Assembly: GCA_035457425.1 (NCBI GenBank) | Contig: DATIBR010000127.1 | Location: 1-44,430, forward strand | From: Terriglobales bacterium | GTDB taxonomy: Bacteria > Acidobacteriota > Terriglobia > Terriglobales > Acidobacteriaceae | Length of the DNA: 44,430 nt | Direction of reading: 5' to 3' | Part shown: piece by piece, positions 1-44,430 of the stretch | Numbering within the stretch: position 1 is the stretch's first letter | How the letters are laid out: every line of letters starts with the position of its first letter | Notes under the pieces: generated by a model | Told to the model about the DNA's origin: nothing | The model's input: the letters and a program-made list of their open reading frames with translations, nothing else | The model's database searches: none | Translations under genes and position numbers: made by a program

Positions 1-65
1 ATTGTGCTGGTGGTGACCTTCGGACGGGGTTGATTCTCGTCCGGTCGAAGAGTGGTGACGCTCAT
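1..65 (-). CDS. panB: PanB (ketopantoate hydroxymethyltransferase), first copy, N-terminal fragment cut by window edge
   Basis: Only the first 21 codons lie in the window; the gene runs off the left edge. The start codon is at 65-63 on the minus strand and the peptide begins MSVTTLRPDENQPRPKVTTS. It aligns with the complete PanB at 33190-34083, which begins MSVTSFRKDAGGLPAKVTTQ: same MSVT start and the same KVTT before the catalytic domain. PanB adds a hydroxymethyl group from methylene-tetrahydrofolate to 2-ketoisovalerate in pantothenate synthesis. The upstream leader also resembles that of the second panB, which strengthens the call. A TGGAGG ribosome site lies a few bases before the ATG. 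Main doubt: only 21 codons are visible, so the fragment could belong to a degenerate copy. Confidence 0.68.
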   Translation of the reverse strand, partial: MSVTTLRPDENQPRPKVTTST

Positions 66-139
66 TGTGCCTCCAGTGCCGCTCCGGATACTCCGGCTAC
101 AGCCTGTCCGCCTGATGAGATGCAGGCAGAGGGATTCTA
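66..139 (-). promoter_or_regulatory. panB-1 5' leader, conserved with panB-2 leader
   Basis: Read on the minus strand, this leader shares blocks with the leader of the second panB (34084-34198): a T-AAT -10 box followed by CCCnCTGC and GCATC, then GACAGGCT, then a hairpin, then GGCACTGGAGG just before the ATG. The hairpin stem here is CCGGA/TCCGG. In the other leader it is CCCGC/GCGGG, so the pairing is kept while the bases differ. A structured regulatory leader is inferred; the SD sequence directly follows the hairpin. Confidence 0.5.
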
Positions 140-162
140 GACCCAAAAACCTAAAACCTCAA
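134..162 (-). promoter_or_regulatory. sigma70-type promoter for panB-1
   Basis: On the minus strand, TTGAGG (162-157) is followed after exactly 17 bases by TAGAAT (139-134). Both boxes are close to the housekeeping consensus. Transcription would start near 127 and give a leader of about 60 nt before the panB start. The -35 box overlaps the left arm of the adjacent inverted repeat (160-187), so the repeat may supply part of this promoter. Confidence 0.6.
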
Positions 163-251
163 CGCGGATGACACAGATGAGACGGATCGCCACGGATAAA
201 CCCTTAAGGCTTGATTCGCGTTCATCCGTTTCATCCGTCCAATCCGCGTTG
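160..251. repeat. Gene-less inverted repeat of the CGCGGAT family
   Basis: The left arm is 160-187 and the right arm, inverted, is 224-251. Both arms start CAACGCGGAT and continue with loosely repeated GGATGA-like words; the spacer is 36 bp. The arms use the same CGCGGAT word as the inverted ends of the GxxExxY cassette at 11217-11671. This copy could be an empty relative of that cassette, lying between the deoxynucleoside kinase and panB-1. Confidence 0.7.
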
Positions 252-261
252 GGCTCTTGAC

Positions 262-930
262 TTACCCCGCACTCGCCGCGGTCTCCCCGCCCAGCGGCAG
301 GTAGTACTGCGTGCCCTTGATGGGCTCGTTCAGCCGGCGCAGTAGCTCCTGGAGGTCGTCGCTGCGCTCCACAAAGTCGATGTCGTTGGTGTTCACCACC
401 AGCAGGTCGCTGGCGGAGTAGTGGAAGAAGAAGTGTTCGTACGCCTTGTGCACCTGCTCGATGTAGTCCTCGCTGATGGCCGCCTCGCCCGGCGCGTTCT
501 TCTTCGCCAGCCGCTTCTTCAGCACCTCCGGCGAGGCCTGCAGGTAGATCACCAGGTCCGGCGTGGGCACCTGCGCCCGGAACAGGTCATAGTAGCGGTT
601 GTAGATCTCGATCTCCGCGTCCGAGAGGTTGATGTAAGCGAACAGCTTGTCTTTTTCGAAGATGTAATCGGCAACGAAGCGCTTGTTGGCGTTGGCGGAG
701 ACGTCCAGCGCCTTCAACTGCTCGAAGCGCTTGATCAGGAACTCGAACTGCGCCTGGAAGGCCGCGCCCGGCTCGCCGTCGTAGAACGCGCCGAGGAAGG
801 GGTTGTCTTCCGGTTCGGTGACGCGCTGCGCGTTGAGGCGCTCCGCGATGATCCTGGCCAGGGTGCTCTTGCCGACTCGGATGGGACCTTCCAGCGCGAT
901 GTAACGAGGCGGCTCGAAGAAGTTTGCCAT
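262..930 (-). CDS. Deoxynucleoside kinase (dNK family)
   Basis: A 222-residue cytoplasmic P-loop kinase predicted to phosphorylate deoxyribonucleosides for dNTP salvage. The Walker A loop GPIRVGKST lies at about residues 15-23. An ERS-like lid is absent, but the central DLVIYLQASPEVLKKRL segment and the NTND stretch near the C-terminus are typical of the deoxyguanosine/deoxyadenosine kinase family, as is the overall length. The start at 930 opens the family's N-terminal segment directly. No clear Shine-Dalgarno is seen; a possible promoter (TTGCGT, 17 bases, TATGCT) lies at 978-950 on the minus strand. Downstream on the same strand is panB-1, which has its own promoter, so co-transcription is possible but not required. 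The substrate base cannot be told from sequence. Confidence 0.85.
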   Translation of the reverse strand: MANFFEPPRYIALEGPIRVGKSTLARIIAERLNAQRVTEPEDNPFLGAFYDGEPGAAFQAQFEFLIKRFEQLKALDVSANANKRFVADYIFEKDKLFAYINLSDAEIEIYNRYYDLFRAQVPTPDLVIYLQASPEVLKKRLAKKNAPGEAAISEDYIEQVHKAYEHFFFHYSASDLLVVNTNDIDFVERSDDLQELLRRLNEPIKGTQYYLPLGGETAASAG

Positions 931-1142
931 GGGCTAGGAACTGTTGCGCAGCATAGCGTGAGACTTCCGCGGACGCAATTGCGGGATGAGTAAATATTTT
1001 TCCTCAGGGTGGAACACCTACCACACCGACACAGACGCACAGAGAAAGAACGTAACGGTCGGGGCCGGCGATGAATCTATGGAGTGGACCTCCGGACCCG
1101 ATGTGCCGCCGTTGGGGTTGTTAGAATAGAGAGAGTAGACCC

Positions 1143-1883
1143 ATGTCCAGCCTGCCACTGCCGATCGCGGCATTCCTCGCCGGGGTGCTGTCGTTCCTCT
1201 CGCCCTGCGTGCTGCCGCTGGTGCCGGGATACGTCTCGCTCATCTCGGGCGTGAGCGTCGAGGAGCTGCAGGCGGGCGACAAGGCAGAGAGGAAGAAGGT
1301 CCTGCTGCACGCCATGCTCTTCGTGCTCGGATTCAGCGTGGTGTTCATGGCGTTCGGGGCGACCGCGACGGGCATCGGGCAGATCCTCGGCAAGTATCGC
1401 GAGTGGATCCTCTACGTCGCCGGCGTGGTCATCATCCTGTTCGGGCTGCACCTGACCGGCATCCTCAAGATCCCGTTCCTCTACCGCGACACGCGGCTGC
1501 ACGGGCTGAAGCACGAGCCCTCGCCCATGGGGTCGTTCCTGCTGGGATTCGCGTTCGCGTTCGGCTGGAGCCCGTGCATCGGCCCGATCCTGGCGGCGGT
1601 GCTCAAGTTCGCCGCCGAGCAGTCGACGCTGCTGAAGGGCGTGGCGCTGCTGGGCGTGTACTCGCTCGGGCTGGCCATCCCGTTCCTGATCACCGCGCTG
1701 GCGGTGGACTGGTTCATGCACTTTTACGGAAAGTTCCGGCAGCACCTGCACAAGGTCGAGGTCGCCAGCGGCGTGCTGCTGATCGCGCTGGGCGTGCTGG
1801 TGTTCTACGGTAAATTCGCGCTGCTGAACGTGTGGCTCAACAAGGTGCCGTTCTTCCGCGCGCTACAGGAGAGATTCCTCTGA
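1143..1883 (+). CDS. ccdA: CcdA-type cytochrome c biogenesis / thiol-disulfide transporter
   Basis: A 246-residue integral membrane protein that moves reducing equivalents from cytoplasmic thioredoxin to extracytoplasmic thiol proteins. It has about six hydrophobic segments and the two hallmark cysteine motifs, LSPCVLPLVPGY near residue 22 and WSPCIGP near residue 145, which form the redox pair in CcdA and DsbD-beta. Length matches the family. A TAGAAT hexamer lies at 1122-1127, 15 bases before the ATG. The stop codon is inside the start of the thioredoxin-like gene (CTGA overlap), and a DsbD-alpha-like gene follows, so the three look like one operon that rebuilds a DsbD-like relay from separate proteins. 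Confidence 0.93.
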   Translation: MSSLPLPIAAFLAGVLSFLSPCVLPLVPGYVSLISGVSVEELQAGDKAERKKVLLHAMLFVLGFSVVFMAFGATATGIGQILGKYREWILYVAGVVIILFGLHLTGILKIPFLYRDTRLHGLKHEPSPMGSFLLGFAFAFGWSPCIGPILAAVLKFAAEQSTLLKGVALLGVYSLGLAIPFLITALAVDWFMHFYGKFRQHLHKVEVASGVLLIALGVLVFYGKFALLNVWLNKVPFFRALQERFL

Positions 1884-2443
1884 GACGCAACGCCATCGTC
1901 ATCCTGGTCGTAGTCCTGACCATCACCGGCATGCTGGTGCTCGGGCGCCGCATGGCGAGCAAGTCGGCCGCCGGTCTCGCGGAGGGCGTGCAGCCCATCC
2001 CCAGCCAGGTGAAGGGGATCGCCGCGCCTGATTTCGAGCTCGAGACCCTGAGCGCCGCCGACGGAACGAAGCTGAAGCTCTCCGACTTGAAGGGCAAGGC
2101 CGTGGTTCTCAGCTTTTGGGCGACGTGGTGCGAGCCCTGCAAGGTCGAGATGCCGTGGCTGGTGGAGATGAAGAAGCAGTACGGCGCGCAGGGGCTCGAG
2201 GTCGTGGGCATCGCGCAGGACGACGCCGGCAAGGAAGCCATCATGAAGTTCGCCAACTCGATGGGCGTGAACTACCCCATCCTGCAAGGGAAGAACGCGG
2301 TGATGGACGTGTACGGCGCACAGCTCATGCCGACCACGGTGTACATCGGGCGCGACGGCAAGATGCTCGACAAGGTCGTGGGCCTGGTCAGCAAGAGCGA
2401 GATCGAGGACCACATCAAGCAGGCGCTCGAGACCAAGCCATGA
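1880..2443 (+). CDS. ResA/TlpA-like membrane-anchored thioredoxin
   Basis: An N-terminal hydrophobic anchor (about residues 5-20) is followed by a TlpA/ResA thioredoxin fold with the active site WATWCEPCK and the cis-proline segment LMPTTVYI. It is expected to face the periplasm and to reduce apocytochrome or other thiols with electrons from CcdA. Start choice: an ATG at 1832 would overlap ccdA by 52 bases and add a polar extension. A CTG at 1880 sits six bases after AGGAGAG (1867-1873), overlaps the ccdA stop as CTGA, and puts basic residues directly before the anchor. I prefer CTG; the ATG is the conservative alternative. The 3' end overlaps the next gene as ATGA. Confidence 0.9.
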   Translation: MRRNAIVILVVVLTITGMLVLGRRMASKSAAGLAEGVQPIPSQVKGIAAPDFELETLSAADGTKLKLSDLKGKAVVLSFWATWCEPCKVEMPWLVEMKKQYGAQGLEVVGIAQDDAGKEAIMKFANSMGVNYPILQGKNAVMDVYGAQLMPTTVYIGRDGKMLDKVVGLVSKSEIEDHIKQALETKP

Positions 2444-3000
2444 AGAGACTGGGGACCATCCTGTTGTTCGCGGCGCTGGCGAGCGCGCAGCTCGCGCCCA
2501 GCGAGCACTACGTGAAGTACGCGCCGCCGGCGAAGGTGAGCGTGGCCGCGGGGCGCCCCGCGGTCGTCGAGTTCGACTTCCGCGTGAACCCGGGGATGCA
2601 CATCAACTCCGACAAGCCGAAGTCGGAGTTCCTCATCCCCACGAAGCTCCGCTTCATGCCGCCGACCGACATCGCGGTCGGGAAGCTGGAGTATCCCCCG
2701 GCGGAGGAGCTGGAGCTCTCGTTCTCGAAGGAGAAGCTGAGCGTCTACACCGGCGACTTCAAGATCAAGGCGCAGTTGAGCGCGTCGCGCTCGGCGACCA
2801 CCGGCCCCTACACCGTGCACGGCGAGCTGAAGTACCAGGCGTGCAACGACAAGGCCTGCTTCCCGCCCAAGACGTTGCCCATCGCGTTCAACATCGTGGT
2901 GGAGAAGGCGAAGCCGGGCTCGGGTGGAGTGACGCAGCAGAAGGCGCCGTCCAGCGGGCAGAAGAACCCGCCGCAAAGCCCGCACATCAAGCCGCGCTAG
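2440..3000 (+). CDS. DsbD N-terminal (alpha) domain-like secreted protein
   Basis: A 186-residue protein with a cleavable signal peptide (MKRLGTILLFAALASAQ) and an immunoglobulin-like DsbD-alpha domain. The paired cysteines in YQACNDKACFPP match the position of the DsbD-alpha redox pair before its final strands. The start ATG overlaps the upstream stop as ATGA, which fixes the start. The C-terminus is a Pro/Gln/Ser-rich tail. With ccdA (beta) and the ResA-like gene (gamma-like) it completes a three-gene version of DsbD. Its likely job is to pass electrons from CcdA to periplasmic substrates. The alternative is a carrier devoted to cytochrome c maturation. Confidence 0.78.
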   Translation: MKRLGTILLFAALASAQLAPSEHYVKYAPPAKVSVAAGRPAVVEFDFRVNPGMHINSDKPKSEFLIPTKLRFMPPTDIAVGKLEYPPAEELELSFSKEKLSVYTGDFKIKAQLSASRSATTGPYTVHGELKYQACNDKACFPPKTLPIAFNIVVEKAKPGSGGVTQQKAPSSGQKNPPQSPHIKPR

Positions 3001-3002
3001 GT

Positions 3003-3076
3003 GTCATGCTGAGCGCGTCCGCGCGAAGCATCCCAGGCGATGAGATCCTTCGCCCGCCGCGGCGGCCTCAGGATGA
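3003..3076. repeat. Intergenic palindromic repeat (GTCAT.CTGAG ... GAAG.ATC family)
   Basis: The left end reads GTCATGCTGAG and the right end CTCAGGATGAC, with GAGATCCTTCG inside: an imperfect inverted repeat. A second copy is at 31998-32091 and a partial one at 37353-37428. It lies between two convergent genes and reaches the last codons of the membrane protein, so it may end transcription from both sides. Confidence 0.75.
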
Positions 3077-3964
3077 CGCCGCCACGGATTCCGCCGTCGC
3101 CGCCGGCACGCGTCCGTAGTAGGCCGTGGCGGCGGCGTACTGCGCGAGGCGCAGCAGCCAGCGCAGCCACAGGAACGCCTGCGCCGCCAGGAACCACACG
3201 AAGATGGTGAGCGCGGAGCCTTGCGGGAAGAAGCGCGCGAAGGTGGCGTAGGCGAGCACGGCGAGCGCCGACAGCAGCGCCAGGCCGACGTAGATCGCCA
3301 TCACCCGCCAGAAACGGCGCAGCAGGAAGCCGCCGGCGTGGCCGAGCGCCGCGAGCACGGAAGCGTGGTCGTCGGCGACCAGGTCGGCCTTGGCGTAGTC
3401 CACCAGCGCGTTGACCGCGCTCACGCAGAAGAAGAACAGCAGCCAGCGCAGCCAGTTCAGGTAGAACGCGGGCGCCTCGTGCACGCCGCCTTCGAAGGGC
3501 GCCCTCACGGCTTTCGCGACCGCGTAGTTGAACAACCAGAAGACGGCGAAGTAGAAGACGGTCGCGAGCGCCATGAGGCGGAAGAAGCGGCCGGAGAAGC
3601 GTCCCATGCCGCGTCCGAAGGCGTGGGCGGTGGCGCCCGCGCCGCGGTAGAACACCTCGAAGGCGCCGGCGGAGAGCGCGGTGTTCAGCACCAGGAACAC
3701 GACGGCCGCGTACACGATGGCGTTGGTGAAACCCTTGAGGAAGACGGCGTTGAGCAGCGTGAACTCGGCCAGCCACTGCGCGCTGAAGCCCTGCACCAGC
3801 TCCTGTCCGCGCGCGCTGTTCCCCAGGTAGTCGCCGAGCGCCGAGTGCATGGGCGCGGCGAGTGCGGCGGCCAGCAGCAGGTTCGCGCCGAAGAAGATCC
3901 ACACCATCCACGGATTGCGCGCGGCGGCGGCGAGCCCGGCGCGGAGTGCTTGCGATGCCTTCAT
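3068..3964 (-). CDS. Multi-pass membrane protein of unknown function
   Basis: I do not recognise this 298-residue protein. It has about six hydrophobic segments: near residues 20-38, 80-100, 130-155, 185-205, 225-245 and 250-270. There is no signal peptide other than the first segment and no catalytic motif. The N-terminus (MKASQALRAGLAAAARNPWM) resembles the amphipathic start of proteins with a repeated membrane domain in which glycerophosphodiester-phosphodiesterase-like or DUF975-type genes are often grouped, but this is a weak impression. It follows the M1 peptidase on the same strand with a 58-base gap that contains a GC hairpin repeat (3976-4002), so co-transcription is possible. Confidence 0.75.
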   Translation of the reverse strand: MKASQALRAGLAAAARNPWMVWIFFGANLLLAAALAAPMHSALGDYLGNSARGQELVQGFSAQWLAEFTLLNAVFLKGFTNAIVYAAVVFLVLNTALSAGAFEVFYRGAGATAHAFGRGMGRFSGRFFRLMALATVFYFAVFWLFNYAVAKAVRAPFEGGVHEAPAFYLNWLRWLLFFFCVSAVNALVDYAKADLVADDHASVLAALGHAGGFLLRRFWRVMAIYVGLALLSALAVLAYATFARFFPQGSALTIFVWFLAAQAFLWLRWLLRLAQYAAATAYYGRVPAATAESVAASS

Positions 3965-3975
3965 TCCTTCATCCT

Positions 3976-4002
3976 TGCGCCGGCGAGTCGCCGGCGCCTA
4001 CC
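3976..4002. repeat. GC-rich hairpin repeat, copy 1
   Basis: A 21-base perfect palindrome with a one-base centre (GCGCCGGCGA/TCGCCGGCGC), flanked by T and CTACC. The whole 27-base unit occurs again, inverted, at 34144-34170 inside the panB-2 leader. It resembles a REP-type element. Confidence 0.8.
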
Positions 4003-4022
4003 CGTTAAAGAAAAGCCACCCG

Positions 4023-6245
4023 TTAAGAGAAATAAGAAAAGCCCATCAGCACGTTCTGGATCCACACCACCCAGCGCAGGTACCACTTGTCCGCGGCGAG
4101 CTTGTTGGGCTGGGCCTGGAAGCTGTTGTCGGTGCGCGCCACCTCGAGGTTCCACGCGTGGTCCGGGTCCACCTCCGCCAGCGCTACCTTCTTGGCGTAC
4201 TTGAACTTCTTCCAGCGGTACTGGTTGGCGCCTTCGGGCGCGCCCGCGGCGGGAAGTCCGGGATCGGTCACCGGCCAGAGCTCGCGGACCTCGCTGCCGT
4301 CCTCGAACTTCACGCGGATGACGGCGGGGAAGGCCATCTCGCCCACGCGCCGCACGAGGACTTCAGACTCGTTCGGGCGCTCGCTCTCCTTGCTCTTGTC
4401 TTCCGCGAGTTTGGGCTGGCCGCCCTGGTCGAAGAGGCCCTCCTTCTTCGGCGCGGGGTCATTCGTGAACGACACCGAGTAGTTCAGCGTGTTGGTGCCG
4501 TAGAGCGTCTGGTCGAAGAACCACTTGAGGTTGCGCCCGCCGGAGAGCTCGTCGACGGTCGCGATGAAGTCCTGCGCGTCGGGATGCTTGAAGCGCCAGC
4601 GCTGGTGATACGTCCGGATGATGCGCGGCCACTGCGGCCCGAGCAGGTTCTCGAGCGTGCGCAGCGTGAGCTCCGGCTTGGAGTAGGCCTGCGTGCCGTA
4701 GCTGGCGCGGTTCATGTCGAGCCAGGCGTAGCGCTCCATGGCGTCGGTCTTGGCGTTGGCGAAGTAGCTCTCGATGCGGCCGTCGCGCTGCAGGCGCGGC
4801 ACCCACTCCCAGTACTGCCCAAGGCCGATGTAGGGGTCGCCGGGCTCGGCCCAGAAGCCGTCCCAGCTGCTGGTGTCGCGCATCATGCCGAACCACGGAT
4901 AGCGCGGGACCGGCAGCGTGGTCCAGATGGCCGCCGGCACCGGCACGCCGAACAGCTCTTCGTAGCTCTGGTTGGCGCCGTACTCCATCTCCAGCACCTT
5001 GCCGGTGGAGTAGGAGTTGAAGCCTTCGTCGAGCCACGCCTCCTCGAACTCGTTGTTGCCGACGAGGTGGAACCAGAACTGGTGGCCGAACTCGTGGACG
5101 ATCACGCCCTCGGGGTCGAGCCGGTGCTTCGCCGCCCAGTAGTCGGTGCCCGCGGTGATGAGCGTCGGATACTCCATGCCGCCGGCGCCATCGCCCTGGA
5201 AAGGCGGCGGGTCGATGACCGAGAGCACGTCGAACGGGTACTTGCCGTACATCAGGCCGAACCACTTGATGCCGGCGAAGGCGGCGCGGAAGTGCCGCTC
5301 GACCTGGTCGGAGTGCTCACGCTGGATGAACAGTGTGACCTGCACGTCCTGGAGCGGCATCTGGTCGAGCGGGGCGCCGGTCTTCCGCGCCCATTCCTGG
5401 AGCTCGGCCGGCGTGACCCGCTCGCTCGCCTTGAACATGCGGACGATCTTCATCACCTGGGACTTCGGCTGGGTGGTCCAGGCGAAGTCGAAGACGTCTT
5501 CCTGGTAGTGGTTGTAGGTGGTGGTGCCGTCGCCGTTGTCTTTCTTCGAGCGCTCCGTGCCGGTCGCGGCCAGCTCGAAATCCGACGGGATGGTGAGGTT
5601 CACGTCGTAGCTGCCGTAGTCGGCGAAGAACTCGGTGGAAGTGTGGAACTGGCGGCAGTTCCAGCCGCCCTTGACGCGATGGCGCTCGCCGGCGGCCTCG
5701 TAGACGCCGGGCTTGGGGAACCACTGCACCACCATGAAGAAGTTGTCGTGGAAGCCGGTGCGCGCGAACAGGCGCGGCATCTTCGAGGTCCACTCGATCT
5801 CGATGGTCACGGAGCCGTTCGCGGGGATGGGCTTGGGCAGCAGGACCTGCGCGACGGTCTGGTCGAGCGGGTTGCCGTCATCGGGCTGGATGTAGCGCAG
5901 CTGCGCGGTCAGGTCCTGGCCGTCGACCTTGATGGAATGGATCTGGATGTAGCCCCAGGCGTCGTCGCCCTTGCCGAAGCGCACGCGGCGGCTGGAGGCG
6001 CCGCCTTCGCGCATGAAGGTCGAATAGTTGTTCTTGAAGGCGTTGAGGTAGGTGTGGAACTGGAGGTCGGGGATGGAATCGCTCGTATGGTTGCGCCACA
6101 CGATGACCTCGTGCCCCTTGACGGTCCTGGCCTTGGGGTCCAGCCGCGCGTCGATCTTGTACTTCACGATCGGGTCGGGGATGTACTTGGCGAAGGCGGG
6201 CAGGGCGAAGACGAGCAGCAGTGCGAGAAGGCGGGGGCGCTTCAT
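4023..6245 (-). CDS. Secreted M1-family metallopeptidase
   Basis: A 740-residue protein with a signal peptide (first 19 residues, ending PAFA). It has the gluzincin zinc site HEFGH at about residue 384, with the third ligand in EAWLDEGFN 18 residues later, and GGMEYPTLI just before it, the M1 equivalent of the exopeptidase GxMEN motif. It is therefore predicted to be an aminopeptidase acting outside the cytoplasm. The N-terminal beta domain and the C-terminal helical region are both present; the extreme C-terminus is aromatic (LMGFSYFS). A second, divergent M1 protein lies at 21604-24081, so the strain invests in periplasmic peptide breakdown. Substrate is unknown. Confidence 0.9.
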   Translation of the reverse strand: MKRPRLLALLLVFALPAFAKYIPDPIVKYKIDARLDPKARTVKGHEVIVWRNHTSDSIPDLQFHTYLNAFKNNYSTFMREGGASSRRVRFGKGDDAWGYIQIHSIKVDGQDLTAQLRYIQPDDGNPLDQTVAQVLLPKPIPANGSVTIEIEWTSKMPRLFARTGFHDNFFMVVQWFPKPGVYEAAGERHRVKGGWNCRQFHTSTEFFADYGSYDVNLTIPSDFELAATGTERSKKDNGDGTTTYNHYQEDVFDFAWTTQPKSQVMKIVRMFKASERVTPAELQEWARKTGAPLDQMPLQDVQVTLFIQREHSDQVERHFRAAFAGIKWFGLMYGKYPFDVLSVIDPPPFQGDGAGGMEYPTLITAGTDYWAAKHRLDPEGVIVHEFGHQFWFHLVGNNEFEEAWLDEGFNSYSTGKVLEMEYGANQSYEELFGVPVPAAIWTTLPVPRYPWFGMMRDTSSWDGFWAEPGDPYIGLGQYWEWVPRLQRDGRIESYFANAKTDAMERYAWLDMNRASYGTQAYSKPELTLRTLENLLGPQWPRIIRTYHQRWRFKHPDAQDFIATVDELSGGRNLKWFFDQTLYGTNTLNYSVSFTNDPAPKKEGLFDQGGQPKLAEDKSKESERPNESEVLVRRVGEMAFPAVIRVKFEDGSEVRELWPVTDPGLPAAGAPEGANQYRWKKFKYAKKVALAEVDPDHAWNLEVARTDNSFQAQPNKLAADKWYLRWVVWIQNVLMGFSYFS

Positions 6246-6262
6246 GGCGGGAACGTTGTACT

Positions 6263-6413
6263 AGAAGCGATAAGCGATAAGCAATTAGCGATTAGCAGGA
6301 ACCTGCACTCCGAGGTGGTCAGGGCGGAACAGGGGCTCAAAGGATGAACCGGGTGTCCATGCGGGTGGAAGGCCCTTGCTTATTGCTAATCGCTGATTGC
6401 TTATTGCTGATTT
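6263..6413. repeat. Inverted repeat of the GATAAGC/CAATAAGC word family
   Basis: The left arm (6263-6299) is a run of GATAAGC/ATTAGC-like words; the right arm (6376-6413) is the inverted counterpart (TTATTGC, TGATTGC words). The 76-bp spacer holds no gene. The same words occur at 25286-25361 and 40202-40234. Any start codon read from inside this repeat is probably spurious. Confidence 0.8.
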
Positions 6414-6434
6414 GCCGCGCCCCCGGCGCGGCAA

Positions 6435-6480
6435 ATGAAAAACCCGGCGCGGCTTCTCCCCCGAGAATTTTGCGCCGGGT
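6435..6480 (-). terminator. Rho-independent terminator of the 78-residue gene
   Basis: On the minus strand the stem ACCCGGCGC (6480-6472) pairs with GCGCCGGGT (6450-6442) across a 21-nt loop and is followed directly by TTTTTCATTT. It starts 8 bases after the stop codon of the minus-strand gene at 6489-6725. The T-rich run is on the minus-strand side only. Confidence 0.7.
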
Positions 6481-6488
6481 CTCTCTTA

Positions 6489-6725
6489 CTACAACCGCTC
6501 ATCTACCAGGGCCGAACACTTGCGGCACTTCTTCGTGTGCCTGCTATGAAGATGCGGCCTGACCGTTGTCTTGGCAATTAACTCATACGGTTCTGTGTTT
6601 ACTGTTGCGATAACCGTTGCCCAGGCGTGCTTGCGCCCGCCGGCCTCGCGCATGAGGTATATACTTCCCTCGTTTCCGGAGTCCCCGGCGACGAGCCGGG
6701 GGCGGAGCAGCATTTCATACTTCAT
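6489..6725 (-). CDS. Small hypothetical His/Cys-containing protein
   Basis: A 78-residue protein I do not recognise. The C-terminus carries closely spaced potential metal ligands, HLHSRHTKKCRKC, suggesting a small zinc-binding or nucleic-acid-binding module. It may start at 6725 or at an internal ATG giving MREAGGRKHAW. Evidence that it is real: a strong terminator follows its stop codon by a few bases on the same strand. It is divergent from yacL, with starts about 110 bases apart. No signal peptide or membrane segment is visible. Function unknown. Confidence 0.5.
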   Translation of the reverse strand: MKYEMLLRPRLVAGDSGNEGSIYLMREAGGRKHAWATVIATVNTEPYELIAKTTVRPHLHSRHTKKCRKCSALVDERL

Positions 6726-6832
6726 ACCCGCTCCGCGTTAACGCAGTTCGGGCTTCGCGCGCGCTGGCTTTGCCATACGCAGTCGGCCCCATAGCTTTTC
6801 AGCGAATCGCGCCTGCCCGGTGGAGGTCCGTC

Positions 6833-7930
6833 ATGGATCTGGTCCTCATTCGTTTCGTCTTCATCGTCGTCCTGGCCACGGTCTGCTACTTCCTGCAACC
6901 TTTCGGTCTGGACCAATTCCCTCGCCTGGCCGCTGCGGGCGCCGGCGCCTTCATCGGCGCTACGGTCGTGCTGTTCGAGTGGCGGCTGCGGACGGTCAGC
7001 CTGAAGCGGCTGATCGGCGCGGTCATCGGCTCGATCACCGGCATCTTCGGCGCCTACCTGTTCTCGCTGGTCATCGGCAGCGCGGTCGACCCCGGCCACA
7101 CCCGCAGCTTCCTCCAGCTCCTGGTGATGCTGCTGATGGCCTACGTGGGGCTGATCGTGGGCGCGAACAAGGGCGACCTGCTGAACCTCTCGGCGCTGGG
7201 CGGGGTGTTCGGCGGCGAGAAGCAGGGGAAGCGGAGCTACAAGATATTGGATACCAGCGTGATCATCGACGGGCGCATCGCGGACATCGCGGAGACCGGC
7301 TTCCTCGACGGCGTGATCGTGATCCCGCAGTTCGTGCTGCGCGAGCTGCAACTCGTCGCCGACTCGGCTGACTCCCTCAAGCGCAACCGCGGGCGGCGCG
7401 GGCTCGACATCCTGCAGCGCATCCAGAAGATCGCCCACCTCGACATCCAGATCGTCGAGGACGACTTTCCGACCGTGCGCGAAGTGGACATGAAGCTGAT
7501 CGAGCTGGCGAAGGCCTACGACGGCAAGGTCGTGACCAACGACTTCAACCTGAACAAGGTGGCGCAGCTGCACGGCGTCGAGGTGCTGAACATCAACGAG
7601 CTGGCCAACGCGCTCAAGCCCATCGTGTTGCCGGGCGAGGCGATGAAGGTGTTCATCCTCAAGGAAGGCAAGGAGTACAACCAGGGCGTGGCCTACCTGG
7701 ACGACGGCACCATGGTGGTGGTCGACAACGCGCGCAAGATGATCGGCAAGAACGTGGACATCTCGGTGACGTCGGTGCTGCAGACCACCGCCGGCAAGAT
7801 GATCTTCGGGAAGTTCGCGGAGAGCGGGCTGCCGCCCCGGCCGGCGCCTCCGGCGGCGGACTCCTCGGGCAAGCACCAGGCCGCGGCGAAGCCGCAGCCG
7901 GTCATCATCGAGCGGCCCGCGAGCGAGTGA
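6833..7930 (+). CDS. YacL-type membrane PIN-TRAM domain protein
   Basis: A 365-residue protein with four N-terminal membrane segments (residues about 3-110), a PIN ribonuclease-fold domain (LDTSVIIDGRIADIAE, then acidic residues including KVVTNDFNLNKVA) and a C-terminal TRAM domain (GEAMKVFILKEGKEYNQGVAYLDDGTMVVVD), followed by a Pro/Ala-rich tail. This is the order in the Bacillus YacL family. PIN domains use a cluster of Asp residues for metal-dependent RNA cleavage, and the conserved D residues are present. The start at 6833 is chosen because GGAGG lies six bases before it; an upstream in-frame ATG at 6770 would add residues with no family match. The biological substrate is not known for most YacL homologues. 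Confidence 0.9.
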   Translation: MDLVLIRFVFIVVLATVCYFLQPFGLDQFPRLAAAGAGAFIGATVVLFEWRLRTVSLKRLIGAVIGSITGIFGAYLFSLVIGSAVDPGHTRSFLQLLVMLLMAYVGLIVGANKGDLLNLSALGGVFGGEKQGKRSYKILDTSVIIDGRIADIAETGFLDGVIVIPQFVLRELQLVADSADSLKRNRGRRGLDILQRIQKIAHLDIQIVEDDFPTVREVDMKLIELAKAYDGKVVTNDFNLNKVAQLHGVEVLNINELANALKPIVLPGEAMKVFILKEGKEYNQGVAYLDDGTMVVVDNARKMIGKNVDISVTSVLQTTAGKMIFGKFAESGLPPRPAPPAADSSGKHQAAAKPQPVIIERPASE

Positions 7931-10333
7931 TCACAGCGTCAGCTTGAAGCGCGCGTTCTGCGCCTGGAGTTCGGCCATGAGCTTCTCGTAGGCCGGGTCG
8001 CCCTGCAGCGGCTTGAAGTTCGGATCGTTGCGGAACAGCGGGTACGCCGGCATGCCGAGGTCCGCGGTCTTGCGGATCCAATCCACCGCCAGCTTCTTCT
8101 CTCCCAGGAGGGCGTAAGCCATGGCGATGTGGTAGGCAGCGTGGTGGAAGTGCGAGCTTTCCCCGCCGCGCTGGATCGCGATCCGGATCTGCTCGAGCGC
8201 GGTCTTGCGGTCGTGGTCAGCGGCGGCCACCACCGCGTAAACGCTGGCGTAATCGCCCTGCGGATCCTGGTCGATGTGCTTCCGCACCAGGGCGAGCGCC
8301 TCATCCTTTCTTCCCAGGGCCAGCAGCGCGATCCCCAGCTGGTAGTTCTCCTGCAGCCGCATGTCGGTGCGGGTAGCGGTGGCGGGCGGGGGGTTGCGGA
8401 ACGCCTTCACGGCTGCCTCGAAACGCTGCTGGTAAAGCAGGTTGCGTGGGATCCGGTAGTAGGCCCCAGCATTGTTCGGATCGAGAGAGAGCGCCTTCTC
8501 CAGTTCGCGCTCCGCCTCGTCGAACAAGCCAACGTGGTTGTAGAGCTGTCCCAGGATGCTGTGGCCTTGCGACGAATTCGGGTTGAGCTTGAGGCCGTGG
8601 TGCACCGCGCGCGCGGCGGCTTCGTGCGGAAAGCCGTGCAGGCGCGTCCAGAGGCGGATGCTCTCGGCGATGTAGGCATCGGGCAGGTCGGGGTCCAGAG
8701 CGATGGCGCGCTCGACCGCCGCCTCGGCCTTCGCGTCCATCTCGCGCTCGTTCACTCCGATGAAGCCATTGCCGGCGTAACACGACGCCAGGAATGCCTG
8801 CCCTTGCGCGAACTGCGGGTCGAGGGCGACCGCGCGCTCGGCCAGTTGCGTGCCGACGCGCCACTCCGGGTTGGGCGGCATACGGTAGGTGCTGCGCGCG
8901 CGCAAGTACAGCTCGTAGGCTTCGGGCTTCACTCCGGCGGCGGCATTGAGGCGGGAATCCTCCTCGGGGGTGAGCACGACGCGGACCTTGCCCGCGACCG
9001 CGCGCGCCACGTCGTTCTGCAGGGCGAGCACGTCCTTGAGGTCGCGCTCGTAGCTCTGCGACCACAGGTGTCGGTCATTGCGAGCGTCGATGAGCTGGGC
9101 GGTGATGCGGACGCGATCCCCGGAGCGAAGCACCGAGCCCTCCACCACGGCGTCCACGTTGAGCTCGCGCGCGATCTCGGGCAGCGGCTTGCGCGTGCCC
9201 TTGTACTGCATCACGGAGGTCCGCGAGATGACGCGCAGCGCGCTGATCTGGGCCAGGCGCGAAGTCATCTCCTCCGTCATGCCGTCGGCGAAATACTCCT
9301 GTTGTGGATCGCCGGAGAGATTCGCCAGCGGGAGCACGGCGAGGGATTCGATGCGCGCCGCCGTTCCGGGCGGCGGCGAGCCTTTGCGCGTCCAGGCATA
9401 AGTGCCGAGAGCAGCGAGTGCGAGCAGCAGCGCGGACGCCGCCCAGAGGAGCGCGCGGCCGCGCCGCGGCCTCGCGGGAGCCTGCAAGGCGGCGAAGGAC
9501 GACCGGCCGGCGCTCAACCGGCGCAGGTCGACGGCCATCTCCCTGGCGGATTGGTAGCGATGGTCGGGGTCTTTCTCCAGCGCCTTGCCGATGATGTGTT
9601 CCATCTCGGGCGGCAGGTTCCCGTTGAGCGCCCGCGGCGGGACCGGAGGCTGGCGGAGGATCGCGTCCGTCAGCATGGGCGTGCTCACCTGCGGGAAGGC
9701 CCGCTTTCCAGTGGCGAGCTCGTAGAGCACGGCGCCGGCGGCCCAGAGGTCGCTGCGCTCGTCGGCGGGCTCGCCGCGCAGCTGCTCAGGTGCCATGTAG
9801 GGCAGCGTGCCGGCGATGCCGCCGGCGCTCGTCATGCTCTCGGTCGCCGAGGCGGGCGAGGGCTGCAGCAGGCGCGCGAGGCCAAAATCCAGGATCTTGA
9901 GGCGGCCATCGGGCGTGACGCGCAGGTTCCCCGGCTTCAGGTCCCGATGGATGACGCCCTCGGCATGCGCCGCCGCGAGGCCCTCCATGAGCTGCCCGCC
10001 GAGCTCGAGGAGCTGCTTTTCGCGCAGCGGGCCCGCTTCGAGCTGCGCGTCGAGCGTGATGCCGGGGATCAGCTCGGTGACGAGGAAGTCCACGCCGGCG
10101 TCGCTATCGAAGTCGAAGACGGTGGCGATGTTGGGATGGCTGAGGCGGGAGAGCGTGAGGGCCTCGTTGCGGAAACGGCGGCGGCTGCTCTCGTCGGCGA
10201 GCATGCCGGGCGGCAGGACCTTGAGGGCGACGTCGCGGTCGAGCCGGTCGTCGTGTGCGCGGTAGACTACGCCCATCCCGCCCGCGCCGATCTGTTCGAG
10301 GATGCGGTAGCGGCCAAGCGTCTGCAAGTTCAT
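7931..10333 (-). CDS. Membrane Ser/Thr protein kinase with TolB-N-like and TPR sensor region
   Basis: An 800-residue protein. Residues 8-270 are a Hanks-type kinase with the Gly-rich loop GAGGMGVVY, Lys38, HRDLKPGN (129-136) and DFG (149-151), all intact. A membrane span lies at about 293-314. Outside it, residues 329-455 form a FlgO/TolB-N-like domain (LAVLPLANLSGDPQQEYF, ADGMTEEMTSRLAQI), and the rest is a TPR array (LDPDLPDAYIAESIRLW, LNPNSSQGHSILGQLYN). This domain order is widespread in Acidobacteriota. Its stop codon abuts the stop of yacL (convergent, no gap). It diverges from ispD across a 92-bp gap. The phosphorylation targets cannot be inferred. Confidence 0.92.
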   Translation of the reverse strand: MNLQTLGRYRILEQIGAGGMGVVYRAHDDRLDRDVALKVLPPGMLADESSRRRFRNEALTLSRLSHPNIATVFDFDSDAGVDFLVTELIPGITLDAQLEAGPLREKQLLELGGQLMEGLAAAHAEGVIHRDLKPGNLRVTPDGRLKILDFGLARLLQPSPASATESMTSAGGIAGTLPYMAPEQLRGEPADERSDLWAAGAVLYELATGKRAFPQVSTPMLTDAILRQPPVPPRALNGNLPPEMEHIIGKALEKDPDHRYQSAREMAVDLRRLSAGRSSFAALQAPARPRRGRALLWAASALLLALAALGTYAWTRKGSPPPGTAARIESLAVLPLANLSGDPQQEYFADGMTEEMTSRLAQISALRVISRTSVMQYKGTRKPLPEIARELNVDAVVEGSVLRSGDRVRITAQLIDARNDRHLWSQSYERDLKDVLALQNDVARAVAGKVRVVLTPEEDSRLNAAAGVKPEAYELYLRARSTYRMPPNPEWRVGTQLAERAVALDPQFAQGQAFLASCYAGNGFIGVNEREMDAKAEAAVERAIALDPDLPDAYIAESIRLWTRLHGFPHEAAARAVHHGLKLNPNSSQGHSILGQLYNHVGLFDEAERELEKALSLDPNNAGAYYRIPRNLLYQQRFEAAVKAFRNPPPATATRTDMRLQENYQLGIALLALGRKDEALALVRKHIDQDPQGDYASVYAVVAAADHDRKTALEQIRIAIQRGGESSHFHHAAYHIAMAYALLGEKKLAVDWIRKTADLGMPAYPLFRNDPNFKPLQGDPAYEKLMAELQAQNARFKLTL

Positions 10334-10408
10334 CGCACCGCTCGCATGGTTCGCGGATGTTAGGACAAGCCGGCCGCCCGGTCAACCGGCCACAGGCAGG
10401 CTGAGGTG

Positions 10409-10414
10409 TATACT
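10409..10414 (+). promoter_or_regulatory. Probable -10 box of ispD
   Basis: TATACT lies 11 bases before the ispD ATG, and no Shine-Dalgarno sequence is visible between them. The transcript would then have a leader of only a few bases. No convincing -35 box is present at 16-18 bases. Confidence 0.45.
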
Positions 10415-10425
10415 TTTCGCCCCTC

Positions 10426-11202
10426 ATGAAGGTCATCGTCATCATTCCGGCGGCGGGACTGGGCACGCGCATGTCGGCGGCCGCTGCCAGGAAAGACAAG
10501 AAGGCGCCGGGCAAGAAGGCGCCCCTGCCCACCAAGCAGTTCGTCGAGCTGGGCGGAGTGCCCATCCTGGTGCATACGCTGCGCAAGTTCCTGCTATCGC
10601 CGCAGGTCGCGGAGATCTTCCTCGCGCTGCGCAAGCCCGAGGCCGAGCAGTTCAAGGCGCAGCTGGAGAAAGAGCTGAAGCCGGCGGGCGGCAAGCGCGT
10701 GCAGATCGTCGAGGGCGGCGAGCATCGCCAGCAGTCGGTCGCGAACGCGCTCGCCAAGGTGAAGGCTGCGGCCGACGACATCGTGCTGGTGCACGACGCC
10801 GTGCGGCCCTTCGTCGACAACGAGATCATCGCCAGCGTGATCGCGGGCGCGCAGAAGCACGGCGCGGTCATCGCGGGCGTCCCCGCGGTGGACACCATCA
10901 AGCAGGTGGACCGGACCGCGGAGGGCGCCATCGTCGCGTCCACCATCCCACGCGAGCGCGTGGTGCAGGCGCAGACGCCGCAGGGCTTCCGCTACGACGT
11001 GCTGAAGAAGGCCTTCGACGACGCGCAGGCGGAAGGGTTCCTCGGGACCGACGAGGCCTCGCTGGTCGAGCGCATGGGTCACGACGTCGCCGTCGTGATG
11101 GGCTCGCCCAAGAACATCAAGATCACCACGCCTGACGACCTGGAGCTGGCGGAGTTCTTCGTGGCGCAGGAGGACAGGCGGCGGGCAAGCTTGACCGGAT
11201 GA
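10426..11202 (+). CDS. ispD: 2-C-methyl-D-erythritol 4-phosphate cytidylyltransferase
   Basis: A 258-residue enzyme of the MEP isoprenoid pathway that joins CTP and MEP to make CDP-ME. It has the nucleotide loop PAAGLGTRM near residue 8, the substrate lysine in PTKQF, the metal Asp in VHDAVRPF and the C-terminal GSPKNIKITTPDDL, all family signatures. Unusual: between GTRM and PTKQF there is a Lys/Ala/Pro-rich insertion (SAAAARKDKKAPGKKAPL) of about 14 residues relative to the usual short loop. Its partner ispF follows, but a GxxExxY cassette with inverted ends sits between them. Divergent from the TPR kinase. Confidence 0.96.
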   Translation: MKVIVIIPAAGLGTRMSAAAARKDKKAPGKKAPLPTKQFVELGGVPILVHTLRKFLLSPQVAEIFLALRKPEAEQFKAQLEKELKPAGGKRVQIVEGGEHRQQSVANALAKVKAAADDIVLVHDAVRPFVDNEIIASVIAGAQKHGAVIAGVPAVDTIKQVDRTAEGAIVASTIPRERVVQAQTPQGFRYDVLKKAFDDAQAEGFLGTDEASLVERMGHDVAVVMGSPKNIKITTPDDLELAEFFVAQEDRRRASLTG

Positions 11203-11216
11203 AGAAGCGAAAACCT

Positions 11217-11671
11217 TACCGCGGATGAACGCGGATGAACGCGGATAAAAATATTTCTGAAATCCCGCTGCTGCACCGTGAGCTCACGGAGAAGGTCATC
11301 GGGCTCTTCTACGAGGTCTATAACGAGCTCGGCCATGGGTTCCTCGAATCCGTGTACCGGAATTCCTTCCTGATCGCGTTGCAGCAGGCTGGGTTGAGTT
11401 GCAGCTTCGAAGTGCCGGTGCCGGTGTTTTTCCGCGGTCAAGATGTGGGGCAGTTCCGCGCAGACATCCTGGTGGAGGCAAGGTGCTTATCGAGCTAAAA
11501 GCAGTTCAGCACCTGGAGAAGAGCCACGAAGCACAGCTCTACAACTACTTGAGGGCGACGGAGATCGAGGTCGGCCTGCTGCTGAACTTCGGGCCGCGTC
11601 CTGAGTTCAAGCGCATCGCTTTCTCGAATGAAAGGAAAAGGATCCGCGTTCATCCGCGTTCCTCCGCGGTA
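11217..11671. mobile_element. Candidate GxxExxY cassette with 30-bp inverted ends
   Basis: The left end 11217-11246 and right end 11642-11671 are inverted copies with one mismatch in 30 bases. Each arm is a 10-base word (GCGGATGAAC) repeated two to three times after TACC. Weaker similarity (AAACC) extends outward. Between them is a single frameshifted GxxExxY gene whose start codon lies in the left arm and whose last codons lie in the right arm. The cassette separates ispD from ispF, genes commonly adjacent or fused. No target-site duplication is evident. Mobility is inferred, not shown. Confidence 0.6.
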
Positions 11672-11680
11672 GGGGTTTAA
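11235..11680 (+). pseudogene. GxxExxY protein (PD-(D/E)XK-like), single-base frameshift
   Basis: The first part (from 11235) contains the GxxExxY signature as GHGFLESVY, then VPVPVFFRGQDVGQFRADILVE. The frame then goes to a stop near 11498. A shift of one base at about 11478-11482 restores KVLIELKAVQHLEKSHEAQL and YLRATEIEVGLLLNFG, the family's second half. Restoring a single G (GAG GGC AAG) would repair it. The shift falls between the Asp and the E-x-K of a PD-(D/E)XK core, so the current product should be inactive. The final residues (RIRVHPRSSAV) are encoded by the right inverted repeat, and the stop TAA is directly followed by the ispF ATG. The function of intact family members is poorly known. 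A sequencing error is the main alternative. Confidence 0.85.
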
Positions 11681-12205
11681 ATGCGCATCGGCTACGGCTG
11701 GGACTCACACGAGTTCAAGAAGGGCATTCCGCTGAAGATCGGCGGCGTGGAACTGCCGCACGGCAAGGGGCTGGCGGGGCACTCCGACGGCGACGTGCTG
11801 CTGCACGCGCTGACCGACGCGCTGCTGGGCGCCATCGCCGCCGGCGACATCGGGACCTATTTCCCGTCCGACGATGCGCGCTGGAAGGGCGCCGACTCGG
11901 TGGTCTTCCTGCGGGCGGCGATGGAGCAGGTGCGCCGCGCCGGCTACAGCATCGCGAACGTGGATTCCACGCTCATCCTGGCCGAACCCAAGCTCTCGCC
12001 GCACGCCAAGAAGATCCAGGCGCGCGTGGCCGCGCTGTTGCGCATCGAGCCGAACTGCGTGGGGATCAAGGCCAAGACGCCGGAAGGCATGGGCACCGAC
12101 AACGCCGCCATCGCGCACGTCACGGTGCTCTTGGTGCGCCGCGCCCGGAAACCGCGCGCGCGCCTGGCGGCCGCCGCCCACGCCGACCGCGGCGCGGAAC
12201 AGTAA
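11681..12205 (+). CDS. ispF: 2-C-methyl-D-erythritol 2,4-cyclodiphosphate synthase
   Basis: A 174-residue MEP-pathway enzyme that cyclises CDP-ME 2-phosphate. The zinc ligands Asp8, His10 and His42 are at the same positions as in E. coli IspF (GWDSHEF; HSDGDVLLHAL), and KTPEGMGTDNA covers the conserved C-terminal substrate region. The last 15-20 residues are an Arg/Ala-rich extension. The ATG follows the cassette's stop codon without a gap, and the only candidate ribosome site is AGGGG at 11671-11675, directly at the edge of the right inverted repeat. Translation may therefore depend on sequence brought by the cassette. Confidence 0.96.
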   Translation: MRIGYGWDSHEFKKGIPLKIGGVELPHGKGLAGHSDGDVLLHALTDALLGAIAAGDIGTYFPSDDARWKGADSVVFLRAAMEQVRRAGYSIANVDSTLILAEPKLSPHAKKIQARVAALLRIEPNCVGIKAKTPEGMGTDNAAIAHVTVLLVRRARKPRARLAAAAHADRGAEQ

Positions 12206-12221
12206 GATCCAGGAGCGACCT

Positions 12222-14120
12222 GTGAAGAAAGCACTGCTGCTATTGCTGCTCTCCGCCTGCGCCTGCGCGCAACAACCGCCCGCCAGCCAGAAGGTGAAGG
12301 ACACCACCGCCGCCGCCGACGGCTGGGAGACGCCGGCCGAGAAGGCGGACTATGGCACCACGCCGCGCTACGACGAGACCATGGCCTACGTGAAGCGCGT
12401 GGCCGCCGCCGCGCCCAGGCAGGTCAAGCTCGACACCTTCGGCAAGACGCCGGAAGGCCGCGACCTGTGGGTCGCGATCGTCTCGAAGGACGGCGTGTTC
12501 GATCCGGAGCGCGTGCGCAAGTCGGGGCGCGCGACCATCCTGATCCAGAACGCCATCCACGCCGGCGAGATGGACGGCAAGGACGCCTGCCTCGCGCTCC
12601 TGCGCGAGATGGTCGTCACCAAGTCCCAGGCGAAGCTGCTCGACAACGTGGTGGTGCTGATCATCCCCATCTACAACGCCGACGGGCACGAGCGCTTCGG
12701 CGCGTACAACCGCATCAACCAGAACGGCCCGGCCGAGATGGGCTGGCGCACGCAGTCGCAGAACCTGAACCTCAACCGCGATTACCTGAAGGCCGACGCG
12801 CCCGAGACGCGGGCCTTCCTGCAGCTGTTCCAGCGCTGGCTGCCCGACTTCTTCGTCGACGACCACGTGACCGACGGCGCCGACTACCAGTACGACACGA
12901 CGTACGCCATCGACGTCGGCCCCGACATGCCTGCGGCGACCGCCGAGTGGCTGGAGCAGCAGCTCAAGCCGTACATCGAGAAGTCGGTCTCGGACTCCGG
13001 GCACGTCATCGGCGAGTATGTGGGCGTGGGGGAGGCGAACCCGCGGCTCGGGCTCTCGGTCAGCCAGGACCCGCCGCGCTTCTCGACCGGCTACATGGTC
13101 ACGCAGAGCCGTCCGAGCCTGCTGGTCGAGCAGCACATGCTCAAGGACTACAAGACGCGCGTGACCGGCAACTACGAGCTGCTGCGCGCCATCCTGGAGG
13201 TTCTGAACCGCGACGCGGCAAAGGTCGTCGCGATGAACCAGCAGGCGGACGAGCAGACCATCGCGCGCGGCCGCGAGGCGCAGACCGCCACCTACATCCG
13301 CAAGCCGGACGAGTTCCCGCTGCGGCTGGTCACGGCCGACGACACCGTCCCGTTCCGCTTCCTCGGCTACAAGCGGACGACGTCGCTCAGCGAGGTCTCG
13401 GGCGGCGTGTGGAACCAGTACACCCACGAGAAAGAAGAGATCGAGCTGCCGCTGCATCCGAAGCTCAAGCCCTCGCTCACGGTGCCGATCCCGGGCGCGT
13501 ACATCGTGCCGGCGCAGTGGGACAAAGTCATCGACGTGCTGCGCGCGCACGGGGTCCGCATGCAGCCGACGACCGCGGCGTGGTCGGGCGAGGTCGACAC
13601 CTACCGCTGCAATCCGAAGTGGGCGGAGCGGCCGTTCGAGGGCCACCACGTGCTGGGCGGCGGCTCGCCGTACGGCAGCACGCCCCCGGCGGACTGCAAG
13701 CCGGCGCGCGAGAAGCTTAGCTTCCCCGCAGGCTCGATGGTCGTGCCGATGGACCAGCGCGCCGCCAAGGTCGCCATCCACTGGCTCGAGCCGCAAGGTC
13801 CGGATTCGGCGGTGACCTGGGGATTGTTCGACGCCGTCTTCGAGCAGAAGGAGTATGGCGAGCCGTACGTGCTCGAGAAGCTGGCGCGCGAGATGCTGGC
13901 GAACGACCCCAAGCTCAAGGCCGAGTTCGAGGAGAAGCTGCGCACCGACCGCGAGTTCGCCGCCAACGCCTACGGCCGCCTGAACTGGTTCTACCAGCGC
14001 TCGCCGTGGTGGGACGCGCGGATGGGGCTGTACCCGGTGGGCAAGGTGCAGAAGCTCGAGGGGATCCCGCTGGAAGCGCCGAAGCCGCAACCGAAAAAGC
14101 GGAAGCTGTTCGGCCGATAA
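12222..14120 (+). CDS. Secreted M14-family zinc carboxypeptidase
   Basis: A 632-residue protein starting with GTG, six bases after AGGAG. The signal peptide VKKALLLLLLSACACAQ contains LSAC, a possible lipobox, so it may be a lipoprotein. The M14 zinc site is NAIHAGEMDGKDA (His and Glu) with the third ligand in DDHVTDGADYQYD. NLNLNRDYLKAD is the substrate-binding Arg region. The M14 domain takes up the first half, and the remaining ~300 residues resemble the extension seen in large bacterial M14 peptidases that act on peptides in the envelope. Placed just after ispF (16-base gap), probably by read-through rather than shared function. Confidence 0.9.
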   Translation: MKKALLLLLLSACACAQQPPASQKVKDTTAAADGWETPAEKADYGTTPRYDETMAYVKRVAAAAPRQVKLDTFGKTPEGRDLWVAIVSKDGVFDPERVRKSGRATILIQNAIHAGEMDGKDACLALLREMVVTKSQAKLLDNVVVLIIPIYNADGHERFGAYNRINQNGPAEMGWRTQSQNLNLNRDYLKADAPETRAFLQLFQRWLPDFFVDDHVTDGADYQYDTTYAIDVGPDMPAATAEWLEQQLKPYIEKSVSDSGHVIGEYVGVGEANPRLGLSVSQDPPRFSTGYMVTQSRPSLLVEQHMLKDYKTRVTGNYELLRAILEVLNRDAAKVVAMNQQADEQTIARGREAQTATYIRKPDEFPLRLVTADDTVPFRFLGYKRTTSLSEVSGGVWNQYTHEKEEIELPLHPKLKPSLTVPIPGAYIVPAQWDKVIDVLRAHGVRMQPTTAAWSGEVDTYRCNPKWAERPFEGHHVLGGGSPYGSTPPADCKPAREKLSFPAGSMVVPMDQRAAKVAIHWLEPQGPDSAVTWGLFDAVFEQKEYGEPYVLEKLAREMLANDPKLKAEFEEKLRTDREFAANAYGRLNWFYQRSPWWDARMGLYPVGKVQKLEGIPLEAPKPQPKKRKLFGR

Positions 14121-14127
14121 CGATGGA

Positions 14128-17100
14128 TCACCCGCGCCCCACGCGGGCGGGCTTCTGGCCGCGCACCTGGTCGGTGAGCACGCGGACGACGACGCCGTCG
14201 AACTGCGAGCCGCTCAACTGCTCCAGCTCTTCCAGCGCCTGCTGGGTGTTGCGCGTGGGTGCGTAGGGCCGCTCCAGCGTCATGTTGGTGAAGACCTCGG
14301 CGGCGGCGATGATGCGCGCGCCCAGCGGTATGTCCTCGCCCTTAAGGCCCTCGGGATAGCCGCGGCCGTCGAAGCGCTCGTGGTGGTGGCGCACGTAGGC
14401 AGCGAGGCGCGCGCTGCCCGGCATGGTCGCGACGATGCGGCCGCCGATCTCGGCGTGCGTCTTCACCATCTTGTATTCCTCCACGCTGAGCGCGCCCGCC
14501 TTGTTGAGGATGTGCTCCGGGATGACGATCTTGCCGATGTCGTGGATGCGGGCGGCGAGCGCCAGGTCGGCGAGCTCCTCGGGCGACATCTTCATCTCGC
14601 GGCCGATGGCCTCGGCGTAGCGCGCGACCGATTCGCCGTGCCCGCTGCAGTAGACCTCGCGCGCTTCGGCGGCGCGCGTCAGCGCCATCACCGCCTCGGT
14701 CAGCGCTTCGGCGTTGCGACCGTCCTTGACCGCGCTGCCGAGCTTGGTGAGGGTCTGCACCAGCTCGTCGGCGGAATCGGGCGAGGTGTGCTCGCGGCGC
14801 AGGAAGCCCTCCACGTAGCTCGAGACCAGCGCTTTCTGCTGCGCCACCGCCTCGCCCTCGTGGAACTCCTCGACGGTGGAGACGCGGTTGCCGCCGGCGC
14901 GCTTGGAGACGTACATGCCGGCGTCGGCCACGCGGATGATGTCTTCGATGGAAGCGCCGTGCAGCGGGAAGGTCGCCACCCCGAAGCTGCCGGTGATCTT
15001 GCGCTCGTTCAGCATGGGGTCGGTCGCGATCCAGAGCCGCAGGCGCTCGGCGAGGATCTGCGCCTGCTCGATGGAGGTCTCGGGCATCAGCACCACGAAC
15101 TCGTCGCCGCCGTAGCGCGCCACGATGTTGGACTGGCGGCACTTCTGCTCCAGCAGCCGGCCGATGCGCGTGAGCACCAGGTCGCCCTCGAGGTGGCCCA
15201 TGGTGTCGTTGACCGCCTTGAACTTGTCGAGGTCGATGAGGACGACGGAGAACGGGCGGCCCGAGCGCGAGGCGCGCTTCCACTCCGAGGAGAGCGACTC
15301 GGAAAAATAACGGCGCGTCTTGATCCCGGTCAGGCCGTCGGTGATGGCGTGCTGCTGCATCTTCTGGAAGACGAAGGCGTTGTGCAGCGCGGTCGCCAGC
15401 AGGTCGGCGAAGGTCTGCAGGATGAGCACTTCCTGCTGCGCGAAGGCGTTCTCGCTGGTGCTCTCGATGTTGAGGACGCCGAGCAGGGTCTCGCCGTAGC
15501 GCAGCGGCATGCACAGGATGGAGCGCGCGTCGGGCAGGATGCCGAGCAGGCGCCCGCCCGACGATTGCTCCAGCGCCATCTCGTTGGTGCGCGCCACGCG
15601 CCCGAGCACGCCGACGCCGAGCGGGATGCGCTTGCCCAGCGCCTTCGCCGTGGTGCCCGCTTCCGCCTTGATCTCCAGCTCCTTGGTGCCGTAATCCAGG
15701 ATGCCGATGCCGATGTGGTCGTAGCGGAAGTTCTGCTGCACCTCGCGCACGATCTCCTCCAGCATGCGCTCGGCGTCGTCGCTCGAGATGGCGGTCTTGG
15801 AGACGCTGTTGAGGAAGGCGAGGTACTTGGCGCGGCGCTGCTCCTCGGCGAACAGGCGGGCGTTCTCCATGGCGACCGCCAGCTGGCCGGCGGCGGTCTC
15901 GAGCACGTGCAGGTCGCGCTCCCCGAACACCCCTTCGCGCTCGCAGCTCAGGATGGCCATCACGCCGACCGCCTCCGCGCCCCGGAAGATGGGCACGCCG
16001 CAAAAGCTGCGCGAGGGCCGCCCCATCGGGACCACCCCGATCTGCGCGCGGACTTCGTTCATGTTCTCGCGCACCAGCAGCGGCTTCCCGGTGGTGATGA
16101 TGTGCTCGCTGATGCCGTTCGCCCAGGGCCGCGAGCGCTTCGACACGGCCAGCCCCTCCTCGATCTCGAGGTCGAAGCGCACGCTGTTGCCGTCGCGGAA
16201 GGCGACGTAGAAGTTCTGCACGTCGAACAGCTGCGACAGGCCCTTGTAGATCCCCTGCAGGATCTCGTCGGCGTCGAGCCGCGAGCTGACCGCCTGCCCG
16301 ATGTGCGTGAGCAGCTGGTACTCGCCGGAGCGGCGCTGCGATTCGCGCACCACCAGGTAGTGCTGCAGCGTCATGGAGATCTGGGCGGCGAGCGCCTTCA
16401 GCAGCTTGATGCGCGAGGCGGAAAGCGAGGCCTGCCGGCCGTGCGGGAAGATGAGCGCGCCGATGTTGCGGTCGGCGGTGCGCAGCGCGGTGACGGTGAA
16501 GGCTTCGATGCCCTCGGCGCCGAACGCGGTGCGGATGGGCAAGGCCTTGGCGCGGCGCTCATCGGGCAGCGCAGCGAGCTGCTGGTCCAGGTTGCGGACG
16601 ACTGCCACCCCGCCGGCCGCGATCGCGACCTCGGCGAAGCAGTCGGCGCCGCTCTGGCGCTCGATGACCTCCGCGACGTTGCGCGAGACGCCGCGCTCGA
16701 CCGTGGGGAAGACGTCGCGCAGCTCCTGCCGGATGCAGATCATGCCGCGCTCCAGTCCGAGCAGCGCGATCAGCCGGTCGAGCAGCTTCTGCAGGTGCGG
16801 GGCCGCGTCCTCGGCCTCGAGCGGGCCTTCCATCATCTTGTCGAGCCGCGAGAACTCGAGCAGGTTCTCCTGCACGTTGCGGCGTTCGTTCTCGAACAGG
16901 ACCATCACCATCGCGATGCCCAGCAGCATCTGCGGCACCGGCCCGAGCACGTGACTGAGCTTGGTCCAGAGCGGGTGGTCCGCGAAGAAGTCGTGGAACT
17001 GGACGAGCGAGATCAGCACCGCCCAGAACCAGAGCGCGAAAGACAGCACGTGGTAGCTGGGCATCTCGCGCCGCTGGCCGACCCGCCAGAACCGGATGCC

Positions 17101-17538
17101 GCTGAAGATGAGCAGCGCCGACAGCGCCACCGAACCGTAGATGTGGGGCACGCTCGCCGCGATCGGGCCCTTACGCGTGACGTCGAGCAGGCTCCACGCG
17201 CCGAGCGTCAGGCCGATCGCCAGGTAGCGGCCGCGCATCCGGAAGCGGTCATCCAACAGGTCGGTGGAGACCAGGATGCACAGCACCGTGAAGATGAACA
17301 TCAGCGAGCTCAGCCAGGCCAGCGCCCAATGGCTTGCGGCGGCGGTGACGGCGGGGTCGGAGTATTCGCCGAAGCGGAACGCCACCAGCCCGAAACGCAG
17401 CGTGTAGATGAGCCAGGCAAGCTGCCAGGCGCGGAAATAGGCCTCGCGGCTCTGGCGGTAGAGATAGCTGAAGACGCCCAGAAGCAGCAGCGCGATCGCG
17501 CCGGGGACCACGATGGTGCCGATTGCGTCGCTGCCCAT
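14128..17538 (-). CDS. Membrane GAF-GGDEF-HD-GYP protein (cyclic di-GMP metabolism)
   Basis: A 1136-residue protein. Residues about 10-230 hold seven hydrophobic segments forming a membrane sensor. Then come GAF-like domains (about 240-380, 400-560 and 580-740), a GGDEF domain with intact ARYGGDEF near residue 808, and an HD-GYP domain with HDIGK near 997 and HHERFDGRGYP near 1050. Both catalytic motifs are complete, so it may both make and degrade cyclic di-GMP. The usual RxxD inhibitory site five residues before GGDEF reads RQSN here, so product inhibition may be missing. It is convergent with the M14 gene and divergent from gltX. Confidence 0.92.
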   Translation of the reverse strand: MGSDAIGTIVVPGAIALLLLGVFSYLYRQSREAYFRAWQLAWLIYTLRFGLVAFRFGEYSDPAVTAAASHWALAWLSSLMFIFTVLCILVSTDLLDDRFRMRGRYLAIGLTLGAWSLLDVTRKGPIAASVPHIYGSVALSALLIFSGIRFWRVGQRREMPSYHVLSFALWFWAVLISLVQFHDFFADHPLWTKLSHVLGPVPQMLLGIAMVMVLFENERRNVQENLLEFSRLDKMMEGPLEAEDAAPHLQKLLDRLIALLGLERGMICIRQELRDVFPTVERGVSRNVAEVIERQSGADCFAEVAIAAGGVAVVRNLDQQLAALPDERRAKALPIRTAFGAEGIEAFTVTALRTADRNIGALIFPHGRQASLSASRIKLLKALAAQISMTLQHYLVVRESQRRSGEYQLLTHIGQAVSSRLDADEILQGIYKGLSQLFDVQNFYVAFRDGNSVRFDLEIEEGLAVSKRSRPWANGISEHIITTGKPLLVRENMNEVRAQIGVVPMGRPSRSFCGVPIFRGAEAVGVMAILSCEREGVFGERDLHVLETAAGQLAVAMENARLFAEEQRRAKYLAFLNSVSKTAISSDDAERMLEEIVREVQQNFRYDHIGIGILDYGTKELEIKAEAGTTAKALGKRIPLGVGVLGRVARTNEMALEQSSGGRLLGILPDARSILCMPLRYGETLLGVLNIESTSENAFAQQEVLILQTFADLLATALHNAFVFQKMQQHAITDGLTGIKTRRYFSESLSSEWKRASRSGRPFSVVLIDLDKFKAVNDTMGHLEGDLVLTRIGRLLEQKCRQSNIVARYGGDEFVVLMPETSIEQAQILAERLRLWIATDPMLNERKITGSFGVATFPLHGASIEDIIRVADAGMYVSKRAGGNRVSTVEEFHEGEAVAQQKALVSSYVEGFLRREHTSPDSADELVQTLTKLGSAVKDGRNAEALTEAVMALTRAAEAREVYCSGHGESVARYAEAIGREMKMSPEELADLALAARIHDIGKIVIPEHILNKAGALSVEEYKMVKTHAEIGGRIVATMPGSARLAAYVRHHHERFDGRGYPEGLKGEDIPLGARIIAAAEVFTNMTLERPYAPTRNTQQALEELEQLSGSQFDGVVVRVLTDQVRGQKPARVGRG

Positions 17539-17689
17539 TGCCGAGGTCCCCGATGGTGGCAGCTCGCACGCGCAAAACCGCGGCCGCCGACCGAAGTTCG
17601 TCCTTCCGAGGGGAGGCGGAAACTATAGGCAAGCAAAGGGTTTTCGTCAATCGGCGGAAGCCTTAGAAACACCGCGATTTAGGCCTGCC

Positions 17690-17719
17690 TTGACGCTCGC
17701 TTTCTAAGACCCGTACCAT
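17690..17719 (+). promoter_or_regulatory. sigma70-type promoter of gltX-glnS
   Basis: TTGACG (17690-17695), 18 bases, TACCAT (17714-17719). Transcription would begin near 17726, just before two hairpins and about 105 bases before the gltX start. No other good promoter is seen in the 293-bp gap. Confidence 0.55.
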
Positions 17720-17727
17720 CGTTTTTT

Positions 17728-17792
17728 CGAGGGCTGCGCGGTGAAGCCGCTCCGCCCTCGCGTCTGACGACGCGCGGTACGGCGCGCGTCAG
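17728..17792 (+). promoter_or_regulatory. Two-hairpin leader of gltX-glnS
   Basis: Hairpin 1 pairs CGAGGGC (17728-17734) with GCCCTCG (17754-17760). Hairpin 2 pairs CTGACG and CGCGC (17764-17775) with GCGCG and CGTCAG (17782-17792). Both lie in the presumed 5' leader of a tRNA-synthetase operon. No T run follows, so it is not a simple terminator. A regulatory role is inferred. I could not match it to a T-box. Confidence 0.4.
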
Positions 17793-17831
17793 CCGCTCAC
17801 CCGTTTTCGCCGTCCCTTTGCGATTCCGCCC

Positions 17832-19288
17832 TTGACCGCTGCCCCGACAATCCGCGTCCGTTTCGCCCCGTCGCCCACGGGTTACCTGCACGTGGGCAGC
17901 GCGCGGACGTTCATCTTCAACTGGCTGTTCGCGCGGCACACCGGCGGCACCATGATCCTGCGGCTCGACGACACCGACGCCGGGCGCAACACCGCCGCCA
18001 GCGAGGAGTCCATCTTCGACGGCCTGAAGTGGCTCGCCCTCGACTGGCAGGAGGAGTACCGCCAGTCCGAGCGGCTCGAACTTCATCGCAGAATGGCGTG
18101 GGCAGTCTTCGAGAAGGGCCTCGCCTACCGCGACTTCACGCCCGCCGCGGCCGGCGGCGACCGCGACTGGACCGAGGGCGCGCAGCTCTTCAACGCCGAG
18201 ATGCGCAACCTGCCGCGCGCCGAGAGCGACCGCCGCGCCGACGCGGGCGAGAAGTTCGTGCTGCGCTTCCGGGTGCCGCGGGATTCCGAGGAGCAGATCC
18301 GGTTCGACGACGTCGTCTACGGCCCGCAGGCCAAGGCCACCGCCGACATCGAGGACTTCGCCCTGCTGCGCTCCGACGGCATGCCGACCTACCACATGGC
18401 GTCGTGCGCCGACGACGTGGACATGAAGATCTCGCACGTCATCCGCGGGCAGGACCACCTCACCAACACCTTCAAGCACGTGCTGATCTTCCGCGCGCTC
18501 GGTGCCGAGCCGCCGCGCTTCGCCCACCTGCCGCTGCTGGTCGCACCCGACGGCGCCAAGCTCTCCAAGCGCAAGCACGGGCCCATCGTCAGCGTGACCA
18601 CCTACCGCGACGCCGGCTTCCTGCCGCAGGCGTTCATCAACTTCCTCTGCCTGCTGGGCTGGAATCCGAAAGACGACCGCACCTTCCTCCCGCTCGAGGA
18701 GATCAAGCAGGCCTTCACGCTGGAGAACATCAACCGCGCCAACGCGGTCATCAACTTCAAGGAAGGCGTGAGCGGGGAAGAGCGCTTCGACGACAAGGCG
18801 GTGTGGCTGAACTCGCAGTACATCCACGCCATGCCGCCCGACGAGCTGGCCGAGCGCCTGCTGCCCATCGTGCAACGCGCCGGCTACCGCGTGGACCTCG
18901 CGCGCATGAAGCAGATCGCGCCGCTCATCCGCGAGCGCATCAAGCTGCTCAACGACGTGCTGCACGCCGCCGACTTCTTCTTCCGCAAGGACTTGGAGCC
19001 CTACGACCCGGCGCTGCTCGTCCCGCAAAAGGGCGACGCCGCGATGGCGCGCAAAGTGCTCGAGAAGGCGAAAGAGGTGCTCGCGCGCACCGAGTTCGCG
19101 CACGACCCGCTCGACCAGGCGCTGCGCGCCGCCGCCAAAGACCTGGGCGTGAAGGCCGGGCAGATGTTCTCGCCCATTCGCGTCGCCGTCACCGGCCGCA
19201 CGGCCTCGCCGGGGCTGTTCGAGACCCTGGCCGTGCTGGGCCGCGACGTTACACTGGAACGGATCGACCAGGCGTTGGCAAGAACCGC

Positions 19289-19292
<4 letters not shown>
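17832..19292 (+). CDS. gltX: Glutamyl-tRNA synthetase
   Basis: A 486-residue class I synthetase that charges tRNA-Glu. The HIGH-type motif is HVGS ([16 protein letters not shown]), and the KMSKS-type motif is KLSKR ([13 protein letters not shown]). The C-terminal anticodon-binding helical domain is complete and ends at the usual length. The start is TTG at 17832; it gives only six residues before the conserved [10 protein letters not shown], and no ATG exists before the motif. No Shine-Dalgarno is obvious. The stop overlaps the glnS start (ATGA), so the two are translationally coupled. Because glnS is present, this enzyme may be a discriminating GluRS, which I cannot prove from sequence. Confidence 0.95.
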
Positions 19293-21004
<1,712 letters not shown>

Positions 21005-21007
21005 CGA

Positions 21008-21146
21008 CAGGAGGACGCGGGGGACACAGAGGTATCACTTTCTTTGGATCTTCCTCTCCCTTTGCCTCGGCTGGCGTCAGTTACACCACTGGGAGTGGCA
21101 GAAAGAGAAAGAGATCGTCTTCCTCCGCGTCCTCTGCGTCCTCCTG
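21008..21146. repeat. Inverted repeat of the GGACGCGGAGG word family
   Basis: Arms at 21008-21032 and 21122-21146 are inverted copies with four mismatches in 25 bases (CAGGAGGACGC...). The arms are built from GAGGACGC-like words. The 89-bp spacer carries no gene. The right arm is followed by TTTTTATTTT, so the element could also act as a terminator for glnS. Same build as the CGCGGAT elements but with different words. Confidence 0.75.
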
Positions 21147-21199
21147 TTTTTATTTTGCCGGCGGTGTAAAGTCTGCTGGTTGAGTCACAAGGAGGGCGG

Positions 21200-21601
21200 A
21201 TGTCGCGCACACTGGGATTCATCGGCCTGATCATCGTGGTGGCGATCGGCGCGGTCGTCTACATGAAGCAGGTGCAGAGCGCCTCGCCCGCGACCGCTGA
21301 GGGCGGCGACAACCCGCACTCCACCATCGCGATCGCCGGCGTGAAGAACGACCTGCTCGCCATCGCGCAGGCGGAGCGCGCCCACATGGCGAAGACCGGC
21401 AGCTACGCCTCGCTCGACGACTTGGTCTCGGCGGGCGAACTGAGCATGGCGCGCACCCGCCGCGGCGGCTGGGAGTATTCCTCCGACGTGAGCGAGACCA
21501 GCTTCAAGATCATCGCCACCTACACCGGCCCGGCCACCGCCGGCACGGGCTCGCCGACGCGCTACGTCATCGACGAAAACATGCAGGTGCGGGCCGACTA
21601 G
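21200..21601 (+). CDS. Pilin-like / pseudopilin-like secreted protein
   Basis: A 133-residue protein with one N-terminal hydrophobic helix (about residues 6-22) followed by a soluble domain. The segment AIAQAERAHMAKTGSYASLDDLVSAGEL resembles the part after the helix in type IV pilin-like and type II secretion pseudopilin-like proteins. The prepilin G-F-x4-E cleavage motif is not evident, so processing by a prepilin peptidase is doubtful. A strong AGGAGG precedes the ATG. It stands alone between glnS and a convergent M1 peptidase whose stop is two bases away. Precise role unknown. Confidence 0.7.
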   Translation: MSRTLGFIGLIIVVAIGAVVYMKQVQSASPATAEGGDNPHSTIAIAGVKNDLLAIAQAERAHMAKTGSYASLDDLVSAGELSMARTRRGGWEYSSDVSETSFKIIATYTGPATAGTGSPTRYVIDENMQVRAD

Positions 21602-21603
21602 CG

Positions 21604-24081
21604 CTAATTCGCAGCTGCGAGCACGTCGTAGTAGTAGTTCAGCATCGCGCGCTTTGGACGCTGCTTCAGCCCGTTCAGCGGGATCTTGAACTGGCGCGTG
21701 ATGTTCCCCAGCATGGGCGCCGAAGCCAGGCGCACGATCTTGCCGTTATCCAACTCCGCGTAGATCGGCACCGGCATGAGGAAATTCTTGTCCACGTTAG
21801 CCTGCGTGACGCTCACGTTCGCCACCTGGTCGCCGGCGGCATTGGTCTCGAAAGTGTAGTCGAGCGTGTAACTCGGCAGCGCCGTGCCGTACACGTACTC
21901 GTCGAAGAACCAGTCGAGCTTGCCGTTCCGCGTAAAGTCCATCTCCTTCGGCCAGTGTTTCTCGAGCACGGCCTTGAAGTCCTCGGTGCTCGCGGGGCGG
22001 TTGGCGTAGGTCTGCACGAAGTCGTGCATCGTCTCTTTGAAAAGCTTGTCGCCGGTGAAGGGGCTCCACAGCATCATGCGGACCATGTGCAGCACGTACG
22101 CGCCTTTCGGGTAGATGAGGCGCCGCGGGATGTCGAACCCGCTGCGCTCGGTCGCCAGGCGATACCCCTGGGTCAACGGCCCGACGTCGATGGCGCGCTT
22201 GCCTTCCTTGTTCTTCTCCGTGAGCAGCTCGCGCTCGTCGGCCCAGAACTTCTGGTATTTCTGCGGGTCCTTGCCATAGACGAGCTGGACGAAGATGGAA
22301 GCCGAGAGCTCCGCGAAACCTTCACTCATCCACTGATCGCGATACGACTGGAAGCCGACGGTATGTCCCCACCACTGGTGTGCGACTTCGTGCGGCCCGA
22401 CCACCATCCAGTAGCCGCGCGTGTCGCGTAGCCCGAGCGCGTTCTTCTGCGTGTCGTCGAAGAACGAGCAGATCGGCATGTAGACCACCGTGGGCCAGGC
22501 CTGGCCGAAGTTGCACGCGGTCTGCTGCGTCATCGCCAGGTTCTTGTATGAGAGCGGGCCGAAGTAGTCGCTGTAGATCTGTATCGAGAGCTGGCCCTCG
22601 GCCAGCGCCTTCTTCATCATCGGGACGGTGCTCAGGTTCCCGACCGCGACCTGTTCCATCCGGTTCCCGCCCAAAACCTCGTCGGGGGGTACGCCCGGCA
22701 GGTCGCCGCCGATGCCGTGCAGCACAGCGGCGATCAGGTCGGGCACGTTCTCGTTGGCGTACGTCTGCACCAGGAAGCCGTTCGGCAGCTTGGCTTCCTC
22801 CACCTTGAACTTGCCGAAGTTGTAGCCCGCGACTGCGTGCGGAACCTCGCTCTTCCATTCCGTGATGGTCTGCGAGCCTTCGTCCAATTGGCGGACGAGC
22901 GTCCCGGTGCCCGCCGTCTTCATACCCTTTGGCACCCGGAAGGAGAGCTTGTACTCAGCGTAGTCGCCGAAAGTCGTGTTGGGATACCAGTTCTCGCGCG
23001 CGATAGGAAAGTAATTGCCGGCGCCCTCGTTACTCAGCGCGTCCTTGCCGCCATAGGTGGTGATGATGGTCAGGGCCTCGCCGGCTGCCAGCGGCTTTGC
23101 GAGAATGACGCCGTACTGCGGATCATCCTTCTTGTCCTCCTGGATGAACGCCAGTTGCTGCCCGCTCGCGTCGGTCACGCTCTTCACGCGCAGGCTGGGG
23201 AACAGGTCGAACATCACCACCCGAAGCCCGTTCGCGCCGCTGCGGAAGCTGGTGGCCGCGCGCGCGTCGAGCCTCCCGCTCTTGTCGATGGTCGTGTCTA
23301 TATCCTGGCTCTGGATGTCGATCCAGGCATTCTGCTGTGTGCCGGTCGCCGTGCCATCGGCGTACTCCCTGGTCAGATGGAAGGCGGCCCACACGCCCCC
23401 GCGCCCTTCGTCATAGGTGACCAGAGCGACCTCCTCCGGCGCCACGCCAACGAAGGCGCCGTGCGGGTCGACGATGAAGAGGGTCTTGCCGCTGTACTCC
23501 TTGCCGTCGATGAAGGCGGCAAAGAAACCGCCGGCCTCGGGGCTCAGGACGTCCTGCAGCAGACGGATGTGCAGGTTGTAGCTCAGCCGCGTGCGCAGTT
23601 GGTCGTTGATGGCGGAGAGCGCTGCCGCGCCGCCGCCTCCCGCCGTGCCCGTGCCGGCCTGCTGGATCTCCGCGTCGGTGCCGTCGGTGAAACGCAACAC
23701 CGCGGTCGAGAAGTTCTCGTGATACGGCTTGCCCTTGGTAAGCAGCGCGATGGTGCGCTGCTCCACCGCGATCGGCGGCTGCACGTCGAGGCTGCCGTCG
23801 CCCTGGAAAACGGCGCCCGTGATCTTGCCGTTGACGGGCGCCAGGAAGGTGAACGTTCCCGAGCGGAACGTGAATGTGCCGGCATCGCGCTTCATCGTCC
23901 AGTTAGAGACTTGGATCGCCGTGCTTCCCACGCTAACGTGTCGCAGCGCCTGGTAGGTGGCGTCGGCATTCGGCCTCATGGGCGCTCCGCTGGGAGCAGG
24001 CTGGTCGGGACGTGTGCTCAGGGTCTGCGCGACAGCGAACGTCGAGGTCACGAGCAGAAGAAGGGCAAGCAGGCGGGACAT
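21604..24081 (-). CDS. Secreted M1-family metallopeptidase, second copy
   Basis: An 825-residue protein with a signal peptide (MSRLLALLLLVTSTFAVAQ). The zinc site is HEVAHQWWGH near residue 563 with SEGFAE 18 residues later as the third ligand. The catalytic domain lies in the second half, because a long beta-rich N-terminal region (about 400 residues) precedes it. The start at 24081 is preferred because GAGGAG lies seven bases upstream; an in-frame TTG at 24096 would spoil the signal peptide. Protein similarity to the M1 enzyme at 4023-6245 is limited to the catalytic core. It is probably an extracytoplasmic aminopeptidase; the substrate is unknown. Confidence 0.9.
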   Translation of the reverse strand: MSRLLALLLLVTSTFAVAQTLSTRPDQPAPSGAPMRPNADATYQALRHVSVGSTAIQVSNWTMKRDAGTFTFRSGTFTFLAPVNGKITGAVFQGDGSLDVQPPIAVEQRTIALLTKGKPYHENFSTAVLRFTDGTDAEIQQAGTGTAGGGGAAALSAINDQLRTRLSYNLHIRLLQDVLSPEAGGFFAAFIDGKEYSGKTLFIVDPHGAFVGVAPEEVALVTYDEGRGGVWAAFHLTREYADGTATGTQQNAWIDIQSQDIDTTIDKSGRLDARAATSFRSGANGLRVVMFDLFPSLRVKSVTDASGQQLAFIQEDKKDDPQYGVILAKPLAAGEALTIITTYGGKDALSNEGAGNYFPIARENWYPNTTFGDYAEYKLSFRVPKGMKTAGTGTLVRQLDEGSQTITEWKSEVPHAVAGYNFGKFKVEEAKLPNGFLVQTYANENVPDLIAAVLHGIGGDLPGVPPDEVLGGNRMEQVAVGNLSTVPMMKKALAEGQLSIQIYSDYFGPLSYKNLAMTQQTACNFGQAWPTVVYMPICSFFDDTQKNALGLRDTRGYWMVVGPHEVAHQWWGHTVGFQSYRDQWMSEGFAELSASIFVQLVYGKDPQKYQKFWADERELLTEKNKEGKRAIDVGPLTQGYRLATERSGFDIPRRLIYPKGAYVLHMVRMMLWSPFTGDKLFKETMHDFVQTYANRPASTEDFKAVLEKHWPKEMDFTRNGKLDWFFDEYVYGTALPSYTLDYTFETNAAGDQVANVSVTQANVDKNFLMPVPIYAELDNGKIVRLASAPMLGNITRQFKIPLNGLKQRPKRAMLNYYYDVLAAAN

Positions 24082-24165
24082 GGAAGCACTCCTCAAGATG
24101 GCTGCTGGGGAAACGCAATTATCGGCCAGGAGCGCGGATTGTCAATCAAGCTTTCTCTGGAGCGG

Positions 24166-24576
24166 CTACGGCGTTACCGATTCGGCCTCGAACCGTCCCC
24201 CGCGCAACACGAACGACCTGAGGTCGTCCGCCTGGCCGCGTGTCACGCTGACGATCACGTACGAGCTGCCCTCCCAGTAGGCTTCCACGCGATCGGTCGC
24301 GGAGGGCTCGGGCGGGTGGTCGGGATGCGAGTGGTAGAACCCGAGGAGCTCCAGGCCGCGCTCGCGCGCCGCGCGCTGCGCCGCGATCAGTTCCCCGGGC
24401 GCGATGGCGTAGCGGTCGCGCGTCCCGGCGCGCGCGTTCGCGCAGGCGCGGGCTTCGACGACCTCGCGCGTGTCGCCGCGCGCGCGTCCCAGCAACACGC
24501 CGCAGCACTCTTCCGGATACGCGCGTTGACCCTGCGCGCGCAGCTCGGCGGCGAGCGCGGCCGGCAGCTTCAACAC
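24166..24576 (-). CDS. M67/JAMM-family metallopeptidase (Mov34/MPN/PAD-1 type)
   Basis: A 136-residue protein with a complete JAMM zinc site: Glu in PEECCGVLLG and HSHPDHPPEPSATD (H-x-H-x7-S-x2-D). Bacterial members cleave C-terminal extensions from ubiquitin-like sulfur carriers such as MoaD/ThiS-type proteins or act as peptidases. No sulfur-carrier gene is visible nearby, so the partner is unknown. The start is GTG. It lies upstream of the M1 gene on the same strand with an 84-base gap and is divergent from the 158-residue hypothetical. Confidence 0.88.
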   Translation of the reverse strand: MLKLPAALAAELRAQGQRAYPEECCGVLLGRARGDTREVVEARACANARAGTRDRYAIAPGELIAAQRAARERGLELLGFYHSHPDHPPEPSATDRVEAYWEGSSYVIVSVTRGQADDLRSFVLRGGRFEAESVTP

Positions 24577-24801
24577 GCCCGCACCGCGCGCGGCGCAAGC
24601 GGATTCGTGTGCTCGTGTCCCACGTTCGTTACCCCGGCCTCACATGCGTCAACAGCGCGAAAAGTTGTGCAAACATGCGGCTTTGTGCGATGCTCGGCGC
24701 TTCGTGCCCGGCCGCGCGCGGAAGGAATCTGCGCGCGCGGGCAACGAGACGGCGCTTTCGGGGTATCGTACTCCAGCGTCGGGCCCAGTACGGCGGCAGG
24801 A

Positions 24802-25281
24802 ATGATGGCAAAGACGGAACAGCAACGAACCTACGAAGAGACGGTCGGCTGGTTGCGCGACCACGGCTTCGACATCCTGGAAGCGCCGGGAACGAACCAC
24901 CGCGTCTTCCTCAAGAAGTCGAACTGCTCCGCCGCCATCGAGCGCGACGACGCCGGCAACGTCCGCATCTTCGCGCGGCCCGGCTACCTCATCGGCGGCG
25001 AGATCGCCCGCCTCGTCGACAAGGGTTACCAGAAGTTCCTCGTCACCACCAAGACCGAGATCCCCGCGACCGCCGACCACCTGAAAGCGCTGCACGATTT
25101 CACCGAAGAGCTGAAGGAAGCCACCGGCGCGCCCTCGCTCTACAACGAATCGCTCGGCACGGTCAGCGACCGCTACATGTACGACCGCGTCGAAGGCCGC
25201 GACGAGCCCGCCGCCGCCCGCAAGCCGCGTCCCTGGCAGGTCAAGGACGACGCCGCTGCCGAAGCCAAGAAGCGCGCCTAA
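24802..25281 (+). CDS. Conserved hypothetical protein, cytoplasmic
   Basis: I do not recognise a domain in this 158-159-residue protein. It has a compact N-terminal half (YEETVGWLRDHGFDILEAPG, NHRVFLKKSNCSAAIERDD), a middle part with GGEIARLVDKGYQKFLVTTKTEIP, and a Lys/Ala/Pro-rich, probably disordered C-terminus. There are tandem ATG codons at 24802 and 24805; AGG just upstream fits the second better. No signal peptide or membrane segment. Codon use matches its neighbours. Downstream comes a GATAAGC-family repeat and then corA. Confidence 0.75.
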   Translation: MMAKTEQQRTYEETVGWLRDHGFDILEAPGTNHRVFLKKSNCSAAIERDDAGNVRIFARPGYLIGGEIARLVDKGYQKFLVTTKTEIPATADHLKALHDFTEELKEATGAPSLYNESLGTVSDRYMYDRVEGRDEPAAARKPRPWQVKDDAAAEAKKRA

Positions 25282-25285
25282 GAAG

Positions 25286-25361
25286 CCAGCAATAAGCGAT
25301 AGGCAATAAGCGACAGCCGCATCGCGTGGCTTATTGCTTATCGCTTATTGCTTATTGCTGC
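25286..25361. repeat. Inverted repeat of the GATAAGC/CAATAAGC word family
   Basis: Left arm 25286-25315 and right arm 25328-25361 are inverted runs of CAATAAGCGATA-type words with a 12-bp spacer. Same words as 6263-6413 and 40202-40234. An apparent N-terminal extension of CorA (MAYCLSLIAYCC) comes from translating this repeat and is not real. Confidence 0.82.
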
Positions 25362-25364
25362 ATT

Positions 25365-25370
25365 TATACT
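25365..25370 (+). promoter_or_regulatory. Probable -10 box of corA
   Basis: TATACT lies nine bases before the corA ATG, immediately after a repeat, with no ribosome site between. A very short or absent leader is inferred. The -35 region would fall in the repeat (TTGCTT words). Confidence 0.4.
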
Positions 25371-25379
25371 CGCCGCGCG

Positions 25380-26276
25380 ATGAGCTCCTCCGCCCAACTT
25401 CCGCCGCCGCGCAACCCCACGCTGCCGTGGTTCGCGATCGACGACCCGAACTCCCCGCAGCTCGACGAGCTCGCGAAACGCTTCGGCCTGCATCCGCTCC
25501 AGATCGAGGACTGCCGCCACCGCCCGCAGCGCGCCAAGTACGAGGAGCACCTCAGCTACCTCTTCATGGTGGTGAAGAAGATCGACAACAACGACACCCT
25601 GGTCTTCGAGGACGTGGACGTCTTCATCGGCAAGGACTTCCTCATCACGGTGACGCAGGGGCACCTGGCCACCATGGACCGTGCGCACCGGCGCATCACC
25701 GAGGACGGCACCAACCGGCTCGACCGCGCGCTCTACTTCCTGGTCGATTCGCTGGTCGACGAGTACTCGCCCGTCATCGACCTGATCGCGGAGGAGACCT
25801 CCGACCTGGAAGACACGGTGCTGGTCGACCCCGGCCCCGACAAGCTGCAGACCATCTTCCGGCTGAAGCGGCGCCTGATCGAGTTCCGCCGCATGGCGAG
25901 CGGCATGCGCGAGGTGGTGAACGCCATCATGCGCAAGGAGCGCGGCTTCTGCGGCGACGATCTCGACCCCTACTTCCGCGACGTCTACGACCACCTGGTG
26001 CGCACCGTGGACCTGATCGAGACCTACCGCGACCTGCTCGCCAGTTCGCTCGACATCTATCTTTCCGCCGTCGCCAATCGCACCAACGAGGTGATGAAGG
26101 TGCTCACCATCTGGGGCACCATCGCGCTGCCCTTGGTCATCATCACGGGATTCTTCGGGATGAACTTCCCGCTCGGGCTGGAGAACTCCCCGCACGGCAT
26201 CTGGGTCGCGGTGGGCGTGATGACGGCGTCCACGGTCTCAGTGCTCGCCTACTTCAAGCGCAAGCGCTGGCTCTAG
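25380..26276 (+). CDS. corA: CorA-family magnesium/divalent cation transporter
   Basis: A 298-residue inner-membrane channel. The N-terminal cytoplasmic domain is followed by two C-terminal membrane helices, and the signature GMN loop is intact (TGFFGMNFPLG). The acidic and long helical segment LDRALYFLVDSLVDEYSPVID precedes the pore. The start ATG at 25380 lies just outside the repeat at 25286-25361 and gives a family-like N-terminus. The stop TAG overlaps the stop of the convergent adenylate cyclase gene through a shared CTAG. Selectivity for Mg, Co or Ni is not readable from sequence. Confidence 0.92.
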   Translation: MSSSAQLPPPRNPTLPWFAIDDPNSPQLDELAKRFGLHPLQIEDCRHRPQRAKYEEHLSYLFMVVKKIDNNDTLVFEDVDVFIGKDFLITVTQGHLATMDRAHRRITEDGTNRLDRALYFLVDSLVDEYSPVIDLIAEETSDLEDTVLVDPGPDKLQTIFRLKRRLIEFRRMASGMREVVNAIMRKERGFCGDDLDPYFRDVYDHLVRTVDLIETYRDLLASSLDIYLSAVANRTNEVMKVLTIWGTIALPLVIITGFFGMNFPLGLENSPHGIWVAVGVMTASTVSVLAYFKRKRWL

Positions 26277-27892
26277 CGCGCGCCCGCCTTCTGCGCGGCC
26301 CACTGCACGGAGAAGACGCTCAACGGCTGCGACTTGCCTTTCACCTGCAGCGGCGCCAGCGGCTCCAGCGGGATCTCCGGGCCGAGCGACTGGGCGGTCG
26401 ATTCCGAGATCAGGATCTGCCAGCCCGCGGCGTTCGACATCAGCCGCGAAGCCACGTTCACCGTGTCGCCCACCACGGTGTAGTCGATGCGCCGTGGCGA
26501 CCCGATGTTCCCCGCCGTCACGATCCCGGTGTTGATGCCCACGCCGACGCGCAGCTCGGGCCACTGGCGCGCCTTCGAATCGAGGTTGAGCTGTAGCACC
26601 AGCTTCTGGATCTCGATGCCGGCGCGCACCGCGTTGGCGGCGTCGTTGCCCTTGGAGATGGGCGCCCCGAACACCGCCATCACGCCGTCGCCCAGGTACT
26701 TGTCCAGCATCCCGCCGTTGTCGAAGATGACGTCGGTCACGCGCGTGAAGTACTCGTTCAGGATCTCGACCACCTTCTCCGGCGGCAGCTTTTCCGACAT
26801 CGTGGTGAACCCGCGGATATCGGAGAACAGCACGGTCACGACCTGGTTGGAGCCGCCGAGCCGCACGTTGGGGTTGGCGGCGATCATCTCCACCACGTCC
26901 GGTGAGAGGAAGCGCTCCAGCGCCGAGCGCTGCACCGCCTGCTTGGCCAGCGCCTCGTGCGTGACGGCGCTGTCGATGGCGGCCGCGGCCTGCGCCGCCA
27001 CCAGCGCGAACACGTTCAGCTCTTCCTGCGTGAAGGCCGCGGTGGCCTGCAGGTTGTCGACGTAGAAGATGCCGAGCAGCCGCTCCTTGCCCAGCAGCGG
27101 CGCGCACATCGCCGATTGCAGCCCCGAGATCTTCATGCTCTCGGAGCCCGTGAAGCGCTCGTCCGCGCTCGCGTCGGAGACCAGGATGGGCTGCTTCTGC
27201 TGCTTGATGAGATCGAGCACGGAGCGCGAGAGCGAGATCTGCGGCTGCGCGGTCGTGGGCTGCACCCGGTAGCGGACCTCGGTCTGGCGCTGCACTCCCC
27301 CGCGCTCGTCGAACAGCATCATGAAGCCGCGCTGCACGCCCTCGATGCGGAAGGCCAGGTTCATCACCTGCTCCGCGATGTCGTCGACCGAGAGCCGCGC
27401 GCTCAGCGCCTTGCCCGCGTCGTAGAGCACCGTGAGCAGGTATTTCTCGCGCTCGAGCTTGCGCAGCTGCGCCAGCAGGTCGTCCACCGACCCCGCGGTG
27501 GCGTCCGGCGCGTGCGGCGTCTCGTACTTCACCGGCGCCCGCAGCACGTCGTTCACGGTCGAGGGCACCTCGACCTTCTCCACGCGCAGCGCGCCCTCGG
27601 CCGTGTGCTCGAACTTCAGCCCGTACGCGCCGATGACGAGCTCGTCGCCGTTCGCCAGCTTCGCCTCGCGGGTGATGCGCTCGCTGTTCACCAGCACGCC
27701 GTTGGTCGAGCCGCGGTCGGCGATCACCACGCTGCCGTCGGCCTCCAGCTTCAGCACCGCGTGCAGACGCGAGACGCTGGAGTGGTCCAGCACCAGGTCG
27801 TTCCCGCTGCCGCGGCCGACCGTCAGCACCGGTTTCGTGATCTCCAGGATGCCCCGCTTGCCGTCCGGGGCCGAGATGATGAGGCGGGCCAT
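26273..27892 (-). CDS. FHA-GAF-adenylate cyclase (class III)
   Basis: A 539-residue soluble protein. Residues 20-95 form an FHA domain (TVGRGSGNDLVLDHSSVSRLHA, RGSTNG), which binds phosphothreonine. Residues about 150-315 are GAF-like. Residues 345-515 are a class III cyclase with metal-binding Asp358 (FSDIRG) and Asp402 (GDGVMAVFG). Lys398 and Asp470 fit adenine specificity, so cAMP is the likely product. It lies 12 bases downstream of a Ser/Thr kinase gene on the same strand: the FHA domain may read the kinase's phosphorylation of itself or a partner and so couple it to cAMP synthesis. That link is inferred. Confidence 0.92.
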   Translation of the reverse strand: MARLIISAPDGKRGILEITKPVLTVGRGSGNDLVLDHSSVSRLHAVLKLEADGSVVIADRGSTNGVLVNSERITREAKLANGDELVIGAYGLKFEHTAEGALRVEKVEVPSTVNDVLRAPVKYETPHAPDATAGSVDDLLAQLRKLEREKYLLTVLYDAGKALSARLSVDDIAEQVMNLAFRIEGVQRGFMMLFDERGGVQRQTEVRYRVQPTTAQPQISLSRSVLDLIKQQKQPILVSDASADERFTGSESMKISGLQSAMCAPLLGKERLLGIFYVDNLQATAAFTQEELNVFALVAAQAAAAIDSAVTHEALAKQAVQRSALERFLSPDVVEMIAANPNVRLGGSNQVVTVLFSDIRGFTTMSEKLPPEKVVEILNEYFTRVTDVIFDNGGMLDKYLGDGVMAVFGAPISKGNDAANAVRAGIEIQKLVLQLNLDSKARQWPELRVGVGINTGIVTAGNIGSPRRIDYTVVGDTVNVASRLMSNAAGWQILISESTAQSLGPEIPLEPLAPLQVKGKSQPLSVFSVQWAAQKAGAR

Positions 27893-27904
27893 CGAGCGCT
27901 TGGC

Positions 27905-30073
27905 CTACTGCTTCTCCAGCTTCACGTCGACGTCGAGCTGCTTGCCTTTTTCGATCGTCACTTTTCGGGTGAGAGGTTGGTAGCCGTCGAGCTTGAAGGT
28001 GACGTCGTAGCTCCCCGGGTCGAGCGGCATCTTCAGCGGGGTCGCCTTGGGCGCCGCGAACCCGTTCACCAGGATCTGCGCGCCTTTGGGATTCGACTTC
28101 AGGTTCGCCATCCCCTTGCCCTCGGGGATGCCGCCGCCGCCGAACAGTTTCTTGAACGGATTGTCTTCGTTCTTCCCGGCCTGCAGCAGCGGAGCGAAGT
28201 TGAAGGTCTGCCCCAGCGTGAGCTTCGGCGTGGTGGTCGAGGCGTCCTTGTAGCCGTCCTTGCGCAGCGTCACCTTGTGCTCGCCCGTCTCGAGCGAGAG
28301 CGTGGCCGGCGTGACCTTGCCGGAATCCTTCTCGTCGATGAAGATCTTCGCGCCCTCCGGCTGGCTGGCGACTGTCAGCGTGGCGGTCGGGATGGCCTCC
28401 AGCGCCACCACCAGCGGCGTGCTCTTGCCCGCGGCGACCTCGATGGCGCGCGTCGCCCCCTTGTGGCCGGCCTTGCTGATGACCACCGTGTGCTGGCCGG
28501 GCGTCAGGTTGCGCGCCGTGAAGGGAGAGGTGCCCTGGATGGCGCCGTCCACGCGGACGTCGGCGCCCGAAGGCGTGGTCGTGATCTGCAGCTCGCCGAC
28601 CGTGGCCGGCACCGTCGAGGCCGGTGTCGGTGATGCGGAAGCGGTCGTGGCCGGCTTGCCCGCCGCCGGTTTGGGCACGCTCGCGGGCTTGGTCGCCGGC
28701 TTCCCGCCCTGGGTGGCAGGCTCTGGCTCAGCAGGTTTCGCGCTGGTGGCGCCGGGCGTCGTGCCCGGCGAAGCCGGCGCGGGCGCGCTCGCGACCTGTT
28801 GCTCGATGGCAGTCTTCTGCTGCTCGGCGATGCGCTGCTGCTCCGCGATGCGCTGCTCTTCCGCCTGCCGCGCCTGTTCGGCCGCCGTGGCGCGATTCCG
28901 CATCCAGGCGAATCCCGCAATGAGCAGGATCGCCAGCAGGACTCCGCCGGCGATCAGCATCGTCTTCGGTCTCTGCTTGGCGCTGGCGATGGCGGGCGCG
29001 ACCTTGCGCCGCGCGATGTCGACCGTGCTCTCGATGGCCTTCGCCGCCACCGCCGCCGCGGCCGTCTGCGGCGTCGCGGCCGGGTTCGCCGCCGCCTGCG
29101 AGCCGGAGCCCATCTTCGCCACCGCGCCGGAATCGAACACCACCGTCTTGTCGGTCGCGTTCGCGCCCAGGTCGAAGGCCGCGCCGCCCGCGGGCGCTTC
29201 GCTCGCCACCGCCACCGGCCCGCCCAGGTTCTTGTAGTTCGCGAGATCGCGCACCAGCTCCGCGCCCGTCTGGTAACGCTCGTCCGGATTCTTCGCCAGC
29301 GCCTTGGTGATGACCTGGCTCAACCCGGGGTGGATGGTCACGTCCAGCTCGCGCGGCGGGATGGGGTGCTCGTTGACGATCTTGTAGATGATGGTGGTGA
29401 CGTTCTGCCCGGTGAACGGCTTTTCCCCCGTCACCATCTCGTACAGGATCACGCCGAAGCTGAACAGGTCGGAGCGGCCGTCGAGCGTGCGTCCCTTCAC
29501 CTGTTCCGGCGACATGTAATTCGGAGTGCCCAGCACCTGTCCGGCCGAGGTCAGCCCGCCGCCCGCCTTGGCGATGCCGAAGTCCATGATCTTCACCGTC
29601 TTGTCCGGCATGATCATGATGTTGGCCGGCTTGACGTCGCGGTGCACCACGCCGTGGGAGTGCGCCACGTCGAGACCCGCGCACACCTGGCGCGAGACGT
29701 CGATGATCTGCTCGACCGGCAGCACGCGGTTCTGTACCAGCAGCGAATGCAGCGTGACGCCCTCGATGAACTCCATGGCGATGTAGAACATGCCGCTCTG
29801 CTCGCCGGCGTCGTAGATGGTGACGATGTTGGCGTGGTTGAGCACGCCGGCCGCGCGCGCTTCGTTCTGGAAGCGCTTCAGCATCTCGTCGGCTTCCATG
29901 CCATGCACGTCCATGCGCATGGTCTTCATCGCCACGGTGCGGCCGATCATCGGGTCCATGGCCTTGTAGACCAGGCCCATGGCGCCCTTGCCCAGTTCCC
30001 CGACTATCTCGTAGCGGCCGATCTTCTGCGGAGAGGTTCCCATCGACGGATTGGCCGTGGCAGACAAATTCAC
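27905..30073 (-). CDS. Membrane Ser/Thr protein kinase with three PEGA repeats
   Basis: A 722-residue protein. The kinase domain (about 20-280) has GELGKGAMGLVYKA, Lys50, HRDVKPAN (144-151) and DFG (164-166). An Ala/Thr-rich linker leads to a membrane span at 371-391. A Gln/Glu-rich then Pro/Ala-rich stalk follows, and three PEGA domains lie at about 495-560, 565-630 and 655-720 (for example PSGADVRVDG, PEGAKIFID, PKGAQILVN). PEGA repeats are extracytoplasmic surface or cell-wall binding folds. The start is GTG at 30073, with ATG at 30043 as an alternative; no SD is visible. The gene is followed after 12 bases by the FHA-cyclase. Confidence 0.92.
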   Translation of the reverse strand: MNLSATANPSMGTSPQKIGRYEIVGELGKGAMGLVYKAMDPMIGRTVAMKTMRMDVHGMEADEMLKRFQNEARAAGVLNHANIVTIYDAGEQSGMFYIAMEFIEGVTLHSLLVQNRVLPVEQIIDVSRQVCAGLDVAHSHGVVHRDVKPANIMIMPDKTVKIMDFGIAKAGGGLTSAGQVLGTPNYMSPEQVKGRTLDGRSDLFSFGVILYEMVTGEKPFTGQNVTTIIYKIVNEHPIPPRELDVTIHPGLSQVITKALAKNPDERYQTGAELVRDLANYKNLGGPVAVASEAPAGGAAFDLGANATDKTVVFDSGAVAKMGSGSQAAANPAATPQTAAAAVAAKAIESTVDIARRKVAPAIASAKQRPKTMLIAGGVLLAILLIAGFAWMRNRATAAEQARQAEEQRIAEQQRIAEQQKTAIEQQVASAPAPASPGTTPGATSAKPAEPEPATQGGKPATKPASVPKPAAGKPATTASASPTPASTVPATVGELQITTTPSGADVRVDGAIQGTSPFTARNLTPGQHTVVISKAGHKGATRAIEVAAGKSTPLVVALEAIPTATLTVASQPEGAKIFIDEKDSGKVTPATLSLETGEHKVTLRKDGYKDASTTTPKLTLGQTFNFAPLLQAGKNEDNPFKKLFGGGGIPEGKGMANLKSNPKGAQILVNGFAAPKATPLKMPLDPGSYDVTFKLDGYQPLTRKVTIEKGKQLDVDVKLEKQ

Positions 30074-30145
30074 CTACTTGTTCGACGGGGGAAGAAGCCG
30101 CCCAACGTCCCTGATGACTGCAATGGAACCGTGTGGCGAGCCGCA

Positions 30146-30175
30146 AAAATACAGCAATTCTCGCTTGTGAGTCAA
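30146..30175 (-). promoter_or_regulatory. sigma70-type promoter of the PEGA kinase-cyclase pair
   Basis: On the minus strand TTGACT (30175-30170), 18 bases, TATTTT (30151-30146). The predicted start of transcription is about 66 bases before the GTG codon. The rest of the 30074-30417 gap holds GC-rich stem-forming sequence with no clear gene, apart from the possible remnant at 30291-30350. Confidence 0.55.
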
Positions 30176-30290
30176 TGAATCCCACGCTTCCGCCCGTCGC
30201 CCGATGTGGCACCTTAGTCACTCCCGCCGGAAGGGCGGCGGAAAAGCAAGAACCGGCGGCCCGCAAGCCGCCTGGGCGCGCTCCCTGGTG

Positions 30291-30350
30291 CTATTTCACC
30301 GTGAACGTGACCAGGGTCTCGGCCGGGAAGACCGCCTGCTGCTCCCTTGC
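30291..30350 (-). pseudogene. Possible C-terminal remnant of an envelope-type protein
   Basis: On the minus strand the frame ending at 30291 reads AREQQAVFPAETLVTFTVK then stop. This resembles the 'exposed tail' of Acidobacteriota proteins that end in PAxTxLTFxL, but no start or upstream domain is present. It is too short to be certain; chance coding is a real possibility. Confidence 0.25.
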
Positions 30351-30417
30351 CAGATATGCTGAATGAAGCCCTCGGAATGAAGCCGCTAGAATGAGCCCGG
30401 GAACCGCGCGCCGCCAG

Positions 30418-31056
30418 ATGCCGAAGGTACAACGCCCGCCGCTAAGCCGCAGATTCTATGCTCGCGACCCGCGCCGCGTCGCGCGCGAGCTGCTGGGCAA
30501 GGTGCTGGTCTGCCGGCGCGGGCGCCGGCTGCTGACCGGGCGCATCGTCGAGGTCGAGGCGTACCTGGGCGAGGGCGACCTGGCCGCACACGCGGCGGCA
30601 GGGAAGACGAAGCGGAACGAAGTGCTGTTCGGCCCGCCCGGCCACGCCTACGTCTACTTCATCTACGGCAACCATTACTGCCTGAACGTCTCGTGCGAGC
30701 GGGAAGGCAAGGCCGGATGCGTGCTCATCCGCGCGCTCGAGCCGCTCGCCGGGCTCGACCAGATGGCGCGGGCGCGCGACCTGGAACCCTGCCGGGACTG
30801 GGCCGCGCATCCCACGCTCGCGCGCGCGCTCACCAGCGGGCCGGGCCGGCTGTGCGAGGCGCTCGGCATCACGCGCCCGCGCGACAACGGCAAGGACGTG
30901 ACCTCCGCCCAGTCCGGTCTCTGGATCGCCGACGACGGCGCCAAGCCGCGCGTCAGGACCACGCCCCGCATCGGCATCACCCGCGCCGCGGGGCACAAGC
31001 TGCGCTACGTCGTGGCCGATTCGAGGTTCGTTTCCGGACCGAGACTGTCACGGTAG
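30418..31056 (+). CDS. DNA-3-methyladenine glycosylase (AAG/MPG family)
   Basis: A 212-residue base-excision repair enzyme that removes alkylated purines. The N-terminal RRFYARDPRRVARELLGKVL, then RIVEVEAYLGEGDLAAHA (catalytic Glu and substrate-pocket region) and GHAYVYFIYGNHYCLNV are hallmark AAG segments. An ATG at 30391 would add nine residues, but TAGAAT at 30387-30392 overlaps it and could be the -10 box, so I prefer the ATG at 30418; this is uncertain. The stop codon TAG lies inside a palindromic repeat (31053-31103) which also supplies the stop of the convergent panC gene. Confidence 0.9.
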   Translation: MPKVQRPPLSRRFYARDPRRVARELLGKVLVCRRGRRLLTGRIVEVEAYLGEGDLAAHAAAGKTKRNEVLFGPPGHAYVYFIYGNHYCLNVSCEREGKAGCVLIRALEPLAGLDQMARARDLEPCRDWAAHPTLARALTSGPGRLCEALGITRPRDNGKDVTSAQSGLWIADDGAKPRVRTTPRIGITRAAGHKLRYVVADSRFVSGPRLSR

Positions 31057-31099
31057 AGACGGCCTTCTGGCCGTCTCGAAGACGCCCAGAAGGGCGTCT

Positions 31100-31103
<4 letters not shown>
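31053..31103. repeat. Nested palindrome shared by two convergent stop codons
   Basis: The outer arms GTAGAGACG and CGTCTCTAC enclose two inner hairpins (GACGGCC-TTCT-GGCCGTC and GACGCCC-AGA-AGGGCGTC). The TAG of each outer arm is the stop codon of the gene entering from that side: glycosylase (31054-31056) and panC (31102-31100). It probably works as a two-way terminator. Confidence 0.75.
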
Positions 31104-31972
<869 letters not shown>

Positions 31973-31997
31973 CGCTGGGGAGGATAACACCGCGGAA

Positions 31998-32091
31998 GTG
32001 TCCTCCTGAGCCGCCGTCCGGCGGCGAAGGATCTCATCCGCGATTCTTTTCAGTGAGATCCTTCGCGCGCTCTCGCGCGCTCAGGATGACA
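31998..32091. repeat. Intergenic palindromic repeat (GTCAT.CTGAG ... GAAGGATCTC family), second copy
   Basis: It starts GTCCTCCTGAGC, contains GAAGGATCTCATCC and its inverse GTGAGATCCTTCG, and ends GCTCAGGATGAC. It fills the gap between panC and the phosphoesterase, two genes in the same direction. Inner GCCGCC/GGCGGC and GCGCGC stems are also visible. Related to 3003-3076. Confidence 0.8.
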
Positions 32092-32092
32092 C

Positions 32093-33028
32093 TCACTGCA
32101 GGTTGACGTACTCGCTCTTCACCTCGCCGTCCGGCGAGATGGTGTGGATGGCGAAGCCGAGCGGCGCGTCGAAGGGCGACCAGCTCGTCGCCGGCGCCAC
32201 GTGATACGTGATGCCGTCGGCCTGGTACGTCATCCCCTTGTGCCAGTGCCCGACGAACATGTGCTTCACGCCCAGCTTGTGCAGCAGGTCCAGCTCCTTC
32301 GAGCGGTACGGCTCCTGCACCGTCCAGTAGGGACGCGGGTCGGCAGGGAAGCCGTCGGCGCGCGAGATGGGCACGTGCTGCATCGCGAAGACGAGCCGGT
32401 TGCCGCGCTCGCCGCCGCCGCGCGGCTCGGCGGCCACGGCGCCGCGGTCTTCGTCCTCGATGCGCTCGCGGAACCAGCCCAGCATCTTGTCGCTCTCCGC
32501 CTTGGTGTCGGGCGGTAGCGGGATGGTCTCCTTGGCGTCGTAGTTGTCGTAGTTGCCGAGCAGCTGCGAATCGAGCGCGTAGATGGTGACGTTCTTGATC
32601 TGGATGCGGTCGTAGTCCTTGCCCATCATCTGGCGCCAGCGGCCCACGTTCTTGGTGCTGACGTCGTGGTTGCCGGGCACCATGTAGAACTTGGCCTTCA
32701 GGCCCCCGAGGATGTCGAGCGCCTCCTGCCACGCCTCGGGGCGCTCGCCCACGTCGCCGGTCACGAGCACGGCGTCCACGCCGCGCTGGTTGATCATCTG
32801 CACCGCCTTGCGGAGGTTCGCGCTCGCCTCCGGCGCGCGCGCCAGCCCGATGTGCGAGTCGGAGAGCTGCGCGATGACCAGGTCGCCGGACCCTCCGCGC
32901 GACTCTTTGTCGGCCGCCGGTCGCGCCGCGACCGATTGCGTGTCGATGAGCAGCGCCGCCAGTGCGGCAAGGAAGAGAAGGGCAAGCGAGATGCGGCCTA
33001 AGTTGCGACGTACCAGGTTTCGGGGCAT
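32093..33028 (-). CDS. Secreted or membrane-anchored calcineurin-type metallophosphoesterase
   Basis: A 311-residue protein with an N-terminal hydrophobic segment (about residues 12-28, LALLFLAALAALLI) that acts as a signal or anchor. The five metallophosphoesterase blocks are intact: SDSHIG, GDVGE, GNHD, MQHVPIS and GHWH. It is therefore expected to hydrolyse phosphoesters outside the cytoplasm; the substrate (cyclic nucleotide, nucleotide or phospholipid head group) is not evident. It lies between panB-2 and panC on the same strand, separated from each by a repeat, so a pantothenate role is not implied. No SD is obvious. Confidence 0.9.
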   Translation of the reverse strand: MPRNLVRRNLGRISLALLFLAALAALLIDTQSVAARPAADKESRGGSGDLVIAQLSDSHIGLARAPEASANLRKAVQMINQRGVDAVLVTGDVGERPEAWQEALDILGGLKAKFYMVPGNHDVSTKNVGRWRQMMGKDYDRIQIKNVTIYALDSQLLGNYDNYDAKETIPLPPDTKAESDKMLGWFRERIEDEDRGAVAAEPRGGGERGNRLVFAMQHVPISRADGFPADPRPYWTVQEPYRSKELDLLHKLGVKHMFVGHWHKGMTYQADGITYHVAPATSWSPFDAPLGFAIHTISPDGEVKSEYVNLQ

Positions 33029-33082
33029 ACAGGGTTCGATGCGCCCTGCGGGAAAAGGTGCTGCTCTGGATGGTTTTGAAAG

Positions 33083-33102
33083 GGCACGGCTTTAGCCGTG
33101 CC
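33083..33102. repeat. GGCACGGC-TTTA-GCCGTGCC hairpin
   Basis: A perfect 8-bp stem with a 4-base loop in the 161-bp gap between panB-2 and the phosphoesterase. It is followed by a related GGGCACGAGCGAAGCGAG stretch. It resembles other intergenic hairpin repeats here; the panB transcript may end or be processed at it. Confidence 0.55.
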
Positions 33103-33189
33103 GTAAAGGGCACGAGCGAAGCGAGCCTCCACTCTGCCGAAGGCCGGCGCGCAGCCGCGGTTTTCGGCGGAGCGCGAACAAAACGCTCT

Positions 33190-34083
33190 CTAGCGCCGTT
33201 TCCGCGCCAGCAGGCTCTCCAGGGCCGCCTTCGTCTCTTTGGGCAGGTGGTAAGACTCGTCGTCGTTCGGGTACAGGCCGCTCTCGACGTCGGCCTTGAA
33301 GTCGGCGACCGCCTTGCGCACCACCGCGCCGACGTCGCCGTACTGCCGCACGAACTTCGCCGGCGGCGCGAACGTCAGGCCGAGGATGTCGTGGAACACC
33401 AGCACCTGGCCGTCGCACTCCGGGCCGGCGCCGATGCCGATGGTCGGCGCGGAGACTTCCGCCGTGATCATCGCCGCGACCTCGCGCGGAATGCCTTCCA
33501 GCACAAGCGCGAACACGCCCGCGCGGTCGAGCGCGACCGCGTCCTTGATCAATCCTTCGACGGCGCCCAGCGTCTTGCCCTGCACCTTGTAGCCGCCCAT
33601 CACGTGCAGCGACTGCGGCGTCAGCCCGATGTGCCCCATCACCGGGATCTCGGCGTCGATCAGCCGCTCGATCAGCGCGACGCGCTTCTCCCCGCCCTCG
33701 ATCTTCACCGCCTCCGCGCCCGCTTCCTTCACGAAGCGCGCCGCGTTGCGCAGCGCCTCCTTCTTCGAGACGTGGTAGCTGGCGTAGGGCATGTCGGCGA
33801 TCACCAGCGCGCGCTTCACCCCGCGCCGCACCGCCGCGGTGTGGTGCAGCATCTCGCGCATCGTGACCGGCAGCGTGTTCTCGTAGCCCAGCATGACCAT
33901 GGCGAGCGAGTCGCCCACCAGGACCATGTCCACGCCGCCCTCGTCCACCAGCCGCGCCGACGCGTAGTCGTACGCCGTCAGGCACGTGATGGGCTCGCGC
34001 CGCTGCTTCTTCTCCCAGATGGATTGCGTGGTGACTTTCGCGGGCAGGCCGCCCGCGTCCTTGCGGAAAGAGGTGACGCTCAT
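33190..34083 (-). CDS. panB: 3-methyl-2-oxobutanoate hydroxymethyltransferase (PanB), second copy
   Basis: A 297-residue TIM-barrel enzyme, the first committed step of pantothenate synthesis. Present are ITCLTAYDYASARLVDE, DMVLVGDSLAMVMLGYENTL, KIEGGEKRVALIERL, HIGLTPQ and GIGAGPECDGQVLVFHDILG, including metal-binding Asp residues. A first, partly seen copy lies at 1-65, so the genome probably carries two PanB genes. The conserved leader with a hairpin lies between promoter and start. The ribosome site is TGGAGG, four bases before the ATG. Its C-terminal half shows no sign of decay, so I expect it to be functional. Confidence 0.97.
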   Translation of the reverse strand: MSVTSFRKDAGGLPAKVTTQSIWEKKQRREPITCLTAYDYASARLVDEGGVDMVLVGDSLAMVMLGYENTLPVTMREMLHHTAAVRRGVKRALVIADMPYASYHVSKKEALRNAARFVKEAGAEAVKIEGGEKRVALIERLIDAEIPVMGHIGLTPQSLHVMGGYKVQGKTLGAVEGLIKDAVALDRAGVFALVLEGIPREVAAMITAEVSAPTIGIGAGPECDGQVLVFHDILGLTFAPPAKFVRQYGDVGAVVRKAVADFKADVESGLYPNDDESYHLPKETKAALESLLARKRR

Positions 34084-34198
34084 GCTTCCTCCAGTGCCCC
34101 TCCCGCCGCGCGGGATAGAGCCTGTCGCTGCCTGAAACCTCCAGGTAGGCGCCGGCGACTCGCCGGCGCACCTTATGGGATGCAGCAGGGGGATTGTA
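34084..34198 (-). promoter_or_regulatory. panB-2 5' leader, conserved with panB-1 leader
   Basis: Read on the minus strand: TACAAT, CCCCCTGCTGCATCC, then a 27-base GC hairpin repeat inserted (34170-34144), then AGGCAGCGACAGGCT, the hairpin CCCGC/GCGGG, and GGCACTGGAGG before ATG. The order and spacing match the panB-1 leader except for the inserted repeat. The hairpin just before the SD sequence is paired in both, with different bases. Confidence 0.5.
34144..34170. repeat. GC-rich hairpin repeat, copy 2 (inverted)
   Basis: Reverse complement of the 27-base unit at 3976-4002 with no mismatch. Here it sits inside the panB-2 leader at a point where the panB-1 leader has no counterpart, so it looks like an insertion. 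Confidence 0.8.
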
Positions 34199-34221
34199 CG
34201 ACTCCGGAAAGGCAGTGGCTA
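34193..34221 (-). promoter_or_regulatory. Probable promoter of panB-2
   Basis: TACAAT (34198-34193) with TAGCCA (34221-34216) 17 bases upstream, a weaker -35. It corresponds in position to TTGAGG-N17-TAGAAT of panB-1. The remaining gap (34222-34536) holds GTGGCTAGTGGC-like repeat text, a hairpin ACAGCGG-AGCT-CCGCTGT near 34366 and no recognisable gene. Confidence 0.4.
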
Positions 34222-34477
34222 GTGGCTCGTGGCCAGCAAAACAAAGCGCCAGGCCAGCGGCGCTCGCGGCCCGGCGCTCGCGAACGCGCAGGGTGCCCCT
34301 CACTGCTTCTTACTGCACGTTCACTAACGTTCTGACCCAGGGGTGTCTACTGGATTTGATAACAGCGGAGCTGCCGCTGTTTGTCCCGGTTGCCGGGAAA
34401 TCTCTACCTAGCGGAAGTGGCGTGTTCTGGTTTCAGGACAGCTAGGGCCCGGCCCACCGCGAGCGCGCCGCGCCTTC

Positions 34478-34483
34478 TATAAT
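34478..34483 (+). promoter_or_regulatory. -10 box (TATAAT) upstream of tldD
   Basis: A perfect TATAAT lies 53 bases before the tldD ATG. No matching -35 is evident at 16-18 bases, so this is only a candidate. Confidence 0.4.
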
Positions 34484-34536
34484 CGGAAGACTGGTTTGCG
34501 CGACCCCTCCCCAGCGGCCGCATCCAATCCGTATTC

Positions 34537-35967
34537 ATGTCGAACCGCGACCACTTCTTCTTCGAGCGCTACGGCCTGACCGACCGCGACCTCGAGCGCT
34601 ACCTCGCGGCCGCGCTCTCGGCTGGCGGCGACTACGCCGACCTCTACTTCGAGCACCACTATTCCTCGGGGCTCACGGTGGACGAATCGCTGGTCAAGTC
34701 GGCCAGCCAGGGCATCTCGGCCGGCTGCGGCGTGCGCGTCATCTCGGGCGAGCGCACCGGCTACGCCTACACCGACGACCTGGCGCCGGAGCGCATCCTG
34801 CACGCCGCGCGCACCGCGGCTATGATCGCCTCCGGCCCGGCCAGGCAGCCCACCGCGGACCTCAAGCAGGCGTCCGCCCGCAACCTCTATCCGGTGGTGT
34901 CCGGCAAGAACGACACCGACGTGGCCGCGCGCCTGGAGCTCGTGATGCGCGCCGACCGCGCCGCCCGCGCCTACGACCCGCGCATCTTCCAGGTGCGCGC
35001 CAGCTACGGCGAAGAGATCCGGCGCGTGCTGATCGCCGGCTCCGACGGCTCGCTCGCCACCGACCTCCAGCCGCTCGCGCGCTTCAACGTCTTCTGCATC
35101 GCCAAGGAGAACGGCAACTCCGCGCGCGGCTCCTCCGGCGGCGGCGGCCGCGTCGCCTTCGACTACTTCCTCAACGAGAAGACGCCCGAGCACTTCGCCA
35201 AGGAAGCCGCGCGGCAGACCATCATCCAGCTGGGCGCGCAGGAAGCGCCCGCCGGCGAGATGCCGGTGGTGCTTGGCCCGGGCTGGCCCGGCATCCTGCT
35301 GCACGAAGCCATCGGGCACGGCCTGGAAGCCGACTTCAACCGCAAGCAGACCTCGGCGTTCAGCGGGCTGGTCGGCCGGCGCGTCGCCAGCGACAAGTGC
35401 ACCGTGGTGGACAACGGCACGCTGCCCTCGCGCCGCGGCTCGCTCAACGTCGACGACGAGGGCTCGCCCACGCAGAACACCGTGCTCATCGAGAAGGGCA
35501 TCCTGAAGGGCTACCTCGCCGACAAGCTCTCGGCGCGGCTGATGGGCATCGCCGACACCGGCAACGGCCGCCGCGAGTCCTACGAGCACATCCCGATGCC
35601 GCGCATGACCAACACCTACATGCTCGCGGGCGACGACTCGCCCGAAGACATCATCCGCTCGGTGCCGCGCGGCATCTACGCCGCCAACTTCGGCGGCGGA
35701 CAGGTGGACATCACCAACGGCAAGTTCGTCTTCTCGGCCTCGGAGGCCTACCTCATCGAGGACGGCCACGTCACCGCGCCGCTCAAGAACTGCACCCTCA
35801 TCGGCAACGGGCCCGACGTGCTCACGCGCGTCTCCATGGTCGGCAACGACTTGAAGCTCGACGAGGGCGTGGGCACCTGCGGCAAGGACGGCCAGTCGGT
35901 GCCGGTCGGCGTCGGCATCCCCACGATCAAAGTCGACTGGATCACCGTCGGCGGCACGGCCAAGTGA
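34537..35967 (+). CDS. tldD: TldD metalloprotease subunit
   Basis: A 476-residue protein of the TldD/TldE pair, which in other bacteria degrades unfolded peptides and matures RiPP precursors such as microcin B17. The zinc-binding HEAIGH lies at about residue 256 (LLHEAIGHGLEADFNR), and GNGRRESYEHIPMPRMTNT and the terminal GGTAK region are typical. The start ATG at 34537 gives the family N-terminus. tldE follows after 7 bases, so the complex should be made from one transcript. No RiPP precursor or biosynthesis gene is recognised nearby; a general peptide-quality role is more likely. Confidence 0.95.
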   Translation: MSNRDHFFFERYGLTDRDLERYLAAALSAGGDYADLYFEHHYSSGLTVDESLVKSASQGISAGCGVRVISGERTGYAYTDDLAPERILHAARTAAMIASGPARQPTADLKQASARNLYPVVSGKNDTDVAARLELVMRADRAARAYDPRIFQVRASYGEEIRRVLIAGSDGSLATDLQPLARFNVFCIAKENGNSARGSSGGGGRVAFDYFLNEKTPEHFAKEAARQTIIQLGAQEAPAGEMPVVLGPGWPGILLHEAIGHGLEADFNRKQTSAFSGLVGRRVASDKCTVVDNGTLPSRRGSLNVDDEGSPTQNTVLIEKGILKGYLADKLSARLMGIADTGNGRRESYEHIPMPRMTNTYMLAGDDSPEDIIRSVPRGIYAANFGGGQVDITNGKFVFSASEAYLIEDGHVTAPLKNCTLIGNGPDVLTRVSMVGNDLKLDEGVGTCGKDGQSVPVGVGIPTIKVDWITVGGTAK

Positions 35968-35974
35968 TCCGCCC

Positions 35975-37342
35975 ATGACTCCGGACCTGAAAGAACTCGC
36001 AACCAGCGTCGTGAAGCGGGCCATGCAGGGCGGCGCGCACGCCGCCGAGTGCGTGGTGCGCGAGGGCGACGAGTTCTCCACCGTCGTGCGCATGGGCCAG
36101 GTCGAGACGCTGAAGGAATCCGGCGGCCGCTCCATGGGCCTGCGCGTCTTCTACCAGACGCCCGAAGGCCAGCGCGCCGCTTCCACCTACACCAGCGATT
36201 TCTCCAAGGAAGGCGTGGAGCAGATGCTCTCCGGCGCGCTCGCGCTCGCGCAGGTCACCAGCATCGACCCGCACGCCGGCCTGCCCGAGCCCGCGCAGTT
36301 CGGCCAGGTCGCCGGCGACCTCGGCCTCTACTTCGACGACGTCTACTCGCTGCCCACCGAGGAGCGCATCGCGCAGGCGCGCCGCGCCGAGCAGGCGGCC
36401 ATGTCCGCCGACAAGCGCATCTCGAACTCCGAAGGCGGCTCGTTCGACGCCGCCACCGGACGCAAGGTACTGGCGAACTCGCTCGGCTTCGTCGGCGAAT
36501 ACCAGCGCTCGTATTGCTCGCTCTCCGCCGTGCCCATCGCGCAGGATTCCGAAGGCGGCTCGATGCAGCGCGACTTCTGGTACTCGGTCGCGCGCACGCT
36601 CGCTAAGCTCGATTCGCCCGAGCACGTCGGCAAGGTCGCCGCCGAGCGGACGGTGCGCCGCCTGGGCGCGCGCAAGGTCCCCACCGCCAGGGTCCCCGTC
36701 GTCTTCGAGCCCATGGTCGCGCGCGCGCTGGTCGAGAACATCTTTGAAGCGGTGAACGGCGACGCCGTCTACCGCGGCGCCTCGTTCCTGGCCGGCAAGC
36801 TGGGCGAGCAGGTCGCGGGCGAGAACGTGAACGTGGTGGACGACGGCGCCATGCCGGGCGGCTTCGGCACCTCGCCCTTCGACGGCGAGGGCGTGCCCAC
36901 GCGCCGCACCGTCGTCATCGACAAGGGCGTGCTCAAGTCCTACCTGCTGAACACCTACACCGCGCGCAAGCTCGGCATGGCCACTACCGGCAACGCCGCG
37001 CGCGGCCTCGCCGGTGTTCCCGGCATCGGGGTGGGGAACTTCTTCCTCCAGCCCGGCACGAAGGCGCCGCAGCAGATCATCGGCGAGATCGCCGACGGCC
37101 TCTACGTCACCGAGTTCCTCGGCTTTGGCGTGAACCTGGTCACCGGAGACTTCTCGCGCGGCGCCAGCGGCCTGTGGATCAGGAACGGCGAGCTGGCCTT
37201 CCCGGTGGAGGAGATCACGGTCGCCGGCAACCTGCGCGACATGATCCGCAGCATCACCGCCATCGGGAGCGACCTCGAGTTCCGTGGCGCGGTCGCCTCC
37301 CCCACCATCCGCATCGACGGCCTGACCGTCGCCGGCGAATAA
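35975..37342 (+). CDS. pmbA: TldE/PmbA metalloprotease partner subunit
   Basis: A 455-residue partner of TldD. TldE/PmbA lacks the HExxxH zinc site and forms the heterodimer with TldD, as here. Family segments include TLKESGGRSMGLRVFY, GDAVYRGASFLAGKLGEQV, DDGAMPGGFGTSPFDGEG and GNFFLQPGTK. Length is normal. Downstream comes a partial repeat (37353-37428) and then the oppositely oriented zinc-finger gene. No frame damage is seen. Confidence 0.94.
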   Translation: MTPDLKELATSVVKRAMQGGAHAAECVVREGDEFSTVVRMGQVETLKESGGRSMGLRVFYQTPEGQRAASTYTSDFSKEGVEQMLSGALALAQVTSIDPHAGLPEPAQFGQVAGDLGLYFDDVYSLPTEERIAQARRAEQAAMSADKRISNSEGGSFDAATGRKVLANSLGFVGEYQRSYCSLSAVPIAQDSEGGSMQRDFWYSVARTLAKLDSPEHVGKVAAERTVRRLGARKVPTARVPVVFEPMVARALVENIFEAVNGDAVYRGASFLAGKLGEQVAGENVNVVDDGAMPGGFGTSPFDGEGVPTRRTVVIDKGVLKSYLLNTYTARKLGMATTGNAARGLAGVPGIGVGNFFLQPGTKAPQQIIGEIADGLYVTEFLGFGVNLVTGDFSRGASGLWIRNGELAFPVEEITVAGNLRDMIRSITAIGSDLEFRGAVASPTIRIDGLTVAGE

Positions 37343-37352
37343 GCCTTTCCGA

Positions 37353-37428
37353 GATCGTGCTGAGGAGCCCGCCGCGGCGGGCGAGCGAGCGTCTTCTCCA
37401 GCGAGCGAGCAGCGACGAAGCATCCTGG
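37353..37428. repeat. Partial copy of the CTGAG ... GAAG.ATC family
   Basis: It contains CGTGCTGAGGAGCCCGCCGCGGCGGGCGAG and ends CGACGAAGCATCCTGG, matching the half-units of 3003-3076. It sits between convergent tldE and the zinc-finger gene. The arms are imperfect, so the call is weaker than for the other two. Confidence 0.5.
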
Positions 37429-37437
37429 TTCTTGCTG

Positions 37438-37465
37438 CAAATAGAAAGGCCGCCCGAAGGCGGCC
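37438..37465 (-). terminator. Rho-independent terminator of the C2H2 gene
   Basis: On the minus strand GGCCGCC (37465-37459), loop TTCG, GGCGGCC (37454-37448), then TTTCTATTT. A C(UUCG)G tetraloop makes it very stable. It begins 18 bases after the stop of the zinc-finger gene. Confidence 0.75.
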
Positions 37466-37483
37466 TCTCTCGCATCGCTTGCC

Positions 37484-37594
37484 CTAGCGATTGTGCGACT
37501 CGCGGTTGTGACGGTCCAGCTCCTGCTGGCTCGCGAAGTCCTTGTTGCACTGCTCGCAGCGGATCTTGTTGCCCTGGTTCATGGTGTTCGCCAT
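37484..37594 (-). CDS. C2H2 zinc-finger microprotein (36 residues)
   Basis: A 36-residue gene too short for most gene finders. The peptide runs from MANTMNQGNKIR to ESHNR and holds a single finger: Cys13, Cys16, Phe20, Leu26, His29 and His34, that is C-x2-C-x12-H-x4-H with the core Phe and Leu at the classical eukaryotic positions. Support for expression: AGGAGG six bases before the ATG and a strong terminator after the stop. Known bacterial C2H2 factors (Ros/MucR) use shorter Cys-His spacing and larger domains. The target is unknown; it could bind nucleic acid or a protein partner. Single fingers usually need extra contacts for DNA specificity. Confidence 0.8.
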   Translation of the reverse strand: MANTMNQGNKIRCEQCNKDFASQQELDRHNRESHNR

Positions 37595-37765
37595 GATTCC
37601 CCTCCTGAAGTTGAGTGTTTTCTAGATGGATTTCCGCGCGGCGCCGGGAGTTTGCTGGAATCGTGAGCTGCCGGCCGGAGCACATCCAGGAGCTCACCTC
37701 CGCAGTCCGGAGCGGCACGCCTGCGTGGCGTGGCATCGAAACCAACGCAGCACCCCGGAGTCGCC

Positions 37766-38035
37766 GTGCCCGACCTCTCGCTTCCGTCCTTTCTCGTGCG
37801 CCTGCGCGACCGCCTGGGCTGGCCGCTGCTCTCCGTCATCGGCGCGGGCCTGCTCATCCTTCTCGTGCTGGCGTTCACGCCCGGCCGCGACACCGTGGCC
37901 GCGTCGTCGCCTCAGGCCGAGCTCGCGCCCGCCGCCGCCAAGCGCAGCACCGAGACGCCCGCGCTGGGCGAGCCCGCGAGCGACGCTCCCCAAAAGCCCT
38001 CACCCGCCATCCCGAAGAAGAAGCGCCGCCGCTAG
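37766..38035 (+). CDS. Small membrane-anchored hypothetical protein
   Basis: An 89-residue protein I do not recognise. It has one membrane span (about residues 18-36, LLSVIGAGLLILLVLAF) and a Lys/Arg-rich C-terminus (PKKKRRR) after a Pro/Ala-rich stretch. The start GTG at 37766 is chosen because GGAG lies a few bases upstream; an upstream GTG at 37730 is possible. It is followed after 35 bases by another single-span protein, so they may be co-expressed. Confidence 0.55.
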   Translation: MPDLSLPSFLVRLRDRLGWPLLSVIGAGLLILLVLAFTPGRDTVAASSPQAELAPAAAKRSTETPALGEPASDAPQKPSPAIPKKKRRR

Positions 38036-38058
38036 CGCGCGCCTTCTCTCCGCAGGGT

Positions 38059-38064
38059 TACAAT
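38059..38064 (+). promoter_or_regulatory. -10 box (TACAAT) six bases before the next start codon
   Basis: TACAAT, then CCCGGC, then the ATG at 38071. Transcription would begin at or next to the ATG, giving a leaderless mRNA. The same spacing is found before selD. Confidence 0.45.
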
Positions 38065-38070
38065 CCCGGC

Positions 38071-38586
38071 ATGGCCGACGAGCAGGAACCGCTGCGACTT
38101 GGGCAATCGGGCGACGAGGAACGCGCGCCCTGGGCGCCCATCGGCATCGGCGTCGTCCTCATCGTGCTGGTCATCGGCGCGCTCATCTTCTTCTCGCGCA
38201 GCGAGGCGCCGAGCACCTCGGGAGAGCCGCATCCCTACGCCGCCAGCCTGAAGTTCGCCGACCTGAAGCTCTCCACCGCCGAAAACTTCGTGGGCGGCAG
38301 CGTGACCTACCTCGACGGCACGCTCACCAACTCCGGCGACAAGACGGTGAGCAACGTTTCGGTCGAGCTCACCTTCCGCAACACGCTCGGCGAGGTGGTG
38401 CAGAAGGAATCGATGCGCGTGATGGCGCTCGACGAGTCGGGCCCGTACCCCGACATCCGCGACCTGCGCGCCGCGCCCATCGCGCCCGGCAAGTCGCGCC
38501 CCATTCGGCTCACGCTGGAGCACATCTCGGCCGACTGGAACCGCGCCGCCCCCGACATCAAGATCACCAACGTCAGCACGAAGTAG
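38071..38586 (+). CDS. Single-span hypothetical with beta-rich extracytoplasmic domain
   Basis: A 171-residue protein with a cytoplasmic N-terminus of about 20 residues, one membrane span (about 24-41, GIGVVLIVLVIGALIFF) and an outer domain with FVGGSVTYLDGTLTNSGDKTVSNVSVEL and FRNTLGEVVQKES. The latter looks like a FxLYD/DUF2393-type beta-sandwich found in envelope proteins. I cannot assign a function. There is a TACAAT promoter element six bases before the ATG and no ribosome site. Codon use is normal for the region. Confidence 0.72.
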   Translation: MADEQEPLRLGQSGDEERAPWAPIGIGVVLIVLVIGALIFFSRSEAPSTSGEPHPYAASLKFADLKLSTAENFVGGSVTYLDGTLTNSGDKTVSNVSVELTFRNTLGEVVQKESMRVMALDESGPYPDIRDLRAAPIAPGKSRPIRLTLEHISADWNRAAPDIKITNVSTK

Positions 38587-38641
38587 AGCGCGCCACCGCG
38601 GCCATTGTTCGCCCGATGACCCGCTCGCGCGATGGCGCGAT

Positions 38642-38647
38642 TAGAAT
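38642..38647 (+). promoter_or_regulatory. -10 box (TAGAAT) of selD, six bases before the ATG
   Basis: TAGAAT, then GTCCGC, then the selD ATG at 38654. No SD sequence is present, so the transcript is probably leaderless. The spacing is identical to that of the neighbouring gene at 38071. Confidence 0.5.
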
Positions 38648-38653
38648 GTCCGC

Positions 38654-39706
38654 ATGGCGACAGAGGTCACCAAGGTCCGCCTCACCGAGGCCGCGAAAGC
38701 CGCGGGTTGAGCGTCGAAGCTCAGTCCGGCGGCGCTGGACTCGGTGCTTGGGAGATTAGCCCGGCAACACGACCCGAACGTGCTGGTCGGCTTCGACAAA
38801 GCCGACGACGCCGGGGTGTATCGCATCTCGCCCGAGCAGGCGCTGGTGCAGACCGTCGACTTCTTCACGCCCATCGTGGACGACCCGTTCACCTTCGGCG
38901 CCATCGCGGCCACCAACGCGCTCTCCGACGTCTACGCCATGGGCGGCCGCCCGCTCACCGCGCTCGCGCTCGTCTGCTTCCCGGAAAAAGGCGACCTCGC
39001 GGTGCTGGAGCAGATCCTCGCCGGCGGATTGTCGAAGATGATCGAAGCGGGCTGCACGGTCGTGGGCGGCCACTCCATCCGCGACGAGGACGTGAAGTTC
39101 GGCTACGCGGTCACCGGCACCATCGACCCGCGGCGCATCTTCACCAACTCCGGCGCGCACGCGGGCGACGCGCTCCTCCTCACCAAGCCACTCGGCACCG
39201 GCGTGATCTCCACCGCCATCAAGAAGGCGAAGGCGGAGCAGGCGTGGATCGACGCCGCGACCACGTCGATGACCACGCTCAACAAGACCGCGGCGGAGAT
39301 CATGGCGCGCCCGGGATTCGGCGTGCACGCCGCCACCGACGTCACCGGCTTCGGCCTCATCGGCCACGCGCGCGAGCTGGCGCTCGGCTCCGGCGTCGCG
39401 CTGCGCATCGCGAGCGCGAAAGTCCCGGCGCTGGCTGGCGCGATGGAGTGCATCCGCGCCGGGTATGTCCCCGGCGGCTTGAAGAACAACCGCGAGTTCG
39501 CGGAGTGCGTGGTCGGGTACGAGGGCAACGTCCCGGACGACGTGAAGGCGCTGTTGTTCGACCCGCAGACGGCCGGCGGCCTGCTGATCTCCGTCCCCGC
39601 GGCGAATGCGGACGCGCTGCTCGCCGCGCTCCGCGCCGCGCAGCTGGAGGCCGAGCGCATCGGCGAGGTCGTCGCGACCACCAAGCCGCTCATCTCCGTC
39701 CGGTAG
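38654..39706 (+). CDS. selD: Selenide, water dikinase (SelD) as a selenoprotein, UGA at codon 19
   Basis: SelD makes selenophosphate, the selenium donor for Sec-tRNA and selenouridine, from selenide and ATP. Translated from 38654, the protein is 350 residues with a TGA at codon 19 (38708-38710). The context is AKAAG-U-ASKLSP, and E. coli SelD has Cys17 followed by Lys20 in the same place, so the TGA falls exactly at the catalytic Cys and the Lys is kept. Downstream of it the family runs intact (VGFDKADDAGVYR, GATDVTGFGLIGHA equivalent, FDPQTAGGLL). A gene finder that stops at TGA would start at 38744 and lose the active site. The genome must therefore have SelA, SelB and tRNA-Sec, which lie outside this window. 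Confidence 0.9.
38711..38749 (+). promoter_or_regulatory. Putative SECIS element of selD
   Basis: Immediately after the TGA, AAGC (38717-38720) pairs with GCTT (38746-38749) and GTCC (38724-38727) with GGAC (38737-38740), leaving an internal loop and a nine-base apical loop (38728-38736). The loop starts 17 bases after the UGA, as expected for a bacterial SECIS. Base pairing was judged by eye. Confidence 0.5.
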
Positions 39707-39713
39707 CAAAGCC

Positions 39714-39780
39714 GACCACAAAGGACACACGAAGGTCCTTCATGAGGCCCTTTGTGAAACCTTCGCGTCCTTTGTGGTTC
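39714..39780. repeat. Inverted repeat of the CACAAAGGACACGAAGG family
   Basis: Left arm 39714-39736 and right arm 39759-39780 (inverted) share GACCACAAAGGAC and CGAAGGT with few mismatches; the spacer is 22 bp. It fills the gap between selD and the convergent ybjQ. In my recollection this word family also flanks GxxExxY genes in other genomes. Confidence 0.8.
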
Positions 39781-39784
39781 GCTT

Positions 39785-40120
39785 CTACTGGATCGGCTCA
39801 ATGACGACCGCGGTCCCATAGCACAGCACTTCCGTCGCGGCGTGCTGCGAGACGACTTCGCTGGCGTCGTAGCGCACGCCCACCACCGCGTTCGCGCCCA
39901 TCTGCTGCGCGTGCTGGATGAGCAGCTGGTAGGCCTGCTCGCGCGCCTGCTCGCACATCTCGGTGTAGGCGCCGATCTGCCCGCCGATGATGTTCTTGAG
40001 GCCTCCCAGGATCCCCTGCGCGATGGTCGGCGAGCGCACGATGATGCCGCGCACCACGCCTTTGTATTCCTTGATGCGATAGCCGTCGAAGTTGAAGGTG
40101 GTCGTGATCGGAAGGCTCAC
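39785..40120 (-). CDS. YbjQ/UPF0145 family protein
   Basis: A 111-residue protein of the YbjQ family, which forms a small pentameric fold often listed as heavy-metal-binding domain; the cellular role is not settled. Typical segments are GYRIKEYKGVVRGIIVRSP, IIGGQIGAYTEMCEQAREQAY and GANAVVGVRYDASEV. GTG start, with GAGGAG six bases upstream. It lies upstream of ftsH on the same strand in transcription direction terms only by proximity: ftsH ends at a terminator (40170-40201), so ybjQ is likely a separate unit. Confidence 0.85.
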   Translation of the reverse strand: MSLPITTTFNFDGYRIKEYKGVVRGIIVRSPTIAQGILGGLKNIIGGQIGAYTEMCEQAREQAYQLLIQHAQQMGANAVVGVRYDASEVVSQHAATEVLCYGTAVVIEPIQ

Positions 40121-40169
40121 GCGAATCTCCTCTAGCTTGGGATGAGCCGCAGTATAAGAGGCAAACTGT

Positions 40170-40201
40170 AAAAAGCGAGGGCGACCGTTGCCGGTCGCCC
40201 T
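40170..40201 (-). terminator. Rho-independent terminator of ftsH
   Basis: On the minus strand AGGGCGACCG (40201-40192), loop GCAA, CGGTCGCCCT (40187-40178), then CGCTTTTTAC. A 10-bp perfect stem with a GNRA loop and T run. It lies about 35 bases past the ftsH stop, beyond a GATAAGC-family repeat. Confidence 0.8.
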
Positions 40202-40234
40202 GCTGATTGCTTATCGCTGATTGTTTATTGCTGC
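40202..40234. repeat. Single arm of the GATAAGC/CAATAAGC word family
   Basis: GCTGATTGCTTATCGCTGATTGTTTATTGCTGC-type text directly after the ftsH stop codon. Only one arm is present. It uses the same words as 6263-6413 and 25286-25361. Confidence 0.65.
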
Positions 40235-40235
40235 T

Positions 40236-42146
40236 CTACACGGTACCCGGCGCCGGCTCGATGCCCGGCTTGCGCGTGCCTTCCGGCTTCAGCACCTGCT
40301 GCACGCCGCTGTTGTCGTCGCCCTTGGGCGGCGGCACCAGCTTCGGCAGCTCCTTGCCTTCGATGACCATCTTGATCTCGTTGGCGTCGAGCACTTCGCG
40401 TTCCAGCAGCGTCAGGGCCAGGCGGACGAGCGTGTCGCGGTCATTCTCGAGCAGCTGCTTCGCCTTGGCGTAGCCGTCGTCGACGAAGCGCCGCACCTCG
40501 AGGTCGATCTTGATGGCGGTGTCCTCGGAGTAGTCGCGGTGCTGCGCGATCTCGCGGCCCAGGAAGATCTGCTCTTCCTTCTTGCCGAAGGTCAGCGGCC
40601 CGAGCGAGCTCATGCCGAACTCGCACACCATGCGGCGCGCCAGCTCGGTGGCCTGCTCGATGTCGTTGCCCGCCCCGGTCGTCATGGTCGAGAGGAAGAT
40701 CTCCTCCGCCAGGCGGCCGCCCATCATGATGGCGATGCGCGTCTCCAGGTAATCGCGCGTGTAGTTGTGCTTGTCGGTCTCCGGCAGCTGCATGGTGACG
40801 CCGAGCGCCATGCCGCGCGGGATGATGGTGACCTTGTGCAGCGGGTCGGAGTGCGGCAGCTTGGCCGCCACCAGCGCGTGCCCCGCCTCGTGGTACGCGG
40901 TGACCTTCTTCTCCTCGTCGGTGAGCAGGAGCGACTTGCGCTCCGCGCCCATCATCACCTTGTCCTTCGCCATCTCGAAGTCGTACATCAACACGGTCTT
41001 GCGGTTCTGCCGCGCCGCGTTGAGCGCCGCTTCGTTCACCATGTTGGCCAGGTCGGCGCCGGAGAAGCCCGGGGTGCCGCGCGCCAGGACGGAGAGGTCG
41101 ACGTCGTCGTTGAGCGGGATCTTGCGCGTGTGGACGCGCAGGATCTCCTCGCGGCCGCGCACGTCGGGACGCGAGACCACCACCCGCCGGTCGAAGCGCC
41201 CGGGACGCAGCAGCGCGGGATCGAGCACGTCGGGGCGGTTGGTCGCCGCCACCAGGATCACGCCGTCATTCGATTCGAAGCCGTCCATCTCGACCAGCAG
41301 CTGGTTGAGCGTCTGCTCGCGCTCGTCGTGCCCGCCGCCCAGGCCGGCGCCGCGATGGCGGCCGACCGCGTCGATCTCGTCGATGAAGATGATGCAGGGC
41401 GCGTTCTTCTTGCCCTGCTCGAACAGGTCGCGCACGCGGCTCGCGCCCACGCCCACGAACATCTCGACGAAGTCCGAACCGGAGATGGAGAAGAAAGGAA
41501 CGTTCGCTTCGCCCGCGACCGCGCGCGCCAGCAGCGTCTTGCCCGTGCCCGGAGGCCCGACCAGCAGCACGCCTTTCGGGATGCGCCCGCCCAGCTTCTG
41601 GAACTTCTGCGCCTCGCGCAGGAACTCGATGATCTCGCGCAGCTCTTCCTTGGCCTCATCCACGCCGGCCACGTCTTTGAACGTGACCTTCTTCTGCTGC
41701 ATGGAGAGCAGGCGCGCGCGGCTCTTGCCGAACGAGAGCGCCTTCGACCCGCCGGTCTGCATCTGCCGGATCAGGATGAACCACAGCACGCCGAACAACA
41801 GGAAGGGAGAGAGTTGCAGGATGGTGGTGAGCCACAGGCTGCCTTGCGTGTCCTTCACCGTCACGATGACGTTCTTGTCGCGCAGGATCTTGATCATGTC
41901 CTGGTCCTGCGCCAGGATCGTGGTGTGGAAGGTCTGGCTCTTGTCGTTGCGGAACTTGCCCTGCACGGTCGTGCCGGTGATGGTGACCTCGAGCACGTCG
42001 CCGGACTGCACGCGGCTGAGGAACTCCGAATAGCTGATGTCCACTTCTTTCGGCGCCTGGCTGCTCGTGCGGATCACCTGGTACAGGACCACGCCCGAGG
42101 CGATGATCACCAGCCAGAACAACACCGTCTTGACCGTCGAATTCAC
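40236..42146 (-). CDS. ftsH: ATP-dependent zinc metalloprotease FtsH
   Basis: A 636-residue membrane AAA+ protease that degrades misfolded membrane proteins and selected regulators. Two N-terminal membrane spans (about 8-26 and 110-128) flank a short extracytoplasmic domain. The Walker A loop GPPGTGKT is near residue 196, Walker B is FIDEID, the second region of homology contains [18 protein letters not shown], and the zinc site HEAGH is near residue 417. The start is GTG, six to seven bases after GAGGAG. It is the third gene of a tilS-hpt-ftsH group on the minus strand, an arrangement seen in many bacteria. Confidence 0.97.
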
Positions 42147-42340
42147 TCTGTTCTCCTCACATCCGCCGGCCTAAAACCGGCGTGCCCGCCAACGCGCGGC
42201 GGGCCCCACGGGAATGCGCGTCACCTCGTTAGATGCGCGGGGCCGCGCCTGACACTCACAATGATTTTAACCCCTTTGGGCGGCGGAAAGTTCCCGGGGG
42301 CTCCAAAAAGCCACTGAGTCTCAGGGGGGAAAAAGCCTTA

Positions 42341-42892
42341 CTACTTCGCCGCGGCGGCCGGGTTCGGCACGCCCGAGGCCACGTACGGCAGGTTGCGGCC
42401 CACGTGCGGCGACCCCAGCCCGTACCCCACCACGTACGACTCGTCGATCAGGAAGCCGAAGTAGTCGGGCTGGAGCGAGACCCGGCGCTCTTTCTGCTTG
42501 TCGAGGAAGGCGGCCAGCTTCACCGACGTCGCCCCGCGCGCCAGCATCATCCGCATCAGGAACTCGCTCGTCACCCCGGACTGCACCAGGCCCTCGATCA
42601 GCAGCACGTCATGCTGCTTCACGTTGGGCTCCGGGGTGAAGAAGATCTCGGTGGTGGAGCTCGAGCCCTGGGTCATCTCGCTGAACATCGGCTTCATGAA
42701 CTGGCAGACCACCGGGACGTCGATGTGGCGTACCAGGTCGGCCATGAAGATGAACCCGTTCTCCAGCACGCAGACGGCATAGAGCGTCTTGCCGCGGTAG
42801 TCCTCGGAGATCTGGCGCGCGAGCTCCTTCACGCGCTTGGCGATCTGTTCGCTCGTCAGCAGGACTCGGAGATTGGTCTTTTCTTCAGCCAT
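42341..42892 (-). CDS. hpt: Hypoxanthine-guanine phosphoribosyltransferase-like protein with altered active site
   Basis: A 183-residue PRTase between tilS and ftsH, the usual place of hpt. The fold and length fit Hpt (LLTSEQIAKRVKELARQI; FGFLIDESYVVGYGLG). However, the PRPP loop reads IEGLVQSGVT in place of the usual VEDIIDTGLT: the second acidic residue is Gly, and the Asp that acts as general base is Gln. The pyrophosphate loop is LENG instead of LKGS, and the GYGLD aspartate is Gly. It may be a pseudoenzyme or have another substrate. The gene itself looks intact, with no frameshift. Confidence 0.85.
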   Translation of the reverse strand: MAEEKTNLRVLLTSEQIAKRVKELARQISEDYRGKTLYAVCVLENGFIFMADLVRHIDVPVVCQFMKPMFSEMTQGSSSTTEIFFTPEPNVKQHDVLLIEGLVQSGVTSEFLMRMMLARGATSVKLAAFLDKQKERRVSLQPDYFGFLIDESYVVGYGLGSPHVGRNLPYVASGVPNPAAAAK

Positions 42893-42933
42893 CAGGGACC
42901 GGAGACGCCGGGCGCAAGGATACAACGTGGCTG

Positions 42934-44001
42934 CTATTTGGCGAAATCCGCTTCTTCGATCCGCAGGCCCTCGGCGCCGCCCGCGCCCGCCGCGTCGGCC
43001 GCCATGCCCCAGCCGCGCAGCCACACGATGCGCTCGCCCGCCGCCACCACCGGCCACAGCTCGCGCTCCCGCCCCGTGATCTTCTTCTCCGTCAGCAGCT
43101 CCTTCACCTTCTTCGGACCCTTGGAGTGCCGCGGGTGGAAGCGGTCGCCGGCGCGCCAGTTGCGAACGACGAAGCCGGTCGCGCGGCCGGCCGCGGCATC
43201 GGTGGCGCTGATCTGGATGTTCAGTTCGGGGACGCGCACGCCTCCCGGAACCTCCAGGGGATACGCGTAGTTGGTAGCGCCGGCGTCCCGACGGCGGTCG
43301 CGCGCGTGTCCCGCCGGCGCCTCCTCCACCCACACCCGCAGCTCGTCTCCGTCGCGGATCGCCCGCACCCCACCCGGCAGCTCGACCGTCCCGCTGCGCT
43401 TCGCCGCCAGCTCGCGCACGGCCTCGATCTGCTCGAAGCTGGGCGAGCTGCCGGAACGTTCGCAAGCGTGCTGCAGAAGCTGGCGCTGCAACGCGGCCTC
43501 CATCCGCCCCAGCGCTGCGCCGTCGAGGATCACCCCGCGCCCCTGGCCGGGCGCGGCCTTCCAGCGCGCGAGCTCGCGCCACGCCTCGCTCACCGCGCGC
43601 TCCCAGTGCTGCTGTTCGGCGCGCGCGATCTCGGCGGTCTGCGCCAGAGCCTCCGCGACCTGCGGGTTGTAGTCGCGCGCCAGCAGCGGCAGCAGTTCGC
43701 CACGGATGCGGTTGCGCAGGAACTTCGGGTCGCGGTTGCTCGCGTCGTCGCGGAAGTCCTGCCGGAGCGAGCGCAGATACTCGTGGACCTCGCTGCGACG
43801 CACGGCCAGCAGCGGCCGCACGACGTGCCGCGGCTGCGGCTCGGCCGGCGCGACCCGCTTGCGCGGCAGGATGCCGGCCAGCCCGCGTGTCCCGGCGCCG
43901 CGCAGCAGCCGCATCAGGACCGTCTCGGCCTGGTCGTCGAGCGTATGCCCGGTCGCGAGCGCGTCGAGCGCGTGCTGGCGCAGCGCGTCCGCAAAGAACT
44001 T
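42934..44001 (-). pseudogene. tilS: tRNA(Ile)-lysidine synthetase (TilS), N-terminus missing at a sequence junction
   Basis: TilS converts C34 to lysidine in tRNA-Ile(CAU), an essential step. The visible part starts at FFADALRQHALDALATGHTL and runs through DDQAETVLMRLLRGAGTRGL and the substrate-binding domains to the normal C-terminus. The PP-loop ATPase motif SGGxDS, which should lie about 100 residues upstream, is absent: beyond about 44001 the reading frame is antisense to another gene. Because TilS is essential, a real genome should have a complete copy. The boundary is therefore probably an assembly join, though a rearrangement cannot be excluded. hpt and ftsH follow. Confidence 0.82.
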
Positions 44002-44430
44002 GACTGCACCGTTACCCCCGCGGACATGGACGGCGCCTTCCCCGAGAACTTCTACAGCACCACCAACTACCGCACCCAGGTCCGGCTCGGCGGCGAGTGG
44101 ATCGACGTCGAGGACATCGAGATGGACTGCGGCATCCTGATCGACCCCGAGGGCGGCGCCGCCCGGTGCATCCCCATGGCCGAGGTCAAGAAGGGCGACC
44201 ACATCGTGGTGGGCCGGCAGGGGCTGCGCGTCTTCCCGGCGGAGACGACCGCGAGGCAGAACCTGTTCGAGTTCATGTCGAGCCCCGTCTCCAGCGAGAA
44301 GCCCAAGGGCGTGACGGTCCGCGAGATCGCCGCCGCCATGCGGCGAACGAAGGCGGATGGAAAAAAGATCCTCGCCGTGCTCGGCCCCGCGGTCGTCCAC
44401 ACCGGGAGTGTGGAGCACATGTGCGAGCTG
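44002..44430 (+). CDS. LOR/SDH-family (TIGR00300-like) protein, both ends missing
   Basis: The plus-strand frame reads DCTVTPADMDGAFPENFYST, EWIDVEDIEMDCGILIDPEG, MAEVKKGDHIVVGRQGLRV, FEFMSSPVSSEKPKG and ILAVLGPAVVHTGSVEHM, the conserved order of the LOR/SDH conserved-region family (related to archaeal ornithine cyclodeaminase and lysine-ketoglutarate reductase/saccharopine dehydrogenase-type proteins). About 85 N-terminal residues are missing, and the C-terminus runs off the window. The 5' truncation coincides with that of tilS on the other strand. An internal ATG at 44026 exists but is not a likely native start. Confidence 0.75.

Follow-up and report, generated by a model that had tools for sequence, protein, structure and literature searches.

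The closest known systems to the units described here are REPtrons and TIRtrons, in which, according to the accessible parts of the reports, REP or TIR palindromes occur together with tyrosine transposases of the RAYT or TIRYT type (TnpA_REP) (PMC3733652, PMC8266576). Another group of proteins linked to DNA movement, in the portions of the literature available to us, are the Rpn (YhgA-like, recombination-promoting) nucleases, which are small PD-(D/E)XK enzymes (PMC5350276, PMC10327210). GxxExxY proteins are common proteins that have been given a name and no assigned function. Our literature search, which was thin on subscription journals, found no description of repeats around their genes.

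The window, by which we mean the whole stretch of 44,430 nucleotides analysed here, is the entire contig C127 of a 3.14-Mb genome. The original prediction described a GxxExxY gene packaged between 30-nt inverted ends and lodged between ispD and ispF. Profile matches to both host genes (PF01128 and PF02542) bear out this location, and the inverted ends (11217-11246 and 11642-11671), as read from the sequence, match at 29 of 30 positions. A repeat search extends the arms beyond 30 nt, to 37 nt each, with 92% complementarity and a distance of 395 nt between them. The flank complementarity score of the unit is 30, against 12.5 for the best among 177 shuffled flanks under the same scoring. The features of the locus are as follows.

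10426..11202, plus strand: ispD, upstream host gene (PF01128, E-value = 2.9e-60)
11210..11246, plus strand: left arm, an outer AAAACCTTACC followed by CGCGGAT three times at 10-bp steps (sequence, repeat search)
11235..11498, plus strand: GxxExxY gene, part 1, 87 codons, with its ATG within the left arm (TIGR04256 positions 1-68, PF13366 positions 2-70)
11477..11480, plus strand: one-base frameshift, at the meeting point of the two family matches
11477..11680, plus strand: GxxExxY gene, part 2, in another frame, inside ORF 11399-11680 (TIGR04256 positions 68-115)
11642..11678, minus strand: right arm, the left arm inverted, with minus-strand words CGCGGAG, CGCGGAT and CGCGGAT (sequence, repeat search)
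11671..11675, plus strand: AGGGG, possible ribosome site of ispF supplied by the right arm (from the sequence)
11681..12205, plus strand: ispF, downstream host gene (PF02542, E-value = 2.7e-56)

The cassette gene had been described as carrying its own start and stop, with its first and last codons encoded by the arms. It is not a single open frame: the family matches are split over two frames, TIGR04256 positions 1-68 in one and 68-115 in the other, which points to a one-base frameshift near 11477-11480, either real or an assembly error. Both halves are well above the curated cut-offs, with 65.6 and 52.5 bits against TIGR04256 (cut-off 35) and 68 and 53.8 against PF13366 (cut-off 22). As to the codons, the start (11235-11237) is indeed located in the left arm and the last codons are provided by the right arm, but the stop codon (11678-11680) falls outside the 30-nt arm. 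Because of the frameshift, the window copy is probably a dead member of the family, unlike most other GxxExxY members listed, of which the open frame is intact. The copy at the ispD-ispF junction of G001, the one same-genus relative compared, is also frameshifted, at another place (L144, G001:C3:36691-37031; family position 32), so that both same-genus copies at this junction look dead. The cassette was further said to bring the ribosome site of ispF; the right arm does supply an AGGGG 5 nt before the ispF ATG, which may serve in that role. The arm is shared with other loci, since a genome search for GCGGATNAACGCGGAT with up to 2 mismatches yields 17+18 matches, against 4+1 for the reversed control, and the exact triple array occurs nine times in the genome, against zero for the control.

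The assignment of GxxExxY to the PD-(D/E)XK nucleases agrees with both the predicted fold and the kept residues. The model of one member (L211, pLDDT 94.8) exhibits its best VIA match to the Cas4-like structure 4ic1 (Z = 9.8), and most other rows are restriction enzymes, Hjc or Cas4. The best Foldseek E-value for the model is only 0.0078; a PDB search by sequence gave no match, and the Foldseek E-values likewise indicate no close relative. Residues E29, D69, E79 and K81 are invariant in 51 GxxExxY proteins. By this model, the protein adopts a predicted PD-(D/E)XK fold and is a putative nuclease.

Inverted arms are the rule around GxxExxY genes, and a typical unit is about 450-480 bp long. The source genome contains seven such genes (8 family matches, two of which are the halves of the window gene), each with its own inverted arms. 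The arm words are CGCGGAT for the window unit, CACGGAG on contig C31, CACAGAG on C52, CACAAAG on C173, CACGGAT on C18 and CGCNGAG on C79, with a weaker pair, CGCAGGG/CGCGGAG, on C142. Among 177 units from many phyla, 160 lie above every shuffled control for inverted flanks and 17 are without clear arms; the median arm score over the 177 is 21.5, against 9 with flanks swapped between loci. These units, out of 181 (four with short flanks were dropped), come from the GTDB family, from the phylum and from the best 80 of 581 found in a scan of GTDB species, and are at that last point a biased sample. The best 80 belong to Bacteroidota, Planctomycetota, Chloroflexota, Pseudomonadota, Cyanobacteriota and others, with one archaeal locus, a single MAG contig. 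At least four units are counted twice, under a genome handle and as a public contig (L116/L176, L117/L178 and L118/L184 with the same protein, L113/L175 with the same arms). Flanks of ispF, taken as a control, exhibit inverted arms in 2 of 29 loci, both of which have such words flanking ispF itself. For the comparison loci, 25, 25 and 29 of 30 each were used (Y1_Tnp, TIGR02436 and ispF, respectively). A first flank statistic, by which only 51 of 76 units exceeded the 95% point of locus-swapped flanks, was dropped; its low yield arose because the scoring allowed overlong alignments and several loci have words in common, and the test that replaced it combines stricter scoring with the shuffled control. 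GxxExxY is present in 107 of 297 genomes sampled from the Acidobacteriota phylum. No GxxExxY was found in phages, and plasmids gave 8 records among 72,556.

Each arm consists of about three degenerate words of the form C-R-C-N-R-A-K, some 8-11 bp apart, and the word differs from unit to unit, even inside one genome. Conditional on this pattern, which was partly fixed in advance (letters 1 and 3 fixed, two letters allowed at 2, 5, 6 and 7), the word mismatch at letters 2, 5 and 7 is.091,.045 and.031 within a unit, against.485,.379 and.262 between units. Letter 4 is looser (.304 within,.659 between). Word class purity within units is.919, against.433 after shuffling. Of the 212 collected units, 185 were kept for this set (arm score of at least 13), and 159 of these were used (at least four words).

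The word class follows the protein subfamily. On a protein tree of 153 of the 159 units (those with stops or fewer than 95 residues were dropped), the class changes 41 times, against 85.8 when shuffled, and none of 200 shuffles is as low. The nearest protein neighbour has the same word class at a rate of.70 against.23 (148 units). Words ending in T accompany mostly the FYxVYNELG..NFG protein type, which includes the window gene, while a second, small T-word group belongs to Bacteroidota. In an exploratory comparison, all 7 of the 7 independent pairs that were informative link A at letter 5 to a non-T residue in second position of the LTxxII stretch, a residue column that is the top-ranked of all columns in the same data. 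Those seven come from 12 pairs, of which five agree, two more agree via longer N-termini aligned by eye, four are ties, one contains a row too decayed and none is against. Column-by-column pair tests, with at least 2-3 pairs on starred branches, were replaced by near-pair ranking and by pairing on the best tree. The word-protein link could come from arms and gene being inherited together, and from nothing more.

The arms are also dispersed without a gene. In 1.08 Mb of fetched loci, 126 array pairs face each other, 122 of them being of a single class, against 26 back to back. The 122 comprise 65 GxxExxY units, which are those that the fetched loci were chosen for, 30 gene-less hairpins (loop shorter than 60 nt), 18 copies of one G195 element and 9 others. 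A gene-less hairpin occurs in the source genome (C104:10957-11047), and a complete hairpin is found on both sides of the GxxExxY gene in L145, L234 and L239. Genomes contain up to 103 two-word arrays, mostly distant from any of their 1-7 GxxExxY genes, against 0-1 per genome and strand for reversed-pattern controls. The median number of arrays is 24.5 in the 42 genomes with GxxExxY and 0 in the 38 without (p = 9e-7); the p values on arrays are guides, because genomes of one family are not independent. Ten of the 38 genomes without GxxExxY still hold at least five AGG arrays, and one holds 50. Of the 15 genomes having the matching protein type, 11 contain the window word class, as do 12 of the 65 others, after 1-2 arrays were subtracted by judgement for genomes with a CGCNGAT-arm unit (12 of 15 before). 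For AGG, the commonest class, array class is not tied to gene class (p = 0.70, class known in 33 of the 42 genomes), and a class-specific spread of AGG arrays has no support.

Individual arms are found in other surroundings. A lone CGCGGAT arm at C146:31054 (L006, near 1501-1538) directly precedes an ATG, which we take to be that of dnaG, and would supply its ribosome site. At C146:14527-14827 (L003, 1249-1529), the arms enclose a possible 71-residue membrane-like ORF, judged by eye, with a second frame also open. Another possible small membrane-protein ORF is in or beside CGCGGAT arms on C65 (L004, near 1501). Neither of these two small ORFs exhibits a Pfam match above the cut-off.

In G195 (L278-L316) there are about 50 family matches, about 30 of them both nearly identical and truncated. 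Autonomous amplification was rejected there, because the DNA common to 18 of 20 copies spans a neighbouring ORF, presumably an IS5-like transposase, and ends with that element. The element with this IS5-like ORF has picked up a GxxExxY unit with its arms, and carries decayed versions to dozens of places.

At fixed sites the units come and go. The ispD-ispF junctions of relatives, where the original prediction proposed to look for the empty site, were read in 30 cases (of 58 genomes with an ispF match). Five contain GxxExxY (one of them a short remnant, in G025), and three contain words ending in GAT without a gene (G021, G009 and G026). A further 21 have a spacer of 8-222 nt that lacks such words, and one is unclear. 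This junction holds 9 of the 212 collected units, in nine genomes and eight genera of the source family. Other tandem words are also seen there, GTTAGCA-like, CCAACGA-like and TTAGTGA-like (L049, L064, L068; G004, G006, G028). Between the source genome (G000) and G001, the C127 and C173 sites are filled in both, whereas in G001 the C31 site is wholly empty, the C52 site contains a gene-less hairpin with a different word and the C18 site one with a like word. For C142 only one flank was found in G001, with no unit beside it (by eye), and C79 was not placeable.

A similar picture is obtained for two sites of the genus g119. At site A, 10 of 15 species have a short spacer; the site is filled in G185 and decayed in G284, and G299, G140 and G175 carry gene-less hairpins made of other words there. 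Site B was read in 14 species. Four of them (G185, G299, G262 and G175) have GxxExxY at this site, two (G313 and G337) have gene-less hairpins, two more (G128 and G238) have an HNH gene enclosed by CACCAAG arms, and five (G284, G165, G246, G230 and G329) have hairpins of another word kind; G270 has something else. The HNH-type ORF of G238 and G128 (L354 and L355, 228 residues) is thus found in arms where relatives have GxxExxY or gene-less hairpins; its HNH match passes the Pfam cut-off and its SAD_SRA match is below the cut-off. We take this ORF to be SRA/HNH-like and its site to be the pyrB-pyrC junction, the host gene names at sites A and B being likewise our reading. Filled and empty sites were judged from their flanks, where the MAFFT alignment misaligned. 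A comparison of filled and empty sites by eye gave no readable target-site duplication, the spacers being too different between species.

At the two sites filled in both same-genus genomes, the gene has diverged more than its surroundings. Compared with G001, the C127 gene keeps 6 of 30 fourfold sites, against 82 of 130 in ispD and 67 of 97 in ispF (figures uncorrected for base composition). The C173 gene keeps 10 of 36, against 152 of 223 and 144 of 221 in its neighbours; corrected for base composition, a correction that covers C173, the expectation is 0.57 and the probability of 10 or fewer of 36 is 0.0004. The edges of the C127 unit are kept: the right arm is identical at 36 of 37 positions, and the left arm retains its three words with changed spacers. 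In a DNA tree, both genes from the C127 site cluster with those of other genera (support of 92 for each, not starred). In 6 of 6 pairs the site B unit likewise exceeds its flanks in silent-site divergence, a less clear and uncorrected result. Since the gene is saturated at silent sites and the neighbours are not, at 2 of 2 shared-filled sites, the inside of the unit seems to have been replaced. The original prediction of a small mobile or self-spreading cassette is supported to this extent by the absence in relatives, the arms at other loci and the diverged inside. A part of the history at ispD-ispF, however, may be inheritance: the words ending in GAT are there in several genera, which is compatible with inheritance accompanied by loss and gene replacement, rather than with repeated insertion.

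We lean towards the view that GxxExxY units are a REPtron-like repeat system, in which the putative PD-(D/E)XK nuclease drives the spread or replacement of the unit by recognising the words arrayed in it. Alongside the observed anatomy, word-protein coupling, dispersal and turnover of the units, we infer word recognition, cutting and movement by the GxxExxY nuclease. The nuclease would bind double-stranded DNA, namely the words arrayed in its own hairpin, and cut at that place. A matching hairpin that is cut would be repaired from a gene-bearing one via 30-40 bp of arm homology, by which the gene would be replaced or added. In this way, breakage and repair would copy the unit, or the gene alone, from one matching hairpin to another, much as in homing, with the arms retained and the inside exchanged. 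If the cut fell at the outer ends, the hairpin could be carried to new intergenic sites. Gene-less hairpins would form the non-autonomous part of the system and stand to the nuclease as REPs stand to RAYT transposases. Wherever sites were read, units occupy the gap between one gene's end and the next gene's start, and arms supplying a stop codon or a ribosome site would keep the host genes functional.

It is unlikely, in our judgement, that an enzyme encoded elsewhere (e.g. a Y1/HUH transposase) moves the hairpins as non-autonomous elements, with GxxExxY as cargo or accessory. Such an arrangement would fit the presence of other genes in like arms, namely HNH in G128 and G238 and the possible small membrane ORF on C146, and Y1_Tnp genes do occur in 9 of 12 genomes searched, the source genome included. 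However, the Y1_Tnp loci are flanked by other inverted sequence (23 of 25 above 12.5) and not by CRCNRAK words, G238 and G175 exhibit 10 and 8 GxxExxY matches and zero Y1_Tnp matches, and the word is not expected to be predictable from a cargo gene.

Quite unlikely is a role of GxxExxY as a repressor, a defence nuclease or a toxin with the words as its operators, the gene and its operators being inherited and swapped jointly without self-spreading. Co-variation of protein and word is expected of operators too, and the conserved active site would suit a nuclease of this kind, but the words are on both sides of the gene and mirror each other, and most of the two-word arrays lie away from the few genes. 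PADLOC models gave no match for two GxxExxY members.

We consider it very unlikely that the arms act as RNA, that is, as transcribed hairpins ending, protecting or processing mRNA, where genes lodge by chance. The hairpin shape, the intergenic places and the ability of arms to carry a ribosome site are what such hairpins would exhibit. Against this, the word class tracks the protein, an Rfam search of 10300-12500 gave no match, and the free letter 4 agrees between stem-partner words in 189 of 261 cases, hardly more than between other words (354 of 522). So slight a difference favours words read as double-stranded DNA over a stem kept for its pairing, and some effect of stem pairing or of recent palindrome origin is possible. 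Finally, the idea that a small gene is merely surrounded by simple sequence or by inverted repeats that arose by chance, which the short and repetitive words might bring to mind, is refuted by the unit (160 of 177), reversed-control and orientation (126 against 26) counts and deserves practically no credence.

The TIGR02436 four-helix-bundle genes of the same genomes (L398-L427, with L398, L411 and L419 in the source genome) provide a parallel. They exhibit inverted arrays on both sides in 25 of 25 loci, with a 7-bp period: the mean best 20-nt identity reaches 16.4 for a lag of 7 and 15.3 for a lag of 14, while other lags give 9.2-10.4. In some genomes, hairpins resembling those of TIGR02436 are also seen by eye at the ispD-ispF junction and at site B. 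This parallel suggests that the pairing of one small gene with a word-array hairpin is a general plan. Returning to a nuclease that spreads by its own words, we tentatively propose, as a possibility that falls short of an even chance, that GxxExxY units are a new selfish repeat class across bacteria and perhaps archaea. Its protein-to-DNA code would reside at letters 2, 5 and 7, its mirrored words would be both ends and homing target, its hairpins would seed intergenic sites and its genes would swap in and out, and TIGR02436 with its 7-bp words would be a second independent system of the same plan.

The anatomy gives each GxxExxY protein a predicted DNA target that is readable from its own flanks, so that binding and cutting are directly testable with matched versus mismatched words. 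If the proposal is true, there is a maker for many of the CACAGAG- and CGCGGAT-type intergenic repeats that lack an explanation in environmental genomes, a dedicated enzyme is not unique to REP/RAYT among repeat systems, and GxxExxY would represent a compact DNA-binding family whose code can be read.

Several known systems share parts of this arrangement. In the accessible part of the report, S23/TIGR02436 intervening sequences are, like GxxExxY, one small gene within an inverted-repeat unit, while the fold and the words are different and the TIGR02436 loci found here are outside rRNA (PMC4990558). Rpn nucleases belong to the same superfamily and to another family, and the available portions of the reports describe no repeat arms for them (PMC5350276, PMC10327210). 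Insertion sequences and MITEs resemble GxxExxY units in having a single gene in inverted ends and gene-less derivatives of those ends, and the empty sites in relatives (the C31 site in G001, site A in 10 of 15 g119 species) are of the same kind; in contrast to insertion sequences, the GxxExxY unit contains no transposase, its ends are tandem words and no target duplication was read. Homing endonuclease genes include PD-(D/E)XK ones. They share with GxxExxY units the presence or absence at a fixed spot, and would share the replacement of the inside with kept edges, whereas the supposed GxxExxY target is a dispersed hairpin and not one site in a conserved gene, and no intron or intein is involved.

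The closest likeness is again to REPtrons and TIRtrons, which, as far as the accessible parts of the reports describe them, similarly have a single small gene for DNA processing, flanked by inverted repeats or by complete hairpins, and many dispersed intergenic gene-less copies with several families per genome (PMC3733652, PMC8266576). In contrast to REPtrons, the GxxExxY enzyme is of the PD-(D/E)XK and not of the HUH type, and its repeat, about three words in a row followed by a single mirror image of them, has a word class for each protein type and is not a GTAG-tagged palindrome. The window unit encodes PF13366 alone, without a HUH tyrosine transposase, the Y1_Tnp genes of the genome being on C2, C159 and C190. 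Lacking the enzyme that defines REPtrons, the unit is therefore not filed as a REPtron or TIRtron. The Y1_Tnp genes collected for comparison (L368-L397) exhibit strong inverted flanks of their own, REP/TIR-like, in the 23 of 25 loci mentioned above. GTAG occurs by position in the right arm of the window unit, but the sister arms of the genome read GTAAG, and thus the GTAG tag is not kept. A REP-like trait that is present is the dispersal of gene-less copies of the flanking repeat.
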